Shown here: piece by piece, positions 1-64,000 of the stretch
Layout: each line of letters opens with the position of its first letter
Numbering within the stretch: the stretch's first letter is position 1
Assembly: GCA_003056245.1 (NCBI GenBank)
Contig: MVDH01000001.1
Location: 1 to 64,000 of the forward strand
From: Cellvibrio sp. 79
GTDB taxonomy: Bacteria > Pseudomonadota > Gammaproteobacteria > Pseudomonadales > Cellvibrionaceae
Direction: 5' to 3'
Length of the DNA stretch: 64,000 nt
Position numbers and translations under genes: made by a program
Notes under the pieces: generated by a model
Databases searched by the model: none
What the model was told of the DNA's origin: nothing
The model's input: only the letters and a program-made list of their open reading frames with translations

Positions 1-1
1 T

Positions 2-55
2 GCGCTCAATCATTTTATGATTGTGTTTGATGAGCGCTTGGTGGATTATCGTTGA
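2..55 (+). CDS. C-terminal tail of an unidentified protein (partial)
   Basis: An open frame enters from the left edge and ends at a TGA at 53-55, giving the tail LNHFMIVFDERLVDYR. The short tail shows no recognisable family. It may be the end of a real upstream gene or a chance open frame; too little is visible to decide. Confidence 0.3.
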   Translation, partial: ALNHFMIVFDERLVDYR

Positions 56-150
56 GTTGGCAGTTACACAGAAATTTTTACAGTCTCGGCACAGTCTCTA
101 ACTCCGACCTGATCTGACAGTTACCAGTTTTCCAAGTGCCTATCATTTTT

Positions 151-606
151 TCACGCCTCTTCACTAACCCTTTCCCACACTGATTCAAAACCACAATCAG
201 ACATAAAACTGCTAATTTCATAATATATATCCTGAAGCATTTCGCTATTATCCAGGCTACCTAAAACAATCACATTTGCCTCAGAATCACTACGCATTTG
301 ATCAACCATTCTCCAAATAAATAACGAAAAATATTCTGCTTCCTGAGAATTTTTAACCCCCAAATCTACCTGTTGCAAAATTTCAGAATCTGAAAAGAAT
401 GTGGCGTAATGAATAATTAAATCTTTAACATGGGAATATCGAGAAAAATACTTCATAAAATTTACCTGCCGATTTGCGGCGCTAGTTTTTCCGTATTCCA
501 CAGCGCTTAAAGTCGAAAAATACATTGTGCCGCCGAAGCATAAGTCATATCCCAAAAGTTTAAAATAACGCCAGGTTTCATTTTTAGCCTTCGTTGACAG
601 CCCCAC
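151..606 (-). CDS. hypothetical protein, 151 aa, AT-rich
   Basis: I do not recognise this protein. It has no signal peptide or membrane segment; it is mixed acidic and aromatic and reads like a small soluble globular protein. Its DNA is clearly AT-richer than the GC-rich intergenic stretch beside it and most of the window. It stands alone, facing the left edge, and the sequence upstream of its ATG runs into the hairpin-rich region 607-865. Unusual composition next to structured DNA suggests recent acquisition, which is inference. An orphan cargo or immunity-type gene is possible, but nothing in the sequence proves it. Confidence 0.6.
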   Translation of the reverse strand: MGLSTKAKNETWRYFKLLGYDLCFGGTMYFSTLSAVEYGKTSAANRQVNFMKYFSRYSHVKDLIIHYATFFSDSEILQQVDLGVKNSQEAEYFSLFIWRMVDQMRSDSEANVIVLGSLDNSEMLQDIYYEISSFMSDCGFESVWERVSEEA

Positions 607-865
607 TTCCTTCCTCTAACCTGCCCGCGCTGCGGTAAATCCCGCAGTCGGGAATTCTGACCCCGTACCCTGGCTGGCACACTGCGTTTTTTCTACGCAT
701 TTCGTGTCCTCGTACAGCTTTGCCTGATGTTATGGCGGCTGGGCGGGGCCACCTTCGGGTGGGCCGGTGTAGCTAGGGCCGGCGGTCAGAACCCCGTTCA
801 GTCCGCCCCCATGATTTCTGATCTCATGGGGGTGGGTTAAGAACACTTAGCTACGAGATTTTATT
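607..865. other. GC-rich noncoding region with hairpins
   Basis: No gene is seen here. The stretch holds a GCTGCGG/CCCGCAG stem near 634-652, a GGCCACC-TTCG-GGTGGGCC stem-loop (747-765, one bulged G), and a 9-bp perfect stem CCCCCATGA/TCATGGGGG (806-832). The 12-mer CCCCGTACCCTG near 661-672 recurs inverted at about 1453-1464, so it brackets the 866-1186 gene. The pattern resembles REP or cassette-type DNA rather than a promoter. Confidence 0.45.
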
Positions 866-1186
866 ATGGATAATGTGACTTCTCTCCCTGTTTCATCCAA
901 TCCCTGCATTATTAAACTCGATCAATTCCAATACACGTTTTACCAACAATCCCGTCTTGAAATTCATTCACCCGAAGGCGAGTGCCTTGCGCAAATTGGT
1001 GAGGAATTAACTCGCATTGCCGAAGAAGATGCAATTTTTCAATTATGCGATCAAGCGTGTTTGTTAGAAGTATTGTTTGATCAAGTACAAGACGATGTGA
1101 AAATTCCGCAGCAAGCATTCACCAGCCTTGCGGATATGATGGGGAAAATTAATGTGCATCTTAAAAAGCAGATAGCTAAAACCTAG
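866..1186 (+). CDS. hypothetical protein, 106 aa
   Basis: This small soluble acidic protein has two cysteines around residues 61-65 (C-DQA-C) and a basic C-terminal tail ending KKQIAKT. There is no signal peptide, membrane segment or recognisable motif. The ATG at 866 lies 33 bp beyond the 806-832 hairpin with only a weak ribosome site. It is flanked by inverted copies of a 12-base sequence (661-672 and 1453-1464), so it could be cargo of a small repeat-bounded unit. The function is unknown. Confidence 0.55.
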   Translation: MDNVTSLPVSSNPCIIKLDQFQYTFYQQSRLEIHSPEGECLAQIGEELTRIAEEDAIFQLCDQACLLEVLFDQVQDDVKIPQQAFTSLADMMGKINVHLKKQIAKT

Positions 1187-1548
1187 AAAAGAAAATTCCA
1201 GGGAAAACAAAGGCGGCTATTGTCGCCTTACCAAAAATATTCCGTAATTCAACGTTTGGATTTCTCCTTATCCAAGCGGGTGCAAATAAAAATTTCCAAA
1301 ATAAACTGCGACATTTAAACAAAAATAGGCAGGATTTTCGTAGCGGCAACAGCTTGAAAATATCGTTGATGAAATGACGGGGTTTGTTTGAACAGTGCAT
1401 TAAAAAAATCACCCGGCACCGGCTGGGCCGGGTGAAAAGCATCTTCCATCCCCGCAGGGTACGGGGCTGGATAGAGGGAGTCGTATGACCCCGGTCACTG
1501 AGAAATCGTTAACTCATTTATTGCTAGTTGTTTATTGCCAATCCGTTT
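1187..1548. other. intergenic region between a small ORF and the GH16 gene
   Basis: No gene is supported. It contains the minus-strand terminator of the GH16 gene (1402-1434), an imperfect CCCCG/CGGGG hairpin (about 1446-1472), and the inverted partner (1453-1464) of the 12-mer at 661-672. Confidence 0.5.
1402..1434 (-). terminator. Rho-independent terminator of the GH16 gene
   Basis: Read on the minus strand, an 8-9 bp stem TCACCCGGC/GCCGGGTGA is followed directly by seven T residues. It lies about 115 bp past the GH16 stop codon. Confidence 0.75.
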
Positions 1549-4500
1549 TTACCAGCCAAGCACGCGCGCTTCCCAGATTGAGTAACCCCATTGGTTAGTG
1601 GCGCTACGGGCGGTGGCGTAAATGCGTACATAACGGTAGTTGCCGGCGATGGTCAGGGTATCGGTACGGTTACCGAAGGTGCCGCCGGTTCTGCTGGCGA
1701 GGTTGGTCCAACTGTTGTTGTCGTTCGAACCTTGTACCAGGTAATTCGCGGCATTTGCTGCTTCCCAATCGATGGCAATACTGCTTAGGGTTTTGGCGCT
1801 ACCCAGATCCAAAACTAACCAGCTTGGATCAAGTGCATGGGCCGATTCCCAACGGGTGCCACTGTTTTTGTCGATAGCGTTAGCCGCTGGCGTCAAGGCA
1901 GTGCTCGCGGTTGCAGTAGCGATGTTCAATTGGGTTGCAGGGCCTTGGCTGGAGCTGGATGATGAGCTGCTAGCGACGGTGCCCTGGGCATAGACTTTCA
2001 ACTCCCAGATTGAGTAACCCCATTGGTTGGTAGCGCTGCGGGCGGTTGCATAGATGCGCACGTAGCGATAGTTGCCAGTGACCGCATGGGTATCAGTGCG
2101 AGTACCAAAGGTGCCGCCGGTTACGGTTTTCAACGTGGTCCAGCTCGCACCAGTGGTGCTGCCCTGGATTTCATAGTTCGCCGCGTTCGCCGCTTCCCAA
2201 TCGATCACCACTTGCGTCAAAGCCCTTGCGCTGCCGAGGTCAACAGTAATCCAGCTTGGATCAACGGCGTGCGCCGATTCCCAACGGGTACCCGGATTGC
2301 CATCAACCGCATTACTAGCGGGTGTTAACTGGGTGCTGGCAGTTACGGTGCGGCCGGTAGATACCAAGACAGGTGGGCAGTTGGTGCAACCGGCTGAACT
2401 TGAGCTGCTGCTCACCGGAATTGAACTGGAACTGCGCGAGCTGCTGCTGATGACTACTGAACTGGAGCTTCTGGAACTGCTGGAAACCACCAGGCTGCTG
2501 CTGGAGCTGCTCGGTACAACCACTTGCGATGAACTGCTTGAAGATGTGCCCACAGTTGCCGGAGCATCCTTGTTGTATTCCATCACGCGGAAGTTATCGA
2601 AGAAGAAAGTGCCGGTGCTGGCAACGCCGGGGGTGATCAGGAATATCAATTGATCGATACCGGTGAATGGGGCAGAGGCTTTGTTGTTAGCCCAATCGCC
2701 CAATGCGGCGCGGAAGTTGAAATTGAATTCCAGGGTTTCCCATTGGCCGGTTTTGGTGGTTTCGGTTTGATAGAAGCTGTGGCGACCTACTTGCCAATCT
2801 GCCGGGGTAACTGCGCTGACTTGCAGCTCGTTTTCCAGGTTCAGGGAGATGATGGTGCCTACCGGCGCGGTGGTGTAAACGTCTACTGCTACGCGCACCA
2901 TGCCGTGTTGCGCATCAATTGCATCGCGAATTCCGGTAATGCCGTTGAATGCGAGGGTGTCGTAAGTTGCACCGGCATCGCGGACATAACGCAATACATT
3001 AGCCGAGTTGTTAACCGCACTTGGTGCAGGGTTAGCGACGGTTGTACGCACACCGCTGGTGTAGGGAGCCGCTTTGATTGCGCCATTGCTGGTGCCGTCG
3101 AAGTTGGCGATGGTTTGCTTCACGCTATAGCCATTGTCGGGCCAGACGATGCGGATGTTATCGATATAGAAATCCGCCGGGCGATTGTGGCCCGCTTCAA
3201 CCATCAGCACGAGGTTATTAGCCTGGCTGGCAGCGATTGCGGAATCCGGAGTGCCGGTATAGCCCAGCTCAACCGTGTGCCACTCGCCCGCTTTACCGAA
3301 GGTGCCGTTGAAGCGTGCCAGGCGGCCGGTGTTGCCATCCCAACTGGGAGTGACGCTGACAACCGCATTGTTTTCCAGGCCGCCGCCGATTTCTTTACCG
3401 AGCAAATTGGTGGCGGAAGCAGGGTAGTAAACATCGGCAAAAATCTTGGCGCGACCGGAGCGAAGTTCGCCCGCGTTCAACTTGCCAAAGCCGGTGAGTT
3501 TGAGGTTATCCCACTGTTGGCTGGCGTCGCGCACATAGTGCAGAACCTTGCCAGAGGTGTTAACCGCACCCGGTGCCGGGTTGTTAACAATTGCACCGGC
3601 ACCAAGGGCGATGCCGTTTTGCACGTGAGCAAGCCCTAACCCACTCTCATAACCGGCGAGTAATTGGGTGCGACCTTGTTCGATGGTGACTGGCTTGCTA
3701 ACGGTTTTCAGGCTGCAACCGCTGTTGAACGTCACGTTGAAGTTACCGGAGCGTGCGCTGTTGCCAATCGAGGCTACGATCTCGCGTGTACCTTGGCCGG
3801 AAACGATGGTTACGCCCGCAGGCAATGACCAGTTGTAACTGGCAGATGCCGGGCCATCCACACGGTATTTCTTGAATGTATCACCGCGATACACATAGGT
3901 ATCGCCTTCCACCGACCAGCTCGCATCGTTCTTGTAAACGGCGACGTAATCCACTTGCATCAACTGCTCGGGGCCTTCGCTGCCGTTCGGATTACCGGCC
4001 AAAGAACCGCCCATCGCCAGGTTCAAAATCACGTGGAAAGGACGGTTGTAGAAAGAGTTCCAGTTGGAGCGGAGCGGCGTCGGGCCATCCAGCTTACTGC
4101 GGGAGCTGGTGATTTTAGGCACGCCATCAATCGACCAGACCATGTTGTCTTCGTACCATTCCACCGCGTAGGTGTGGAAATCGGTTTTGGTGCGGCCGGC
4201 TTCGGGGGCGATCAGGTTGTCCGGATTCGGCCAGCCGGTGTTGCCGTTGTAGGGCCAGTAGGCGCCGTAGTGCAGGGTGCCGAGGATATCTTCGCTGGTA
4301 TTGACGGTTTCGAGGATGTCGATTTCACCGCCCTGTGGCCAACCGTGGGAATCGCGTTGTTGTTCGCTGGTCAGCATCCAGAATGCCGGCCAGGTGCCTG
4401 ATGCGCTCGGTGCTTTGATACGGGCTTCGATCTTGCCGTAAGTCCAATCCTGGGCGTTTTTGGTACGCAGGCGTGCGGAAGTCCAGCTCTTGCCTTCGTA

Positions 4501-4755
4501 GTTTTCGCGGATGGCTTTGATATTCAGCAAACCGCCGCTAACCCACATATTCTGCGGGCGATCGGTGTAGTACTGGAGTTCCCCATTGCCGCCACCGTCA
4601 CCATTCACTTCTTGCGACCAGTTGTTGCGATCAATAGTGGTGCCATTAAAGTCATCTTTCCACACCTGGTTCCAACCACAGGTTTGCGCCTGGGTGGCTT
4701 GGCTGGCGAGAAGAAGACTAATAGGGAGCAGGCCAATGCTGGCTAGTTTTTTCAT
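1549..4755 (-). CDS. secreted multimodular GH16 beta-glucanase (laminarinase-like)
   Basis: A secreted endo-beta-1,3(4)-glucanase is predicted. I start at the ATG at 4755 (MKKLAS) because GAGAGG lies just upstream; a TTG four codons earlier is less likely. That gives 1068 aa. Residues 1-23 form a signal peptide ending AQA. The GH16 domain spans about 24-280 with the retaining-enzyme motif E144-I-D146-I-L-E149. An Ig/PKD-like module follows (about 282-362), then two related jelly-roll-like modules (about 365-545 and 550-740), each ending in an F-(Y/F)-(I/F)-DN-(I/F)-R strand. A long serine-rich linker comes next, then two F5/8C (CBM32-like) modules near 805-930 and 940-1068 joined by a short serine run. 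The last two modules are near-duplicates at DNA level. A membrane-type AraC regulator is divergent from it and probably controls it. GH16 also covers agarases and carrageenases, so the exact substrate is inferred. Confidence 0.93.
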   Translation of the reverse strand: MKKLASIGLLPISLLLASQATQAQTCGWNQVWKDDFNGTTIDRNNWSQEVNGDGGGNGELQYYTDRPQNMWVSGGLLNIKAIRENYEGKSWTSARLRTKNAQDWTYGKIEARIKAPSASGTWPAFWMLTSEQQRDSHGWPQGGEIDILETVNTSEDILGTLHYGAYWPYNGNTGWPNPDNLIAPEAGRTKTDFHTYAVEWYEDNMVWSIDGVPKITSSRSKLDGPTPLRSNWNSFYNRPFHVILNLAMGGSLAGNPNGSEGPEQLMQVDYVAVYKNDASWSVEGDTYVYRGDTFKKYRVDGPASASYNWSLPAGVTIVSGQGTREIVASIGNSARSGNFNVTFNSGCSLKTVSKPVTIEQGRTQLLAGYESGLGLAHVQNGIALGAGAIVNNPAPGAVNTSGKVLHYVRDASQQWDNLKLTGFGKLNAGELRSGRAKIFADVYYPASATNLLGKEIGGGLENNAVVSVTPSWDGNTGRLARFNGTFGKAGEWHTVELGYTGTPDSAIAASQANNLVLMVEAGHNRPADFYIDNIRIVWPDNGYSVKQTIANFDGTSNGAIKAAPYTSGVRTTVANPAPSAVNNSANVLRYVRDAGATYDTLAFNGITGIRDAIDAQHGMVRVAVDVYTTAPVGTIISLNLENELQVSAVTPADWQVGRHSFYQTETTKTGQWETLEFNFNFRAALGDWANNKASAPFTGIDQLIFLITPGVASTGTFFFDNFRVMEYNKDAPATVGTSSSSSSQVVVPSSSSSSLVVSSSSRSSSSVVISSSSRSSSSIPVSSSSSSAGCTNCPPVLVSTGRTVTASTQLTPASNAVDGNPGTRWESAHAVDPSWITVDLGSARALTQVVIDWEAANAANYEIQGSTTGASWTTLKTVTGGTFGTRTDTHAVTGNYRYVRIYATARSATNQWGYSIWELKVYAQGTVASSSSSSSSQGPATQLNIATATASTALTPAANAIDKNSGTRWESAHALDPSWLVLDLGSAKTLSSIAIDWEAANAANYLVQGSNDNNSWTNLASRTGGTFGNRTDTLTIAGNYRYVRIYATARSATNQWGYSIWEARVLGW

Positions 4756-4849
4756 ATTGCCTCTCAATCTTTATTGTTAGATTTGTATTGCTTAGCGGGT
4801 TGAAGCTAGTGGATGCAGTCAGTCTCTGCATGTCGTGCACTATTTCATC

Positions 4850-4878
4850 GGAGGCGCGCGGTGTGCCTCCTGTTTTTT
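4850..4878 (+). terminator. terminator-like hairpin in the GH16/AraC divergent region
   Basis: GGAGGC (4850-4855) pairs with GCCTCC (4865-4870) and is followed by TGTTTTTT. It could end stray rightward transcription or attenuate the AraC gene at 5017. The stem is short, so I am unsure. Confidence 0.4.
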
Positions 4879-4903
4879 GCAAATTGTGTAAAACTGAGAA
4901 GGC

Positions 4904-4927
4904 CCACTTGATGAAATAGCAAAGTGG
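4904..4927. promoter_or_regulatory. 24-bp palindrome, candidate glycoside hydrolase operator
   Basis: The arms are CCACTTGA and CAAAGTGG around an AT-rich centre; outer six bases pair perfectly. It lies about 137 bp upstream of the first possible GH16 start codon (4767). A palindrome matching at about 17 of 24 positions (read on the minus strand) lies 138 bp upstream of the GH5 start. The shared form and spacing suggest a common regulator site. Confidence 0.5.
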
Positions 4928-5016
4928 GAACTGTGGGACCGGTAACTTCGGTGGTAATTTAATGGCCGGGTCAAACCACCAGTCTCTAAAGAAGCCGCTT
5001 AGCGAGCATAAAAATA

Positions 5017-6207
5017 ATGAAGAATCTGCTACTCAACCTCCACGAGGTGGTCATTGTCTTGACCATCATTGAAACCCTGCTGTTATGTGTGGCCTTGGGA
5101 TTACTGCCGGCCAATGCCGGACAAATTCCCCGCAAACAGCCGCGCCGATTATTGCAGGCATTCTTTTTATTGGTTGTAGGCATGCTGACAACCACCCTGA
5201 TTACCTGGAATGCCAGCTTCCAGGCGATGGCGATAGCCAATTACCCGATCATCCCCGCGCTGTTATCCGCCTGCTTGTTGCTGCAAGGGCCGGTACTGTT
5301 TTATTACCTCCGTTCGTTGTCGCAGGAGATTAATTTCCAACGCTGGTACCACGGTATACATCTATTACCGGCATTGGTGGCGTTGGCCGTAATTTTTGCC
5401 TATGACCTGAGCATTTATGATTGGATGCCCGGGCATTGGCCAGAGCTATTGCACGCTGACCGTATGGCGATGGCGTTTGTGTGGGCGCTATTCAAATGCT
5501 CGCCGCTGGGCTACGTCCTTGCCTGTTTTTATACCGAGCATCGCCTGCGCCAACAGATGGAGCAGATGTATTCGGCGATTTCCGAGCGCGAACTGCGCTT
5601 GGCTGATCTGGTTCTGGGGGGATTTTTTATCCACTGGTTCTGGTCATTCATAGCGTACTTTCTGGGCGGATATGTCAGCGGCGAAACCAACGACTTGCTG
5701 GGAATACTCAATAACTACCTGACGGTCATCCTTATTAATGTCGTATTCCTGTTTGGCTGGCGCAACACCCGCCAATTATTGAAACAGGACTTTATTGAGA
5801 TTACCGATACCGGCAAAGACCGTTTGCAGGAAATGGCGCAGGTGGATGAAAAGCTGCAGGCGGTAGAAAACGGCATTCGCCAGCAGCGTTTGCATCTGGA
5901 AAGCCAGATCAACCTGGAGCGGTTTGCGGAGTTGGTGGGGGTGAAACCGCGCGAGCTTTCCACCATTATCAATGACCACTACCAGCAGAATTTTTTCGAG
6001 TTCATTAACAGCCAGCGGGTGGAAGAAGCCAAGCGCTTGTTAGCCGCGCCGGAATGTGTGGGCGATACGGTGTTGGATATCCTCTACAAATCCGGCTTTA
6101 ACAGCCAGTCCGCCTTTCACCGGTTTTTCAAGCGCATGGTGGGCATGACGCCGTCGGAATATCGCAAACAGGCGCACCGCAGTCTGTCTGCTATCAATCC
6201 ACTGTGA
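5017..6207 (+). CDS. AraC-family regulator with N-terminal membrane domain
   Basis: The N-terminal half (about 1-240) holds about seven hydrophobic helices separated by short loops. The C-terminal part (about 290-390) is an AraC/XylS double helix-turn-helix, with the signature region around ILYKSGFNSQSAFHRFFK and MTPSEYR. Such proteins sense from the membrane and bind DNA in the cytoplasm; the family is common in Cellvibrionaceae and Bacteroidetes beside polysaccharide genes. It is divergent from the GH16 gene and shares its 260-bp control region, so control of that gene is the natural guess. The gene at 29517-30644 has the same architecture. The ribosome site before 5017 is weak and the start is less certain than the frame. 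Confidence 0.85.
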   Translation: MKNLLLNLHEVVIVLTIIETLLLCVALGLLPANAGQIPRKQPRRLLQAFFLLVVGMLTTTLITWNASFQAMAIANYPIIPALLSACLLLQGPVLFYYLRSLSQEINFQRWYHGIHLLPALVALAVIFAYDLSIYDWMPGHWPELLHADRMAMAFVWALFKCSPLGYVLACFYTEHRLRQQMEQMYSAISERELRLADLVLGGFFIHWFWSFIAYFLGGYVSGETNDLLGILNNYLTVILINVVFLFGWRNTRQLLKQDFIEITDTGKDRLQEMAQVDEKLQAVENGIRQQRLHLESQINLERFAELVGVKPRELSTIINDHYQQNFFEFINSQRVEEAKRLLAAPECVGDTVLDILYKSGFNSQSAFHRFFKRMVGMTPSEYRKQAHRSLSAINPL

Positions 6208-6210
6208 TGG

Positions 6211-6705
6211 TTAATCCAGCTTGATCACTGGCGGCGAATTCTGGCTGGCGATGCCGGCCATTTTCTCGATATAGGCGGCGAAGCTCGGGTCTTCGCCGGT
6301 CAATAACTTGGGCAACAGGGCGCGGAAATGCGGCTTGTGGCACCACTCCACAATGTAGTCTTCCCAGGAGTTCCAGCGCCGGGCTTGTTTCGGGGCCATA
6401 TCTTCTTCGTACAACAGCAGGTAGGCGCGCTCGAACAGTGACACCAGCATGCTGAAAATAATCGTCAGCCGCTCTTTTTGTTCATCGTTGAGGGGCGGGA
6501 TTTCGGTGGTGGAGAACAGCCGTAAGTCGGGGTTCTCCAGGGCGATGCGTAAAAAATCCTGATAGTTATCGGAGACTAGCTGGTAAACCTCTTCCTCTTC
6601 ATTCTCACGCTCTTTGCGCTGCTCGTACAAAAACACAAATATGGCCATGGGCAAGCCGATCACAGTCACTACGTAACTGCCAATTTCCCAAAATTCTGCG
6701 GACAT
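6211..6705 (-). CDS. hypothetical membrane-anchored protein, 164 aa
   Basis: One N-terminal membrane helix (about residues 8-27, ending FVFLYEQRK) precedes a charged helical stretch (RKERENEEEEV) and a soluble domain rich in tryptophan and aromatic residues. This resembles the layout of small DUF4760-like proteins, but I cannot name a family securely. It converges on the AraC gene with a 3-bp gap and has its own promoter region on the other side, so it is probably a single-gene unit. The function is unknown. Confidence 0.65.
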   Translation of the reverse strand: MSAEFWEIGSYVVTVIGLPMAIFVFLYEQRKERENEEEEVYQLVSDNYQDFLRIALENPDLRLFSTTEIPPLNDEQKERLTIIFSMLVSLFERAYLLLYEEDMAPKQARRWNSWEDYIVEWCHKPHFRALLPKLLTGEDPSFAAYIEKMAGIASQNSPPVIKLD

Positions 6706-6805
6706 GTTTCATTCCTCCTGCTCGCTAATGGAAATTCTAACAGGGCTTGGGGGAGGCAGGAGCGAACTTTAGGTAAACATACTTAGGTGAGAGAAGTCAT
6801 TTATT

Positions 6806-6890
6806 CCTGTTTTATCATTTTGTAAGTTTTTAACGTTTTGATTTTAAAGGAATTATTTTTTTAATCGATTTATCTATACCTGTTTTATCA
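6806..6890 (+). repeat. 12-bp direct repeats upstream of the DCC-desaturase genes
   Basis: CCTGTTTTATCA occurs at 6806-6817 and again at 6879-6890, 73 bp apart (close to seven helical turns), within an AT-rich intergenic region about 80-160 bp before the gene at 6968. The pair could be activator or repressor sites. Confidence 0.4.
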
Positions 6891-6967
6891 AAATGGAAGT
6901 TGGCGCCTTTTGGCTCCCCTAGAGTGCAGGCATTCCCAGCCACTCAGCGCTTGTTTAGGAGACAGCC

Positions 6968-7384
6968 ATGCCCACTTCTGTAAACCCAGCTTCATCGATC
7001 AGTGTCTTTTTTGATAACGACTGTGCCATTTGCCGGCGCGAAGTTTCCTTCTGCAAAACATTGGATAAAGACCAACGTATTAACTGGATTGACCTGCGTA
7101 GCCAACGCCAGTTAGCGGCGGATATGGGGGTGGATTTTGCGGCGGCGATGGAATTGCTCCATGTGCTGGATGCCGGGGGTAATTTGCATATTGGCCTCGC
7201 GGGGCATCTGGAAATGTGGTCGTATTTGCCGGGTTATCGCCACCTTAGCCGCGTATTGCGCCGGTTTCCGTGGTTGGCGGCGCAGTGTGACCGGTATTAC
7301 CGCCTGTTTACCCGTTTGCGCCCCGGCGCGTTTAAGCGCAACGCCGGTGAGATCCGTCTGTGTGATGGAGGTTGTAATGAATAA
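6968..7384 (+). CDS. DCC-family (DUF393) thiol-disulfide oxidoreductase-like protein
   Basis: The N-terminus carries the family motif in the form FFDNDCAICRREV, with the cysteine pair C19-x-x-C22 in a thioredoxin-like fold; the usual family form is DGDCxxC. At 138 aa it is normal in size. The stop codon overlaps the start of the downstream desaturase by 8 bases, so the two are translationally coupled. A role in redox or lipid-related chemistry together with the desaturase is plausible but unproven. GGAGA precedes the ATG at normal spacing (AGGAGACAGCC-ATG). Confidence 0.85.
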   Translation: MPTSVNPASSISVFFDNDCAICRREVSFCKTLDKDQRINWIDLRSQRQLAADMGVDFAAAMELLHVLDAGGNLHIGLAGHLEMWSYLPGYRHLSRVLRRFPWLAAQCDRYYRLFTRLRPGAFKRNAGEIRLCDGGCNE

Positions 7385-8246
7385 TCACAGCCATCATGCA
7401 CATTCCCAGTCCCACCCCCATTCTCATGAGCGGCCTGCGTTTGATACCCAATCGGTACGCTGGAAGGATCTGGTTGAGTATCAGCGTTTTGAAACAGTGC
7501 GCGAATTATGCCTGCCGTTACCCTGGCTGTTTGCCGTTTATCTCTGTGGCCAGCAGGCAGCGGGCGTTGCTGGTTGGGCGCATTGGGGGTGGCTGGTCGC
7601 GCTCGGCATTGCGGTTATCTATGTGTTTATGCTGGGTTTGCGTGTAGCGCACAACGCCTTCCATGGCACTTTGGGCTTAACTCGCAGTGGCGATCATTGG
7701 GTAATGCTGGTTGTCAGTGTGATGTTGCTGGGCTCGTCCCACGCGATCAATTACACCCACATGTATCACCACAAACACTGCATGCAAAAAGGCGATGTGG
7801 AAGGCGAATTGGCCAATCTTCCTTTTTGGCAGGCGCTTATTAAAAGCCCGATTTACCCTATCTACATCCACGTTGTTGCCATGCGCGATGCACCCTTGGC
7901 AGAAAAACGCTGGATACAAGCCGAGCTGGCTGCCAGTTTGCTGGTGCATGGTGCGCTGCTGCTGTGGTTTGAATCACCGATATCGATTTTCTATGGCCTG
8001 CTAATGCTGACGGCCAATCTATCGGCACCCATGGTGGGGATTTGGGCTGTACATCGCCAGAGCGAAGATTCTCCGGTGGATGCGCGCTCATGCCGCTCCA
8101 GAGTCATGAATATTTTAACCTGCGGCATGTTTTACCACGCCGAGCACCATTTATTTCCCGCCGTACCCACTTGCCATTTGGGGGAGTTAGCCAAGCGAAT
8201 CGATGCTACCGGCGTAAAGTTTTTGGGGGTGATGGAGTTGGAGTGA
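7377..8246 (+). CDS. membrane fatty acid desaturase
   Basis: This di-iron membrane desaturase or hydroxylase inserts a double bond (or hydroxyl) in acyl chains. The start is ATG 7377, chosen for GGAGG five bases upstream and for the 8-base overlap with the preceding gene; it gives 289 aa. The three histidine boxes are present: H92-NAF-H96, H128-MY-HH132 and H254-AE-HH258. Hydrophobic segments lie between them. The first 17 residues are unusually histidine-rich (HSHHAHSQSHPHSH), which could bind metal. The direct repeats at 6806 and 6879 may regulate the pair. Substrate and regiospecificity cannot be read from the sequence. Confidence 0.9.
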   Translation: MNNHSHHAHSQSHPHSHERPAFDTQSVRWKDLVEYQRFETVRELCLPLPWLFAVYLCGQQAAGVAGWAHWGWLVALGIAVIYVFMLGLRVAHNAFHGTLGLTRSGDHWVMLVVSVMLLGSSHAINYTHMYHHKHCMQKGDVEGELANLPFWQALIKSPIYPIYIHVVAMRDAPLAEKRWIQAELAASLLVHGALLLWFESPISIFYGLLMLTANLSAPMVGIWAVHRQSEDSPVDARSCRSRVMNILTCGMFYHAEHHLFPAVPTCHLGELAKRIDATGVKFLGVMELE

Positions 8247-8248
8247 CA

Positions 8249-9172
8249 TCAATACATCGATGGCACAAACAACGCTTCCGGGATGGGGGCGCGGTAATAA
8301 TCCGGGTTGTACACCCGCGCGGGTAGCTCGACCGGTGGATGCTCAACCTCGCCATAAGGTACTTGCGATAACAAATGATTGATGCAATTTAACCGTGCGC
8401 GTTTTTTATCGTCAGCGCCTACTACCCACCAGGGCGCTTCGGGAATATGGGTGCGCTCAATCATCACTTCCTTGGCTTTGGTATACGACTCCCAACGGCG
8501 GCGGGATTCCATATCCATGGGCGATAATTTCCATTGCTTCAGCGGATCATGCACGCGCGCCAGAAAACGTTTGTGTTGTTCGTTATCGGTGATGGAAAAC
8601 CAGTATTTGATCAGGATAATTCCCGAGCGCACCAGCATCCGTTCAAACTCCGGCACGGTGCGGAAAAACTCTTCATATTCCTGGTCATTGCAAAAACCCA
8701 TCACTTTTTCCACACCGGCGCGGTTGTACCAGCTGCGATCAAACAACACAATTTCACCGCCCGCCGGCAAGTGCGAAATATAGCGCTGGAAATACCATTG
8801 TGTCCGTTCGCGATCACTCGGCGCGGGCAATGCGGCAACCCGGCATACACGCGGATTTAATCGTTGGGTTACCCGCTTGATCACACCACCTTTACCGGCG
8901 GCATCGCGCCCTTCAAACAGCACGACCACTTTCAATTTTTTATCGACCACCCAATCCTGTAACTTCACCAATTCTGATTGCAGGCGCAGCAGTTCGCGAA
9001 AATAAATGCGGCGATCCAATTCTGTATCGCCATTTTTTGAATCGGCATCAAGCAACTTGTCCAGACGCTCGTCGTCCAGCTCCATTTCCAATTCTTCATC
9101 GAGGTTATCGAGCATTTCCTCGTAGATAAAACGCTCGTAATCAAAGGCGGGTGAGGTCACATCGTCGGTCAT
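8249..9172 (-). CDS. ppk2: polyphosphate kinase 2 family protein
   Basis: PPK2 enzymes transfer phosphate between polyphosphate and nucleotides. The Walker A loop is G88-RDAAGK94-GG, and the lid/Walker B region reads VLFDRSWYNRAGVE, both typical of PPK2. The first about 50 residues are an acidic extension (many D/E). The 307-aa length fits the one-domain class I group, which commonly makes NTP from NDP. The gene converges with the desaturase with a 2-bp gap. The stretch upstream of its start (9173-9271) ends at the GH5 terminator, so it is transcribed alone. Confidence 0.93.
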   Translation of the reverse strand: MTDDVTSPAFDYERFIYEEMLDNLDEELEMELDDERLDKLLDADSKNGDTELDRRIYFRELLRLQSELVKLQDWVVDKKLKVVVLFEGRDAAGKGGVIKRVTQRLNPRVCRVAALPAPSDRERTQWYFQRYISHLPAGGEIVLFDRSWYNRAGVEKVMGFCNDQEYEEFFRTVPEFERMLVRSGIILIKYWFSITDNEQHKRFLARVHDPLKQWKLSPMDMESRRRWESYTKAKEVMIERTHIPEAPWWVVGADDKKRARLNCINHLLSQVPYGEVEHPPVELPARVYNPDYYRAPIPEALFVPSMY

Positions 9173-9271
9173 GATGGGCTCCTGTCAGGGCAATTACCCT
9201 CAAGCTAGGGCGCGAAGATGACAGGATGATGACGGAGGTGATTGATGGGCGGGCATTGTGGTGGAGCAGAA

Positions 9272-9297
9272 ATAAAAACGCCGCCCGAAGGCGGCAA
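9272..9297 (-). terminator. terminator of the GH5 gene
   Basis: On the minus strand GCCGCC-TTCG-GGCGGC is followed by GTTTTTATTT, a strong UUCG-capped intrinsic terminator 30-60 bp after the GH5 stop. Confidence 0.85.
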
Positions 9298-9329
9298 ATA
9301 GCTTTACTCACTGGAAATCGTGCTGCCGG

Positions 9330-11183
9330 TTAATTGGCCTTGCTGATGCGAATCCAATTCAGATTCCAACCGCCCGCATTCACCTTAATCCCAAACTTAT
9401 GGCTACCGGCACTCAGGTTGATGGTGTGCTTGATTGTCGTCCAGGTTTGCCAGCCGCCGGTGGAGGGAAGCGCAATAGTGCCGTAAGCCGGTGTTCCGCC
9501 CGCTTCCTCAAAGGTCAGGTTGCCGCCACCGTTTTGGCTAGCGACGCGATACTCAATCACGTAGCTGCCGCTGCTCGGGATATTTACCGGTGTTCCCGCG
9601 TAGGACAACCAATCACCGGCATCAATGTAACCCACATTTTTACCGCCGCCCGTGTCGGTGGTGTTTTCTGTTTGGGTGCCTTGTTGCTGGCTGAAATCTT
9701 CCGCTTGCAGTGTGGCGATGACAGTGCCCGGATTGGTGTTATCAATGCTTTCGATTTTCAACCAGTTCACGTTGAAGCCGCCGGTAATCGCCGAAAGTGC
9801 AAGCAACTGCTCGCCTGCGGGCAAGACCACATTGTGGGAAATGGTCTGCCAGTTTTGCCAGCCGCCGGTGCCCGGTACATTGATATTGCTGTACACCGGG
9901 CTGCCACCGGCTTTTTCCAATTGGATCTGGCCCCCGCCCGCTGCTGCCGCGACGCGATAACTGACTTTGTAAGTGCCAGCAGCAGGGATGTTGGCGGAGT
10001 AGGTCATCCAGTCGCCACTATCGATATAGCCCACATTCTGGCCGCCACCCGCGTCGTTGGTATTTTCGGTCTGGACACCGGACATCTGGCACCAGCTTTC
10101 AGCCTGGATCGTCGTTCCCAAACCCGCTGTTGTGCAAGTGGGAGTTGGGTCGACCGGATCGGTAGTGCGTGGCCAGTTGCGAATAATGTCTTTCGCAAAT
10201 GCACCGGATGCGGTGAGTTGCGAGCTGGCCCAACCGCCATTGGCGCTGGCGCCCGGAACCAATGCGGACGAACCTTCCGCCTTGTCATTCAGCGCCCAAT
10301 TGGCATGGCTGATGTTGTTGCGCTTCATAAAATCGACCCAGGCATTGGTTTCACCGTAGTTAACGCCGCCGTCGCCGTTGGCATTCACTGAACCCCACTC
10401 GGTGACAAAAATCGCGGCATTGTTATTCAGTGCGGTTTGGGCGAAATCGCGAATCGGCTGGCCGTGGGAACCGGCGTAGAAGTGTAGGGTGTAGGCGATA
10501 TTTTTACCGACGATGGGATCGCGCGAGGCTTCATCCACGCGCTGCGACCAGGTGCGGGTACCGACGATAATCAGGTTGTCCGGATCAATCGCGCGGATCG
10601 CATTTACCACTTGCTGCGCATAGGGTTTGATAACGCCGCTCCAGGACGCGGTGTCCAGCGGTTCGTTATACACCTCGTAAATCACATGGTTTTTGTTGCC
10701 GTAGGTGCGCGCCATTTCCTGGAAGAAAGCGATGGATTGGGCGGTAAATTGTTCAGCGTGGTGGGTGTGCCAATCGATAATCACGTACATATCATTGGCA
10801 ATCGCGGCATCGACCACCGCTTTGACTTTATTTTTGTTGCCGGTCGGGTCTTGCAGATAGCCGCCGCCTTCCTCAACACCCATCGCGGCGCGCACCAGGT
10901 TTGAACCCCAATCCGTTTTAAGCCAGCGTACCGCGTCAGCGTTGTAATACTTTTCGCCGCCCCAGCCGTTGTTGCTCCAGAACAGGCTGTTGCCGGCAAA
11001 GCTGGCGACCTGGCCGCCCGCGAGGATTTTATTGCCACTCACTGACAGTGGTGCGACATCAGCCATGGCGATGCCAGACAGTAAACCGCCAGCGAGGATT
11101 CCAACAAAAGCAGGGAGTAATGACTTGCGTAGAGCTGTGGTGCGCTTGCTGCTGGCAATGCGACCGGAAAAATTATTGTTCAT
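9330..11183 (-). CDS. secreted GH5 endoglucanase with two CBM6 modules
   Basis: A secreted endo-beta-1,4-glucanase is predicted. A long signal peptide (hydrophobic core about 21-40, ending AMA) precedes a GH5 domain (about 43-335). The acid/base Glu is E174 in YEVYNEP and the nucleophile is E262 in FVTEWG; the DWHTHHAEQ stretch fits subfamily 2 (Cel5A type). A short Thr/Pro/Asp linker leads to two CBM6-like modules (about 351-482 and 490-617), each with the QAE, GGGQNVGYIDSGDW-like and NWLKI/NWIRI strands. The start at 11183 has GGTGAA upstream. A palindrome like that of the GH16 gene lies 138 bp upstream (11321-11344), suggesting shared control. A broken CBM6 copy sits at 11483-11618. Confidence 0.95.
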   Translation of the reverse strand: MNNNFSGRIASSKRTTALRKSLLPAFVGILAGGLLSGIAMADVAPLSVSGNKILAGGQVASFAGNSLFWSNNGWGGEKYYNADAVRWLKTDWGSNLVRAAMGVEEGGGYLQDPTGNKNKVKAVVDAAIANDMYVIIDWHTHHAEQFTAQSIAFFQEMARTYGNKNHVIYEVYNEPLDTASWSGVIKPYAQQVVNAIRAIDPDNLIIVGTRTWSQRVDEASRDPIVGKNIAYTLHFYAGSHGQPIRDFAQTALNNNAAIFVTEWGSVNANGDGGVNYGETNAWVDFMKRNNISHANWALNDKAEGSSALVPGASANGGWASSQLTASGAFAKDIIRNWPRTTDPVDPTPTCTTAGLGTTIQAESWCQMSGVQTENTNDAGGGQNVGYIDSGDWMTYSANIPAAGTYKVSYRVAAAAGGGQIQLEKAGGSPVYSNINVPGTGGWQNWQTISHNVVLPAGEQLLALSAITGGFNVNWLKIESIDNTNPGTVIATLQAEDFSQQQGTQTENTTDTGGGKNVGYIDAGDWLSYAGTPVNIPSSGSYVIEYRVASQNGGGNLTFEEAGGTPAYGTIALPSTGGWQTWTTIKHTINLSAGSHKFGIKVNAGGWNLNWIRISKAN

Positions 11184-11320
11184 TATTGTTCACCAGGATT
11201 GTGGTTGTTTACCAAGATTGCGTTAGGGGAGATTGCCCCGGTACTCAGGGGTCGGATTATTTCAATCTTCGCTGCCTGGCCAAACCACCTACTTTAAGTC
11301 GCCACCGAAAGTGGCAGGTG

Positions 11321-11344
11321 CCACTTCATGCATTGCTGAAGTGG
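11321..11344. promoter_or_regulatory. 24-bp palindrome upstream of the GH5 gene
   Basis: CCACTTCA and TGAAGTGG form a perfect 8-bp dyad around an 8-base centre. It lies 138 bp before the GH5 ATG and resembles the palindrome at 4904-4927, which has the same outer CCACTT/AAGTGG arms, the same total length and nearly the same distance to the gene. Confidence 0.5.
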
Positions 11345-11383
11345 ATTAACACCAATTGCGCCATCGTTGAAATTTGAATCATT

Positions 11384-11422
11384 TATAAAAAAGACCGCCT
11401 TTCTATATAAAAAGACCGCCTT
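11384..11422 (+). repeat. tandem 17-18 bp direct repeat
   Basis: TATAAAAAAGACCGCCTT (11384-11401) is followed at 11406-11422 by the same sequence with one A fewer. It lies between the GH5 promoter region and the CBM6 remnant and may be debris from the duplication that created the remnant. Confidence 0.55.
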
Positions 11423-11482
11423 CCCTTTTTACCGCGGAGGCAGCCAGGTCCAGTCTCTGGAATCGTTAAAAAAGGTGAGCGA

Positions 11483-11618
11483 TTAATTCACTTTGGTGAT
11501 GCGAATCCAATTCAGATTCCAACCGCCGCCATTGGCTTTAATACCGAAGCGATGGGTGCCTGCATTTAAACGAACCACGTGGCTTTGACGTTGAGTTTGA
11601 CCGCTGCTTCCAGTCACA
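11483..11618 (-). pseudogene. truncated CBM6 C-terminus (glycoside hydrolase remnant)
   Basis: Read on the minus strand, this frame ends at TAA (11483-11485) with the tail GGGWNLNWIRITKVN, preceded by LNAGTHRFGIKAN. The GH5 protein ends AGGWNLNWIRISKAN after LSAGSHKFGIKVN, so it is clearly the same module. The match fades beyond about 11600 and no catalytic domain or start is found. It is therefore the dead 3' end of a paralogous CBM6-bearing gene, left by deletion or by recombination between repeated modules. Confidence 0.8.
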
Positions 11619-12055
11619 CAACCAGGAAGGCAGTGGGCTCGGTGTCGATGGTTTTAGTAAATCGTGACTTCCCACTTTCGGGGAGTGGTAATTCGAAGTC
11701 CGGGTTTGGGTGAAGTCGAACTGATGAGCTTTTTTTATGCATTGCTGATAAAAGAAAATTTCAATTTTAAAAATAACAGAGTTCGGGCGCGTGCAAAAAA
11801 ATGAATTGACCTGAGAGAAAGTTTGCACAGCCGAAACGAGGTTTTATTTGTAAATTTAACAATTTTGCAAAGCTTACAGAAATAACCATGTGTTTCTATC
11901 AGCGTTGGAACGTAAATCCACAAGAATCTGACCACTATTTTCCTGCTAAAAATTGGAAAAGTAATTATTTGTCCTGTCGTGCGTAACCTTGGCTCAATAC
12001 TGGCTAAGCGGTTATGACGATTTGAATTAACTACTTGAATTTTCCGAGGAAGCCT
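11619..12055. other. intergenic region before the stressosome operon
   Basis: No gene is supported; open frames here lack ribosome sites and family motifs. It should contain the promoter of the rsbR operon. I see AT-rich sequence but no convincing -35/-10 pair. Confidence 0.4.
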
Positions 12056-12913
12056 ATGAGTAACAAGAGCACCCAACTTGCGGCAGTGATTGCCGAATTT
12101 CAGGATCAATTACTGGAGGGTTGGTTGGCGGGGCTGGAGTCTCGCTTGCATCGCGATAAAAGCAAGACTATTGACCTTCGTGGCCAGGCAGCGCAGTTCC
12201 TGCCATTACTGGCGGAAACTTTGCAACAAACCACCTCAACCAATATTGAAGATGCCGGTTGGGTTGATGTGCGCCAGTTATTGGCAGAAATTTCCCAAGC
12301 GCGGGTGCGCCAGGGTTTTACGCCTATTGAAACCGCAAATTTTGTGTTCGCACTCAAGGAACCAATTTTCGAATATTTGCGCAAGGCGTTAGTTGATAAT
12401 CCACTGCAAGCCAGCGAGGAAATCGCTACAGCCAGCACGCTGTTCGATAACCTTGGCCTGTACACCATTGATGTTTATCAAAAAGCTCGCGAACAAATTA
12501 TTCTCCGCCAGCAACAAGAGTTGCTCGAACTTTCCACACCGGTTGTGCAATTGTGGCAAAACGTATTGGCGCTGCCACTCATTGGTACATTGGATAGTTC
12601 GCGCACCCAAGTGGTGATGGAAAGCCTGTTGCAAAAAATTGTGGAAACCGGCGCGCTGATTGCGATTATTGACATCACCGGTGTACCTACAGTTGATACG
12701 CTGGTTGCACAACATTTATTAAAAACCATCGCCGCCGCGCGCTTGATGGGTGCTGATTGCATTATCAGCGGCATACGCCCGCAAATCGCCCAAACCATTG
12801 TGCATCTCGGCGTAAATCTTGAAGACGTTGTTACCAAAGCAACGTTGGCTGATGCATTTGTTGTTGCACTGCAACGCGCAGGTTCGAGCATCCAACTGAC
12901 AGCGGGACGTTAA
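12056..12913 (+). CDS. rsbR: RsbR-like stressosome sensor/scaffold
   Basis: In stressosomes, RsbR and RsbS form the core that holds the kinase RsbT until stress. I start at ATG 12056 because GAGGA lies seven bases upstream; a TTG at 12035 is less likely. That gives 285 aa. The N-terminal about 150 residues are a helical sensor domain like the RsbR N-domain. The C-terminal about 165-280 is a STAS domain with the RsbR signatures DITGVPTVDT and GIRPQIAQT, which contain the threonines phosphorylated by RsbT in Bacillus. It is the first gene of a tight operon (6 bp to rsbS). Which signal the N-domain senses cannot be read from the sequence. Confidence 0.88.
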   Translation: MSNKSTQLAAVIAEFQDQLLEGWLAGLESRLHRDKSKTIDLRGQAAQFLPLLAETLQQTTSTNIEDAGWVDVRQLLAEISQARVRQGFTPIETANFVFALKEPIFEYLRKALVDNPLQASEEIATASTLFDNLGLYTIDVYQKAREQIILRQQQELLELSTPVVQLWQNVLALPLIGTLDSSRTQVVMESLLQKIVETGALIAIIDITGVPTVDTLVAQHLLKTIAAARLMGADCIISGIRPQIAQTIVHLGVNLEDVVTKATLADAFVVALQRAGSSIQLTAGR

Positions 12914-12918
12914 AGCCT

Positions 12919-13272
12919 ATGGAACGAATTCCTATTTTGCGCATGGGCCGGTTGTTGCTCGTGACTATTCAAGTGGATATGCATGATCGCCTCGCCATGG
13001 CCCTGCAAGAAGACCTCACCAACCGCATCGTAAAAGATCGCGCTAACGGTGTGCTCATTGATATCTCGGCATTGGATATTGTCGATTCATTTATTGGCCG
13101 CATGATCAGCGACACCGCCGCCATGGCAAAAATTCTCGACGCGAAAACGGTATTGGTGGGAATGCAACCCGCGGTCGCGATTACGCTCGTTGAATTAGGG
13201 CTGACCCTTGAAGGTGTAAGCACTGCGCTCAACGTTGAATTGGGAATGAAAATGCTGGAGCAACCAGGTTGA
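12919..13272 (+). CDS. rsbS: RsbS-like STAS anti-sigma-antagonist, stressosome core
   Basis: This single STAS domain of 117 aa has the segment DISALDIVDSFIGR, where S57 lies at the position of the RsbS serine phosphorylated by RsbT (S59 in Bacillus). It would pair with RsbR in the stressosome shell. It starts 5 bp after rsbR, and its TGA overlaps a TTG that may start rsbT, pointing to translational coupling. Confidence 0.9.
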   Translation: MERIPILRMGRLLLVTIQVDMHDRLAMALQEDLTNRIVKDRANGVLIDISALDIVDSFIGRMISDTAAMAKILDAKTVLVGMQPAVAITLVELGLTLEGVSTALNVELGMKMLEQPG

Positions 13273-13745
13273 TTCAGTCTCTGGCAAGCACTCTGCGAGT
13301 AAATCACATGGGTAACGAATCCTTTTCTGCCCGGATCACTTCGGGAGATAACTCAATATTGCCGTTAAAGACGGATGAGGATGTTGTTCGTTTGCGTAAA
13401 CAGGTACGTGATGATTTGGTGGCGTTAGGTTTTAGCCTTATCGAGCAAACCAAAATGGTAACCGCCGCGAGCGAACTCGCGCGTAATACCTTGCGTTATG
13501 GCGGTGGGGGTGAAGCGCATGTATCTCGCCGTCACGATAATGATCGCACCGGCGTTGAATTGCGTTTTATCGATAACGGCCCCGGCATTGCCAATCTGGA
13601 ATTGGCGATGACTGATGGCTATACCAGCGGCGGCGGTTTGGGCTTGGGATTGAGTGGAGCAAAACGGCTGGCCGATGAGTTTCAAATCGATACCGAGCCC
13701 GGCAAGGGTACTACCGTCAGAATTGCAAAGTGGAAAATGCTTTAA
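13269..13745 (+). CDS. rsbT: RsbT-like serine/threonine switch kinase
   Basis: This GHKL-fold protein kinase would phosphorylate RsbS/RsbR and, once released, activate a downstream partner. The N-box ELARNTLRYG, the G1 box FIDNGPGI and the G2 region GGGLGLGLSGAKRLAD are all present. Two starts are possible: TTG 13269, which overlaps the rsbS stop (158 aa), or ATG 13308 (MGNES, 145 aa), closer to the usual RsbT length. I list the longer frame and prefer neither strongly. Confidence 0.88.
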   Translation: MIQSLASTLRVNHMGNESFSARITSGDNSILPLKTDEDVVRLRKQVRDDLVALGFSLIEQTKMVTAASELARNTLRYGGGGEAHVSRRHDNDRTGVELRFIDNGPGIANLELAMTDGYTSGGGLGLGLSGAKRLADEFQIDTEPGKGTTVRIAKWKML

Positions 13746-13793
13746 TCGATCCGCAGGTAATTTTATTTTTCAGGAAAAGTTGAGTGAGAAGTT

Positions 13794-14858
13794 TTGATTA
13801 GTTACGGGACGCAATTGGTTTTTCGCCTGGAAGACAACAGCGGTGTTGCTGTTGTTCGCCGGGCCGGTGGCGCATTAGCGCGCGAATTGCAATTTGATGA
13901 AACTCGCGCGGGTCAATTGGCATTAGTCATTACTGAAGCAGCGACGAATATCGTCAAGCATGCCGGGCATGGCGAAATTTTATTGCGCGCGTTGCATCAA
14001 AAAAATGAAAACGGAATTGAGTTTTCCGGTGTGGAAGTTATTGCAATTGATAAAGGTCCGGGCATCACTAATTTGAACTTTCATATGGAAGATGGAAATT
14101 CTACTGTTGGTAGTTATGGAATTGGTTTGGGAACTGTGCGCCGGTTGAGCCACGAATTTGATATTTACAGCAGCGCGAATAACGGTACTGCATTGTGGAT
14201 TATTATTTGGGCCGAAGCGCAAAAACCGGCGCAATCATTGTGGCAAATCGGCGCGATTTGCGTGCCCATCGAAGGCGAGGAAGTGTGTGGTGATAATTGG
14301 GCAATTGCCGCAAGCCAGCGCACATTAACGTTAATGGTTGCCGATGGATTGGGGCACGGCCCCGATGCGGCTATTGCAGCCAACGCAGCAGTTGCACTGG
14401 TTACTTCGCATGTAGATCAAACTCCCTCTGTTATTTTACAGCGCGCGCATACCGCCTTGCAGGGAACACGCGGTGCGGCAGTGGCTGTCAGCAAAATTGA
14501 TCCGGATAATACGTGCATCAATTTTGCCGGTGTCGGTAATATTTCAGTTTGTGTTTTTTATACCGGCAATGCCCGCCATCTTTTATCGCACAATGGTATT
14601 GTCGGTAATAATTTGCGCAAGCTGCAGGAATTTTCCGAAGCATGGGATAGCAATGCATTATTGATTGCACACAGCGATGGTATTAACACGCGTTGGAATC
14701 TGGATAGCTATCCGTACCTGCGTCAATGCCATCCGGGATTAATTGCAGCCGTGCTTTATCGCGATTTTTCACGCGGGCGCGATGACGCTACTGTCGTTGT
14801 GGTCAGGGAAACAGGAATGGCAACTGGAGAAACTCTGCACCACGGGAGTGACCTATGA
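13794..14858 (+). CDS. RsbT-like kinase fused to an RsbX-like PP2C phosphatase
   Basis: The protein has two parts. Residues about 1-140 are a second GHKL anti-sigma-type kinase domain (ITEAATNIVKHAG, AIDKGPGI, SYGIGLGTVRRLSHEF). Residues about 155-345 are a SpoIIE/RsbX-type PP2C phosphatase (VADGLGHGPDAA near 182 and LLIAHSDGINTRW near 283). RsbX resets stressosomes by removing the phosphates RsbT adds, so both opposing activities may sit in one chain. The start appears to be TTG at 13794: the frame has an in-frame stop (TGA 13785) just upstream and no early ATG. It overlaps the next gene by ATGA. Confidence 0.85.
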   Translation: MISYGTQLVFRLEDNSGVAVVRRAGGALARELQFDETRAGQLALVITEAATNIVKHAGHGEILLRALHQKNENGIEFSGVEVIAIDKGPGITNLNFHMEDGNSTVGSYGIGLGTVRRLSHEFDIYSSANNGTALWIIIWAEAQKPAQSLWQIGAICVPIEGEEVCGDNWAIAASQRTLTLMVADGLGHGPDAAIAANAAVALVTSHVDQTPSVILQRAHTALQGTRGAAVAVSKIDPDNTCINFAGVGNISVCVFYTGNARHLLSHNGIVGNNLRKLQEFSEAWDSNALLIAHSDGINTRWNLDSYPYLRQCHPGLIAAVLYRDFSRGRDDATVVVVRETGMATGETLHHGSDL

Positions 14859-16648
14859 CTATTCGTATTCTTACCGCCTTGGTAAAAACGGAAACCGATG
14901 TCGTATCAGTGCGTCAGCGCGCCAAACAAATTGCGCAATTGTGCGGATTTGGGGCTCAGGATCAGGTGCGTATCGCTACTTCGGTTTCCGAACTTGCGCG
15001 CAATGTTTTTAATTATGTGGGTAATGGAAAAATTTATTTCACTGTCGAGGGTGACACCGCACCGCAAATCCTCACTATTAATGTGGAGGATAATGGCCCC
15101 GGTATTTCCAATCTTGATGACATCCTTGCTGGTACCTATAAATCGCCGACTGGTATGGGAATGGGTATTGTCGGTGTGCGTCGCTTAGCTGACAAATTTA
15201 CAATCAAAACCGGCCCGGATATTGGTACGCGCATTACGTTTAAAAAAATATTTCCGCGTATGGCGTCAGTCATTACCCCGGAATCCAGCACACGAATTTT
15301 TTCACCCCTTGTTAATATGACAACGGAGGTTAGTGTCACCGAAATTATGCAACAAAATCAGGAATTACTTTCTGCGCTGGCTGAGTTAAAAGCGCGGCAA
15401 GATGACCTGATGTTGCTGACGCGTGAATTGGAAGACACCAATCGTGGCATGGTGGCGCTGTACGCTGAACTTGATGAGAAAGCGGGACACTTGCGCCACG
15501 CAGATCAAATGAAGTCACGTTTTTTATCCAACATGAGTCACGAATTTCGCACACCGCTCAGTTCCATTCGCGCATTGGCAAAGTTGTTGCTGGACCATGT
15601 GGACGGCGATTTAACGTTCGAGCAGGAAAAGCAGGTTGCCTATATTGCGCAAGCCGCGAATGGATTGAACGAACTGGTGAATGATTTGCTTGATATTGCC
15701 AAAATCGAAGCGGGTAAGGTCGATGTGCGCCCCTCGGTGATGGATGTGGGGCGAATGTTCAGTGCGTTAAGGGGCATGCTGCGCCCATTGCTGGTTTCGG
15801 AAAAATTGACGCTGATTTTTGTGGAGCCGGAAACGCCAATTGAATTATTTATCGACGAAGCCAAGCTCTCACAAATTTTGCGCAATTTTATTTCCAACGC
15901 ATTGAAATTTACCGAGGCGGGCGAAATCGTAGTAAAAGCCGTGGCTGTTCCGGAAAAAAACCAGGTGACCTTTACGGTAGCGGACACCGGTGTAGGTATT
16001 CGCCAGGAAGAGCTGCAATTAATTTTTGAAGAGTTCAGTCAGATTGAAAATCCGCTGCAACGCAAAGTAAAAGGCACCGGGCTTGGCTTACCTTTGTGTC
16101 GCAATTTGGCAAAACTGTTGCGCGGTGACGTTGCTGTCGTGAGCACCCCGGGCTTGGGCTCTACGTTCTCGGTAACCCTGCCAATGTCAATTGATATTCC
16201 GGTGGAAAAGCCTGCTGAAAATCCATCGGTGCGAATTAAGAAAGATGATGTGCGGGCACCGGTGTTAATTGTCGAAGACAATATGGCAACGCATTTGCAA
16301 TACGAAAAATTTTTACATAACACCGAATTTCGTGCGGTCGCCGCAAGAAGTTTGCGTGAAGCAATGGAACGTTGGACGGCGGAGCGACCGGTCGCCGTTA
16401 TTTTGGACATTATGCTGCAAGGTGAGGATAGTTGGTTGTGGCTGGCGGAAATCAAGAATGACACCGCACGCGCTGACGTTCCCGTTATTATCGTCACCGA
16501 AGTTGAAGACAAACGAAAAGGATTATCGTTGGGCGCAGACGCCTATTACGTAAAACCGTTATTCAAACAACAATTGCTATCGACCTTGCGCACATTGGTG
16601 AGGCAGCCATTACCTGAGCTTACTCATGAGCAACCATCTCGCGTTTAG
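14855..16648 (+). CDS. hybrid histidine kinase with N-terminal RsbT-like domain
   Basis: The domain order is unusual. Residues about 1-135 are an RsbT-like GHKL domain (SELARNVFNYVG, VEDNGPGI, GMGMGIVGVRRLAD). A coiled coil follows (about 160-215), then HisKA with the phospho-acceptor H229 in MSHEFRTPL, a classical HATPase (about 330-450) and a C-terminal receiver with acceptor D518 (ILDIMLQGED) and the lysine in YYVKPL. There is no membrane segment, so it is cytoplasmic. The N-domain could let the kinase dock on the stressosome directly. It starts in an ATGA overlap with the phosphatase gene. Confidence 0.88.
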   Translation: MTIRILTALVKTETDVVSVRQRAKQIAQLCGFGAQDQVRIATSVSELARNVFNYVGNGKIYFTVEGDTAPQILTINVEDNGPGISNLDDILAGTYKSPTGMGMGIVGVRRLADKFTIKTGPDIGTRITFKKIFPRMASVITPESSTRIFSPLVNMTTEVSVTEIMQQNQELLSALAELKARQDDLMLLTRELEDTNRGMVALYAELDEKAGHLRHADQMKSRFLSNMSHEFRTPLSSIRALAKLLLDHVDGDLTFEQEKQVAYIAQAANGLNELVNDLLDIAKIEAGKVDVRPSVMDVGRMFSALRGMLRPLLVSEKLTLIFVEPETPIELFIDEAKLSQILRNFISNALKFTEAGEIVVKAVAVPEKNQVTFTVADTGVGIRQEELQLIFEEFSQIENPLQRKVKGTGLGLPLCRNLAKLLRGDVAVVSTPGLGSTFSVTLPMSIDIPVEKPAENPSVRIKKDDVRAPVLIVEDNMATHLQYEKFLHNTEFRAVAARSLREAMERWTAERPVAVILDIMLQGEDSWLWLAEIKNDTARADVPVIIVTEVEDKRKGLSLGADAYYVKPLFKQQLLSTLRTLVRQPLPELTHEQPSRV

Positions 16649-16704
16649 CGGCGGATCAAAATTCGTTGCGCATTGTCACAGGGAAATAATTTGAGGAATG
16701 AAGT

Positions 16705-18228
16705 ATGCCATTGCAACCCTATAGCGATGCGCTTGTATTAAATGTGGACGATAGCGACGGGGCGCGCTATGTAAAGTCGCGCATTTTAATTCGTGCCGGT
16801 TTGCGAGTAATTGAAGCTTCCAATGGTGAAGATGCGATCAGTATGGCGCGCAGTGAAATGCCGGCGCTTATTTTGCTCGATGTAAAACTTCCGGATATTA
16901 ATGGTTTGGAAGTGTGTCGCCGTTTGAAAGAAGATCCCGCTACCCAGACAATTTTAATATTGCAAACTTCGGCATCCTTTATTGGAACCGCCGATAAAAT
17001 TCGCGCGCTGGATGGCGGCGCTGATAATTATTTGGTAGAGCCAATCGAACCCGATGAATTAATTGCCAACGTGAAAGCGTTGTTGCGTCTCGGACAAGTT
17101 GAGCGTGAATTACGTGAAGTGGACCGACGCAAAGATGAATTCCTGGCAACGCTCGCCCATGAGTTGCGCAATCCACTTGGCCCGATTCGCACTGCATTGC
17201 AACTGTTACGTCGCCTCGATCCGGATGTTCCCCCTGCACAGGAAAATGCGCGCAATACTATCCAGCGCCACACGGATCATCTGGTGCGCCTTGTTGATGA
17301 CTTGCTGGATGTTGCGCGAATTTCACAAGGCAAGATTGCCCTGCGTCATGAGGCAGTCGATCTGCATACCGTTATCGATAATGCAGTGGAAACCTGTACG
17401 GATTTTATTGAAAGTAAACATCATAAGCTGACCGTAACATTTCCGGATGAGCATGTTGATGTGTGCGGCGACCAGGTTCGCCTGTCGCAAATCATTGCGA
17501 ACTTATTGCTTAATGCTGCGAAATTTACATCGCCCGGTGGCCAGATTGGGTTGTCAGTGACTGTGCAGGATCAACAGGTATTTATCCGCGTATCAGACAA
17601 CGGTATCGGTATTGAGCAGGGTGCGGTGAACGCTATCTTTGGTTTGTTTTCCCAGCATGGCCATTTACATGACCAGGTGCAGGATGGTTTGGGGATCGGG
17701 CTGTCACTGGTGAAAAATCTGGTAGAGCTTCACGGCGGTAGCGTCAGGGCAACCAGCGAAGGGCTTGGGCTGGGAAGTACCTTTGAAATTATTTTGCCGG
17801 TGATTTGTTCCGGATCTGGCGAGTCCCCTGATGTGATCCAGATGGAAGCGCCTTCTCCGGTTTTGCCACAGATTAAAAAAGTCCTTGTCGTTGACGACAA
17901 TAAAGATGCTGCCGATATGCTGGTTGAGTTGCTGACGCTCACAGGCCATCACGGGCAAGCTGCCTACACTGGCCGGCAGGCAATCGCGGCGGCGGCGCAA
18001 TTTGATCCGGATATTATTTTTCTCGACATCGGCTTGCCAGATATCAGCGGCTACGAGGTGGCAACACAATTACGCGCACTACCGAATGCGCGGAAATTTA
18101 CGTTGATCGCATTAACGGGTTATGGCCAGGAGCATGACCGTCAGAACGCGCTGGCTTCAGGCTTCGATGATCACTTTGCCAAACCGGTGGATTTTGCCAA
18201 GCTGGGTGCGCTTGGGCTTAGCGTTTAG
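16705..18228 (+). CDS. hybrid kinase with receiver domains at both ends
   Basis: The order is an N-terminal receiver (acceptor D59 in LLDVKLPDINGLEV), HisKA (H152 in LAHELRNPLG), HATPase (N-box LLLNAAKF, G-box DNGIGIEQ) and a C-terminal receiver (D441 in FLDIGLPDISGYEV). It has 507 aa, no membrane segment and no output domain. It lies 56 bp after the previous kinase and ends the stressosome operon. It probably takes phosphate from the upstream hybrid kinase and passes it to an unlinked regulator. Confidence 0.87.
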   Translation: MPLQPYSDALVLNVDDSDGARYVKSRILIRAGLRVIEASNGEDAISMARSEMPALILLDVKLPDINGLEVCRRLKEDPATQTILILQTSASFIGTADKIRALDGGADNYLVEPIEPDELIANVKALLRLGQVERELREVDRRKDEFLATLAHELRNPLGPIRTALQLLRRLDPDVPPAQENARNTIQRHTDHLVRLVDDLLDVARISQGKIALRHEAVDLHTVIDNAVETCTDFIESKHHKLTVTFPDEHVDVCGDQVRLSQIIANLLLNAAKFTSPGGQIGLSVTVQDQQVFIRVSDNGIGIEQGAVNAIFGLFSQHGHLHDQVQDGLGIGLSLVKNLVELHGGSVRATSEGLGLGSTFEIILPVICSGSGESPDVIQMEAPSPVLPQIKKVLVVDDNKDAADMLVELLTLTGHHGQAAYTGRQAIAAAAQFDPDIIFLDIGLPDISGYEVATQLRALPNARKFTLIALTGYGQEHDRQNALASGFDDHFAKPVDFAKLGALGLSV

Positions 18229-18458
18229 GTCACGATTTTATTATCGGCTCCTGCGTTACTCTCAGATTTCTATATCCCATTCTGCCTTTATCCGTATTTC
18301 ACCCATTACTGCCCTGATTCGCCTTGCATCGCCACCCTCGAATCCGTACAATTCCGCACCCCAAACCGGCCGGGGGTATGAGATGCGCAAGCATTCGAAA
18401 ACCGGCTACTCCTTGTCTCACAACAATCGTTGGAGACTTTAACCCGTAAGGAGCTTAC
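18229..18458 (+). promoter_or_regulatory. rpsF leader, possible S6:S18 autoregulatory element
   Basis: This is a 230-bp leader before rpsF. In many bacteria the S6:S18 complex binds a structured element here to repress its own operon. The stretch 18362-18412 contains CCGGCCGGGGGTATG and a later CCGG that can pair. I did not prove the conserved fold, so this is inference from position. Confidence 0.3.
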
Positions 18459-18902
18459 ATGCGTCATTACGAAATCGTGTTCCTGGTTCATCCGGACCAA
18501 AGCGAACAAGTACCTGCAATGGTAGAGCGTTACACCTCTGCTATCAAAGCTGACGGTGGTTCAGTTCACCGTTTGGAAGACTGGGGCCGTCGTCAATTGG
18601 CCTACTCAATCAACAAAGTGCACAAGGCTCACTACGTTCTGCTGAACGTTGAGTGTTCTGATGCTGTGTTGGAAGAGTTAACTACCAACTTCCGTTATAA
18701 CGATGCCGTTCTGCGTAGCCTGGTGCTGCGTGAAGATGCTGCTATCACCGAAGAATCTTTCATCCTCAAAGCCGAGAAAGAAGGCCGTGAGCGTAAAGCG
18801 CGTCCACCACGTGCTGAACGTCGTGATGATGCTGATGCAGAAGACCTGTCTGACGAAGACGGCGCTGATGCTGAAGACTTTGAAGAAGAGCAGGGGGTAT
18901 AA
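18459..18902 (+). CDS. rpsF: 30S ribosomal protein S6
   Basis: S6 binds S18 on the 30S platform. The start is [17 protein letters not shown], the canonical S6 N-terminus, with AAGGAGCTTAC before the ATG. The core runs to about residue 100 (LRSLVLR). The tail is long and very acidic (repeated D/E, ending EEEQGV), the type of C-terminal tail that RimK extends with glutamate in E. coli. First gene of the rpsF-rpsR-rplI operon. Confidence 0.98.
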
Positions 18903-18904
18903 CC

Positions 18905-19132
18905 ATGGCACGTTTTTTCCGTCGTCGTAAATTCTGCCGTTTTACCGCTGAAGGCACCAAGCGCATCGATTATAAAGATGTTGAAACCCTGAAAGCCTAC
19001 ATCACCGAAACTGGCAAAATCGTTCCAAGCCGTATCACTGGCACCAAAGCAAAATACCAACGTCAGTTGGCTTCTGCTATCAAACGTGCTCGTTACCTGG
19101 CTTTGATTCCATACACTGACAGCCACGAGTAA
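18905..19132 (+). CDS. rpsR: 30S ribosomal protein S18
   Basis: S18 has 75 aa, opens [13 protein letters not shown] and contains the RNA-binding stretch [20 protein letters not shown], both standard for the family. It starts 2 bp after rpsF. Confidence 0.98.
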
Positions 19133-19144
19133 GAGGTAATAGAG

Positions 19145-19591
19145 ATGGAAGTTATTCTGCTCGATAAAGTAGGCCGTTTAGGCGCTATTGGTGACAAAGT
19201 TACCGTTAAGTCTGGCTATGGCCGTAACTACCTGTTGCCACAAGGCAAAGCGGTTGCTGCTACTGCTAAAAACATCGCTGACTTCGAAGCGCGTCGCGCT
19301 GAGTTGGAAGCGGCTGCTGCTGGCAAAATCGCTGAAGCGACTGCCCGTGCCGAGAAGCTGGCTGAATTGAACGTAACCATCGCTGCCAATGCTGGTGACG
19401 AAGGCCGTTTGTTCGGTTCAATCGGTACTCGCGACATCGCTGACGCAATCACTGCGGCTGGTGTTGCCGTTAGCAAGTCAGAAGTTCGCTTGCCACAAGG
19501 TGTGATCCGTGAAATTGGTCAATATGAGATCGATGTCCAGTTGCACTCTGAAGTGATTCAAGCTGTTAAATTGGCGGTTGTTGCTGAGTAA
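19145..19591 (+). CDS. rplI: 50S ribosomal protein L9
   Basis: The N-terminal [19 protein letters not shown] and the Gly/Lys segment [13 protein letters not shown] are the L9 signature. A connecting helix and the C-terminal domain follow. The length of 148 aa is normal. AGAGGTAATAG precedes the ATG. Confidence 0.98.
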
Positions 19592-19597
19592 TTAATA

Positions 19598-19681
19598 CAA
19601 CCCCTCCCTGACCCTCCCCTTTAAAAAGGGAGGGGATAGAAGCTCCTCCCCCTTGCAAAGGGGAGGTTGGGAGGGGGTTAC
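19598..19681. repeat. C-rich dispersed palindromic repeat, copy 1
   Basis: CCCCTCCCTGACCCTCCCC and GGGGAGGTTGGGAGGGGG form long imperfect inverted arms around AGGGAGGGG...CTCCTCCCCC. A closely related copy lies at 35081-35160 and a fragment near 44227. It sits right after rplI, before the terminator. Confidence 0.75.
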
Positions 19682-19700
19682 TTACTGACAAGCGCGACGA

Positions 19701-19752
19701 AATCGGGCACTATCGACGACCCTTCCGGGTTTTAGATGTGCCCGATTTTTTT
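19701..19752 (+). terminator. terminator after rplI
   Basis: AATCGGGCAC (19701-19710) pairs with GTGCCCGATT (about 19738-19747), with an inner hairpin ACCCTTCCGGGT, followed by a T run. It separates the ribosomal operon from dnaB. Confidence 0.75.
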
Positions 19753-19814
19753 GGACTCAAATTGATAATTGTCGAGCTATAAATAAGTTCGATCCATAAA
19801 TAAGTAAGCGAATT

Positions 19815-21227
19815 ATGTCCACCAATACTGCCTACGAAACCTCCAGCTTCGAGAGCCGCCTGGCCGATGAATTATCCGGTAAATCAGCGCTGCCTCACTC
19901 CATAGAAGCCGAGCAATCGGTCTTGGGTGGCTTGATGTTGGAAAACGGCCGCCTGGATGCAGTATTGGAGGTGGTGTCGGAAAGCGACTTTTTCCGCGAG
20001 GATCACCGTATTATTTTCCGCATGATGCTGAATCTGCAGGAAGCCGGCCAGCCGCTGGATGTGATTACGCTCTCCGAAGAGCTGCATAAGCACAATGAGC
20101 TGGAGCGTATTGGTGGTTTGGGGTATTTGGTCGAGATGGCCAACAATACACCGAGCGCCGCCAATATCGCGGCTTACGCCAAAATTGTGCGTGAGCGTTC
20201 TACCTTGCGTCAGCTGATTGCAGCGGCGCAAGATATTAGTAAATCCAGTATGAATCCAGCGGGTCTGGATTCCGACGACTTGCTACAGCTAGCTGAAAAA
20301 CGTGTTGCCGAGATTGCCGAAGATCGCCCTAAAGAAGGCGGTTTGGTTGGAGTTAACGAGCTCCTGAAACAAACCGTCCAGCGTATTGATGAATTGTTTC
20401 GTTCCGGCAGCGATATCACCGGTGTTCCGTCCGGTATCAATGATCTGGATCAGCGCACCTCTGGCTGGCAGCCGGGCGAACTTATTATTCTTGCAGCGCG
20501 TCCGTCGATGGGGAAAACAGCGTTGGCGCTGAACTTTGTGGAAGGTGCTATGTTTCACCAGCCAAAGCCGGTGGTCATTTTTAGTATGGAAATGCCGTCC
20601 TCAGCGCTGGTGATGCGGATGATGTCCTCAATCGGGCGTATCGATCAGGGCAAAATGCGTAATGGTAAGCTCACCGAAGAAGATTGGCCGAAGCTGTCAT
20701 CAGCGGTCGCCAAGATGAAAGACAAGCTGCTGTTTATCGATGATACCGGTGGTTTGAATCCCCAGGAAATGCGTGCGCGTATTCGCCGTATTGCCCGCGA
20801 GCACGGCAACCCCGGCATGATCATGGTCGACTACTTGCAGTTGATGACGGTTGCCGGTGGTGGTGAAGGCCGTACCCAGGAGATTTCTGAAATTTCGCGC
20901 TCATTGAAAGGTATGGCCAAAGAGTTTGAGTGCCCGATGATTGCTCTCTCCCAGTTAAACCGTGGTGTGGAACAGCGCCCTAACAAGCGACCAATGAACT
21001 CGGACCTGCGGGAATCGGGTGCGATTGAACAGGACGCGGACGTGATCTTGTTTATCTACCGCGACGAGTATTACCACGAAGACAGCCCCGATAAAGGGAT
21101 TGCCGAGTTGATCATCGGCAAACAACGTAACGGTGAAATCGGTACCAGTCGCGCCGCGTTCGTGGGTAAGTATACGCGTTTCGATAACCTCGCTCCTGAA
21201 TATTTCCAGCAGGGCGGTTATGAATAG
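19815..21227 (+). CDS. dnaB: replicative DNA helicase DnaB
   Basis: DnaB is the hexameric 5'-3' helicase of the replication fork. The N-terminal domain (about 25-130) holds PHSIEAEQSVLGGLM. The RecA-like domain has Walker A ARPSMGKT with K234, Walker B MIMVDYLQLM, and the SQLNRGVE and DLRESGAIEQDADV motifs. The length of 470 aa is normal and there is no intein. The stop overlaps the next gene by 8 bases. Confidence 0.98.
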   Translation: MSTNTAYETSSFESRLADELSGKSALPHSIEAEQSVLGGLMLENGRLDAVLEVVSESDFFREDHRIIFRMMLNLQEAGQPLDVITLSEELHKHNELERIGGLGYLVEMANNTPSAANIAAYAKIVRERSTLRQLIAAAQDISKSSMNPAGLDSDDLLQLAEKRVAEIAEDRPKEGGLVGVNELLKQTVQRIDELFRSGSDITGVPSGINDLDQRTSGWQPGELIILAARPSMGKTALALNFVEGAMFHQPKPVVIFSMEMPSSALVMRMMSSIGRIDQGKMRNGKLTEEDWPKLSSAVAKMKDKLLFIDDTGGLNPQEMRARIRRIAREHGNPGMIMVDYLQLMTVAGGGEGRTQEISEISRSLKGMAKEFECPMIALSQLNRGVEQRPNKRPMNSDLRESGAIEQDADVILFIYRDEYYHEDSPDKGIAELIIGKQRNGEIGTSRAAFVGKYTRFDNLAPEYFQQGGYE

Positions 21228-21729
21228 TCAGGCCCGTTTGCTCGATAAGCTCTGCGCCAATATCACTCCCGGCAAACTTGAGTGGATTGGCTTGCGCTCC
21301 GAGCGGCGCGGCGAAGTGGTGGTGGTTGATTCAACCGAGGCGGTTGTTGGCCTAGGTTTGGTTGGCGATCACCGCATGAAAAAAACACCGGGTTCAGCCC
21401 GTCAGGTTACGCTCATCAGCAGCGAATACATCCAGCAAATCTGCCAGCACACCGGCCATAGTTCTATTGATCCCCGCTTGTTACGCCGCAATCTGGTTAT
21501 TTCCGGCATGAATATGAATCTGTTGCGCTATCAGCGTTTGCAAATTGGTGATGTCATTCTGGAAACCAATGCGCTTTGCCACCCTTGTTCACGTATGGAT
21601 GAAGCCTTGGGTAAAGGTGGTGCGGCGGCGATGTTTGGTTATGGTGGGCTGTGCGCCAAAGTTATCCAGGGTGGCAGGTTGGGTGTGGGGGATTCAGTGA
21701 TTCGCTTGCCGTACCTTGATCGCGAATAA
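21220..21729 (+). CDS. MOSC domain-containing protein
   Basis: MOSC domains bind sulfur carried on a conserved cysteine and are related to the molybdenum-cofactor sulfurase C-terminus. The start at ATG 21220 (MNSQARLL) overlaps the dnaB stop by 8 bases; upstream frame inside dnaB is a shadow. It has 169 aa, with GLVGDHRMKK, RRNLVISGMNM and the conserved cysteines in ALCHPCSRMDEALG (YiiM/MOSC-like). It is probably translated with dnaB. The substrate is unknown. Confidence 0.88.
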   Translation: MNSQARLLDKLCANITPGKLEWIGLRSERRGEVVVVDSTEAVVGLGLVGDHRMKKTPGSARQVTLISSEYIQQICQHTGHSSIDPRLLRRNLVISGMNMNLLRYQRLQIGDVILETNALCHPCSRMDEALGKGGAAAMFGYGGLCAKVIQGGRLGVGDSVIRLPYLDRE

Positions 21730-21766
21730 CAGCGAGAAAATAGCTGGTTAAATTTTGTTCGAAAAA

Positions 21767-21795
21767 TGTACATCCTTTCAGTGACCGTGTATTAT
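21767..21795 (+). promoter_or_regulatory. candidate sigma-70 promoter of panC-panD
   Basis: TGTACA (-35-like, 21767-21772) and TATTAT (-10-like, 21790-21795) are separated by exactly 17 bp, about 49 bp before the panC ATG. Confidence 0.5.
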
Positions 21796-21843
21796 CGCGC
21801 GCCCAAGCCCTGGTCGGCTCCTGACGTAGTTTGAGGCGTGTCA

Positions 21844-22698
21844 ATGCAGGTTTTCCATCACATTAGTTCCTTGCGTGAAGCCCTGGCGGCGGAGCGTCGC
21901 GCTGGCAAGCGCATCGGTTTTGTCCCCACCATGGGCAACCTTCATAATGCCCACCTTGAACTGGTAAAAATCGCCCAAAAGAATTGTGATGTTGTAGTTA
22001 CCAGTATTTTCGTCAACCCACTGCAATTCGGATTGAATGAAGATTGGGATAAATACCCGCGCACCCTGGCAGCGGATTCAGTCAAGCTTGAATCAGTAAA
22101 TTGTGATTACCTGTTTTGCCCGGACGAAAAAGAGATTTACCCGAATGGTATGGCCGAGCAAACACGTGTGATTGTACCGACCATGACCGATGTGCTCTGC
22201 GGCGCGAGCCGCCCCGGTCATTTTGAAGGCGTGACAACTGTTGTCACCAAGCTGTTTAATATTGTCCAGCCCGACGAAGCTGTATTCGGGATCAAGGATT
22301 TCCAGCAACTGGCGGTCATTCGCCGGATGGTGGAAGATTTATGCATTCCGATTAAAATCACCGCCGGTGAAATTTTCCGCGAAGCCGATGGCTTGGCGAT
22401 GAGTTCGCGTAATGGCTTTATCACTGCGGATGAGCGCCCCCGTGTGGCGGTGCTTAACCGTACATTGAATGGAATCAAACAACAAATCGAGCAAGGTCGC
22501 CGCGATTTTACTGTGTTGATCGATGAGGCTCGCGCGCAAGTAGAGGCAGCGGGTTTTCGGGTGGATTACATCAACATATGCAATAGCCGCACGCTGGAAA
22601 TGGCGGCACACGATGATCGGGAGATCACGATACTCGGCGCCATGTACACACAGGGCGCACGTTTAATTGACAATGTTTCCGTGGTGCTTGGCCGTTAA
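21844..22698 (+). CDS. panC: pantothenate synthetase
   Basis: PanC joins pantoate and beta-alanine with ATP to make pantothenate (coenzyme A pathway). The start is set to ATG 21844 (MQVFHH) because GAGG lies seven bases before it; a GTG two codons earlier would be only one base from that site. Motifs are [11 protein letters not shown] (the HxGH-type site, here HNAH), FGIKDFQQ (ATP site) and SSRN. It forms an operon with panD, which supplies beta-alanine. Confidence 0.97.
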
Positions 22699-22733
22699 TA
22701 GCCCACCGTATCAGTATCTCCCTGGAGGATTTT

Positions 22734-23114
22734 ATGCTTTCTCATATGCTCAAAGCCAAGTTGCACATGGCTAAGGTTACTCAGGCGGAACTGTGGTACG
22801 ACGGTTCCTGTGCGATTGATGCAGATTTGGTTGCCCTGGCGGGCATGCGTGAATTCGAGCAAATCGATATTTACAACGTAAATAATGGTGAGCGGTTCCA
22901 CACTTACATCATTCTGGCTGAACCCGGTTCAGGCACTTTCTCCATGAATGGCGCTGCTGCACGCAAAGTGGCCGTGGGTGATCGCGTAATTATTGCGACC
23001 TATGGTCATTTCACCGAATCTGAATTGCTTAACCACAAGCCAAAGCTGGTGTATCTGAATGAAGATAACACGGTGAATCGCACCACTAACACGATTCCTA
23101 TGCAAGTCGCTTGA
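22734..23114 (+). CDS. panD: aspartate 1-decarboxylase
   Basis: PanD makes beta-alanine from aspartate. The proenzyme self-cleaves between G24 and S25 in YDGSCAID to form the pyruvoyl group. The family segments [11 protein letters not shown] and [16 protein letters not shown] are present, and 126 aa is the normal length. GGAGG lies before the ATG. The terminator at 23132 ends the operon. Confidence 0.98.
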
Positions 23115-23131
23115 TCCTGATTTTTGATACT

Positions 23132-23160
23132 GAAAAGGTCGCTACGGCGGCCTTTTTTTA
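23132..23160 (+). terminator. terminator of the panC-panD operon
   Basis: AAAAGGTCGC-TACG-GCGGCCTTTTTTT forms a stem-loop with a T run 20 bp past the panD stop. Confidence 0.85.
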
Positions 23161-23397
23161 TTGGTTGCCCAGTCATTCTGAACGCCCTCTATCTTATTTA
23201 ATGTGTGATGCAAATTGGTGCGTTGAGCTGAATTTAAACAGATTTTTGCACCAATTGGACAACGTTGTCATTGAGCTTTTTACCCCAATCCTGCTAAGCT
23301 TGGCGACTATTGAAAGTGCGGATTTTGACTGTCATGGTTTTCATCCGTTACCGCCCCTCCCGATGTAAAAACAAGATAATGGCAAAGAGAGATAAGC

Positions 23398-25335
23398 ATG
23401 TCTGAAGTTCACCTGTATCCGGTCCCTGAAAGTTTCAAGAAGAACGCTGCCATTGATCTGGCCCGTTACAAATCCATGTACGAGCAATCAGTTAATTCGC
23501 CCGATACTTTCTGGGCAGAACAGGCCAAGGCCTTCCTTACCTGGAAAAAGCCCTGGACCCAGGTCACTAAAAGTGATCTGAAGAAAGGTGAAGTTTCCTG
23601 GTTTGTCGATGGCAAGCTGAATGTCAGCGTGAACTGTATTGATCGCCATTTGCCGGCGCGCGCCAACCAAACCGCCATTATCTGGGAAGGCGATGATCCT
23701 TCCGAAGACCAGTTCATTACCTATCAGGAATTACATGATCAGGTTTGCCGCCTGGCTAATGCCCTGCGTGAACGCGGTGTGAAAAAAGGTGATCGTGTTT
23801 GTATCTATATGCCGATGATCCCCGAAGCAGCTTACGCGATGCTTGCTTGTACCCGCATCGGCGCAATCCACTCAATCGTATTTGGCGGCTTCTCACCGGA
23901 AGCATTGAAAGATCGTATCCAGGACGCTAACTGCCAGGTGGTCATCACTTCTGATGAAGGGTTGCGTGGCGGCAAGCGTGTTCCGCTGAAAAAGAATGCT
24001 GATGTTGCGTTGGCCCAATGTCCGAACGTTCACACCTGCATCGTGGTAAAACGCACTGGTGGCGATATCGCCTGGAATGAACAGCGCGATTTCTGGTACG
24101 AGGATCTGGTTGAGCGTCAGTCGAACGAAGCGGCAGCAGAAGAAATGGATTCTGAAGATCCATTGTTTATCCTCTACACCTCCGGCTCTACCGGCAAACC
24201 AAAAGGTGTGCTGCACACCACCGGTGGTTATTTGCTGCAAGCGGCGATGACCCACAAGTACGTATTCGATTATCAGGAAGGTGATATCTACTGGTGTACT
24301 GCGGACGTAGGTTGGGTAACTGGCCACAGCTATATCGTTTACGGCCCGCTCACTAATGGTGCGACCACGTTGATGTTCGAAGGTGTCCCTACTTATCCGG
24401 ATGCATCCCGTTGCTGGCAGGTTATCGACAAGCACGGCGTCAACAGTTTCTACACCGCACCAACCGCAATCCGCGCATTGATGGGCGCAGGTAACGATTT
24501 CGTTACCAAAACTTCACGCGCAAGCCTGAAAATTTTGGGCAGCGTAGGCGAGCCAATTAACCCTGAAGCCTGGGAGTGGTACTACCGCGTGATTGGCGAT
24601 AGCCGTTGCCCGATTATGGACACCTGGTGGCAAACCGAAACCGGCGCACACATGCTGACACCGTTACCAGGCGCAATTGATCTGAAGCCCGGTTCTGCGA
24701 CTGTTCCATTCTTTGGTGTGCAACCGGTATTGCTGGATGCCGAAGGCAAAGAAGTTATCGGCGCAGGCGAAGGTAACCTTTGTATCAAGGCGGCATGGCC
24801 GAGCCAAATCCGCACTGTATTCGGTGACCATCAGCGCTGCATCGATACTTATTACAGCACCTATCCCGGTTATTACTTCACAGGTGACGGCGCGCGTCGT
24901 GATGCTGATGGTTACTACTGGATTACCGGCCGTGTGGATGACGTTATCAATGTGTCCGGTCATCGCATGGGAACTGCAGAAGTGGAAAGTGCGCTGGTAT
25001 TGCACGATAAAGTTGCTGAAGCGGCGGTGGTTGGTTATCCGCACGATATCAAAGGCCAGGGCATTTACGCGTACGTTACTTTGATGACTGGCGAGCAACC
25101 AAGCGATGAATTGAAAAAAGAATTGCTGGCGTTGGTAGTAAAAGAAATTGGCGCAATTGCGCGTCCGGATGTAATCCAATGGGCTCCGGGTCTACCAAAA
25201 ACCCGCTCCGGAAAAATCATGCGTCGCATTCTGCGTAAAATCGCGGCGAATGAACTGGATTCACTTGGTGATACTTCAACGCTTGCCGATCCGTCAGTGG
25301 TAAATGAATTAATTGCCAATCGCTCCAATAAGTAA
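23398..25335 (+). CDS. acs: acetyl-CoA synthetase
   Basis: Acs activates acetate to acetyl-CoA through acetyl-AMP. The 645-aa length matches the family. Visible motifs are the P-loop [46 protein letters not shown] and the C-terminal [15 protein letters not shown], where K606 is the lysine acetylated for control in other bacteria. It stands alone between terminators, with an about 280-bp leader in which I see no clear promoter. AGAGAGATAAGC precedes the ATG. Confidence 0.98.
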
Positions 25336-25371
25336 TCGCGCGCTTAAATAAGTTTTTCCAAATTACATAAA

Positions 25372-25405
25372 GTAAAAGGCCGCCTCATAAGGGCGGCCTT
25401 TTACT
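25372..25405. terminator. bidirectional terminator between acs and the M56 gene
   Basis: GTAAAAGGCCGCC and GGGCGGCCTTTTAC form a 12-13 bp stem around TCATAA, with A and T runs on either side, serving both converging genes. Confidence 0.88.
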
Positions 25406-25420
25406 TGGTGTCGTCAGCGA

Positions 25421-27022
25421 TTATTTCTTTTCGGGAGTTGGTGTTTGCCTGGCTGCACTATTTCTTTCGGTGCAATCAACTTTTTCTGGCGTATTATCTT
25501 CCAACATTTTAACCATCGCTTTTACGCGCACAGTATTGCTATAAAAATCGGAAATAATCAGCATATTGGCGCTCTCCATGGTGGTTAAATGCCCGTATTG
25601 TGGAACCAGTGGCCTCAGTGTTGCCAAAATGCTACCTGCGCATGTTTTTTCCAGCTTTATAGAATCAGTAACATATTCATCGTCAAAATATTTTTTGCCT
25701 TTTTCAACGGTCGGGATTGCAAGCCAACGCGCATCCCGTGCTGCAATTATTTGAATATAACCGCTGGACTTGTAGGCGGTAAGTTCATTGATTTTGAGTT
25801 GGCTTAGCAGTTGACCATAATCGAGTGGTGTTTCGGTAATACTGACAGGAATACTAACATCAGATAATGCATTCCCAACAAGCACTGGCGTTTTGAGGTC
25901 TTTCTCTGCCCTTTTTGCAAATTCAGCCAATGTCATACGGCTATTGCTATTGGATGCCGCGATGTTATTTGTTTCATTCTGTTTGGCGTTGGGTTGTGCC
26001 AACGAGACAGCAGCAAAGGCGCTAAATACCAAGCCAAATACAAGCGATTTTTTCAATGTCATAGTCGTAAATTCCTTAATCATTATTAGTCGGTTTTTAA
26101 GTTCGCGGTGATTTTCCAAAATTCCCAGGCTATGGGATAGTCGAGGTGATTTTGAAGAGAGCTGGCTGACGTTAATCAACGTTAATCCATAATCATTTCT
26201 GTCCTGCTGTGAAAGGTGCGCTAACACTTTGGCATCGCAGGCAATTTCCATATCGGCTTTCATCCGTCTGCTGGCATACCAAACCAATGGATTAAACCAG
26301 TGCAACAACGTCGTCCAGTAAGCCAGCCAATTCCATAAAATATCGTTGCGTTGTATATGCCCCAATTCATGCAGCAATACATGATTCAATTGGGCTTGCG
26401 TAAGTTGCTGTTCAATATCGACGGGCAAAATAATAACGGGTTTAAATAATCCGAATGTAAGCGGGCTTTGTATTTGATGGGAATATAGCAGTGGTATTGC
26501 TTTATTAATTTCCAATTTATTTTTGCTGGTTTGCAATAATTTTTCTTGTTGATCATTGGCTTTAATCGCATTCTTTTTGATGCGATTAAAGCGCTGCACT
26601 TGCCATAATGTAATTGCAGACAAACAGAAAAATACTACTATCCAGGCATAGCTCAGTAATGCGTGTACATTAATGGGTTGCCGGGTATCGACGATAAGCG
26701 GCGAATTTTCTGCAATCATAGTTGACTGGGCTTCACTGCTATTATTTTCCGGTGCGGAACCTGGTTGTTGTATGGCTGGCGAAGTCAGGTTGGGAGGAAT
26801 AAATAAATCAGTGGTGTTTTTATTAATCGATATTTCCCAGCCAAACGGAATGCTCAAACAAATAAAGACACTTAACCATAAACTGTGGCGGGCGCTTGCC
26901 GGTAAATATTTTTTCAACCCGTATTGTGCCAATAACAGCGCGATAATTAATGGCGAACTTTTCAGTGATGCAAGCAACAACCATCCGGTGAATGTATTTA
27001 ATCCTGTGGTTAACGTTTCCAT
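25421..27022 (-). CDS. BlaR1-type M56 metallopeptidase fused to secretin N0/N1-like domains
   Basis: The N-terminal half is a BlaR1/MecR1-type membrane peptidase, with four or so hydrophobic helices and the zinc motif H218-ELG-H222. In BlaR1 systems this protease inactivates the BlaI repressor; the BlaI gene lies directly upstream with a shared ATG/stop base. Instead of a penicillin-binding sensor, residues about 360-425 resemble the N0/STN domain (FAKRAEKDLKTPVLV) and about 450-510 resemble a secretin N1 domain (SIKLEKTCAGSILATLRPL and NMLIISD). No secretin pore follows. These domains are probably periplasmic after a helix near 325-345. The sensed ligand is unknown. Confidence 0.88.
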   Translation of the reverse strand: METLTTGLNTFTGWLLLASLKSSPLIIALLLAQYGLKKYLPASARHSLWLSVFICLSIPFGWEISINKNTTDLFIPPNLTSPAIQQPGSAPENNSSEAQSTMIAENSPLIVDTRQPINVHALLSYAWIVVFFCLSAITLWQVQRFNRIKKNAIKANDQQEKLLQTSKNKLEINKAIPLLYSHQIQSPLTFGLFKPVIILPVDIEQQLTQAQLNHVLLHELGHIQRNDILWNWLAYWTTLLHWFNPLVWYASRRMKADMEIACDAKVLAHLSQQDRNDYGLTLINVSQLSSKSPRLSHSLGILENHRELKNRLIMIKEFTTMTLKKSLVFGLVFSAFAAVSLAQPNAKQNETNNIAASNSNSRMTLAEFAKRAEKDLKTPVLVGNALSDVSIPVSITETPLDYGQLLSQLKINELTAYKSSGYIQIIAARDARWLAIPTVEKGKKYFDDEYVTDSIKLEKTCAGSILATLRPLVPQYGHLTTMESANMLIISDFYSNTVRVKAMVKMLEDNTPEKVDCTERNSAARQTPTPEKK

Positions 27023-27417
27023 TATTTATCTCCTTGCGCGTTATCGTCTTGTGCTTTGTTGTCTTGCAATAAGGAAATCAGCGCTTTTTTTTCATCGTCA
27101 GTCAGTTTTTGTTTACGCGTGAAGTGCGCGATCATCGGCGTTAAGGCGCCATCAAATACCCGCTGCATAAATGATTGTGTTGCGCTGGATTCGCAATATT
27201 CACGATCATGTACCGGTTTGAAGTTCTGGATCCCCTCGATGACTTCGTATTCAACCGCGCCTTTCTTTTGCAAGCGAATCAGCATGGTGCGCACCGTTTT
27301 CGGGTGCCATTGCGGGGTGAGTTCGGCTATCTGGTTCACGCTGGCAGGGCTGTTGTCCCACAGGATTTTCATTAAATCCCATTCGCTGCCGGAGAGTTGC
27401 AGGTCATCTGTATCCAT
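27022..27417 (-). CDS. BlaI/MecI-family repressor
   Basis: This winged-helix repressor of 131 aa has the family motif LTPQWHPKTVRTMLIRLQKKG (recognition helix) after SEWDLMKILW. It forms a two-gene operon with the M56 peptidase, the gene order of bla/mec regulation. The palindromes at 27451-27492 are its probable operator. Resistance genes are not seen nearby, so the regulon must include something else. Confidence 0.92.
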   Translation of the reverse strand: MDTDDLQLSGSEWDLMKILWDNSPASVNQIAELTPQWHPKTVRTMLIRLQKKGAVEYEVIEGIQNFKPVHDREYCESSATQSFMQRVFDGALTPMIAHFTRKQKLTDDEKKALISLLQDNKAQDDNAQGDK

Positions 27418-27450
27418 GGCGCCCTCGATGGTTATATGGCTGTTAGAGGT

Positions 27451-27492
27451 GGATTACACTTGTAATCCATTTTTAGATTACAAGTGTAATCC
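27451..27492. promoter_or_regulatory. double palindromic BlaI-type operator
   Basis: GGATTACACTTGTAATCC (27451-27468) and AGATTACAAGTGTAATCC (27475-27492) are inverted copies of each other, 6 bp apart. Each is itself nearly palindromic with a TACANNTGTA-like core, the known BlaI/MecI site type. It lies between blaI (34 bp to its ATG) and the Smr gene (100 bp to its ATG). Confidence 0.85.
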
Positions 27493-27592
27493 GGAGTTTG
27501 CAAGCCATTTTGTGATGAAGGGAAAATTTGATTACAATCCCGCTTCCGGCGTTCCTGAATGCCGCGACCCATTTCTGTAAGGCGCTGTTGCT

Positions 27593-28171
27593 ATGTCTAA
27601 AACTTCGGATTCCGATATTTTTCTCCAACAAATGCAGGACGTAAAACCCATCAAGGTGGAAGAGAAGGTGGTTCTGGCATCACCACAATTGGATAAAACC
27701 AACTCGCTGACGCGCCGCAAAGCGGCCACTGCCGAGTTGGAGAAAGATAAAAACTTCTTGTCCGGAGAATATATTGAGCCGCTTGAACCACTGGCGGTAA
27801 TAGAGTTCAAGCGCGATGGTGTGCAAAACGGCGTTTATCGCAGTTTGCGGATGGGTAAATACCAAATCGATGCGCGTCTGGATTTGCACAATATGACGGT
27901 CGATCAAGCGCGCAATGCGTTATTCCAGTTCATCAAAGATTGTATGACCCACGATATTCGCTGTGCGTTAATTACCCACGGCAAGGGCGAAGGGCGCGAG
28001 CAACCGGCGCAGCTTAAAAGTTGCGTCGCGCATTGGTTGCCGCAGTTGGATGAAGTTCTTGCCTTTCATTCCGCGCAAAAACAACACGGCTGGGTTGGTG
28101 CGACCTACGTGCTTTTGCGTAAAAGCGATAAGAAAAAACTGGAGACTTGGGAGCAGCATAACAAGCGCTAA
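27593..28171 (+). CDS. Smr domain protein (SmrA-like)
   Basis: The C-terminal Smr domain (about 95-180) has the LDLHNMTV and THGKGEG motifs, and this length (192 aa) and N-terminal segment match the SmrA/YdaL group of E. coli, which nicks DNA or RNA in vitro. The gene is divergent from blaI. Its stop region overlaps the end of the converging S41 gene by 4 bases. The blaI operator could also affect it. Confidence 0.88.
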   Translation: MSKTSDSDIFLQQMQDVKPIKVEEKVVLASPQLDKTNSLTRRKAATAELEKDKNFLSGEYIEPLEPLAVIEFKRDGVQNGVYRSLRMGKYQIDARLDLHNMTVDQARNALFQFIKDCMTHDIRCALITHGKGEGREQPAQLKSCVAHWLPQLDEVLAFHSAQKQHGWVGATYVLLRKSDKKKLETWEQHNKR

Positions 28172-29454
28172 TTTTTTGCGCGCTGTCGGATATCGTTTAA
28201 TACCCACTCAAGTTGATTATCCCTGCCTTGTTGGAAGAGTTCCCAGTCGAGCGTTACAAGAATGTCCGGTTGCACGCCCGCTGTTGATGTTTCCTGAAAT
28301 TTATAAAATCGTTTGGAGTGCATCACCGTCCAGCCTGAGTGCGGTAATTTGAAAGTACCTGCGTCTTGATAACCGACTGGATTGGCGCCAGTTGGTTCTC
28401 CCACCAATCTTGCATTCAGCAGTTGGCGATACTGCACGGCATTGCTCATTGCTGCTGAAAAAGTTTTGCGCCCGGTTAATACATAAATTCCATCGCGCCA
28501 ATTCAGGTTATCGACCATAATCAGCGCCCAGGCAAGTTGCAGGCCAACAAAAAAATCACCGCCACCGTTATTGCGCAAATCGATAATCACTTCTTGGGTA
28601 TTTTTCTCGCGCAGCAATTCGATCAAATCTTCCGCAAAATCCTGCATTGCCGGGAAATCCGGGTAATGATGAAAATCCAGATAAGCGATTTGGTTGTTGT
28701 TGCCAAGTTGTAAATCCAAACCCTCAATAGAAACTTTGCTTGGTTTAAAGTTGGCAGGCAATGGTTTCTTGAGTGAATCCATGACCTGATTATTCAAGTG
28801 TTCACTTGGCAGGCTAGCCAAATTGATATTAACTTCTTCTCCCGTGGGCAATTGCAATGTAAAAGTGGCTTGCCCCAGGCTTTGGCTGATTTTTAAGCCG
28901 TGCAATATTTCTGCAACAGTAATTGTTTCAACTAACCGTTGTTGTGCGGAGTGGATATTTTCAACCCCCTGCAGAATGGGCTCGATTAATTTGCGTAGCT
29001 TTTCGATGGCAATACCTTCAATCGCAATAAGCTTCGCACCTAATAACTGCTGGTGTTGCCGGGCGATACCAATTACGCGCATATCCTCGCCAAATAAGCG
29101 TAATTCCAGCGGGAAGCGATGGTGTTCGCTTCCCCAATAGGCAAATTGCGTGTGACCATCACCCACTTGTTTTACCAGCCGCATTAGTTCAATCGCTAAC
29201 CCGGTTTCGGTAAGTGATGCTAGTTGTTCTTTGATACGAGTTAATTCGCGCTTAAAAAATACAGCGTTAACCTTGTGGTACAAATTGATATGGCGGCGCT
29301 CCAATTCCTGCTGCATAAAATCAATGTCAGCGCGCCATTGTTCAACTTGCTGCTTGTTTAGTTGTTGGGTTTTATCGGTTTGCGTGGTAGAAAAAGTAAA
29401 GCCGGTTATTGCACTGCAAATAATAACCAGCAAGGTGATAAGGATAACTTTCAT
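28168..29454 (-). CDS. S41-family peptidase-like protein, exported
   Basis: An N-terminal hydrophobic segment (about 3-21) suggests export or anchoring. The C-terminal tail-specific-protease fold has IIDLRNNGGGDF and the serine S333 in KTFSAAMSNAV, the catalytic serine position of S41 peptidases, followed by GEPTG. No clear PDZ domain is seen; about 30-110 is helical (the N-terminal bundle typical of S41-like hydrolases). It lies downstream of the membrane AraC gene, 62 bp away on the same strand, and may be cotranscribed. Confidence 0.85.
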   Translation of the reverse strand: MKVILITLLVIICSAITGFTFSTTQTDKTQQLNKQQVEQWRADIDFMQQELERRHINLYHKVNAVFFKRELTRIKEQLASLTETGLAIELMRLVKQVGDGHTQFAYWGSEHHRFPLELRLFGEDMRVIGIARQHQQLLGAKLIAIEGIAIEKLRKLIEPILQGVENIHSAQQRLVETITVAEILHGLKISQSLGQATFTLQLPTGEEVNINLASLPSEHLNNQVMDSLKKPLPANFKPSKVSIEGLDLQLGNNNQIAYLDFHHYPDFPAMQDFAEDLIELLREKNTQEVIIDLRNNGGGDFFVGLQLAWALIMVDNLNWRDGIYVLTGRKTFSAAMSNAVQYRQLLNARLVGEPTGANPVGYQDAGTFKLPHSGWTVMHSKRFYKFQETSTAGVQPDILVTLDWELFQQGRDNQLEWVLNDIRQRAKN

Positions 29455-29516
29455 TGTGTGCTCCTGATAATCGAGCGCACAATTGTTAGTGTTTTAGTGC
29501 GGATTTTCGTCCTGAA

Positions 29517-30644
29517 TCATGATTCTGCACGTTGAATGGAATCTTGTTCCGTATGTTTTTTATAGAATTGGCTGGGTGTCATTCCGGTTTGTTTTTTAAA
29601 GGCGGCATTGAATGTGGATTTTGAGCTGAATCCAACGGCATAGGCGATATCCAGTAATGTTCCGGATGGCTCGTTCGCCAAATCAATACACGCCGCATCA
29701 ACCCGCAGTTGGTTGATGTACTCCGAAAAATTTTTCTGCGCGCCCTGATTAATAATCCAGGATAAGGTTTTTTCCTGTACACCCGTTTCAGTAGAAAGCT
29801 CGCGCAAGCTGAGCCTGGGTTGTTGATAGAGCTGGCGATCCTGAATGATCTTATCTATCTCCTGGAATAACGACTGCGCATTTGCATCGTCAATATTTTT
29901 CTCTGGCGGCGGGGCGCTGCTGAGATATTCAAATTCACTGAATTGATTAAACAGTTGCGGTTGTCGTACCGACATAATGATCAGATAGCTGGTCAGTGCA
30001 GTGTAAATACTGATATTAGCGAAATACCAAAGTTGCAACCATTCAATAGCAAGAAAGGGTTGCAGGTTAAGTCGTACCAGATCCTGCAACATCATCACCA
30101 GAAATACAGCTATCAGGCCGGTCATCCAACGCAGTGAAATATCCGGCACATTGGAGCTCGTTTGTTTTACCACCTTGTGGTAACGGTGCAGCAAATGTAT
30201 AGCCAGTGATAAATAAATGACTTGGCTAATACTGCCCAATGCAATCACTGCTTGGGGCCAATGGGTAAATGGCAGGGCCAGAAATATTGGCAACAAATGC
30301 ATTGCCATTTGGCGGTTCCCGGGCGCTTTGTTGTAAACCAGCTGATTGCAAAACCAGTAAAACACCGGGCCAAAACCCAGCAGTAACGCGGGGGTAACAA
30401 GATGCAAATGGCGTGAAATGCCAGTCTCTTCCAGCAAGTTGAATCCCATCAATAATGCGACTAGCGATAACAATACACGCAAGCTGCTAATACGTTGGTT
30501 ACCACTGACAAGTAGCAGTCCAAACAGACATACGAAAAGATAAATGATATGGATCAGGTTGACTGGAAGTAGTGTCACCGGGGAAATCAATTTATCCATC
30601 CAGATGGTTTCCTTGCTGGCGATATTGATAAAGGAGCGGATCAT
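29517..30644 (-). CDS. AraC-family regulator with N-terminal membrane domain (second copy)
   Basis: About seven hydrophobic helices (about 20-240) are followed by an AraC-type DNA-binding domain (about 270-365; AYAVGFSSKSTFNAAFKK, MTPSQFYKK). The architecture is the same as in 5017-6207. The start is 30644 (375 aa) or ATG 30599 (MDKLISP), which has the better ribosome site AAGGAAA. It is divergent from the flotillin operon, so it could control that operon, the S41 gene, or itself. Confidence 0.85.
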   Translation of the reverse strand: MIRSFINIASKETIWMDKLISPVTLLPVNLIHIIYLFVCLFGLLLVSGNQRISSLRVLLSLVALLMGFNLLEETGISRHLHLVTPALLLGFGPVFYWFCNQLVYNKAPGNRQMAMHLLPIFLALPFTHWPQAVIALGSISQVIYLSLAIHLLHRYHKVVKQTSSNVPDISLRWMTGLIAVFLVMMLQDLVRLNLQPFLAIEWLQLWYFANISIYTALTSYLIIMSVRQPQLFNQFSEFEYLSSAPPPEKNIDDANAQSLFQEIDKIIQDRQLYQQPRLSLRELSTETGVQEKTLSWIINQGAQKNFSEYINQLRVDAACIDLANEPSGTLLDIAYAVGFSSKSTFNAAFKKQTGMTPSQFYKKHTEQDSIQRAES

Positions 30645-30713
30645 AAGCTACCGCCGATGATATTTCCCCAAATATGTCGCTTAGATTATTTCCTGATAGT
30701 TTGTCGCCAAAAC

Positions 30714-30740
30714 CCTGTCTTTTGATTATCAAAAGGCAGG
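30714..30740. promoter_or_regulatory. 27-bp near-perfect palindrome between divergent genes
   Basis: CCTGTCTTTTGAT and ATCAAAAGGCAGG are 13-base arms (one mismatch) around a single T, flanked by AAAAC and GTTTT. It lies 70 bp before the AraC gene and 120 bp before the yjfI-like gene. It may be an operator or a transcription block; it could also fold as a terminator-like stem. Confidence 0.5.
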
Positions 30741-30811
30741 TTTTGCTGTATTGGTTTTTATAACTCTATGTTTATTCAGTATTTTTTATCAATTTAAAGT
30801 TTATTTTATTG

Positions 30812-30843
30812 TTACATGTAATATTTGATTTATTACATGTGAT
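30812..30843. promoter_or_regulatory. repeated TTACATGT operator before the flotillin operon
   Basis: TTACATGTAAT (30812-30822) and TTACATGTGAT (30833-30843) are direct repeats exactly 21 bp apart (two helical turns). They also form the inverted repeat ACATGTAAT-N9-ATTACATGT. They end 17 bp before the first ATG. Confidence 0.65.
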
Positions 30844-30860
30844 GCCTTACTGTTGGCCCC

Positions 30861-31490
30861 ATGCAGAAAAAATCATCAGCACATTACCAGCGCGAATACC
30901 GCAATCGGCTGCGAGAGCAAGGGTTCGTGAAAAAAGAGGTGTGGATTCTCCCGGAGAATGCGCATCGCCTTGCTCGCTATGAGATGGAGTTGCGGGTGTC
31001 TGCCAAGCAGCTTGTTTCCCGTGGGTTTATGCCAGTGAAAGGAGAAAGTCGAATGACCGATGTTGTTAACCGTTGGACCACCCCAAGCCTCTACGATGCG
31101 CTGAGCAAGTCAGACTTGTTTGCCGGCGAGCGAGCGGAAATCGAGTTAATTGATGGTGTGGCGCCAGCGCTGCATATCACTATGAATGAATATGGCGATT
31201 TGCCGCTGTTCGTCACTGTGTCGGGCGAACAAATTGTGGTGGAGGCAATCCTCTGGTCGTTGTCAGAGGTCACTGATGCAGCACTGTTTAATGAAACTGT
31301 ATTGCGCACGCATAAATATTTTCCGCTCTCGACCATCAGTCTGGACAAAATCGATGGCGATGATTGTTACCACATGTTTGGTGCATTGAGTTCTGCATCT
31401 AGTTTGCAAGATGTGACATTTGAAATTGAAATTCTGGCTTCCAATGTAATTCAGGCAACCGAAGCTTATGCGGACTTTTTAATTAAATAA
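30861..31490 (+). CDS. YjfI-like DUF2170 protein with basic N-terminal region
   Basis: The C-terminal part (about 70-209) resembles DUF2170, the family of E. coli YjfI, which is always near a PspA-type gene (yjfJ). The first about 50 residues are basic and helical (YQREYRNRLREQGFVKKEV), possibly a small DNA-binding domain. First gene of the operon, 39 bp before the PspA-like gene. No ribosome site is visible before ATG 30861, and the TTACATGT repeats end only 17 bp away, so the transcript may have almost no leader. Binding of these repeats by this protein is a guess. Confidence 0.75.
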   Translation: MQKKSSAHYQREYRNRLREQGFVKKEVWILPENAHRLARYEMELRVSAKQLVSRGFMPVKGESRMTDVVNRWTTPSLYDALSKSDLFAGERAEIELIDGVAPALHITMNEYGDLPLFVTVSGEQIVVEAILWSLSEVTDAALFNETVLRTHKYFPLSTISLDKIDGDDCYHMFGALSSASSLQDVTFEIEILASNVIQATEAYADFLIK

Positions 31491-31529
31491 TCAACTTTTA
31501 AATTACGGATATTAACGAGGTAAAGACGT

Positions 31530-32228
31530 ATGAATATCTGGTCGAAAATGATTACCGCCTTGCGCGGTGGTGTGAATGAAGCGGGTGAAGCGATAGTAGA
31601 TAGTCAAGCATTGCGTATTTTGGATCAGGAAGTGCGCGATGCCGGTGAGGAATTAAAACGCTCCAAAGATAGTCTCGCGGAAATTATGGCGCGCCAGAAA
31701 TTGGCTGAAGAAAAGTGCAAGCAATTGCAAAAAAATGTTGAAGAACATGAAGGTTACGCCGCAAAGGCCTTGGAAAAAGGCGATGAAAAACTTGCATTGG
31801 AAGTCGCCGAGCGTATTGCAGAATTTGAAAATAACCTGGCTTCAGAAAAAGACGCCGCAGAAGGTTTCGCTCACAGTGTAGTGAAATTGCGCGCGGCAAT
31901 TGATCAGGCTGAAAAAAATATCAAGCGACTGAAGCAACAAGTAGATACCGTAAAAGCCACTGAAAATGTGCAGCGCGCGCAAGCGGCTGTTGCCGAGCGC
32001 CACAGTGGTTCAGATTCGAAAATGCGCACAGCGATGGAATCGCTGGAACGAATCAAGGAGCGCCAGGCATTAAAGGATGCGCAATTTAAAGCAGCTGATG
32101 AAATGGCCAAAACCACGGGTGATGATTCGCTTAAAGCAAAATTGGAGGCGGCGGGCATAACCACTAACGGCAAATCAGCGGAAGATGTATTGGCGCGCAT
32201 TAAAAATAAGTCAGCGAGTCCGCAGTAA
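31530..32228 (+). CDS. PspA/IM30-family protein (YjfJ-like)
   Basis: PspA-type proteins coat and remodel the inner membrane under stress and share the ESCRT-III fold. The N-terminal amphipathic helix (MNIWSKMITALRGG) and the long charged coiled coil (about 25-175) are seen. The shorter C-terminal region has the KLEAAGI segment typical of the YjfJ branch. It has 232 aa and no membrane segment. A conserved GAGG lies before the ATG. It is followed by a 153-bp gap with no gene. Confidence 0.88.
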   Translation: MNIWSKMITALRGGVNEAGEAIVDSQALRILDQEVRDAGEELKRSKDSLAEIMARQKLAEEKCKQLQKNVEEHEGYAAKALEKGDEKLALEVAERIAEFENNLASEKDAAEGFAHSVVKLRAAIDQAEKNIKRLKQQVDTVKATENVQRAQAAVAERHSGSDSKMRTAMESLERIKERQALKDAQFKAADEMAKTTGDDSLKAKLEAAGITTNGKSAEDVLARIKNKSASPQ

Positions 32229-32381
32229 TATCGTGTAGTAAAGGCTTTCATATTAAGGATGAACAAGAATGGATTCTCGATAGGCGAGTTTGTTAATGAG
32301 TGCGACTAATAATTGAGCTCATGGCAAATCTATTCGGAGTGTTTTTAACAGCCATCTGTATAGTTTTCTGGAATATTCAGT

Positions 32382-33050
32382 ATGAATGATTTTTTACTCA
32401 CGATTGTCAGTTTCCCAACGGTGATTTTCACCATTGTGTTAGGCATTGCTGTGTTGTATTGGATTTGTGCGGCATTTGGTTTGCTGGAGGTTGAGATTCT
32501 GGATGTAAATGTACCGGATCTTGATGGCCAACTTCATGCCCATGCCGAACATAGCTTTGCCGAGACCTTTGCCGGTATTCTGTTGCGCTTGGGGCTCAAT
32601 GGCGTGCCGGTTACTATTATCATCACTTTTATTGCATTAATTGGCTGGTTTATCAGTTATTACCTGAGTTATTTCGAATGGCTAATGTTCGGTTATGGCT
32701 GGCTCAGATTTTTAATTGGCATTCCGGTTTTTTTGTTTTCCTTGTATCTGGCGGTATTAATAACGGCGCAGTTAATTAAACCGCTGCGAAAGTTGTTTGC
32801 AAAAACCGAGCAGTTTGTGGAAAAGAAAATCCTTGGCCAAACCGCGATTGTACGTTCATCTAAAGTGGATTCCCATTCCGGGGAAGCTAATTTTGATGAT
32901 GGTGGTGCAGGGCTGATTATAAAAGTGCGCGCAATTGGTGATCAGCAATTTATACGCGGTGAGCGTGTGGTGCTGCTGGAGTATCGCGCTGGGCAACATG
33001 TGTATAACGTAATTTCCGAAGCAGAATTTCTGGGTAAGCCCAGCGAATAA
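32382..33050 (+). CDS. yqiJ: YqiJ-like NfeD-family membrane protein
   Basis: Three to four membrane helices (about 10-35, 65-90, 100-125) are followed by a C-terminal OB-fold (about 145-220; LGQTAIVRS, GLIIKVRAIG, LLEYRAGQHVYNV), the arrangement of NfeD-family partners of flotillins. In E. coli yqiJ precedes yqiK, as here. It lies 37 bp before the flotillin gene. A role in membrane microdomain assembly is likely from known NfeD-flotillin pairs. Confidence 0.87.
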   Translation: MNDFLLTIVSFPTVIFTIVLGIAVLYWICAAFGLLEVEILDVNVPDLDGQLHAHAEHSFAETFAGILLRLGLNGVPVTIIITFIALIGWFISYYLSYFEWLMFGYGWLRFLIGIPVFLFSLYLAVLITAQLIKPLRKLFAKTEQFVEKKILGQTAIVRSSKVDSHSGEANFDDGGAGLIIKVRAIGDQQFIRGERVVLLEYRAGQHVYNVISEAEFLGKPSE

Positions 33051-33087
33051 TTGTTAACTATTAAAAAGGGTAAAAAGGAGCACAAGC

Positions 33088-35082
33088 ATGTTTGAAGCAG
33101 CGATGGCCACACCGGTTCTTGCCGTTATTGGAATTGCATTTTTGGTTCTGCTGGGTTTGGCAGGATTATTCAATGCGTTTTACAACAAGGTTGCCCAAGG
33201 TACAGCCTTGATAGTTAACGATATGAGTTCAACGCCCAAAGTGCATTTTACCGGTGCGCTGGTGTGGCCAATTATCCACAAAAAGGAATTGATGAATATT
33301 TCCCTGATTACATTGGAAGTGGATCGCCGCGGTCGCGACGGTTTGATCTGTAAGGATAATATGCGTGCAGATATCACCGTCGCATTTTATCTGCGCGTAA
33401 ATGAAACACCGCAAGATGTATTGCGTGTTGCCAAAGCAATTGGCGCCGAACGTGCATCAGATCGTGCAGCAGTGGAATTATTGTTTGCTGCCAAGTTTTC
33501 CGAAGCATTAAAAACAGTGGGCAAGCAAATTGACTTTATTCAGCTGTTTGAAAATCGTATGGAATTCCGCGAGAAAATTGTCCAGGTTATTGGCGATGAT
33601 TTGAATGGTTATGTCTTGGAAGACGTGGCGATTGACTACATCGAGCAAACTCCAAAGTCATCCCTTGATCCCAATAACATTCTTGACGCAGAAGGTATCA
33701 AAAAGATCACCGAGCTGACTGCTGCCCAAAATGTCCGTACCAATATTCTTGAGCGCGACGAAGAATTAGCGATCAAGAAAAAGAACGTAGAAACCACCGA
33801 AGCCATGCTTGCACTTGAGCGTCAACAAGCCGATGCCGAAGCGCGCCAAAAACGCGAGATCGCTTCTATTCAGGCACGCGAAGAAGCGGAAACCAAAAAA
33901 GTTCAGGAAGAAGAGCGCCGCAAATACGAACAAACTGCGATTCAGGTAGCGCAGGACCTGTCGGTGCAAACTGAAAACCAGAAGCGCGAAGTTGAAGTTG
34001 CCGAACAAAACCGGTTGCGTGCTGTTGCCATTGAACAGGAAAAAGTCACCCGTGCGCGTGAGCTGGAAATTGTTTCCCGTAAGCGTGAAGTTGAGTTGCA
34101 AACCATTGAAGCCGAGAAGGCGATTGAGATACAGAAAAAAGAAATCGCTAATGTTATCCGCGAACGTGTAGTGGTGGATAAAACCGTTGCCATCGAAGAA
34201 GAGCGCATTAAAGAAGTGCGTGAAGTTTCTGATGCGGATCGGAAGAAGCAAGTACAAGTGTTGGCTGCAGAAGCGGCAGCGGAAGAAGAAAAAGTGAAGC
34301 AAGTGAAATCGGCTGAAGCAGAAGAGCTTTCGGCGAAACACAAAGCCAGCGAAATTATGACCATGGCGCAAGCCAAACTGGAGGCCTCTGCAAAAGAAGC
34401 GGAGGCGATGAAAAAGTTGGCCGAAGGCCTGCAAGCCGAACGCGCGGCTCCCGGTTTAGCTGATGCGAAAGTTCAGGAAGCCAAAGCAACTGCATTGGAA
34501 AAAGAAGGTGTTGCCGAGGCCAGCGTTATTCGCGCTAAAGGCACTGCGAATGCTGAAGCAGGTAAAGCGGAAGCTGAGGTTATCACCGCAAAAGGCCATG
34601 CTGAAGCAGACGTTATCGCAATCAAAGGCACATCTGAAGCAACGGCGAAGAAAGAAATTGGTTTGGCAGGCGCTGATGTAACTCGTGAACAATTCAAAGC
34701 GGAAGCTGACGGCTTGACCGAGAAGTTCGAAGCGATGAATGCGATGAGCGACAGTGCTCGTTCGCATGAAGAATTCCGTATGGGGCTCGAAACTTCGCTG
34801 AAAGAAACCTTGGCAAGTATCGCGGCAGGCAAAGAAATTGCGAAGGAAAATGCGGAAATTCTGGCGATTGCATTGCAGAAAGCGCATATCGATATCGTCG
34901 GTGGTGAAGCGCAATTCTTCGATAATTTCGCCAAGTCATTGTCGATTGGTAAAGCGATTGATGGCCTTGCTGGCAAGAGTGGCGTGATTCAGGCAGTTAT
35001 GGATCGTTTTATAAATAAACCTGCGGTAGCAACACCGACTGTAGCAAAAGAAAAAGCGGAAGATGTTGAGGTTGTAGGTTAA
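33088..35082 (+). CDS. yqiK: flotillin (YqiK-like)
   Basis: Flotillins scaffold detergent-resistant membrane domains. The N-terminal helix (about 7-30) anchors the protein. An SPFH/Band 7 domain follows (about 35-205), then a very long alanine/glutamate/lysine-rich coiled coil (about 215-600) and a C-terminal tail. The 664-aa length is long for the family and close to the YqiK group. The gene is preceded by yqiJ, its usual partner. The stop codon lies at the edge of a dispersed repeat (35081-35160) which separates it from the AAA+ gene without a terminator being obvious. AAGGAGCACAAGC precedes the ATG. Confidence 0.93.
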   Translation: MFEAAMATPVLAVIGIAFLVLLGLAGLFNAFYNKVAQGTALIVNDMSSTPKVHFTGALVWPIIHKKELMNISLITLEVDRRGRDGLICKDNMRADITVAFYLRVNETPQDVLRVAKAIGAERASDRAAVELLFAAKFSEALKTVGKQIDFIQLFENRMEFREKIVQVIGDDLNGYVLEDVAIDYIEQTPKSSLDPNNILDAEGIKKITELTAAQNVRTNILERDEELAIKKKNVETTEAMLALERQQADAEARQKREIASIQAREEAETKKVQEEERRKYEQTAIQVAQDLSVQTENQKREVEVAEQNRLRAVAIEQEKVTRARELEIVSRKREVELQTIEAEKAIEIQKKEIANVIRERVVVDKTVAIEEERIKEVREVSDADRKKQVQVLAAEAAAEEEKVKQVKSAEAEELSAKHKASEIMTMAQAKLEASAKEAEAMKKLAEGLQAERAAPGLADAKVQEAKATALEKEGVAEASVIRAKGTANAEAGKAEAEVITAKGHAEADVIAIKGTSEATAKKEIGLAGADVTREQFKAEADGLTEKFEAMNAMSDSARSHEEFRMGLETSLKETLASIAAGKEIAKENAEILAIALQKAHIDIVGGEAQFFDNFAKSLSIGKAIDGLAGKSGVIQAVMDRFINKPAVATPTVAKEKAEDVEVVG

Positions 35083-35160
35083 CCCCTCCCTAACCCTCCC
35101 CTTGAAAGGGGGAGTCAAATCCCTCCCTCTTTATCAAGGGGGAGGCCTGGTGGGGGTAAA
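35081..35160. repeat. C-rich dispersed palindromic repeat, copy 2
   Basis: AACCCCTCCCTAACCCTCCCC...GGGGGAGG...GGTGGGGGTAAA is closely related to the copy at 19598-19681. It sits inside the operon between yqiK and the AAA+ gene and would form a strong RNA stem, which could stabilise or attenuate transcripts. Confidence 0.75.
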
Positions 35161-35174
35161 AAAAGGAAAAATCA

Positions 35175-38100
35175 ATGTCGCAAAATACCGACGCTGTCGC
35201 TGACAATATTGTAGATAAGGCCGTCGCCGAAGGCGGTGCCTATGAAATTATTCGCAAACGTTTGCTGGACCAAGGTCAGCAACTCACGCAAAAAGTTCGC
35301 GAGCTTAATGAGGCGCGCCTTGCTGAATTTGGCAGCTCTGCGATGGTTGCCACAGCACGCGTGCGTGTGCGTACGGAGAATAATTGTATCCCGCGCGATA
35401 TCGTACAGGTTGGTGAATACCTGTTGTTTGGTTACAACGTTTTTATCGGTTTAAAAAAAGAAACCAAAGTAGAAGATGTTTTTTCACTGTTTATAAAAAA
35501 AGATACCGATTCCGGCGTTGAGCTGGAGCAAGTCAGTTTTACCGGCACTTTTTTAGCCGAGCAAAGCTTCGTTAATGATTTTGATGAATTGTATCGTTAT
35601 TACAAAGATACTCGCATCGTTGAGTTAACCATCAATAATGGAAAATTGCTGGCTGGCTTTCAGATTGGTGAGCGCCTGGATGACATCCGCGTATTCAGCT
35701 GGTCCATATCGCCTGACGGCAAAACAGTAAAATACATTGATAATCGCGGCGAGCGCGATATCCAATTGCCGCCTGCATTTGATTTTGAATGGATTCCCGC
35801 TACCCGTGAAAATGCAGTCCACGGTCGTCACCCGCATTTAAATATTCTCGATAAGGTTTTCGTTGAAACTGTTGGCGGCGACCTTACTATTAAAATCGAA
35901 AATAACACCGAAGATGGTTTGGGTATTTACCGCGAAACCGTAGAAGATAAAACCCAATCGCTAGATGATGCCAGTGTCTTCTATGCGGCAGTTGGCAGTT
36001 TGGTGTTGCTGAAAATTCGTCCTTATCGCGAAGAACAATTCCGCTATTTGATTTTTAATTCGCTCACGCAAAGCGTATTGAGGATCGACAAAATTGGTCA
36101 AAGTTGCGTGCAGCTACCGGAAAATCACGGCATTATTTTCCCTGGTGGTTACTATCTCAATACCGGCGAATACAAAACCTTCGAAGAAGATAACAGCGCA
36201 TTCCGTTTCAAGCGAATGATTCGCTCACCCAATGGTGAGGATGTTCTCTATGTATTTTATGAGCCAGCAATGGGATTGGTCTCGCTATTGGCATACAACA
36301 TTATTGAAAAGAAACTGCAAAATCCTATTTATGGTAGTGGTTATGCACTCGCAGATAATGGCGAGATTGTTATCTTCTCTGCGGAAGCAGAACCGACGCG
36401 TGTTCATCCCATGCAAATATGGGAGACGCCTTATGTTAGTGCTGAGTTCGCCAGCAAAGCCCCGGCGCGCCAGAATTTTTATGGCCGTATTGGCAACAAT
36501 GAATTGGTGCGCGGCATTTCAGATTTTTACAGCATTGGCCGGATTATCGGTAACCAATCAGTCTCTGTGCGTTTGTACGAAGAATTAAGCCTGGCCGCTA
36601 AAAAAGTATTTGATAGTTATTACTGGCTGAGTGAAAGCGAAACCACCGCGATTGCCGCGGTATTGAAAGAGATTTCTGCCACGGCAGAGTTGGTGATCGA
36701 TGAATTCGAGAAAGTAGAATCCATTCGCCAGCAATCCGCTAAAGCCATGCAAGATGCAGAGCGTGAGCAGGAAACTATTTTACAATCCTTGCGCCCTGAA
36801 AATTGGAGTACTGCCGAAGATTATGTCGATGCTTTAAGTCGCGTGCGCAAGCAGCGCGGCCATCTGGCTACTATTAAAGATTTTCGTTACATCGATCAGG
36901 TGCGTATTGCACAGCTTGACCAGCAACTGCTGGATGCAAATACCACATTAAGCGAACAAACCGTTGTTTATCTTTCGGATGAAAAATCCCTCACGCCTTA
37001 TCTCACCAAGCTGGATGAATTAAACCAGCAAGTAGAAAAAGCCGAAACCAATGCCGCCATTTCCCCCATTATTGAAGTTATCGAGAAAACGGCTTCCGGG
37101 CTGGATTTGTTATCGGAGCTGATGGGAACGTTGAAAGTAGATGATGCGACTGTACGCACACGTATTGTGGACGCTATCTCCGAGGTTTATGCCAAGCTCA
37201 ACCAAAGTCGCGCTAATGCAAAACACAAACAAAAGAATTTTGGCTCTGCGGAAGCTGTAGCGCAATTTGGTGCGCAATTTAAATTATTCTCGCAAAGTAT
37301 TGCTCATGCCCTGGGCTTGGCGACTACGCCGGAAAAGTGCGATGAGCAGCTTTCAAAATCGTTGGTGCGCCTGGAGGAACTGGAAGGGCAGTTCAGTGAA
37401 TTTGATCAATTCCTCACTGACATTATGGCCAAGCGTGAGGAAATTTATGAAAGTTTCCAGGAGCATAAGCAACGCTTGCTAGACGAGCGTCAGAAAAAAG
37501 CACAAAGCATTACTGATGCTGCATCACGCATTCTCTCCAGCATTGAAAAGCGTTCGCTGGGGATTAGCAGTCAGGAAGATTTAAATACTTATTTTGCTTC
37601 CGATGCGCTGGTACTAAAAATCAATGATTTGGTTGAGCAATTAAAAGCGCTGGATAATGCGGTAAAAGCCGATGATCTGGATGCGCGTTTTAAAGCGATT
37701 AAAGGCCAGGCGTTGCGCGCATTGCGTGATAAAAGCGATATTTTTGAAGAGGGCGGCAACGTTATTAAACTGGGCAAGCACAAGTTTAGTGTGAATACCC
37801 AGGAGCTGGACCTGACCATTATTCCGCGCGAGGGTGAATTGAATTTTCATCTGGCAGGAACGGATTATTATGCACCGGTTGTGCAATCGGAATTGCTGGC
37901 ATTAAAGGATTATTGGGCAATTAGTTTGGAGTCTGAAACCGCGCAGGTATACCGTGCAGAATATTTGGCGGCGTTAATCATCGATGCTGCTACACAGCAG
38001 AGCGATGGCATTACTTATAATGTGTTGCATGAAGCGTTAGTGGATGATGAAAAGCTCGCAAAACTGGTGCGCGATTTTAGTTCGGCGCGTTACAAAGAGG

Positions 38101-40481
38101 GCTATCAAAAAGGTATTCACGATCAGGATGCGATGCTCCTGTTAAAGGTTCTTGTACCCGCGTTGGATTCGGTAGACCTGCTTAGGTTTGATCCGTTGGC
38201 TCGTGCACTGGCACAGGTTTTTTGGGCCAATATTAATGAGTTTTCTCTCAAATCCAAGAACCAGAAGTTTAATCTTTCGTTTGAAACCTGGACTGATCGC
38301 GCTATTTCCGCCAAACAAATGCAGCGCTTGTTTGGAAGCCTGGATGCAGTCCATTTATTGGTAGAAGAAATAGCCGAAACATTGGGTGAATTTATTGAGC
38401 TTCATCCATTAGTGGTAAATACATTGGATATTCGCCGCGCAGCAGAATATTTAGTGGAAGAGCTTTCACGTGAGCGCACGGAATTTATTACCAGCAAATA
38501 TGCGGTGGCTTTGGTTAATGCATTCAAACAATCGCTTGATGATAAAAGCTGGCGCCATTACCAGGATGTAACCGCCAAAATGCAAGGCTGGCCAGCAGAG
38601 CGCTGGAGTCTGACGGCTGCCTGGTTGCATGCATTAGTTAAAGATCAGCAGCTGGAACATTTACAGCGTTATATTCCCGAGGCAGTGGCGGTATTAAAAA
38701 CCGATCAGCGACTGGATCGCCGTTATACCGAAGTGGAGTTGGAATTAAATGTGTCCGGATTGCTCGGCGAACATCCGCGCATTCAGGATCGCACCCTGGC
38801 ATTTGCGCTGGACGAGTTTGTGCAACGGCTAGCGCAGCATCGATACGAAGTGGTGCCGCAATATCAGCGCTATTTGCAATTGCGCCAGCAAGTTGTTGAG
38901 CAAGAACGTTACACATTACGCCTCAATGAGTTCAAAGCAAAACCGCTCAGCTCGTTTGTGCGCAACCGTTTAATTAACGAATCCTATTTACCAATAATTG
39001 GCGATAACCTTGCGAAACAGATTGGTGCATTAGGAGCCAACAAGCGTACCGATTTAATGGGTATGTTGATGATGATCTCTCCACCCGGTTACGGTAAAAC
39101 TACGTTAATGGAATACGTAGCGAATCGTCTCGGTTTGATTTTTATGAAAATCAATTGCCCGTCATTGGGCCATGATGTGTTATCGCTTGATCCCGAGCAA
39201 GCGCCTAACGCGACTGCACGGCAGGAATTGGTAAAAGTGAATCTTGCGTTGGAAATGGGTAATAACGTCATGCTTTATCTCGACGATATTCAGCACACCA
39301 ATCCGGAATTTTTACAAAAATTTATTTCACTTTGCGATGGCACCCGTCGCATCGAAGGTGTGTGGCAAGGTAAAACCAAAACTTATGATATGCGCGGGAA
39401 AAAATTCTGCGTGTGCATGGCGGGTAACCCTTACACCGAATCCGGTGAGGCTTTTAAAGTTCCTGACATGCTTGCCAACCGCGCCGATATTTATAACCTC
39501 GGCGATATTCTGGGTGGTATGGAAGAACAATTTGCGCTGAGCTATATCGAAAACGCATTGACCTCCAACGCAGTGTTATCGCCTTTGGCGCTGCGCGATA
39601 TGCAGGATGTGTATAAATTTATCGCCATGGCCAAAGGTGAGCAAGTTGCTACTACCGATTTAAGCCATGCGTATTCGGGCGCAGAAGTTAATGAAATAGT
39701 CGGTGTGCTGAAAAAACTATTTGAAATCCAGAAAGTGATTTTGAAAATTAACCAGCAATACATCGCTTCTGCTGCACAGGATGATAAATTCCGCGTTGAG
39801 CCGTCGTTCAAATTGCAAGGCAGTTACCGCAATATGAATAAGATGACCGAGAAAGTGTCAGCGGTCATGAATGATGCTGAACTGATGCAAATGATCGCTG
39901 ACCATTATCTGGGGGAAGCGCAAATGCTGACGACCGGTGCGGAAAGTAATTTGCTTAAGCTGGCGGAATTGCGCGGCAATATGACCAGCGAGCAAAAAGC
40001 GCGGTGGGAGCAAATCAAAAAAGATTTCCTGCGCAATAAAGCCATGGGTGGTGATTCAGCAGACACCGGCCAAAAACTTATTGTGCAATTAGCGGATATG
40101 GCGGAAGGCGTAAATAAAATTGCAGCGCTGGCAGAGCACAAACCGGAACCTACTGTGCCCGCAGTAACGCAAGATGCTGCGGTTGCACAATTGGTACAGC
40201 AATCGTTACAGCGTCTGGAAAAACTTGCGCAACCCGCATCACCTAAAGTGGAAGTGATTAATCAACCCTTGCCAGGTTTGGATAAAGTGTTGAGTGTACT
40301 TGCCCAAACATTGGAGGGAGCCATTTTACCGCTGGTGCGCAATATGGATAAAAAACTGGATATCGATTTGCGCAATCATGAAAAAATTGAACAGGTTTCA
40401 CAACAAATTAAAACCTTGCAACAGGAACTTGCGGCCTCTAAAAAACCAAAACCATCATCGCCTTCGCCTGAGGTGAAATAA
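35175..40481 (+). CDS. giant AAA+ ATPase, 1768 aa (DUF3686/'DNA repair ATPase' type)
   Basis: This very large cytoplasmic ATPase has, in order, a helical start (1-70), a beta-rich region (about 80-460), a long coiled coil (about 500-840), an all-helical middle, an AAA+ module and a helical tail. Walker A lies at 1302-1310 (SPPGYGKTT), Walker B at 1365-1371 (VMLYLDD), and sensor-1-like CMAGNPYTESGEAF near 1415. No DNA-binding or nuclease motif is evident. Proteins of this build are often labelled DNA repair ATPase, a name I consider unproven; the flotillin/PspA setting suggests membrane work, as Vps4 does for ESCRT-III. The start has AAGGAAAAATCA upstream. There are 3 bp to the rhomboid gene. 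Confidence 0.87.
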   Translation: MSQNTDAVADNIVDKAVAEGGAYEIIRKRLLDQGQQLTQKVRELNEARLAEFGSSAMVATARVRVRTENNCIPRDIVQVGEYLLFGYNVFIGLKKETKVEDVFSLFIKKDTDSGVELEQVSFTGTFLAEQSFVNDFDELYRYYKDTRIVELTINNGKLLAGFQIGERLDDIRVFSWSISPDGKTVKYIDNRGERDIQLPPAFDFEWIPATRENAVHGRHPHLNILDKVFVETVGGDLTIKIENNTEDGLGIYRETVEDKTQSLDDASVFYAAVGSLVLLKIRPYREEQFRYLIFNSLTQSVLRIDKIGQSCVQLPENHGIIFPGGYYLNTGEYKTFEEDNSAFRFKRMIRSPNGEDVLYVFYEPAMGLVSLLAYNIIEKKLQNPIYGSGYALADNGEIVIFSAEAEPTRVHPMQIWETPYVSAEFASKAPARQNFYGRIGNNELVRGISDFYSIGRIIGNQSVSVRLYEELSLAAKKVFDSYYWLSESETTAIAAVLKEISATAELVIDEFEKVESIRQQSAKAMQDAEREQETILQSLRPENWSTAEDYVDALSRVRKQRGHLATIKDFRYIDQVRIAQLDQQLLDANTTLSEQTVVYLSDEKSLTPYLTKLDELNQQVEKAETNAAISPIIEVIEKTASGLDLLSELMGTLKVDDATVRTRIVDAISEVYAKLNQSRANAKHKQKNFGSAEAVAQFGAQFKLFSQSIAHALGLATTPEKCDEQLSKSLVRLEELEGQFSEFDQFLTDIMAKREEIYESFQEHKQRLLDERQKKAQSITDAASRILSSIEKRSLGISSQEDLNTYFASDALVLKINDLVEQLKALDNAVKADDLDARFKAIKGQALRALRDKSDIFEEGGNVIKLGKHKFSVNTQELDLTIIPREGELNFHLAGTDYYAPVVQSELLALKDYWAISLESETAQVYRAEYLAALIIDAATQQSDGITYNVLHEALVDDEKLAKLVRDFSSARYKEGYQKGIHDQDAMLLLKVLVPALDSVDLLRFDPLARALAQVFWANINEFSLKSKNQKFNLSFETWTDRAISAKQMQRLFGSLDAVHLLVEEIAETLGEFIELHPLVVNTLDIRRAAEYLVEELSRERTEFITSKYAVALVNAFKQSLDDKSWRHYQDVTAKMQGWPAERWSLTAAWLHALVKDQQLEHLQRYIPEAVAVLKTDQRLDRRYTEVELELNVSGLLGEHPRIQDRTLAFALDEFVQRLAQHRYEVVPQYQRYLQLRQQVVEQERYTLRLNEFKAKPLSSFVRNRLINESYLPIIGDNLAKQIGALGANKRTDLMGMLMMISPPGYGKTTLMEYVANRLGLIFMKINCPSLGHDVLSLDPEQAPNATARQELVKVNLALEMGNNVMLYLDDIQHTNPEFLQKFISLCDGTRRIEGVWQGKTKTYDMRGKKFCVCMAGNPYTESGEAFKVPDMLANRADIYNLGDILGGMEEQFALSYIENALTSNAVLSPLALRDMQDVYKFIAMAKGEQVATTDLSHAYSGAEVNEIVGVLKKLFEIQKVILKINQQYIASAAQDDKFRVEPSFKLQGSYRNMNKMTEKVSAVMNDAELMQMIADHYLGEAQMLTTGAESNLLKLAELRGNMTSEQKARWEQIKKDFLRNKAMGGDSADTGQKLIVQLADMAEGVNKIAALAEHKPEPTVPAVTQDAAVAQLVQQSLQRLEKLAQPASPKVEVINQPLPGLDKVLSVLAQTLEGAILPLVRNMDKKLDIDLRNHEKIEQVSQQIKTLQQELAASKKPKPSSPSPEVK

Positions 40482-40484
40482 CCG

Positions 40485-41042
40485 ATGCGGCGTTTATCGG
40501 CAAAGTTTCGCTGGTTATTTTTCTTTGCGGGAATAATGGTTGTTGCTCACGTATTTAATTGGGTATTCCAGGGATGGTTATACCAATTCGGTTTAATTCC
40601 CCGACAGTTGGATTCGTTGCCGGGAATTTATATCGCGCCGTTTTTACATGGCGACCTTGGGCATTTACTCAATAATCTGGTTGGTTTGTTTATCTTTAGC
40701 AGTTTGTTGTTTGTGCATTCATTAAACCGCTATTTATGGAGCAGTTTTTTTATTATCACCTTAACCGGGCTATTGGTCTGGTGCTTCGGGCGAAGCGCTT
40801 TGCATATTGGGGCCAGTGGCTGGATATTTGGCTTGTGGAGTTTGACAATCGCGATTGCCTGGTTTGATCGTCGTTTCTTGAATATATTAATTGCGTTGGT
40901 TGTAGCATTTTTTTACGGTGGAATGTTGTGGGGAGTATTGCCCACAGATCCGCGCGTATCATTTGAGTCGCATTTGTTTGGTGCGATTGCTGGTGTCGTG
41001 TGTGCATTTTTACAATTTAAATTAATTAAAAGTAGAAAATAG
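40485..41042 (+). CDS. rhomboid-family intramembrane serine protease
   Basis: A six-helix rhomboid protease of 185 aa is predicted. The catalytic pair is S111 in HIGASGWIFG and H163 in ESHLFG; the supporting residues H60, N63/N64 in HGDLGHLLNN are present. The start lies 3 bp after the AAA+ gene. Rhomboids cut membrane proteins in the bilayer, so a target may be found among the operon's products, such as the flotillin or YqiJ. The following gene begins 8 bp later. Confidence 0.9.
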   Translation: MRRLSAKFRWLFFFAGIMVVAHVFNWVFQGWLYQFGLIPRQLDSLPGIYIAPFLHGDLGHLLNNLVGLFIFSSLLFVHSLNRYLWSSFFIITLTGLLVWCFGRSALHIGASGWIFGLWSLTIAIAWFDRRFLNILIALVVAFFYGGMLWGVLPTDPRVSFESHLFGAIAGVVCAFLQFKLIKSRK

Positions 41043-41050
41043 AGAGTGAT

Positions 41051-41737
41051 ATGCGACAACAAGAACTGGAAAATTGGTTGCTAGCCAGTTTAAGCGATTT
41101 TAAATTAAGCCAATCCGAAGCGCTGGAATTGCGCGACATTCTCCCGCGCCTTATCAATGACGATATCGCGTTTACGCGCAATAAGGCATTTCAACTCGCG
41201 CGCGAGCTGGTTCATGTCGGCGGCGATAATGCAGTGGCAAGTTTATTGTGGTTGGAAAAAATCAGTAAGGTAATTGATAACTTTCGCCAATCAGAAACCT
41301 CGTCCCTCGCGGAAGCCCACTTCAGTCCGGGAGAAGATTGTCGCCGCCAATTGCTTGATTTACTTGTCAGTGCCCGTGAATCAATCGATATCAGTGTATT
41401 TACTATTTCCGATGATCGATTGGCCGAGGCAATTATCACTGCGCACAAACGCAATGTTAACGTTCGATTAATTACCGATAATGATAAAGCGCAAGATCAG
41501 GGCAGTGATGTCTATTACATGATCGATCAAGGTTTACCGGTGCGAATGGATTCCACCGCAAATCATATGCATCACAAGTTTGCGGTGATTGATAAAAAAA
41601 TCCTCGTCAATGGCAGCTTCAACTGGACTCGCTCCGCAACGGATTATAACCAGGAAAATATTTTGGTAACGGATGAGCCTAAATTGGTTAGCGCCTACCT
41701 GACAGAGTTTGAAAATTTGTGGCAGGAATTTAAATAA
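41051..41737 (+). CDS. phospholipase D-like protein (single HKD motif)
   Basis: The C-terminal domain (about 85-225) has one HxK(x)4D motif, H174-H-K176-FAVI-D181, then NGSFNWTRSATDYNQEN. One motif per chain implies a dimer, as in Nuc or mitochondrial PLD. The N-terminal about 75 residues are a helical, acidic domain unlike classical PLD. No signal peptide is seen, so it is probably cytoplasmic. The family holds lipases and nucleases, and the substrate cannot be fixed here. In the operon, cardiolipin or phospholipid handling is attractive but not shown. Confidence 0.88.
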   Translation: MRQQELENWLLASLSDFKLSQSEALELRDILPRLINDDIAFTRNKAFQLARELVHVGGDNAVASLLWLEKISKVIDNFRQSETSSLAEAHFSPGEDCRRQLLDLLVSARESIDISVFTISDDRLAEAIITAHKRNVNVRLITDNDKAQDQGSDVYYMIDQGLPVRMDSTANHMHHKFAVIDKKILVNGSFNWTRSATDYNQENILVTDEPKLVSAYLTEFENLWQEFK

Positions 41738-41779
41738 CTAACATTTTGAGCATTATTAAATAATTAATAAGGAGCCACC

Positions 41780-42325
41780 ATGTACTGCAGCAATTGTAAA
41801 AACTCTCAATTGGAACCTCAGGAATTAGAACCGGGGTTGGTAGCAGCGAGCTGCCCATCGTGTCATGGTGCTTTGGTATCGCTAATGAACTATCGTTTCT
41901 GGGCTGACCGTTATGCCAGCGCCAGCACGAGCGGTGTAGTCGAGCCTGCGAATGAGGCAGTAATCAATGAGTCTGAATCGGTTCATTCATGTCCCAAATG
42001 CAGCCGCCTGATGATGAAATATCAAATTGGCCCGCAAACACAACATAAACTGGATTTATGCAGTGCATGCGATGAGGCCTGGCTTGATAAAGGCGAATGG
42101 CAATTGCTCAAACAGTTGGACTTGCAAGGTAAGTTGCCAAAGATTTTTACCGATGCATGGCAACGGAATATTCGCAAGCAACGCCAGGAACTGGCATTGA
42201 ATGAGCGCTACGGAAAATTACTGGGTGAAGAATCATTTTCCCGCGTAAAAGAATTCAGGGATTGGTTGTTACAACAACCGAACAAGGATGCTATTAAACA
42301 ATACTTGATTTCACATCAGGAATAA
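41780..42325 (+). CDS. zinc-ribbon (zf-TFIIB-like) protein
   Basis: Four CxxC pairs are visible: CSNC, CPSC (residues up to about 29), CPKC and CSAC (about 73 and 94). The last two with LDLCSACDEAWLDKGEW match the zf-TFIIB domain. About 120-180 is helical and basic. It has 181 aa, with GGAG before the ATG, and lies 42 bp after the PLD-like gene. The role is unknown. Confidence 0.85.
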   Translation: MYCSNCKNSQLEPQELEPGLVAASCPSCHGALVSLMNYRFWADRYASASTSGVVEPANEAVINESESVHSCPKCSRLMMKYQIGPQTQHKLDLCSACDEAWLDKGEWQLLKQLDLQGKLPKIFTDAWQRNIRKQRQELALNERYGKLLGEESFSRVKEFRDWLLQQPNKDAIKQYLISHQE

Positions 42326-42347
42326 TTAACGTTAATCAGGAGTTTTT

Positions 42348-42584
42348 ATGGCGGAATCACGCGATTATCTGGAAATGTCATTTCGTTCCATTCAATGCTT
42401 TAGCAATGATGGTAAGTTGGACGCAGCTGAACTGGGGAAAATTCTCGCAATTGCTGAGAAGGATGGTGTAATTGATAACAATGAAATACGTGTTTTACAG
42501 AATATCATTGCGCGGATAAAACCCCACGAAGTGGATTCTGCGATGCGTGTCAAAATGATCGAAATTAGCGAGAAAATATCCTGA
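42348..42584 (+). CDS. small TerB-like acidic protein, 78 aa
   Basis: The protein is short, helical and acidic: NDGKLDAAELGKILAIAEKD and GVIDNNEIRVLQNI, which resemble the TerB helix pairs that coordinate metal in tellurite-resistance proteins. It is only half the usual TerB length, so the call is tentative. It is the last gene of the operon; a terminator follows at 42630. Confidence 0.65.
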   Translation: MAESRDYLEMSFRSIQCFSNDGKLDAAELGKILAIAEKDGVIDNNEIRVLQNIIARIKPHEVDSAMRVKMIEISEKIS

Positions 42585-42629
42585 TCATTTCAGTAAAAAA
42601 GTACATCTGTGAAAAATAGCAATAAAAGA

Positions 42630-42663
42630 ATAAAAGGGTTAAGCGTAAGCTTAACCCTTTTAT
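42630..42663. terminator. bidirectional terminator ending the flotillin operon
   Basis: ATAAAAGGGTTAAGC and GCTTAACCCTTTTAT form a perfect 15-bp stem with a GTAA loop. Rightward it ends the 11.7-kb operon; leftward it ends the converging gene whose stop is at 42664. Confidence 0.92.
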
Positions 42664-42978
42664 TTATGAATTTGAGTCTTCTATGCTATCGGCAAGCTTG
42701 CGCGGCTCTTGTTCACCGTTGAGGTGAATTTGTAGTTCCAGTGCCGCAACCCCTACATTAATTGATGAAGTTAATGACAGTGGTTGGTCAGCTAGCGGGC
42801 GACCTTTTAATTCCTCCAGCGCAATTTCCAGAATTCGATACATTTGTGCGGTAGAAGCACGTACCGCTTTTTCATTCAGTGAATCTACGCCGCTTGTTAC
42901 AGAGTTAGTGACAGCGCCAATTGCATCATTAGTGAGGACCAATGCTTGCGAACCAAGGTCTTTCATTTTATCCAGCAT
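42664..42978 (-). CDS. hypothetical helical protein, 104 aa
   Basis: The chain is amphipathic and helical with no recognisable domain; the N-terminal about 40 residues (MLDKMKDLGSQALVLTNDAIG) could lie on a membrane. GGAGGAAATTACC before the ATG is a strong ribosome site. It is 22 bp downstream of the 43001 gene on the same strand, so the two are probably cotranscribed. It converges on the flotillin operon across the shared terminator. The function is unknown. Confidence 0.65.
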   Translation of the reverse strand: MLDKMKDLGSQALVLTNDAIGAVTNSVTSGVDSLNEKAVRASTAQMYRILEIALEELKGRPLADQPLSLTSSINVGVAALELQIHLNGEQEPRKLADSIEDSNS

Positions 42979-43000
42979 GGTAATTTCCTCCAGGTGTTAA

Positions 43001-43414
43001 TTATTTCTCTTCAATTTCATCAACATCCACTTGTCCACTCATGCGGCGAGTGAAGTGGGACCAGCACATCCCTACGGCGAGTAATGCAGCCAATAAAACT
43101 TCAATCACCCAGGCCATTGCAGAAATATTGTCGACGCTTAAAAATCCCCAGTAGACAAATAACCAAACCAGACTTGCAAACAATGCGGCTAATACAACAA
43201 TGCCGATTATGCCAAGTGAATTTAGTGTGGCTTTTATATAAATACCCCAACCAATTAATAAAATTAATCCAGCGATAACGACGTAAGGGGTGATGTGGTC
43301 GAATGTGTGATGTACCCAATGGAAAAAGGAATATCCACTTGGATTGTAACTAAGTAGCACAAGCAACAATGCGAATAAAAAACGCAGTGCGATGCCGGAG
43401 GCGGTGAGATTCAT
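43001..43414 (-). CDS. small four-helix membrane protein, 137 aa
   Basis: Four hydrophobic segments (about 10-25, 38-56, 66-90, 96-118) and a short acidic tail (DVDEIEEK) suggest an inner-membrane protein. I recognise no family. It is upstream of the 104-aa gene. Confidence 0.7.
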   Translation of the reverse strand: MNLTASGIALRFLFALLLVLLSYNPSGYSFFHWVHHTFDHITPYVVIAGLILLIGWGIYIKATLNSLGIIGIVVLAALFASLVWLFVYWGFLSVDNISAMAWVIEVLLAALLAVGMCWSHFTRRMSGQVDVDEIEEK

Positions 43415-43453
43415 AATAAATTCCTTTGTTAATACTTAATAAGATGTTGAAAT

Positions 43454-43900
43454 TTATTGGCCAAAGTACCGGCGGTATTTGATAAAACCTATTTTTGCAT
43501 CCGGGTCATAACCCATTGCACTGTAAAAATCCCGCGCATCGCGATTTTCACTACTGGTCTGCAGCATAATCTTGCTGCAGTTTTGCTGCAAACAAAAATC
43601 TTCAATGTAATCCATCATGCTTTTCCCTATGCCTTCACGCAAATATTCCGAACCAACCACAACGTTTTCTACAACCGCAAACGGTTGGTTCTCAAACATC
43701 ACATCCTGGCAAAAGCAAACCAGTGCCGTTGCAATGACATCGCCATCGTCATCACATACCAGCAGATGTGTGTGATCACTTGTTGCTACAGTAGAAATGC
43801 GCTCTGGCAAAATGGATGGTTTTGAAAACGTATTTAACTCGCTATACAACTTACCTAACGCTTCTGCATCAGACGCTTGCGCGCGGCGAATAGTTCGCAT
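43454..43900 (-). CDS. GNAT-family N-acetyltransferase
   Basis: This acetyl-CoA-dependent transferase of 148 aa starts at ATG 43900 (MRTIRRAQ), chosen because the longer frame would run through the upstream gene. The acetyl-CoA loop is VVGSEYLREGIGKSM, with the C-terminal strand RDARDFYSAMGYD. Only 2 bp separate it from the DUF2288 gene, so it is the second gene of an operon. The substrate is unknown. Confidence 0.88.
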   Translation of the reverse strand: MRTIRRAQASDAEALGKLYSELNTFSKPSILPERISTVATSDHTHLLVCDDDGDVIATALVCFCQDVMFENQPFAVVENVVVGSEYLREGIGKSMMDYIEDFCLQQNCSKIMLQTSSENRDARDFYSAMGYDPDAKIGFIKYRRYFGQ

Positions 43901-43902
43901 AA

Positions 43903-44205
43903 TTAATGCACCTTCTCGATAATGGGTTGTACTAATACCCACGGCTTGATAACCACTGCCCATACTAAAGCATCGGCTTCGTACCAAGTTAATGCTTGTG
44001 AATCTTTCACGGCATCCACTAATCCTGTTTCCATCCATTGCTTTAATTGCGGTGCATTATCGGCCGCAATTTGTGCGGCGACATGGGTGAGGTCAAGGCT
44101 GGGATCTACTGCGATTGCATTACCACTGGCAAAAAAGCGTTGGAGTTCACGCCAGTGGATCTGCGCAGTTTCCTGGTTTAATTGCTGTTCGAGTTCGTTG
44201 TTCAA
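43903..44205 (-). CDS. DUF2288-family protein
   Basis: The protein has 100 aa. The opening LNQETAQIHWRELQRFFASG and the closing WAVVIKPWVLVQPI match DUF2288, a small uncharacterised family found in gammaproteobacteria and cyanobacteria. It is soluble and comes first in a two-gene unit with the GNAT gene. No function is known. Confidence 0.8.
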   Translation of the reverse strand: MNNELEQQLNQETAQIHWRELQRFFASGNAIAVDPSLDLTHVAAQIAADNAPQLKQWMETGLVDAVKDSQALTWYEADALVWAVVIKPWVLVQPIIEKVH

Positions 44206-44226
44206 TTGGATTCTCTCATTTTTAAA

Positions 44227-44263
44227 TCCCTCCCTTGGCTACGCACCACGTTTCAAAGGAAGG
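44227..44263. repeat. fragment of the C-rich repeat
   Basis: TCCCTCCCTTGG...TTTCAAAGGAAGG resembles a decayed end of the repeats at 19598 and 35081. The match is short and the call is weak. Confidence 0.3.
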
Positions 44264-44322
44264 CAACTATTCTTTCTGACGTTAAGTAATTCTGGTTATG
44301 TTAATTTTTAATGCGCATCAAA

Positions 44323-45216
44323 TTAACTCATTGCCCGTGCAACGCGTGAATTTGTAGGTTTACCTAAAATATTGCTGATGGTATTGCCTGCATAGATTAA
44401 TTTTTCCAAATCTACGCCATGCTCAATTCCGAGTCCATTTAATAAATATACGACATCTTCAGTGGCGACATTACCGGTTGCGCCTACTGCATAAGGGCAT
44501 CCTCCCAAACCGGCAACGGAAGAGTCTACAACGCGAATGCCCAACTCCAACGCTGCATAAATATTGGCGAGCGCCTGGCCGTAAGTGTCGTGCATATGGA
44601 CCGCGAGTTTTTCGATAGGAATAGTGCGCGCGAGAACTTCAATCAATTGTTTGATTTGGCCGGCGGTGCCGACACCAATGGTATCGCCCAGCGAAATTTC
44701 GTAGCAACCGAGCGCGAGTAAATCATTGGCGATACCGGCAACAGTAGCCGCATCGACGTTGCCATCATACGGACAGCCTGCAACGCAGGAAATATAACCC
44801 CGCACTGGAATTTGTTGTTGTTTTGCAGAAGCAATTAAGGTTTCAAAGCGGGCAATACTTTCTTTAATCGAACAATTAATATTTTTTTGGCTAAATGCTT
44901 CAGAGGCCGCCGCAAAAATAGCAACTTCATTTGCGCCTACGGCGATAGCACGTTCATAACCTTGCAGGTTAGGTGTGAGCGCTGCATAAGTAACATCGGA
45001 TTTGCGTTTTATACCGGTGAATACTTCACCGCTGTCGGCCATCTGTGGAACCCATTTTGGATTAACAAAACTACCTGCTTCAATGTAACTCAATCCTGCG
45101 TCGACCAGGTTTTCAATCAGTTCAATTTTGGCGCGGGTAGGAATGGCTTGCTTTTCATTTTGCAAACCGTCGCGCGGGCCGACTTCAACAATTCGTACTT
45201 GTTTGGGGAGGCTCAT
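44323..45216 (-). CDS. mvaB: hydroxymethylglutaryl-CoA lyase
   Basis: This enzyme cleaves HMG-CoA to acetyl-CoA and acetoacetate, the last step of leucine breakdown. The start ATG 45216 (MSLPKQVRIVEVGPRDGLQ) is preferred to a TTG two codons earlier. It has EVGPRDGLQNE (metal and active site), HMHDTYGQALAN, and the signature cysteine GLGGCPYA. It stands alone; no other liu/mva leucine genes are seen next to it. Confidence 0.95.
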   Translation of the reverse strand: MSLPKQVRIVEVGPRDGLQNEKQAIPTRAKIELIENLVDAGLSYIEAGSFVNPKWVPQMADSGEVFTGIKRKSDVTYAALTPNLQGYERAIAVGANEVAIFAAASEAFSQKNINCSIKESIARFETLIASAKQQQIPVRGYISCVAGCPYDGNVDAATVAGIANDLLALGCYEISLGDTIGVGTAGQIKQLIEVLARTIPIEKLAVHMHDTYGQALANIYAALELGIRVVDSSVAGLGGCPYAVGATGNVATEDVVYLLNGLGIEHGVDLEKLIYAGNTISNILGKPTNSRVARAMS

Positions 45217-45282
45217 AATCAAATTAAATAATAGTGGATTGAGGCGGGAGTGTAGCAGAAGGGGGGCAATGCTTGAACCATT

Positions 45283-47628
45283 TCAGGCAGACGCGTGTTG
45301 GGCCCCGCGTGCGGCTTCGCCATCGTTTAACACTTGTAATAGTTGTTCAAGCTGGATTGGTTTGGTAGCAAATGCATTCATACCGCTGGCAAACGCGCGA
45401 TCAGTCTCAACCTGCTGCACACCGGCCGTGAGCGCAATAATCCAGGGTTGTGGTCCGGCATTTTGTTGGGATCGAATTTTTTCCGTGGCTGTATAACCGT
45501 CCATAACGCGCATTTGTATATCCATCAATATTATATCTACCGGAATTTTCCGGCAGGTTTCGACGGCCTCTTTACCATCAGTTACCGCCGTAACATTCAC
45601 ATAACCCAGTTTGGATAACATTTTAATAATGACCATCTGATTGACACTGTTGTCTTCTACGACTAACACGCGGGTTTTTTTATTAGCCATTGCGAGTTGC
45701 TTTGGTTGCGCATCGGGGTGATGGCTACCTAATTTTAATGCGCGCAAAAGCGCACGGATTAGATCATTATTGCGCGCCGGTTTTTGTAAACTGATGTAGG
45801 GCGTTATCCGGTTACTGTTACGATCAGATGCGCTGCTTAAAATAATAATGGGAACCGGTTTTTCTGCATATAAATCCCCCAGCCGTTTAGCCAGTTCGTT
45901 ACCATGCATATTGGGCATGCATTGATCGAGGATGGCAACATCAAAATGATGGCCGAGCCCCGCATTTTCCAGCGCATTTTCCGGCGATGCATAAGCAGTC
46001 GCGCGCATCCCCCATTGCATTAAAGTGGCGGCGAGGATTTTACGATTGGTTGCATTGTCATCCACGATTAACGCATGCAAATTACGAAACAAGCTGGTGT
46101 CCAATGCTTGTTGTTCGTGTTGCTTATCTTCATAAATAACCTGGGTCGTAAAATAAAAACTAGTGCCTTTATGCGGTTGACTGTTGAACCAGATATCACC
46201 CCCCATTTGCTGGACAATTTTTTTGGAAATCGCCAGACCCAAACCGGTACCACCGTATTTGCGCGTAATTGATGTGTCAGCCTGGGTGAATACCTTGAAT
46301 AAATTACTCTGGTGCTCCTCAGGGATCCCGATACCGGTATCGCGTACACAAAATAAAATTTTGCAACTATTCTCATCCGGGTTTTTATGGTTCAGGGATA
46401 TTTCCAGGGTCACCTCACCGCGCTCGGTAAATTTAATCGCGTTGCCAATTAAATTAATTAACACCTGACGGGTCCGGGATGAGTCCCCTTCCAAATGTAG
46501 CGGGACTTCAGGCTCAATATAGGAATTGAGTTCAACACCTTTGTCAGCAGCACTTTTGGCCAGGAGTTCAAGCGTATCTTCAATTAATTCGCGTAAATGA
46601 AACGCGTGAACATCCAGAATAATTTGTCCGGCCTCAATTTTCGAGTAATCGAGAATATCATTAATGATAACCAGCAAACCTTCGCCACAGCTTTGAATGG
46701 TGCGCACCAGTTGCTGTTGTTCTTCGTCGAGCCGGGTTTCACCTAGCAGTGATGCGCAGCCAATGACGCCATTCATTGGAGTGCGAATTTCGTGGCTCAT
46801 TACGGCGAGAAATGAACTTTTGGCAATAGCCGCTTGTTCGGCGGCATTTTTGGCGTAATCAAGTGCGTTTTCTATATAGACTTGTTCAGTAATATCACGT
46901 GTAACGCCTACCAATCCCAGCAATTTTTGACGGTCATCAAAAATGGGAACCTTGATCGAATCCATATAACTTTCGCTGTTATCGGGATTGATGATGTGTT
47001 CGCGTTGCCGTTGCATTTTCCCTGAGCGCAACATGGCTTGTTCTTCATTAAAGATTTGTTCGCCTTTTTCGGCCGAAAAACGGGGCGATTCTTTGTCGGT
47101 TTTTCCTAACCATTGTTCAGTAGTGATAAACCCGTGGAATTCTTTCCACGCTTTGTTACCACCCAGAAAATGCGATTGGGCATCTTTGTAATAAAATAAA
47201 TCAGGTAGTTGATCCTGCAAAAAAAGAAAATAATTTGCTGATTTAATTGCCGCTTCCTGTTTGCGATAGCTGGCATCAATTGAAAAAATTGCGCCAGACC
47301 ACGTACTTGCACCATCTTCAGTAGAACGCCCAGCTTGCAACAAATAACGATTTTTTTCGCCGGTGATTTGTTTATAACTAAATTCAATGTTGACTTGTTC
47401 TGGTAGCGCTGGAGAGTGTGAGCCTATCGATTCAGTAAAACGCTGCTGCAAGAGTGATTTTTCCGGCTCAGGAAGCAAGTCGAAAAACACGCCGGGATTA
47501 GTGAGGACATTGGATTGGGAAACTTGAAAATATTTGCTGATTAAGGGACTGCAATACTCAAATGAGCCACCGGTTTTAGTGACTTTATAAATGAATAACA
47601 CAAACGGGAAATTATTGTTTGGCTCCAT
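45283..47628 (-). CDS. hybrid sensor histidine kinase, PAS-HisKA-HATPase-REC-REC
   Basis: The protein has 781 aa and no membrane segment. There are one or two PAS-like regions (about 10-130 and 130-255; [21 protein letters not shown]). HisKA has H279 in [12 protein letters not shown], and the HATPase has [11 protein letters not shown] and [14 protein letters not shown]. Two receivers follow: the first with [14 protein letters not shown], the second with [16 protein letters not shown]. The arrangement is BarA/TorS-like without a Hpt domain. No cognate regulator is adjacent. It is monocistronic, 61 bp from the HMG-CoA lyase start. Confidence 0.92.
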
Positions 47629-47789
47629 TATCAGGAGTCCCCACTGCTAACCGGTGTTGCCCTTGTGGCACAAAATTATACATTTTGGCTCAATGGAATA
47701 GTTTTGCGATTACCTACGGTTTTATTATGCTAGCCGACAGAATTGGTTTTGTCACAAAATGATGCGCATTAATTGTTGGTGTTAGTGAC

Positions 47790-48398
47790 TTAATCCTCAC
47801 CCCAACGTGGCATTAAATCCTGGGCTACACCCAATTGGTCTAAAATGCGTGCGACGATAAAATCAATCAGTTCTTCTACGGTTTGTGGTTGCATATAAAA
47901 ACCGGGGCTTGCCGGTAAAACCACAACGCCCATTTGTGTAAGTTTGAGCATGTTTTCCAAATGGATTTCCGAATAAGGTGTCTCGCGTGGCACGACAATT
48001 AATTTGCGTCGTTCTTTCAACGCAACATCCGCTGCACGTTCAATTAAATTGTTACTCGCGCCATGGGCAATTGCCGAAAGTGTGCCGCCACTTGCCGGGC
48101 AAATCACCATTGATGCGGGGGAGCTTGAACCGGAGGCAACGGCAGCAAACCAATCATCTTTTGCCAACACTTGCAGTTGATCTTCATCGGCTTCAAATAA
48201 TGCGCTAAAAAATGCCTGTTGCTCATCAATATCGCGCGGTAGATCCAGATCGGTTTCGGTACGAATAACGACTTCCGCTGCACTGGATATCATGAGATAA
48301 ACTTTGCAATCCGCTGCCAGCAAACATTGCAGTAAACGCAAACCATATTGAGCGCCGGATGCACCGGTAATGGCGAGAGTGATGGTGCGTTGTGTCAT
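47790..48398 (-). CDS. ubiX: flavin prenyltransferase UbiX
   Basis: UbiX prenylates FMN to make the cofactor of the UbiD decarboxylase in ubiquinone synthesis. I start at ATG 48398 ([19 protein letters not shown]), with GAGG eight bases upstream; this gives 202 aa, the usual length. The FMN-binding [10 protein letters not shown], the [28 protein letters not shown] stretch (in parts) and the C-terminal MPRWGE fit the family. Confidence 0.95.
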
Positions 48399-48475
48399 GG
48401 CATTGCCCTCGTAGTGGATTGCGGAGTGATTTTTTGCCGGGGTCACGATTCACCCGGCATAAATCATTTCAAATC

Positions 48476-49114
48476 TTATTTGCCCAGCACTTCTTTTACA
48501 AATGTGGTGATACTTTCGTCTCGGGAGTTTTCAAAAAAGCAAGACTGGAAACGTTCACCGGTAACTGCGGTCTTTACGATTTCCGGATCAATTGCGCGCA
48601 GGCCATCCAGATAATTTTTAGCCGTAGCGATTTTAATATTGGTCAGGATCCCGGCATTGCGCACTTGCGATTCGCGCCGCTCAGCGGGATAACCTTGCCC
48701 GCGCACACCAGTAAATGCTTTTTCAAAAATAGTGCGGATATTTAGCTCGGCGCCCCAGCCAAAACCTTTGGCAAAAGGTAAAGCCAAAGCGTTGCCATTA
48801 TTCACTTGCGCAAACAGGTAAGCATCCGTTGGTTCAATACAGTATCCGCAGAAAACGCCGGGATGCGCATTCAGGGACATCATCGCGCCCTGGCCTGTAC
48901 CACAACCGCTCACTACAAAATCCACTGCTTTGGAATTCAATAACAAACTGGCGATGATACCCAGATGAATGTAAGTCAGGTAATGATCGTTATCATCACT
49001 CATGCCCACGTTGTACACGTTATGCTGTTGCACCTCGGCAACTTCTTTGAGTTGTTGCAACACAATAGCGTTTTTAGCTGCCTGGCTGAATTCGTTGATT
49101 AATGCAATTTTCAT
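48476..49114 (-). CDS. RpiB/LacAB-family sugar-phosphate isomerase-like protein
   Basis: The active-site loop SGCGTGQGAMM contains the catalytic cysteine of RpiB/LacAB isomerases. The chain is 212 aa, longer than the about 150 aa of RpiB; the C-terminal extension (about 150-212) is not typical. A ribose-5-phosphate or related sugar-phosphate isomerase is the likely function, and the longer form is often seen in carbohydrate-degrading bacteria. It lies 77 bp upstream of ubiX on the same strand. The substrate is open. Confidence 0.8.
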   Translation of the reverse strand: MKIALINEFSQAAKNAIVLQQLKEVAEVQQHNVYNVGMSDDNDHYLTYIHLGIIASLLLNSKAVDFVVSGCGTGQGAMMSLNAHPGVFCGYCIEPTDAYLFAQVNNGNALALPFAKGFGWGAELNIRTIFEKAFTGVRGQGYPAERRESQVRNAGILTNIKIATAKNYLDGLRAIDPEIVKTAVTGERFQSCFFENSRDESITTFVKEVLGK

Positions 49115-49266
49115 GGAGGTACTCTCTTGTCAGCAAGATGAAAAGGGATGGTTCTATAGCGCAGGCTCATTGGCGCTGCATAATTGTAATGACCGAAACC
49201 TTTAGCGATTATTGCCTGCGCAATTATCGTTGCTCACTTATTGTATTTACTGCCGCAGCCCTGCTA

Positions 49267-49773
49267 TTACCATAGCCGTATGATATTCGGCTTGGCGATG
49301 ACTAGCCACATAATTGCCAACACACTTGCCGGTATCAGGGCGATTGCGATGCGTGTTATATAGACGTGATAAATATGCAATCGCGTTGATGACAGTTTAT
49401 CGTAACCTTGGGTGTTTAACTGTGAAAATATTGGCGGTAGCTTGATGTTGCCATACCAAATATCCGCAATTTCCAGTGGGATAATCACCAATAAAATAAT
49501 CAGTAACTTCCATTGCAGCCACGGTTGGTCAGTACCGAAGACCAGTGTGGCCATACCAATACCAGATATGAGCAGGAATACAAATGCTACGTGTTCAAGG
49601 ATTAACATTTGGATGAATACTTTATAACCCAGATGTGTTGCGCGGGTAAATTCGCCTTCCTGTTTGCGCAGGGCGCCTAACATGAGCCACGCACCCAGGC
49701 TTGGCCCGAGCCAAAAAATCAGCGAACCGATATGCACTATTTTCAGCGCGATAAACCAGTCGATAATGCTCAT
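49267..49773 (-). CDS. integral membrane protein (DUF2269-like), 168 aa
   Basis: Four hydrophobic helices are visible (about 10-30, 52-75, 85-105, 135-158), with a conserved-looking histidine (KIVHIGSLIFWLG). This recalls DUF2269 and CopD-like membrane proteins, but the identity is uncertain. It is 1 bp downstream of the next membrane gene, so the two form an operon. Confidence 0.7.
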   Translation of the reverse strand: MSIIDWFIALKIVHIGSLIFWLGPSLGAWLMLGALRKQEGEFTRATHLGYKVFIQMLILEHVAFVFLLISGIGMATLVFGTDQPWLQWKLLIILLVIIPLEIADIWYGNIKLPPIFSQLNTQGYDKLSSTRLHIYHVYITRIAIALIPASVLAIMWLVIAKPNIIRLW

Positions 49774-49774
49774 A

Positions 49775-50443
49775 TTAAAAATCGACTTTCATCGTTTCTT
49801 CGTTGGGAAAAATAAACAGGGTAATGGCTAACATCCACGCAGTGCTCCACACCATTCCCGCTGCGGTAAAAAATTTAGCCGCATCAAATGCATAAAGTGC
49901 GCAGGTAATACTCAATCCAAACCCGAAAAACCAGCCGGGAATACCAGCAAGAATAATATTGCGCGGTAATGATTTATTGCCCAGCAGCAGAATATTCAGT
50001 AGTAACCCGCCAATATTATAAAGCCCGTTACCGAGTGTTCCGGTTAATTGCATTGCAACCATTTCCAGTATTTGCATAGTGGCAAGATTAGGATCAATGG
50101 TATGGCTATGGGGAATTACAAATGCAAAAATAACTTCAGCGCCTATGTCCGGCACTATTCCCAATCCCACTAATAAAATTCCCAGAATTCGCCATTCAGA
50201 TTTCGGAATATACGGCAACAACATTATGCAGAACGTCAATAAACCTAATGCACCCAGCATCCAGTTAAACCAGCCGAGTTGCCAGAGTGCTAAATTGTGT
50301 TGAATAAATTCATTGCGTTCAGTGGCGGAGTTGCCGGAAGCAACAAGGCCATCGGTAATTACGAAGGCCATTTGGATACAGGCGAGTGTTAAAACAATAA
50401 CGATTGCAAGGCCTAAATATCGCCTTAAGTTTTTCTTCAACAT
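49775..50443 (-). CDS. integral membrane protein, about 222 aa
   Basis: Six to seven hydrophobic segments span the protein, with short loops and a charged start (KKNLRRYLG). I recognise no family; a transmembrane electron-transfer or sensor protein is possible. It starts at ATG 50446 or 50443. It is upstream of the 49267 gene and about 22 bp downstream of mpl, so all three may be cotranscribed. Confidence 0.7.
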   Translation of the reverse strand: MLKKNLRRYLGLAIVIVLTLACIQMAFVITDGLVASGNSATERNEFIQHNLALWQLGWFNWMLGALGLLTFCIMLLPYIPKSEWRILGILLVGLGIVPDIGAEVIFAFVIPHSHTIDPNLATMQILEMVAMQLTGTLGNGLYNIGGLLLNILLLGNKSLPRNIILAGIPGWFFGFGLSITCALYAFDAAKFFTAAGMVWSTAWMLAITLFIFPNEETMKVDF

Positions 50444-50467
50444 CAATTGTTTTCCATCAATTTTTTG

Positions 50468-51865
50468 TTAAAGCGCATGCTTGGTTAAATGATCTACCAA
50501 TTTCTGGTGCACACCGCCAAAACCGCCATTACTCATAATCACAATGTGGGTGTTGGGTTCGCTGATTGATATTGCGCAGTGGATTAATTCATCAAGGTTT
50601 CTCACCAGTTTCGCTGGCACCGGGCTTTTATTGACGATTTCATCCATCGCCCAATCGACATTGGGTGGTTGATACCAGAGCACATCATCAGCATCAGTGA
50701 CACTTTTGTTCAGCTCGCTCTTGTGAACACCCATGCGCATGGTGTTGGAGCGTGGCTCGATAATAGCGATAATTTTTTGATCACCCACTTTTGCACGCAA
50801 ACCGGCGAGGGTGGTTTTGATGGCAGTAGGATGATGGGCGAAGTCGTCGTAGACTTTTATGCTGTGGATATCTGCAAGCACTTCCATGCGGCGTTTTACA
50901 CCGGCAAATTGCTCAAGTGCTTTTGCTGAATGTTCAGGTGTTACACCGACGTGGCGTGCAGCGATAATTGCAGCCAATCCATTGTTCACATTGTGTATGC
51001 CGGTCTGTGCCCATTGGACTTTTGCAACTTCTTCACCGTTGTGAATCACTACAAAGGCAGAGCCATCCGGTGCTAATAGCTTTGCTTGCCATTCAGCCGC
51101 CGTACTTTCTTCATCAGTGATCACTGCAAATTGTTGCTGCGGTGTCCAGCAACCTTGCAGGATAACTTCAGCAAGTGCTTTGTCATTAGTGGGTGAAATC
51201 AATAGACCATTATTCGGAACAGTTCGCACCAGATGATGAAATTGTTTTTGAATTGCGGCGAGGTCAGGAAAAATATCGGCGTGATCAAATTCGAGGTTAT
51301 TTAAAATTACAGTGCGCGCATTGTAATGAACAAACTTCGAGCGCTTGTCAAAAAATGCGCTGTCATATTCATCGGCTTCCACCACAAAAAAAGGTGTATT
51401 TCCAATACGGGCGGACGTAGGAAAATTTTTTGTTACGCCACCAATTAAATAACCGGGCTCCATGCCCGCGTATTCCAGAATCCAGGCGAGCATGGACGAC
51501 GTGGTGGTTTTACCGTGAGTCCCTGCTACCGCTAATACCCATTTGCCTTGCAGCACGTGATCGCGCAGCCATTGTGGACCGGAGGTATAGGGAATTCCTT
51601 GGTTGAGTACATATTCGACGCTGGGATTACCGCGACTCATCGCATTGCCAACGACGACCAGATCCGGCGGTGTTGGCATATGCGGTGGTTGTAAATGGAT
51701 CGGATCATAGCCCTGTATCAGTTCGATACCCGCTTGTTCAAGTTGTGTGCTCATGGGTGGATAAACATTGGCATCGCTGCCGGTAACGCGGTGGCCGAGT
51801 TGCTTTGCAAGTTGGGCGAGGCTACCCATGAATGTGCCACAAATACCGAGTATATGAATGTGCAT
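50468..51865 (-). CDS. mpl: murein tripeptide ligase Mpl
   Basis: Mpl re-attaches recycled murein tripeptide to UDP-MurNAc. The start is ATG 51865 (MHIHILGICGTFMG), since earlier residues do not match Mur ligases and this is the usual N-terminus. The protein has 465 aa, with the ATP loop VAGTHGKTTTSSM, the NLEFDHADIF motif and DDFAHHPTA in the C-terminal domain. It is divergent from the 51970 gene with about 104 bp between starts. Confidence 0.95.
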   Translation of the reverse strand: MHIHILGICGTFMGSLAQLAKQLGHRVTGSDANVYPPMSTQLEQAGIELIQGYDPIHLQPPHMPTPPDLVVVGNAMSRGNPSVEYVLNQGIPYTSGPQWLRDHVLQGKWVLAVAGTHGKTTTSSMLAWILEYAGMEPGYLIGGVTKNFPTSARIGNTPFFVVEADEYDSAFFDKRSKFVHYNARTVILNNLEFDHADIFPDLAAIQKQFHHLVRTVPNNGLLISPTNDKALAEVILQGCWTPQQQFAVITDEESTAAEWQAKLLAPDGSAFVVIHNGEEVAKVQWAQTGIHNVNNGLAAIIAARHVGVTPEHSAKALEQFAGVKRRMEVLADIHSIKVYDDFAHHPTAIKTTLAGLRAKVGDQKIIAIIEPRSNTMRMGVHKSELNKSVTDADDVLWYQPPNVDWAMDEIVNKSPVPAKLVRNLDELIHCAISISEPNTHIVIMSNGGFGGVHQKLVDHLTKHAL

Positions 51866-51969
51866 ACTTAACTCATTATTGAATAGGGTTTGGTGCGGAA
51901 TAGATAAAGGGATTAACCTATACTTTTCGGTGGATTGCAACCTGATTGATTTTGGCGGGAGTATCACCC

Positions 51970-52920
51970 ATGAGTTTTTGGGTATTTATTGTTCGGGCAG
52001 TTTTCAGTGTGAGTCTGGTTCTTGGTGTAGTTGTCAGTGCTGCGCATGCGGGGGCCAATCCAAAAGCTTCTATCAATCTTAATGGTGCTACCGATACCAA
52101 AGCGCGTGTCATTAAAGTGGCCGCAGCCAAGCCCGACTTTGCAATTGCCCAGGATTATTTTGTGCAATTGCTACGTAAAGCGCTGGAGGCTGGTGCAAAC
52201 GGGCGCACAGTGCCAATCATTAGCGAAACCCATTTGATGGAACAGGATTTGGGTGTGCAGGAAATGATCCGCGGAAAAAAAGTGGATGTTTACTGGATGG
52301 GAACTGATCTGGAGCGCGAGCGTAAATTGCGTGCGGTTCGCATTCCATTGGACCGCGGTTTAATTGGCCATCGCCGGTTTATTATTCAAAAGCGTATGAA
52401 AGGCGCATTTGATGGTGTTGCTGATATCAATGCGTTGCGCAGCTATTCTGCTTGTCAGGGCGTAGATTGGCCGGATACGAGGGTGCTGCGTAATGCAGGA
52501 TTACAAGTCCGTGAAATTATTAATTTTGAGCGTATTTTCCAGGAAGTAGCGACTTTGCATTGCGAATATTTTCCGCGCGGCTATTTTGAAGGATTTTCCG
52601 AAGTGGAACAGCGCAAAGCGACTTATCCGGATTTGATGTTTTATGAAAACCTGATTTTGAATTATCCCTTCGCATTGTATTTTTTTGTCAACGCCAGGGA
52701 TGAAGAACTTGCGCGCTGGATTGAAATGGGTTTAGAAAAAATGATCGATAGCGGTGATTTTGTAAAACACATGGAGGATCATCCATTAACACGCGTTGCC
52801 TTTCCGTTAAATAAAGTGAAGAACTTACGCTGGATTAATGTTGAAAACACCGGAATGCCTGCGGGGACCGATTACAAAAATCCCCGCTACTGGTTTCAAC
52901 CGGAAGACTTCCAGAAATAA
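51970..52920 (+). CDS. periplasmic type-2 substrate-binding-like protein
   Basis: A signal peptide (about 1-25, ending AHA) is followed by a bilobal solute-binding-like fold (about 40-290). The start ATG 51970 is preferred to the upstream TTG because GGGAG precedes it at nine bases. There is no lipobox. No transporter gene is beside it, so it may work as a sensor partner or a degenerate amino-acid-type receptor. The ligand is unknown. It converges with the OlsF gene across a 12-bp gap. Confidence 0.75.
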   Translation: MSFWVFIVRAVFSVSLVLGVVVSAAHAGANPKASINLNGATDTKARVIKVAAAKPDFAIAQDYFVQLLRKALEAGANGRTVPIISETHLMEQDLGVQEMIRGKKVDVYWMGTDLERERKLRAVRIPLDRGLIGHRRFIIQKRMKGAFDGVADINALRSYSACQGVDWPDTRVLRNAGLQVREIINFERIFQEVATLHCEYFPRGYFEGFSEVEQRKATYPDLMFYENLILNYPFALYFFVNARDEELARWIEMGLEKMIDSGDFVKHMEDHPLTRVAFPLNKVKNLRWINVENTGMPAGTDYKNPRYWFQPEDFQK

Positions 52921-52931
52921 ATATCCAATAC

Positions 52932-54692
52932 TTATGCCGCATTGGATGTCTGTGCCTGGCCAAGATAACGCGCGCGTTTGGCGGCTTTCATTTTGGTCAG
53001 GTCGCCCATAAATAAGCCATCCACGCAATTACCGAATTCCGAATCCACACTAAACGCCAATAATTCATAACCACCTTGTTCATAAAGCGCTGCATATTGT
53101 TTGAAAAGCACAGGGATTTTTTGCCCGGCGGCGGTAAATTCGTTTTGCAAAATTTCAAACCCCTGATCGCGATCCACTTTGCTAAATTTCTGTTGCAAAT
53201 CAATCAATACATCTTCATCGATTTCATGCAAATGTTTGCCTTCAGCAAGACTTTCGCTGTCTTTGTAATAGCGCTCGTAATAAAACACTAATAGATCGCG
53301 CAGCGCTTTGGGGTAATGCGCACTCATACTTACCGGGCCAAACACATAGCGGATTTCAGGATGGTGCTGGATATATGCGCCCAAACCCTGCCACAAATAA
53401 TCCAGACTGGCTTTGCCCCAATAATCCGGGTGCACAAAGCTGCGACCTAATTCCAGACCTTGTTCCAGATAAGGTTTAATCGAGGGCTGGAAATCAAACA
53501 GGTCTGCGGTGTATAGCGCATCCGTTCCCTTCTTTTGCAAAATCTTGTGGGCTTCACCAAGGCGGTAAGCGCCAGCGATGCACAGTTTTTCTTCATCCCA
53601 CAATACTAAATGACGATAGTAGTGATCGTATTTATCGAGGTCGCGGCGGCTGCCGGTGCCTTCACCGACCAAACGAAATGTCTGTTCACGCAAACGGCCA
53701 ATCTCGCGCAATACGGTGGGATGATGATTGTAATCGCACAAATAAATAGCGTGATTGTCGCGGGTGTTACCAATTAATTCGGCGCTTTTAAATTCCTTTT
53801 TTAAAGTGGCGCGGTCCTCCGGGTGTGCAATTGTTTTTTCGGTGATAAAGATCGCGGGGCGATTTCCTTTAGCGATACGTTTCTTGCCAATTTTATACAG
53901 ATGCTTTTTTAAACGCTTAATCAGCGCTTTATCGGCTAGCTTGTCAGTTTCCAATGCATGGTGTGGAATGACTTCGCCGATACGGAATTTAATTTCAGCC
54001 GAATGTTTATTAAACATTTCGTGGGCGAGCAGGGCGGTCGCCAGGGGCTTGAAAATCATGGAGGCACTGTAAAACAGCAGCGAATTTTTGGCCGACACAA
54101 ATATCGGTAAGATCGGTGCTTTGGTTTTACGTGCAAAATGCAAAAATCCTGCTTGCCATTTTCCATCGCGAATGCCCTTGGGGCTTGCGCGGGACACTTC
54201 GCCAGCAGGGAAAATAATAATAGCTTCGTCGTTGTTCAGTGCTTGCAGGATATTTTTATAACTTTGTTTGTAGGCGCCGCGTGTCATGTTATCCAGCGGC
54301 AGTAATAATTCATGTAGTGGCTCAAAGGCCATCAGCATGTCGTTGGCGATAATTTTTACGTCCTTGCGCACTTCACTCACCAGTCTTACCAACGCCAAAC
54401 CATCGAGCGAACCAATAGGGTGGTTGGCGATAATAATGACTCGTCCTTGCGACGGGATATTATTGCGTTCGCGTTGGGAAACACTGTAGCTGAAATTAAA
54501 ATATTCGAAAATGCGATCAATAAAATCGATGCCCAGGTTGCCCTGGTTTTCACGTAAAAATGCATTGATTTCCTTCTCGTGAGTCAGCTTGCGCAAAATG
54601 CTCAAGGTGGAATTACGCACCAGAGGCGATTGTTGGTTGAAACCGGGAAATTTATTGGCGAGGGATTGTTCGATATTGAGCATGGCAGTCAT
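52932..54692 (-). CDS. olsF: bifunctional acyltransferase, OlsF-like ornithine lipid synthase
   Basis: The N-terminal half is a lysophospholipid acyltransferase (about 55-280) with NHPIGSLDG (H91...D97) and FPAGEVSRASP. The C-terminal half (about 315-560) is an OlsB-like GNAT-type acyltransferase (REQTFRLVGEGTGSRRDLDKYD, in parts, and GRSFVHPDYWGKASLDYLW). OlsF of Serratia and Flavobacterium joins these two activities and makes ornithine lipids without OlsA/OlsB. The call rests on this fusion. The next feature upstream is a non-coding gap of about 135 bp. Confidence 0.82.
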   Translation of the reverse strand: MTAMLNIEQSLANKFPGFNQQSPLVRNSTLSILRKLTHEKEINAFLRENQGNLGIDFIDRIFEYFNFSYSVSQRERNNIPSQGRVIIIANHPIGSLDGLALVRLVSEVRKDVKIIANDMLMAFEPLHELLLPLDNMTRGAYKQSYKNILQALNNDEAIIIFPAGEVSRASPKGIRDGKWQAGFLHFARKTKAPILPIFVSAKNSLLFYSASMIFKPLATALLAHEMFNKHSAEIKFRIGEVIPHHALETDKLADKALIKRLKKHLYKIGKKRIAKGNRPAIFITEKTIAHPEDRATLKKEFKSAELIGNTRDNHAIYLCDYNHHPTVLREIGRLREQTFRLVGEGTGSRRDLDKYDHYYRHLVLWDEEKLCIAGAYRLGEAHKILQKKGTDALYTADLFDFQPSIKPYLEQGLELGRSFVHPDYWGKASLDYLWQGLGAYIQHHPEIRYVFGPVSMSAHYPKALRDLLVFYYERYYKDSESLAEGKHLHEIDEDVLIDLQQKFSKVDRDQGFEILQNEFTAAGQKIPVLFKQYAALYEQGGYELLAFSVDSEFGNCVDGLFMGDLTKMKAAKRARYLGQAQTSNAA

Positions 54693-54828
54693 TACCTGAC
54701 AGGATGTGTCCCTTGAGGTTATGACTGCGGTATGACGGTTATGTGATAAAGGGATTGCAGTTGTGTGACATTGTTGATGTGCGAACAGGTTCCGGTATTG
54801 CTATCGAAACCTGTGTGGTGAGACGGTG

Positions 54829-55971
54829 CTAAACCCCGGTTGTACCCGTTAACTGCTCTTCCTGTTTGGCAAGCAGTGCAGCGTAGGGCGCTTTGAGTCC
54901 GATAAATTTGCCACTGTCGCTGACAAGATCCAGATGCTCTTGCAGATCGGCATCAATCAAGCGCTGGCTAATTAAAATCTCACCTTTATCCGGTTTCAAA
55001 TAATTATTGTGTTGCACCACAAAATCTTTCAGTAGCGATTTATTGGAACTTACCGGTGCTGATAATTCGTGTACAGCGGCTGCGAGGTGCAAGCGCGGGC
55101 TGGGATTTTTGGCGGCGAGATTACTGAGCAATTGCGCGGCGCACACCGCACGGAAACTGCATTCGTAAAATGCTTCGCCGGTGAAATCGATGATTAATGT
55201 TTCACCCGAGAGCATCTGGCGTTCGCCGGAATATAAATTCAATACGCCCTGCAATTGTTTTTCAAAACGGCGCAATACTGTTGCAAAACTTTCGCTGTTT
55301 AATTGTTGGTAAAGTTTACTCATATTGGCGATTTGTAAACTTAAACGCACTGAAACTTGTTTGGGTGCTTCCGGCTCTGGTTCGGGAATATCTTCAATGG
55401 TGGGCATCTTTTCCACCACCGCCGTAACGATATCGCTGGTGCTGGGTAATTTATCTTTTAGTTGCGACCACCATTGGCGCTGGATGGTCCACCAGATTGC
55501 TAGCAACGAGGCGAAAATCGCACCCATCCACATTAAAAAGAAACGGTAGTCGCGCTCGCTGTGCAAGGGGACATCGAGCGAAACTTCCAGATAACCGGCA
55601 ACGTTATTGTGCAACGCAATTGGTGCGGAAAACGTGTAGCGCTTGCCGATAATTTCCTGGTTAGGCTTGAAGCCACTTTGTACCAGTAATTTGTTTTCCA
55701 CGGAGTGGATGGTTGAGCCGATGACATTCGGGTATTGGCCCACTTCCAGCAATATTGCCTGCAGGCTGACAAGGTCCTGTTGCAATGTGGCATTTACTGC
55801 CTGGCGTGCGGCGCTATTAGCCAGCACTTGGCCATAGTGATTGATTTGTTCGCGTTGGTTGAGTTCGCTGTTATAGCTGTATGCCCAGCCGCCGAAAATG
55901 CCCAGGGCGATTAACAGCAGGCTGCAAAGGGTGAGTTGTGGGTAACTGCGATAGGTGTTGAGAATTGCCAT
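54829..55971 (-). CDS. AhpA-like membrane regulator
   Basis: Two hydrophobic helices (about 13-32 and 142-162) frame a periplasmic loop, then a proline-rich linker (EPEPEAPK near 197) and a cytoplasmic domain (about 205-360). The position, divergent from serB, and the architecture match the AhpA (hemolysin/virulence regulator) family of Pseudomonas, which lies at the same place. Its mode of action is not established. The start at 55971 follows AAAAATGGC; no better start is seen. Confidence 0.72.
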   Translation of the reverse strand: MAILNTYRSYPQLTLCSLLLIALGIFGGWAYSYNSELNQREQINHYGQVLANSAARQAVNATLQQDLVSLQAILLEVGQYPNVIGSTIHSVENKLLVQSGFKPNQEIIGKRYTFSAPIALHNNVAGYLEVSLDVPLHSERDYRFFLMWMGAIFASLLAIWWTIQRQWWSQLKDKLPSTSDIVTAVVEKMPTIEDIPEPEPEAPKQVSVRLSLQIANMSKLYQQLNSESFATVLRRFEKQLQGVLNLYSGERQMLSGETLIIDFTGEAFYECSFRAVCAAQLLSNLAAKNPSPRLHLAAAVHELSAPVSSNKSLLKDFVVQHNNYLKPDKGEILISQRLIDADLQEHLDLVSDSGKFIGLKAPYAALLAKQEEQLTGTTGV

Positions 55972-56267
55972 TTTTTTTTAAATCCGTACGCAACTGCATG
56001 CGTTCATTGGTTAACTCCGGTTCCTGCCAGAGTCAGGGAAGACGATTCGCGCGCGGCGATGGCGTCTGGAATTGCATTCTAGCCTAAGTTGGACCCGCCT
56101 GCTAAGTCATAGTTCTCATGTAAAGTCTCACACCGGGCTGCTGTAGCGCCGGATTAATTCCGCTAGAATGCGCGCTTTCCGCCGGTCTTGGGCGCGACTA
56201 CCATTCCTTAAGAGAAAATGGTCCGGCCCAATAAGTAGCTAAAAAGTAGCTCAACAAGAGAGGCTTT

Positions 56268-57494
56268 GTGAACGAAATTCTATTGATTAATGCTTCGGGT
56301 GTGGATAAGCCCGGCGTCACCCGCGCGATCACCCGCGTGCTGGCTGATGCGAATGCGCGCATCCTGGATATTGGCCAGGCGGTTATTCATGACACTCTCG
56401 CCTTGGGGATTCTGGTTGAGTTGCCAATAGCGACGGAAATACGCGCGCAGTTGCTGGAGCAAATCCAGCAAGCAACCGAGCCGTTGGGGATTCAGGTCCG
56501 CTTCCAGACGATCACGGCAGAAAGCTACGATCATTGGGCTGAACAACAGGGCAAGACTCGCCATATCGTGACCCTGCTCGCACGCAAGGTGGATGCCGCG
56601 ATGATTGCCGAACTTACCGCTGTAACCTCTCGCCACGGGTTGAATATCGATTCGATTAATCGTTTGTCCGGACGCGTGCCGCTCGCCGAGTTAACCGCTG
56701 ACGACGTCAATCGATCCAACGCCTGCGTGGAATTCTCAGTGCGTGGCACGCCTGCTGATCTGGCGGCGTTGCGCGCGGATTTTATGGAGTTATCGGCGCA
56801 GCTGAATATCGATGTGGCGTTCCAGCGCGATACGGTTTATCGCCGCAATCGCCGGTTGGTGTGTTTCGATATGGATTCCACGTTGATTGATGCCGAAGTG
56901 ATCGACGAACTGGCAAAAGCTGCGGGTGTCGGTGAGCAAGTGTCGGAAATTACTGAAGCGGCAATGCGCGGTGAATTGGATTTCAAACAGAGTTTTGCGC
57001 GGCGTATGGCGCTGTTGAAAGGGTTGGATGAATCTGTGCTCGCGGGTATTGCGGCGCAACTGCGTTTGAACGAAGGGGCGGAAAAATTAATTTCGACGTT
57101 GAAAAAGCTGGGTTATAAAACCGCGATTTTATCGGGCGGATTTAATTATTTTGGCCGCTACCTGCAAAACAAGCTCGGTATCGATTACGTGTACGCGAAT
57201 GAGCTGGATATTGTCGATGGCAAAGTCACCGGCGAAGTGAAAGGCATTGTTGTTGACGGCAAACGCAAAGCCGAATTGCTGGAGATGCTGGCGAAGCAGG
57301 AAGGTATTGCGCTGGAACAGGTAATCGCCGTGGGTGATGGCGCGAATGATTTGCCAATGCTGAGTGTTGCGGGCCTCGGCGTTGCGTTCCGCGCGAAGCC
57401 GTTGGTGAAGGCCTCTGCCGAACACAATATTTCCAACCTTGGTCTGGATGCAATTTTGTATCTGCTGGGATTTCGCGAGCGCGATAAACTTTAA
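56268..57494 (+). CDS. serB: phosphoserine phosphatase SerB
   Basis: SerB makes serine from phosphoserine. The start is GTG 56268, with AAGAGAGG before it. The N-terminal about 1-180 has two ACT-like domains, and the HAD domain has D201-M-D203-ST in VCFDMDSTLIDAE, SGG near the middle and VGDGANDLPML. The 408-aa length fits the gammaproteobacterial SerB. It is divergent from ahpA, with a terminator at 57522. Confidence 0.96.
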   Translation: MNEILLINASGVDKPGVTRAITRVLADANARILDIGQAVIHDTLALGILVELPIATEIRAQLLEQIQQATEPLGIQVRFQTITAESYDHWAEQQGKTRHIVTLLARKVDAAMIAELTAVTSRHGLNIDSINRLSGRVPLAELTADDVNRSNACVEFSVRGTPADLAALRADFMELSAQLNIDVAFQRDTVYRRNRRLVCFDMDSTLIDAEVIDELAKAAGVGEQVSEITEAAMRGELDFKQSFARRMALLKGLDESVLAGIAAQLRLNEGAEKLISTLKKLGYKTAILSGGFNYFGRYLQNKLGIDYVYANELDIVDGKVTGEVKGIVVDGKRKAELLEMLAKQEGIALEQVIAVGDGANDLPMLSVAGLGVAFRAKPLVKASAEHNISNLGLDAILYLLGFRERDKL

Positions 57495-57521
57495 TCGCCG
57501 TTGCGAACGATTAATACTGAA

Positions 57522-57557
57522 CATAAAAAAACCGGAGCATGCTCCGGTTTTTTTATG
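57522..57557. terminator. bidirectional terminator between serB and fimX
   Basis: CATAAAAAAACCGGAGCA and its exact reverse complement form a 36-base perfect palindrome with A and T runs, a classic two-way terminator. Confidence 0.95.
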
Positions 57558-57599
57558 GCCTCAACGTTTGAAACCTGATGCATAACACAGGTAGAGACA

Positions 57600-59702
57600 T
57601 TAAGACTCCATATTAAAGTCGTAAGTCATTCCCGTGCTCGGCTCTTGCAAATAATGCCCTTGGATATAATGCGCGCCGGCTTGCCACAAGGTGGAAAGCA
57701 CACTGGCATTTTCCACAAACGGCACCAGCGTGATTTTGTTTTCACCGTTTAATTGTTCAATTAAATGGATCAGGGTTTCCGGACTCTCATTATTGTTCTG
57801 GATGTCGGTAGTGAACGAGCCATCCACCTTAATCATGGTGGCGGGAACATGGGCCAGGGTGTTAAACGGATTCAATGAGCAACCGAAATTGCTAATCGCA
57901 AAATGTGTCTTGAGTTTTTCCAGTCCGCCGGAAAAATGTTTGGCCGCATTCAAGTGATTGGTGACATCAATTTCCTGGGCCTGGAACACAATTGAATCCG
58001 GTGCCAGTTTAGCCGCTTTAAATGCAACGCCCAGCCACGGCAGTAATGATTCATCGCACAGCGATTGACGACCGATGTTCACAATCAATTTGGTCTTGTT
58101 GCCTTTGGCGCGGTGCTGCGACAACATCTTGATCGATTCCAGAATCACCCAGCGATCAATTTTGGTGGCGGCGCTGATATTCGCGGCGGCTTCCAGAAAA
58201 TGATTGGGAGAAATTTCTTCACCTTTTTCATCAAGCATACGCAAATAGACTTCGTAATATTCTTCGTCGGAACCGCGCAAACTGATAATCGGCTGGAACA
58301 ATAAGCGGAAGCGGTCAGAGGCCAATGCTTGTTGAATAGCGGCGGCGATATCAATTTTAATTTCGCCTTTCGGTGTGTCCGGTTCAAACAGCAATGCGCA
58401 GTTTCCATTATTAGCGCGCACTTTATCCATTGCCGTGCGCGCTTGTTCGATCACGGTATTGGTGTTGGTTGTGGTTTCGTTAATTAATGAGATACCGATG
58501 CTGCAGGTAATTTGCAGGGTTTTATGATCGATTTCAATAATGTGCCCTTCAACATCCTTACACAATTGCAGCGCGCGATTTACCGCCGCATCTGCTTTAA
58601 CATTGGGCGCAATAATCGCGAAGGTTGAATCACTCAGGCGCGCGATGGTATCACTGGTATTGGCTTTGGCGCGCAACAGGCTGGCGATATCGACCAGCGC
58701 CAGATCGGCACCGGCAACACCAAAGGTATTTTTGATTCGCTCGCTGAAATTATCCAGCTCGATATAAAACAAGCAGAAAATTTGTTTGTCATCGACAGTA
58801 TCAATAATGTGGTCGAGCTGGTTGAGCAGGTATTGGCGATTGTAAACACCGGTAACCAGATCTTGCCATTTGATTTGTTTGAGTTGTGCTTCCAGTTGTT
58901 CGTTGTTGCTGTGCACCACCGACGTAGCCGCGCGCGCAAGAAACTGGATGCACGGTTCTTCGTCGTAAGTCACCAGTGAAACTTCCAGATCGATATGCCT
59001 GGTGTCGCCAGATTGGGTGATGCCGGTAAAGGCAAGTGAACTGGATTCTGCTTCTTCACCTTTGAAAGTAAATTCTTTCAAAAAGTTCTTCAGGCGGCTT
59101 TGGTCGCTATCGCTCACCATATCCATAATGGGCATGGCTTCGATATCGTCTTTATTTTCGTAGGCAAATAATTCGGCGAACGATTCGTTGGCGTAAAGAT
59201 ACAAACCGTCTTGCACGAAGGCGATTGCATCGCGCGAGCTGTCCAGCAATTGTTGGCTGCGACGTTCTGCTTCGCGGAAGCGGCGATCGGTATTGCGGCG
59301 TGCCTGGCGATGCTCGCGATTGCGCAACTCGCGATCAATCACTAATAGCAGGTGCTGGTCATCGTCGAGATTAACCACATCGGTTGCACCAAAACGCAGA
59401 CCCTCAACAACAGCAAAAGGATTTTCGTCTTCATCCAGCTCGCTGAGCAAAATTACCGGAACATCTTTATTCAAGCGGCGAATTTGTTTGATGGCTGTTT
59501 GCGGGCTCGGGTTGGCGGTTTTGTCATTACCAATTAATAAATCCCAACTTTGCTCTTGCAGCAACTTGACCAATGCCTCTTCACTTTCCACATGTTGGGC
59601 GCGGCACGGATGGCCAGAAGCGTGAAGCATGCTGATCAACCGCTCGGCTTCCGAGCGCGAATTATTCAGGATGAGTAAGCGAATAGTATCTGTTGTTGTC
59701 AT
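57600..59702 (-). CDS. fimX: FimX-like degenerate GGDEF/EAL protein
   Basis: FimX binds c-di-GMP and promotes type IV pilus assembly. The start is ATG 59702 (MTTTDTIRLL), giving 700 aa. The order is a receiver-like domain (about 5-120), PAS (about 145-270), GGDEF-like (about 275-440) where GGDEF is replaced by SDSTF, and EAL-like (about 445-700) where EAL reads EVY. Loss of both catalytic motifs matches FimX of Pseudomonas (also next to serB), which is a receptor rather than an enzyme. Confidence 0.88.
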   Translation of the reverse strand: MTTTDTIRLLILNNSRSEAERLISMLHASGHPCRAQHVESEEALVKLLQEQSWDLLIGNDKTANPSPQTAIKQIRRLNKDVPVILLSELDEDENPFAVVEGLRFGATDVVNLDDDQHLLLVIDRELRNREHRQARRNTDRRFREAERRSQQLLDSSRDAIAFVQDGLYLYANESFAELFAYENKDDIEAMPIMDMVSDSDQSRLKNFLKEFTFKGEEAESSSLAFTGITQSGDTRHIDLEVSLVTYDEEPCIQFLARAATSVVHSNNEQLEAQLKQIKWQDLVTGVYNRQYLLNQLDHIIDTVDDKQIFCLFYIELDNFSERIKNTFGVAGADLALVDIASLLRAKANTSDTIARLSDSTFAIIAPNVKADAAVNRALQLCKDVEGHIIEIDHKTLQITCSIGISLINETTTNTNTVIEQARTAMDKVRANNGNCALLFEPDTPKGEIKIDIAAAIQQALASDRFRLLFQPIISLRGSDEEYYEVYLRMLDEKGEEISPNHFLEAAANISAATKIDRWVILESIKMLSQHRAKGNKTKLIVNIGRQSLCDESLLPWLGVAFKAAKLAPDSIVFQAQEIDVTNHLNAAKHFSGGLEKLKTHFAISNFGCSLNPFNTLAHVPATMIKVDGSFTTDIQNNNESPETLIHLIEQLNGENKITLVPFVENASVLSTLWQAGAHYIQGHYLQEPSTGMTYDFNMES

Positions 59703-60059
59703 AAGTCTTCTGTTATCAGGGGACGCCATGCTGCCCATATGATGGTCACCAGTATTTCCAGGCAGGGATCGCTTTTGACTATAGCGCGTTTTTCCGCATT
59801 CGAGCCTTTCGCGCCCTGTTTCCTATTGTTGTCAGGGTGTTTTTGTCGATGTTATGGATGGCATTCTGCCGATAAGCCGGAAAACTCTACCATGTGTCGC
59901 CGTTTGCTTGCCTTGGTATACAGGGCGTTTAATAGGGCAATATTACTGAAATCGTTTTGCCGCTCAACTGCACATGTTATTTATGCGATCTGGTCGTTGC
60001 TTTTGTGGTTTGGTTCGCACTCCCTTGGGTAAAGCCTGAGCAATTTATTGCCAGGCTGA
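59703..60059. other. intergenic region between fimX and the PilZ-like gene
   Basis: No gene is supported. The open frame 59739-60032 on the + strand has no family motif and lies between two minus-strand genes. No terminator or clear promoter was identified. Confidence 0.4.
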
Positions 60060-61913
60060 TTATTGCCAAACAGAATCGAAATCGTCTTTTTTCTCTCCGG
60101 CGGGTTTGGCCGTTGCCAGCTCGCGATAGCCGAACTGGCTGAAGGCGCCTGTGGCAAACAAACGATTCGTCAATTGCACCGGTAGATCGCCCTGGTTGCT
60201 CACACCAGCCTGCGGTTGTAGGTAGAGCCGTGCTTTGCTGTATTCATGAAAACTGATGGCGTTGGCAATCAAACTGGGTGGCTGGTTGATGGCCTTGAGT
60301 TCCGGAATTTGCAAGGCGCGCAGGTATTCGGCGAAACCTCCCGTTTTATGGACCGCAGCCAAGCCCACAGGAATGGCGTGGGGCGCAAGGATCTGGATGC
60401 CGAGTTGCGTAGCTCCTTTTGTCTGGTGGGCCCAGCGCACTACACCGATAGCCCATTTGGAGCGACCGTATTCACGTAGTGCCAGTAATTCCCCCGCGCG
60501 CACCTGTACCGGAATTTCTTCGCGCCATTCCAACCCATAACCACCGAGACTGCGGTCAATCAGTGGCACGGTATAAATGGGGTGGTTGCCCTGGTAGCTA
60601 TCCTTTTCCTGGGATTTAAGTTGCTTTTCGATATTGAGGGTCGGTAAAGCTTTCCCGTCAAGGATCGTTCCCTTGATATCAAATGCATCCCCCCAAGGGT
60701 CGCCAGCTTTCTTGGTGTTATCAACTTTCAGCTGGATTCCACGCTTCTGGTAAATCGCCCCTTTTTCCGGTGCACCACTGATGGCGCTGGACTGATTTAG
60801 AAACAGGTTGAATGGTTGTTCGTTCGCCAGATGAAAATGGATGTTGGTGAGGCCAATCGTCACTTCGATATCGGTGTTGACTTCCTGCCGCTCAAAACTG
60901 CGCATCGCCAGATGGCTCCAGGCTTGCTCCAGGTGCTTGGTCAGTGCTGCGGTAAGGCTGACTCCCGTTGGCAATGGACTCTGCTCCGCTTCGGTGGATG
61001 CCTTGGCGATTTCTTGCAGCCGCTGCACCAGGTGGGTTGTACGCAATTCCATCAACGTGACAGGCGAGGATTCATTCGCAGGGCGCCAATTGGATTTGTA
61101 GAACGGCGGACGGTTGCTATCCAGCAACACTACAAACAGGTTTTCTTTGCCCACCGGGGTGTAATTTTCCAGCTCAGCATTGGGTGCGAGTAAGTCCAGT
61201 AGCTTATAGGTGTTTTCGATCTCGTCCTGGCGCAACTGATTCGGGCGAGCAGTTGCCAGCAATAAAATCCGCAAATACAACTGATGGATATTCTTCAAAC
61301 CGCGAAGATGGGGCAGGTTTTCCTCTACCGGGAGGTATTCCAATTCCAGCACCTGTGCGAGGCGATAAAGTGCATGGATCTCTGCCCAAACCTGGCTGGA
61401 GACAGGCAGGTACAACTGATAAGAGCGCAACAGCAACAGACTGAGGGCAGTTAATGCGCGTTGGATCGCCAGGGTAAGTTCAGGGGTATAGTCGGTTTTT
61501 TCCGGGGGCTTGCGCGCTTTGACGCAGAGTTCACGCACTACGGCCAGGTAACTATTCAGGAAATGCTTCTGGATGGCTTGGGCAATTGTTGCCGTTTTGA
61601 GGGCGGCTTCCGGCAATATCAGCGGTTGGTTCAAATATTTCAATGCCAGGCCGTTTAATGTCTGGTGGACAGGAATACGCAAGAGTTCAAGCAGATGCAG
61701 ACGGTTTTCCCAAGAGGTTTGCAGGCGACTTATTTCATGAACCGCCGTATAGAGAGGGGCACTTACCTGTTGGGCCTGGGTAAGGGGCAATTGTTGCAAC
61801 CATTGTTTGACCTGAGCTTCCTTATTACCCCCGCAAAAACTGAGCTGCGTGAGCGTTTGTGCCGGTACGACCAACTTGCTCAGTAAGGGTTGTAGGTTGA
61901 TTTCCAAGGTCAT
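60060..61913 (-). CDS. PilZ-like c-di-GMP-binding protein, 617 aa
   Basis: A long helical N-terminal region (about 1-330) is followed by a beta-rich C-terminal part. Near residue 452 the sequence DRSLGGYGLEW fits the D/NxSxxG half of a PilZ site; the upstream RxxxR half is not clear. A gene of this type lies in the fimX-serB neighbourhood in Pseudomonas. It probably acts with FimX in pilus or surface control. No membrane segment is seen. The ATG at 61913 lacks a strong ribosome site. Confidence 0.7.
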   Translation of the reverse strand: MTLEINLQPLLSKLVVPAQTLTQLSFCGGNKEAQVKQWLQQLPLTQAQQVSAPLYTAVHEISRLQTSWENRLHLLELLRIPVHQTLNGLALKYLNQPLILPEAALKTATIAQAIQKHFLNSYLAVVRELCVKARKPPEKTDYTPELTLAIQRALTALSLLLLRSYQLYLPVSSQVWAEIHALYRLAQVLELEYLPVEENLPHLRGLKNIHQLYLRILLLATARPNQLRQDEIENTYKLLDLLAPNAELENYTPVGKENLFVVLLDSNRPPFYKSNWRPANESSPVTLMELRTTHLVQRLQEIAKASTEAEQSPLPTGVSLTAALTKHLEQAWSHLAMRSFERQEVNTDIEVTIGLTNIHFHLANEQPFNLFLNQSSAISGAPEKGAIYQKRGIQLKVDNTKKAGDPWGDAFDIKGTILDGKALPTLNIEKQLKSQEKDSYQGNHPIYTVPLIDRSLGGYGLEWREEIPVQVRAGELLALREYGRSKWAIGVVRWAHQTKGATQLGIQILAPHAIPVGLAAVHKTGGFAEYLRALQIPELKAINQPPSLIANAISFHEYSKARLYLQPQAGVSNQGDLPVQLTNRLFATGAFSQFGYRELATAKPAGEKKDDFDSVWQ

Positions 61914-62135
61914 TCAGCCGCCATCTTTAAGTTGCAGTTATAACTATCTCGTTGAATATAGACAATTTTAGACGATTTTTCGAAATCCCCGGTTTTTACC
62001 AGTAATAAGGACGGATATGGGTTCTGGCGCATGTTTGTCTTCTTGTGGATTTGTACTACCTTTAAAGTCCACTTAACCATTACTACACGCTATTACTACC
62101 GTCACTAGTTATAACAATAATTGGGGTTTGGCCTG

Positions 62136-63821
62136 ATGCGCTCCTTATCTATGAAATACAAATTGATCCTGTTGGGGTTGGTGCCTGGCATCGTCATCTT
62201 GCTGGTGTTACTCATTCTGGTCAGTTCGAGGATGAACAAGATCCTCAACAAAGATATGGAAGTGGTCCGTGCGACCTTGTTGGAAGCGCATAAAACAGAG
62301 CTTAGTCATTCGCTCGACGTAGCGAGTTCACTGATCAAACCGCTATACGATGCCGCAAGCGGCAATGAGGCCCTGGAAAAAGCCCAGGCCATTGAATTGC
62401 TCAAACGCCTGAAATACGGAAAAGATGGTTATTTCTTTGGTTATGACGGCAATTCCGTGCGCGTTTTCTCCGGCAGTGACAGCGCCAAAATTGGCGAGAG
62501 CTTCCAGGGTTACAAAGATGTAAACGGGGTCTACCTGATCAACGAGTTGGTCAAACAAGGCAAGGCGGGAGGCGGCTTTGTGACTTACCATTTTCCACGG
62601 CAGGGGCAGGGCGATACCGCATATCCCAAACTCAGCTACGCCATCTGGTTGGAAAAATGGAACCTGATGATTGGTACCGGCTTTTATATCGACGATATCG
62701 ATGCAGCTGTTGCTGAAGCGCGCGCGCAAAGCGAGTCATTTATTCACTCTACATTGATGATGGTTTTTGGGGTGGCATTAGTATTGTTAGCGGTCATCGC
62801 TTTTGTTGCCGTCTTTATTGCTAACAAAACCCTGGCGCCATTAAACGGCCTGGTGCGCAGCCTGGAAGATATTGCCCGCGGTGGCGGCGATTTAACCCGG
62901 CGCCTGACGCGCACCGGCGACGATGAAATCGGTGCGGTAATCACCGCGTTTAATACCTTTGTGGATTCCATTCACGGCATGATCCAGCGTATCCAGCAGC
63001 TGACCCGCCAAGTGGCCGATATCGGTCAACAAGTTTCGCAAAACACCACCGCGACCTTTCAAACGCTGGATCTCCAGCGCGAGCAAACATTGCAAGTTGC
63101 CAGCGCGATGAATGAAATGGCCGCGTCAGCCGTGGAAGTGGCGCGCAGCACGCAAGATGCTGCCGAAGCGGCAAGCGTGACTGAGGCTGCCACCAAAGAC
63201 GCACAAAAGACCGCGACCAGATCTATCGACAATATCCATCAGCTCTCGGATGAAGTGCGTTTGAATACCGATGGTTTACAACAGTTGCAGCAGGACGTAA
63301 ACGGCATTGGTGCCGTGTCCGATGTTATTCGCGGCATTGCCGAACAAACCAATTTGCTCGCGCTTAACGCCTCCATCGAAGCAGCGCGCGCGGGTGAACA
63401 AGGGCGCGGTTTTGCGGTAGTGGCAGATGAAGTGCGCGCACTTGCTGCAAGAACGCAAACTTCAACTCAGGAAATCCAGGGCATGATCCAGCGCTTGCAA
63501 GCGAGCACTACCGCAGCGAGCGATTCGATTAAGCGCAGCCTGGTAAAAGGGGATGTTTCAGTGCAAATGGTGACGGAAACTTCGGCCGCACTTAAATCGA
63601 TTGATGATCAGGTCAGCACTATTAACCAGCGCGGTTTGCAAATCGCTACGGCAGCAGAAGAGCAAACCCAGGTGATTGAATCCATCAACAAAAATATGCA
63701 TGCAATTGCTGATGCAACGGAATCGGCAAGCGAATACGCGGCGCGCTCCAATGAGTCGGGTGAGAGGCTTGCCAAGGTGGGTTCGGAGTTACAGCAATTG
63801 GTGGGGCAATTCCGCACCTGA
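62136..63821 (+). CDS. methyl-accepting chemotaxis protein with Cache sensor
   Basis: Two membrane helices (about 10-32 and 202-226) flank a periplasmic Cache_2-type sensor (about 45-195; [23 protein letters not shown]). A HAMP domain (about 227-280) and an MCP signalling domain follow, with the hairpin tip [27 protein letters not shown] (in parts). I start at ATG 62136 (MRSLSMKYK); a TTG 15 bases earlier is possible. No C-terminal CheR pentapeptide is seen. No che genes are next to it, so the ligand and partner are unknown. Confidence 0.95.
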
Positions 63822-63846
63822 GGTTTTATGGTGTTGTGCGCAGGTT

Positions 63847-63907
63847 TGGTGCAATTTTAATAAGTGGCTCATTAACTGTTTTTGCTGCACTTTTTAAAAT
63901 TGCACCA
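63847..63907. repeat. 14-bp perfect inverted repeat at the right edge
   Basis: TGGTGCAATTTTAA (63847-63860) and TTAAAATTGCACCA (63894-63907) are separated by 33 bases. They follow the chemotaxis gene and precede a gene beyond the window. The TGGTGCA/TGCACCA halves resemble NtrC-type sites but face outward. Confidence 0.55.
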
Positions 63908-64000
63908 CTAAAAAACAAATCTGTGCCCGTGCCCCTGAAAATTGCTTTTATCTGGGGCGAAAAAATTTATTCTCTTTCCGATAATCCTCCCGGTAATTTG

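Follow-up and report, generated by a model that had tools for sequence, protein, structure and literature searches.

Organisation of the locus

The window analysed here is a stretch of 64,000 nucleotides from Cellvibrio sp. 79 (contig MVDH01000001.1). Between positions 30861 and 42584 it carries nine ORFs on the + strand, separated by intergenic gaps of 39, 153, 37, 92, 3, 8, 42 and 22 nt. All nine lie where a first-pass annotation of the sequence had placed them, and the strong terminator announced behind them is real. The genes and the terminator are as follows:

30861..31490, + strand: bacA; residues ~1-46 RHH/MazE-like (weak), a variable linker, then residues ~70-209 DUF2170 (CesT/Tir-like)
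31530..32228, + strand: bacB, PspA/IM30 (Pfam PspA_IM30)
32382..33050, + strand: bacC, YqiJ/YuaF-like membrane protein (YqiJ_N just under cut-off)
33088..35082, + strand: bacD, flotillin, YqiK-like (BLASTP), with a single, N-terminal hydrophobic segment
35175..40481, + strand: DUF3686-DUF7902-AAA+ protein of 1768 aa (Pfam), with Walker A GYGKT from residue 1305
40485..41042, + strand: rhomboid protease (Pfam), with conserved GASG and later His
41051..41737, + strand: single-HKD protein of the PLD superfamily (Pfam), with conserved HxKx4D
41780..42325, + strand: zinc-ribbon protein (Pfam)
42348..42584, + strand: small "TerB-like" protein, family tentative (sub-threshold EF-hand matches only)
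42629..42664, no strand: terminator stem of 16 pairs, between convergent ORFs

Most of the gene identities proposed at first pass were confirmed by Pfam: DUF2170 in the bacA product (2.6e-53), PspA_IM30 in the bacB product (3.3e-49), DUF3686 (1.2e-199) with DUF7902 and AAA in the large ATPase, Rhomboid (1.4e-17), PLDc_2 (1.8e-32) and a TFIIB-type zinc ribbon (1.3e-5, above the Pfam cut-off). bacB is the sole PF04012 match across the 5.7-Mb genome. The flotillin, which has zero Pfam matches, was recognised by BLASTP against E. coli YqiK (29% over 450 aa, E 8e-41), and YqiJ_N on the bacC product falls just short (21.9 bits for a Pfam cut-off of 23 bits). The TerB-like assignment gained no support, this protein having no family match and only sub-threshold EF-hand matches; a sequence search of solved structures returned no convincing relative of it or of the flotillin. 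The GASG and later His of the rhomboid, which we take to be the catalytic residues, are invariant in 19/19 aligned rows (window plus 18), and HxKx4D, presumably the HKD motif of the PLD superfamily, is invariant in 10/10 aligned rows of the PLD protein. A consensus scan found no + strand sigma70-like site in the 153-nt (pspA-yqiJ) and 92-nt (flotillin-AAA+) gaps, the latter of which contains a repeat.

Conservation and comparison with known systems

Linkage of these genes in relatives, which was put up for checking at first pass, is borne out. YqiJ, flotillin and AAA+ genes follow each other in the window order in 61 of 62 relatives with long flanks, in some of them with a TerB-like gene inserted within the run, and DUF2170-PspA stands in front in 21 of the 62. 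The rhomboid, PLD, zinc-ribbon and TerB-like genes, which had been presented as integral parts, occur in only 15, 8, 8 and 10 of these loci, respectively; they are optional genes, found chiefly alongside the PspA form.

A DUF2170-PspA dyad followed on one strand by YqiJ, flotillin and AAA+ genes is the arrangement of the bac and CesT-PspA-flotillin-AAA+ systems, so that the gene union is not new, contrary to the first-pass interpretation. Indeed, the P. aeruginosa operon bacABCDEF, proven by RT-PCR (PMC10948618), likewise opens with DUF2170 (BacA), PspA (BacB), BacC and BacD (PMC10948618, PMC2587700), although it differs from the window unit, where rhomboid, PLD, zinc-ribbon and TerB-like genes come after the AAA+ gene. 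The same core of DUF2170, PspA, flotillin, YqiJ/YuaF and large AAA+ protein makes up the CesT/Tir-PspA-band-7-AAA+ group of Ravi et al. 2024, in which PLD is present in some operons; the main text of that paper contains none of the words "rhomboid", "TerB" and "MtfA" (PMC11237479). The nine genes belong together as a unit, and the core of this membrane-stress system has been described before in other bacteria. In the open-access literature, judged by titles and abstract starts, we found no rhomboid-PspA operon; DUF2170 is named in three papers there, and DUF3686 in none.

In E. coli, as correctly noted at first pass, yjfIJ and yqiJK are separate loci (4.41 and 3.19 Mb), whereas the window genes form one unit; the E. 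coli genes encode relatives of DUF2170, PspA and flotillin (BLASTP), and of YqiJ by sub-threshold Pfam only. PspF, PspB and PspC are absent from the nine proteins according to Pfam, which sets the unit apart from a classical pspFABC system.

A Vps4-like motor as partner of an ESCRT-III-like PspA coat is not singled out by the fold comparison of the large ATPase: among the best 50 rows, Z values of 8.8-10.2 are shared by CbbQ/NorQ (MoxR type), Clp, RuvB, Lon, sigma54 activators and Vps4, with alignments of up to 227 residues for NorQ/CbbQ2 and up to 138 for Vps4, and no clade is a clear winner among these rows. The family models PF00004, AAA_5 and AAA_22 each match in 39/39.

A paired operator in the predicted bacA promoter

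The distinct operator reported upstream of bacA turned out to be the most informative feature of the first-pass annotation. It consists of a pair of 10-bp palindromes lying 21 bp apart within 30812-30842 and interleaved with a predicted promoter:

30812..30821, no strand: operator site 1, palindrome TTACATGTAA, paired with site 2
30825..30830, + strand: predicted -35 hexamer TTGATT, between operator sites 1 and 2
30833..30842, no strand: operator site 2, TTACATGTGA, within the predicted -35/-10 spacer
30848..30853, + strand: predicted -10 hexamer TACTGT, its end 7 nt away from the bacA ATG

The strict pair pattern, written with a variable gap of 9-16 (the real spacer being 11-16), is found nowhere else in the 5.7-Mb genome, and 100 shuffled versions of the window yielded no match. 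A version with a fixed 12-base spacer was rejected (0 window matches and, elsewhere in the genome, only matches with 3 mismatches). Across relatives the consensus is a paired TYACATGTRA, 21-26 bp apart, upstream of bacA; since the operator is conserved, its regulon can be computed. Among the matches listed by an open-access literature search for the operator letters, none was a bac or Psp paper by title.

The promoter geometry, with the -35 hexamer 8 bp ahead of site 2 and a spacer of 17 bp, is identical in 26 of 36 bacA upstream regions, with a mean match of 7.97 of 12 versus 6.72 (sd 0.16) when the flanks are shuffled. The window promoter itself matches at 7 of 12 only, and a stricter sigma70-like scan omits it. 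In 57 of 58 rows the distance from the end of site 2 to the ATG is 16-19 nt, and a Shine-Dalgarno-like word stands before bacA in one row only (L056); such words precede at least five downstream genes of the operon. Because site 2 occupies the -35/-10 spacer and the ATG follows 16-19 nt on without a Shine-Dalgarno word, the bacA mRNA is probably leaderless, starting at or beside the ATG. The -10-to-ATG distance of 5-9 nt is limited by the search range, so that the independent support is the site-2-to-ATG distance.

The two domains of BacA

The N-terminal ~46 residues of BacA are conserved, with 22 invariant columns in 24 sequences (an alignment that leaves out the frame-broken L056, whose motif is out of frame), and weakly resemble MazE/ribbon-helix-helix proteins. 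The MazE-like PF11455 was matched by 14 of the 24 members, all under the cut-off (best E 0.0083), and hhalign gave the N-terminal profile a probability of 10% (P 0.003). This part is poorly modelled (pLDDT 52-73, monomer), and a search of solved structures with its profile gave one chance-level match only.

The C-terminal domain is a good match to T3SS chaperones, and the top fold match of the window domain is the solved BacA itself (8q8o, Z 23.6, 54% identity). The solved chain covers the residues equal to window 70-209 and lacks the N-terminal ~46, so that the proposed DNA-binding part lies outside it; the BacA fold list is likewise filled by the C-terminal domain and is uninformative on the N-terminal part. 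PA3732 is given as 16 kDa in a 2008 paper (PMC2587700). The idea that P. aeruginosa BacA had been annotated with a GTG start at residue 27 was considered and dropped, the nearest relatives of the solved chain having GTC. None of 398 genomes of its genus exceeded 78% identity to that chain; P. aeruginosa apparently lies outside this sample, and the comparison covers the DNA of other members.

Co-occurrence of the operator and the N-terminal domain

Among 72 distinct DUF2170 genes, the operator pair was found upstream of all 36 that encode the strong N-terminal domain (24 from the pattern-discovery set and 12 others). A weaker version is carried by 17 distinct genes of Pseudomonas that make up a second DUF2170 type (30 of 54 matches entering the upstream comparison): the pair at 21-26 bp spacing precedes 0/17 of them, and 9/17 have at least one exact site. 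No pair was found at the single gene with a remnant domain, and one of 18 genes without a domain match has it, the domain there being encoded in another frame. A later set gave 25/25, 22 of them without mismatch. E. coli YjfI has neither domain nor operator. These sequences are related, and the counts are accordingly of non-independent events. A palindromic or tandem operator at the own promoter, as expected of an RHH repressor, is indicated by this co-occurrence, except at this spacing in the second-type genes.

In a sample of the class, the pattern occurs in 9 of 274 genomes and DUF2170 in 19 (21 copies); it lies directly upstream of 6/6 copies with the domain and 0/15 others, and the reversed-pattern control gave 0 throughout. 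Three matches in genomes without a DUF2170 match are treated as background. By eye, one (G185) lies inside an ORF resembling a glycosyltransferase, one (G127) before a small ORF resembling an HTH protein, and one (G130) lies between ORFs.

Proposed control of the operon and alternatives

What is new is an apparent control switch: the first gene seems to encode a repressor of its own promoter. We consider it fairly probable (about 65%) that this bac-type PspA/flotillin/AAA+ envelope-stress operon is under direct negative feedback by BacA, a reading whose observed part comprises gene order, domain conservation, operator/promoter geometry and domain-operator co-occurrence. A dimer of the RHH-like domain, the DNA-binding fold being predicted, would bind the two TYACATGTRA palindromes, one just before the -35 and the other between the -35 and -10 of the sigma70-like promoter, and block RNA polymerase; bacA would be translated leaderless, from an mRNA starting at or next to the ATG. 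The CesT/Tir-like C-terminal domain may bind PspA (BacB), for which a contact of 0.981 is predicted (PMC13092808). On membrane damage PspA would assemble there, the BacA-PspA complex would be altered and the operator released, this direction of the signal being conjectural. Increased output of the PspA coat, the YqiJ-flotillin scaffold and the AAA+ motor would follow, the rhomboid, PLD and other accessory enzymes might act on membrane proteins or lipids (putative roles), and free BacA would eventually shut the operon off again. The second published element besides the predicted contact is the bacA transposon mutant, in which five Bac proteins rise 6.1- to 13.5-fold (PMC10948618); predicted autorepression agrees with this rise.

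An RpoN site is proposed in the bac papers, where BacA is also discussed as a homologue of T3SS chaperones (PMC10948618, PMC2587700); the terms "DNA-binding" and "ribbon" are absent from the main text of the former. The operon could accordingly be sigma54-driven, with BacA a post-transcriptional CesT/ExsC-like chaperone and the palindromes serving another regulator. The C-terminal T3SS-chaperone match fits this, and a slight excess of GG-N10-GC elements remains (mean 2.64 versus 1.84 in shuffles, sd 0.41, about two sd above). However, the element is absent from 20 of 36 upstream regions of 200 bp (in a scan that required GG-N10-GC and would let a changed -12 base escape), the best one reaches 8 of 11 matches, positions are scattered, and the palindromes track BacA's own N-terminal domain, yjfI of E. 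coli having neither; we regard this explanation as unlikely. That BacA is instead an activator or dual regulator is more doubtful still: site 1, just upstream of the -35, is usable by activators, but site 2 overlaps the predicted core promoter and the five Bac proteins are more, not less, abundant in the bacA mutant, with the proviso that a transposon insertion may have readthrough effects (PMC10948618). Least credible is an anti-phage role, an option raised at first pass. The PLD product has low-score matches to DrmC/DpdK/Mko-type models, but PADLOC at E 0.001 or better yields only such general PLD-domain matches, none above 38 bits, and two marginal ones to PspA (E about 5e-4), the sole protein matched among the other eight.

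Autorepression by BacA would address how PspA systems without PspF, PspB or PspC control themselves and sense damage. In E. coli, PspA inhibits PspF. The pspF-pspABC system thus likewise has feedback on the PspA operon, through a sigma54 activator where the window operon has a predicted repressor. If true, operator binding and PspA binding in BacA would connect the state of the membrane with transcription through a single protein, and an autorepressor would explain the bacA-mutant proteome and supplant the sigma54 proposal. An RHH factor appears in Ravi et al. as the final gene of another group, and not within DUF2170 (PMC11237479). We lean, by a narrower margin than for the operon itself, towards RHH-DUF2170 proteins being an unrecognised class of membrane-stress repressors that join a DNA-binding to a chaperone-like domain and read the assembly state of PspA. 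They would control flotillin/AAA+ and DUF2491-DUF350-DUF1190-glutathionylspermidine-synthase PspA operons, with one conserved tandem operator and leaderless mRNA in common, and may be reduced in E. coli to the bare chaperone domain.

Operon anatomy and gene linkage

Nine + strand genes extend from 30861 to 42584 with intergenic gaps of 3-153 nt, and the unit is closed by a terminator stem of 16 pairs.

30812..30821 and 30833..30842: operator sites 1 and 2, a pair of TYACATGTRA palindromes
30861..31490, + strand: bacA, DUF2170 protein
next, + strand: bacB, PspA
next, + strand: bacC, YqiJ-like (match below threshold)
next, + strand: bacD, flotillin (family by similarity to E. coli YqiK)
next, + strand: DUF3686-DUF7902-AAA+ protein, 1768 aa
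next, + strand: accessory genes for a rhomboid, a single-HKD PLD and a zinc ribbon protein
last, + strand: 78-residue protein

The first-pass annotation had called the ninth gene TerB-like, a name that family searches did not confirm and that is kept here as a label. The rhomboid GASG and His residues are conserved in 19/19 aligned rows and the PLD HxKx4D motif in 10/10, and PspA and DUF3686 each have a single match within the Cellvibrio sp. 79 genome. A stem-loop of 12 pairs with a T tail lies just upstream of the operon promoter (30714-30740), and its core letters also occur in three relatives' loci (L001, L004 and L006).

When the AAA+ protein was used to scan named genomes, 109 relatives were detected, and the best 80 of them yielded 77 loci, a selected set. 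Gene order was counted on the 62 loci whose flanks reach >=6 kb before and >=3 kb after the AAA+ gene (15 short-flank loci were left out), using neighbour profiles derived from these same loci, which divergent copies may escape. YqiJ and flotillin precede the AAA+ gene in 61/62 loci, DUF2170 is found in 21 and PspA in 22, while rhomboid (15), TerB-like (10), PLD (8) and zinc ribbon (8) genes are rarer and co-occur mostly with the PspA form (14/15, 10/10, 8/8 and 6/8, respectively). On the basis of these counts, the linkage is genuine: YqiJ-flotillin-AAA+ makes up the core, DUF2170-PspA often stands in front as a module, and the accessory enzymes are optional. Among these loci, only that of Cellvibrio sp. 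OA-2007 has the identical nine-gene order; in Pseudomonas loci the TerB-like gene lies between flotillin and AAA+. Two operons contain an additional peptidase-like gene, identified by eye. This metallopeptidase-like gene (L009, 13123-13980; L038, 15904-16773) lies between the rhomboid and zinc-ribbon genes, and its product, which we take to be MtfA-like, has the motif HEF.HLVDMADG and a C-terminal tail CPCGSGKRYK.CC.

The integrated unit suggested at first reading is anatomically correct but not novel, the core operon having been described already, with PLD included in some Proteobacteria (Ravi et al. 2024, PMC11237479). In P. aeruginosa, bacABCDEF was established as an operon by RT-PCR, and a bacA transposon mutant had BacB-F raised 6.1- to 13.5-fold (Wallart et al. 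2024, PMC10948618). What is new is the repressor-like first gene at the front of the operon; the joining of the core genes is known.

The BacA N-terminal domain and the upstream operator

Alignment of 24 BacA proteins (L056, whose motif is out of frame, was excluded) shows 22 invariant columns within the N-terminal ~46 residues; beyond these come a variable linker and then the DUF2170 domain. Likeness of this N-terminal part to MazE-like antitoxin domains is below cut-off (14/24 members, best E 0.0083; hhalign P 0.003, probability 10%), and the ribbon-helix-helix name, which derives from this weak similarity, is a tentative one. Residues 70-209 of the predicted BacA model match the solved P. 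aeruginosa BacA chain and next type III secretion (T3SS) chaperones; the solved chain, unlike the window BacA, lacks the N-terminal part.

In the window and 23 relatives, bacA is preceded by two TYACATGTRA copies; one relative (L013) has a mismatch in one site. The Cellvibrio sp. 79 genome contains the strict pair once. Of the 77 loci, 24 have a DUF2170 gene, and 23 of these carry the strict pattern, L013 being the exception; it is found in 0/53 of those without. Within a sample of 274 genomes from the class, 9 contain the pattern and 19 contain DUF2170 (21 copies); the pattern lies directly upstream of 6/6 copies carrying the N-terminal domain (one being the source genome, one, G218, apparently identical to L017, and four new), and no site was found within 450 bp before the domain in the other 15.

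We then classed 72 distinct DUF2170 genes (domain duplicates removed) by N-terminal match, allowing one mismatch per site within a 450-bp stretch. The pair precedes 36/36 genes with a strong match (>=78 bits; 24 of the discovery set and 12 others), 0/17 of a weaker second type from Pseudomonas at this spacing (36-62 bits; 24 of 54 underlying matches left out), 0/1 with a domain remnant (L110) and 1/18 with no match. The last is L056, whose domain is encoded downstream of the operator in a different reading frame; the 17 genes with neither feature include E. coli yjfI. At least one exact site occurs in 9/17 second-type genes, and four of them (L119, L120, L122 and L124) have two exact sites 46-52 bp apart, versus 21-26. 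In L110 and L118 (Pseudomonas bacA-type), all or nearly all of the domain is missing, and so is the operator. A later set, picked by the DUF2170 domain before upstream inspection and retaining near-identical relatives, had the pair in 25/25 genomes (22 mismatch-free); these were the new ones among 38 found, the remaining 13, including G349 (L110), having been encountered earlier. Because the sequences are related, no probability was drawn from these operator counts. This co-occurrence is the strongest evidence that BacA may be a DNA-binding repressor. An operator-like pair also lies directly upstream of a small HTH-like ORF (G127:C30:299-330, L091) in a genome without a DUF2170 match.

Predicted promoter and proposed control

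A sigma70-like promoter is predicted, framed by the operator sites. In 26/36 genes its best -35 hexamer starts 8 bp upstream of site 2 and is separated from the -10 by a 17-bp spacer. Matches average 7.97 of 12, versus 6.72 (sd 0.16) with shuffled flanks; the window's own promoter matches at 7 of 12 and is too weak for the general promoter scan, which lists other sites instead. The distance from the end of site 2 to the ATG is 16-19 nt in 57/58 rows (search range free up to 60), the 58th being a second reading of L056, a locus with three sites; L013, L162, L176, L177 and L179 stand outside these rows. In the same rows, 5-9 nt separate the end of the predicted -10 from the ATG, within a search range itself narrow. 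A Shine-Dalgarno-like word precedes bacA in L056 only among the 58 rows, and is found at at least five downstream genes of the window. Such an arrangement would be expected of a regulator gene that is leaderless and represses itself, for which lambda cI transcribed from PRM is a parallel.

PA3731 was described as osmotically induced, with a putative RpoN site (Mace et al. 2008, PMC2587700); no shared sigma54 element was seen upstream of the bacA genes. A BacA-BacB contact has been predicted at 0.981 (2026 paper, PMC13092808). We consider it probable, at about 0.65, that BacA directly represses its own operon and reads PspA; the direction in which PspA would act on BacA is our own deduction.

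A second operon under the same proposed switch

The N-terminal domain and operator also precede DUF2170-PspA pairs with no flotillin nearby in class genomes G071 and G201, and the proposed switch is therefore common to two kinds of operon. In G071 (L152), genes for an ion-channel/TrkA-N protein, DUF2491, DUF350, DUF1190 and glutathionylspermidine synthase come after the pair; ORF lengths in G201 resemble this operon, a comparison by length alone. In a Pseudomonas locus of the second type (L156), a rhomboid gene (2312-2929) directly follows DUF2170-PspA in a G071-type operon without flotillin or AAA+, so rhomboid can accompany PspA in their absence.

Relatives of the AAA+ protein

Pfam AAA_5 (residues 69-192 in the window protein) and PF00004 (70-116) both match 39/39 AAA+ members. 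The core model (mean pLDDT 74.5) resembles, among the matches listed, MoxR-type, Clp, RuvB, Lon and Vps4 folds at Z 8.8-10.2 with no clear best, the longest alignments being to MoxR-type NorQ/CbbQ2; a Vps4-like partner of PspA would be one candidate among these. Between the flotillin and AAA+ genes lies a G-rich inverted repeat (35098-35158), to which a second copy near 19646-19678 is related; this repeat could be either a mobile intergenic element or an attenuator within the operon.
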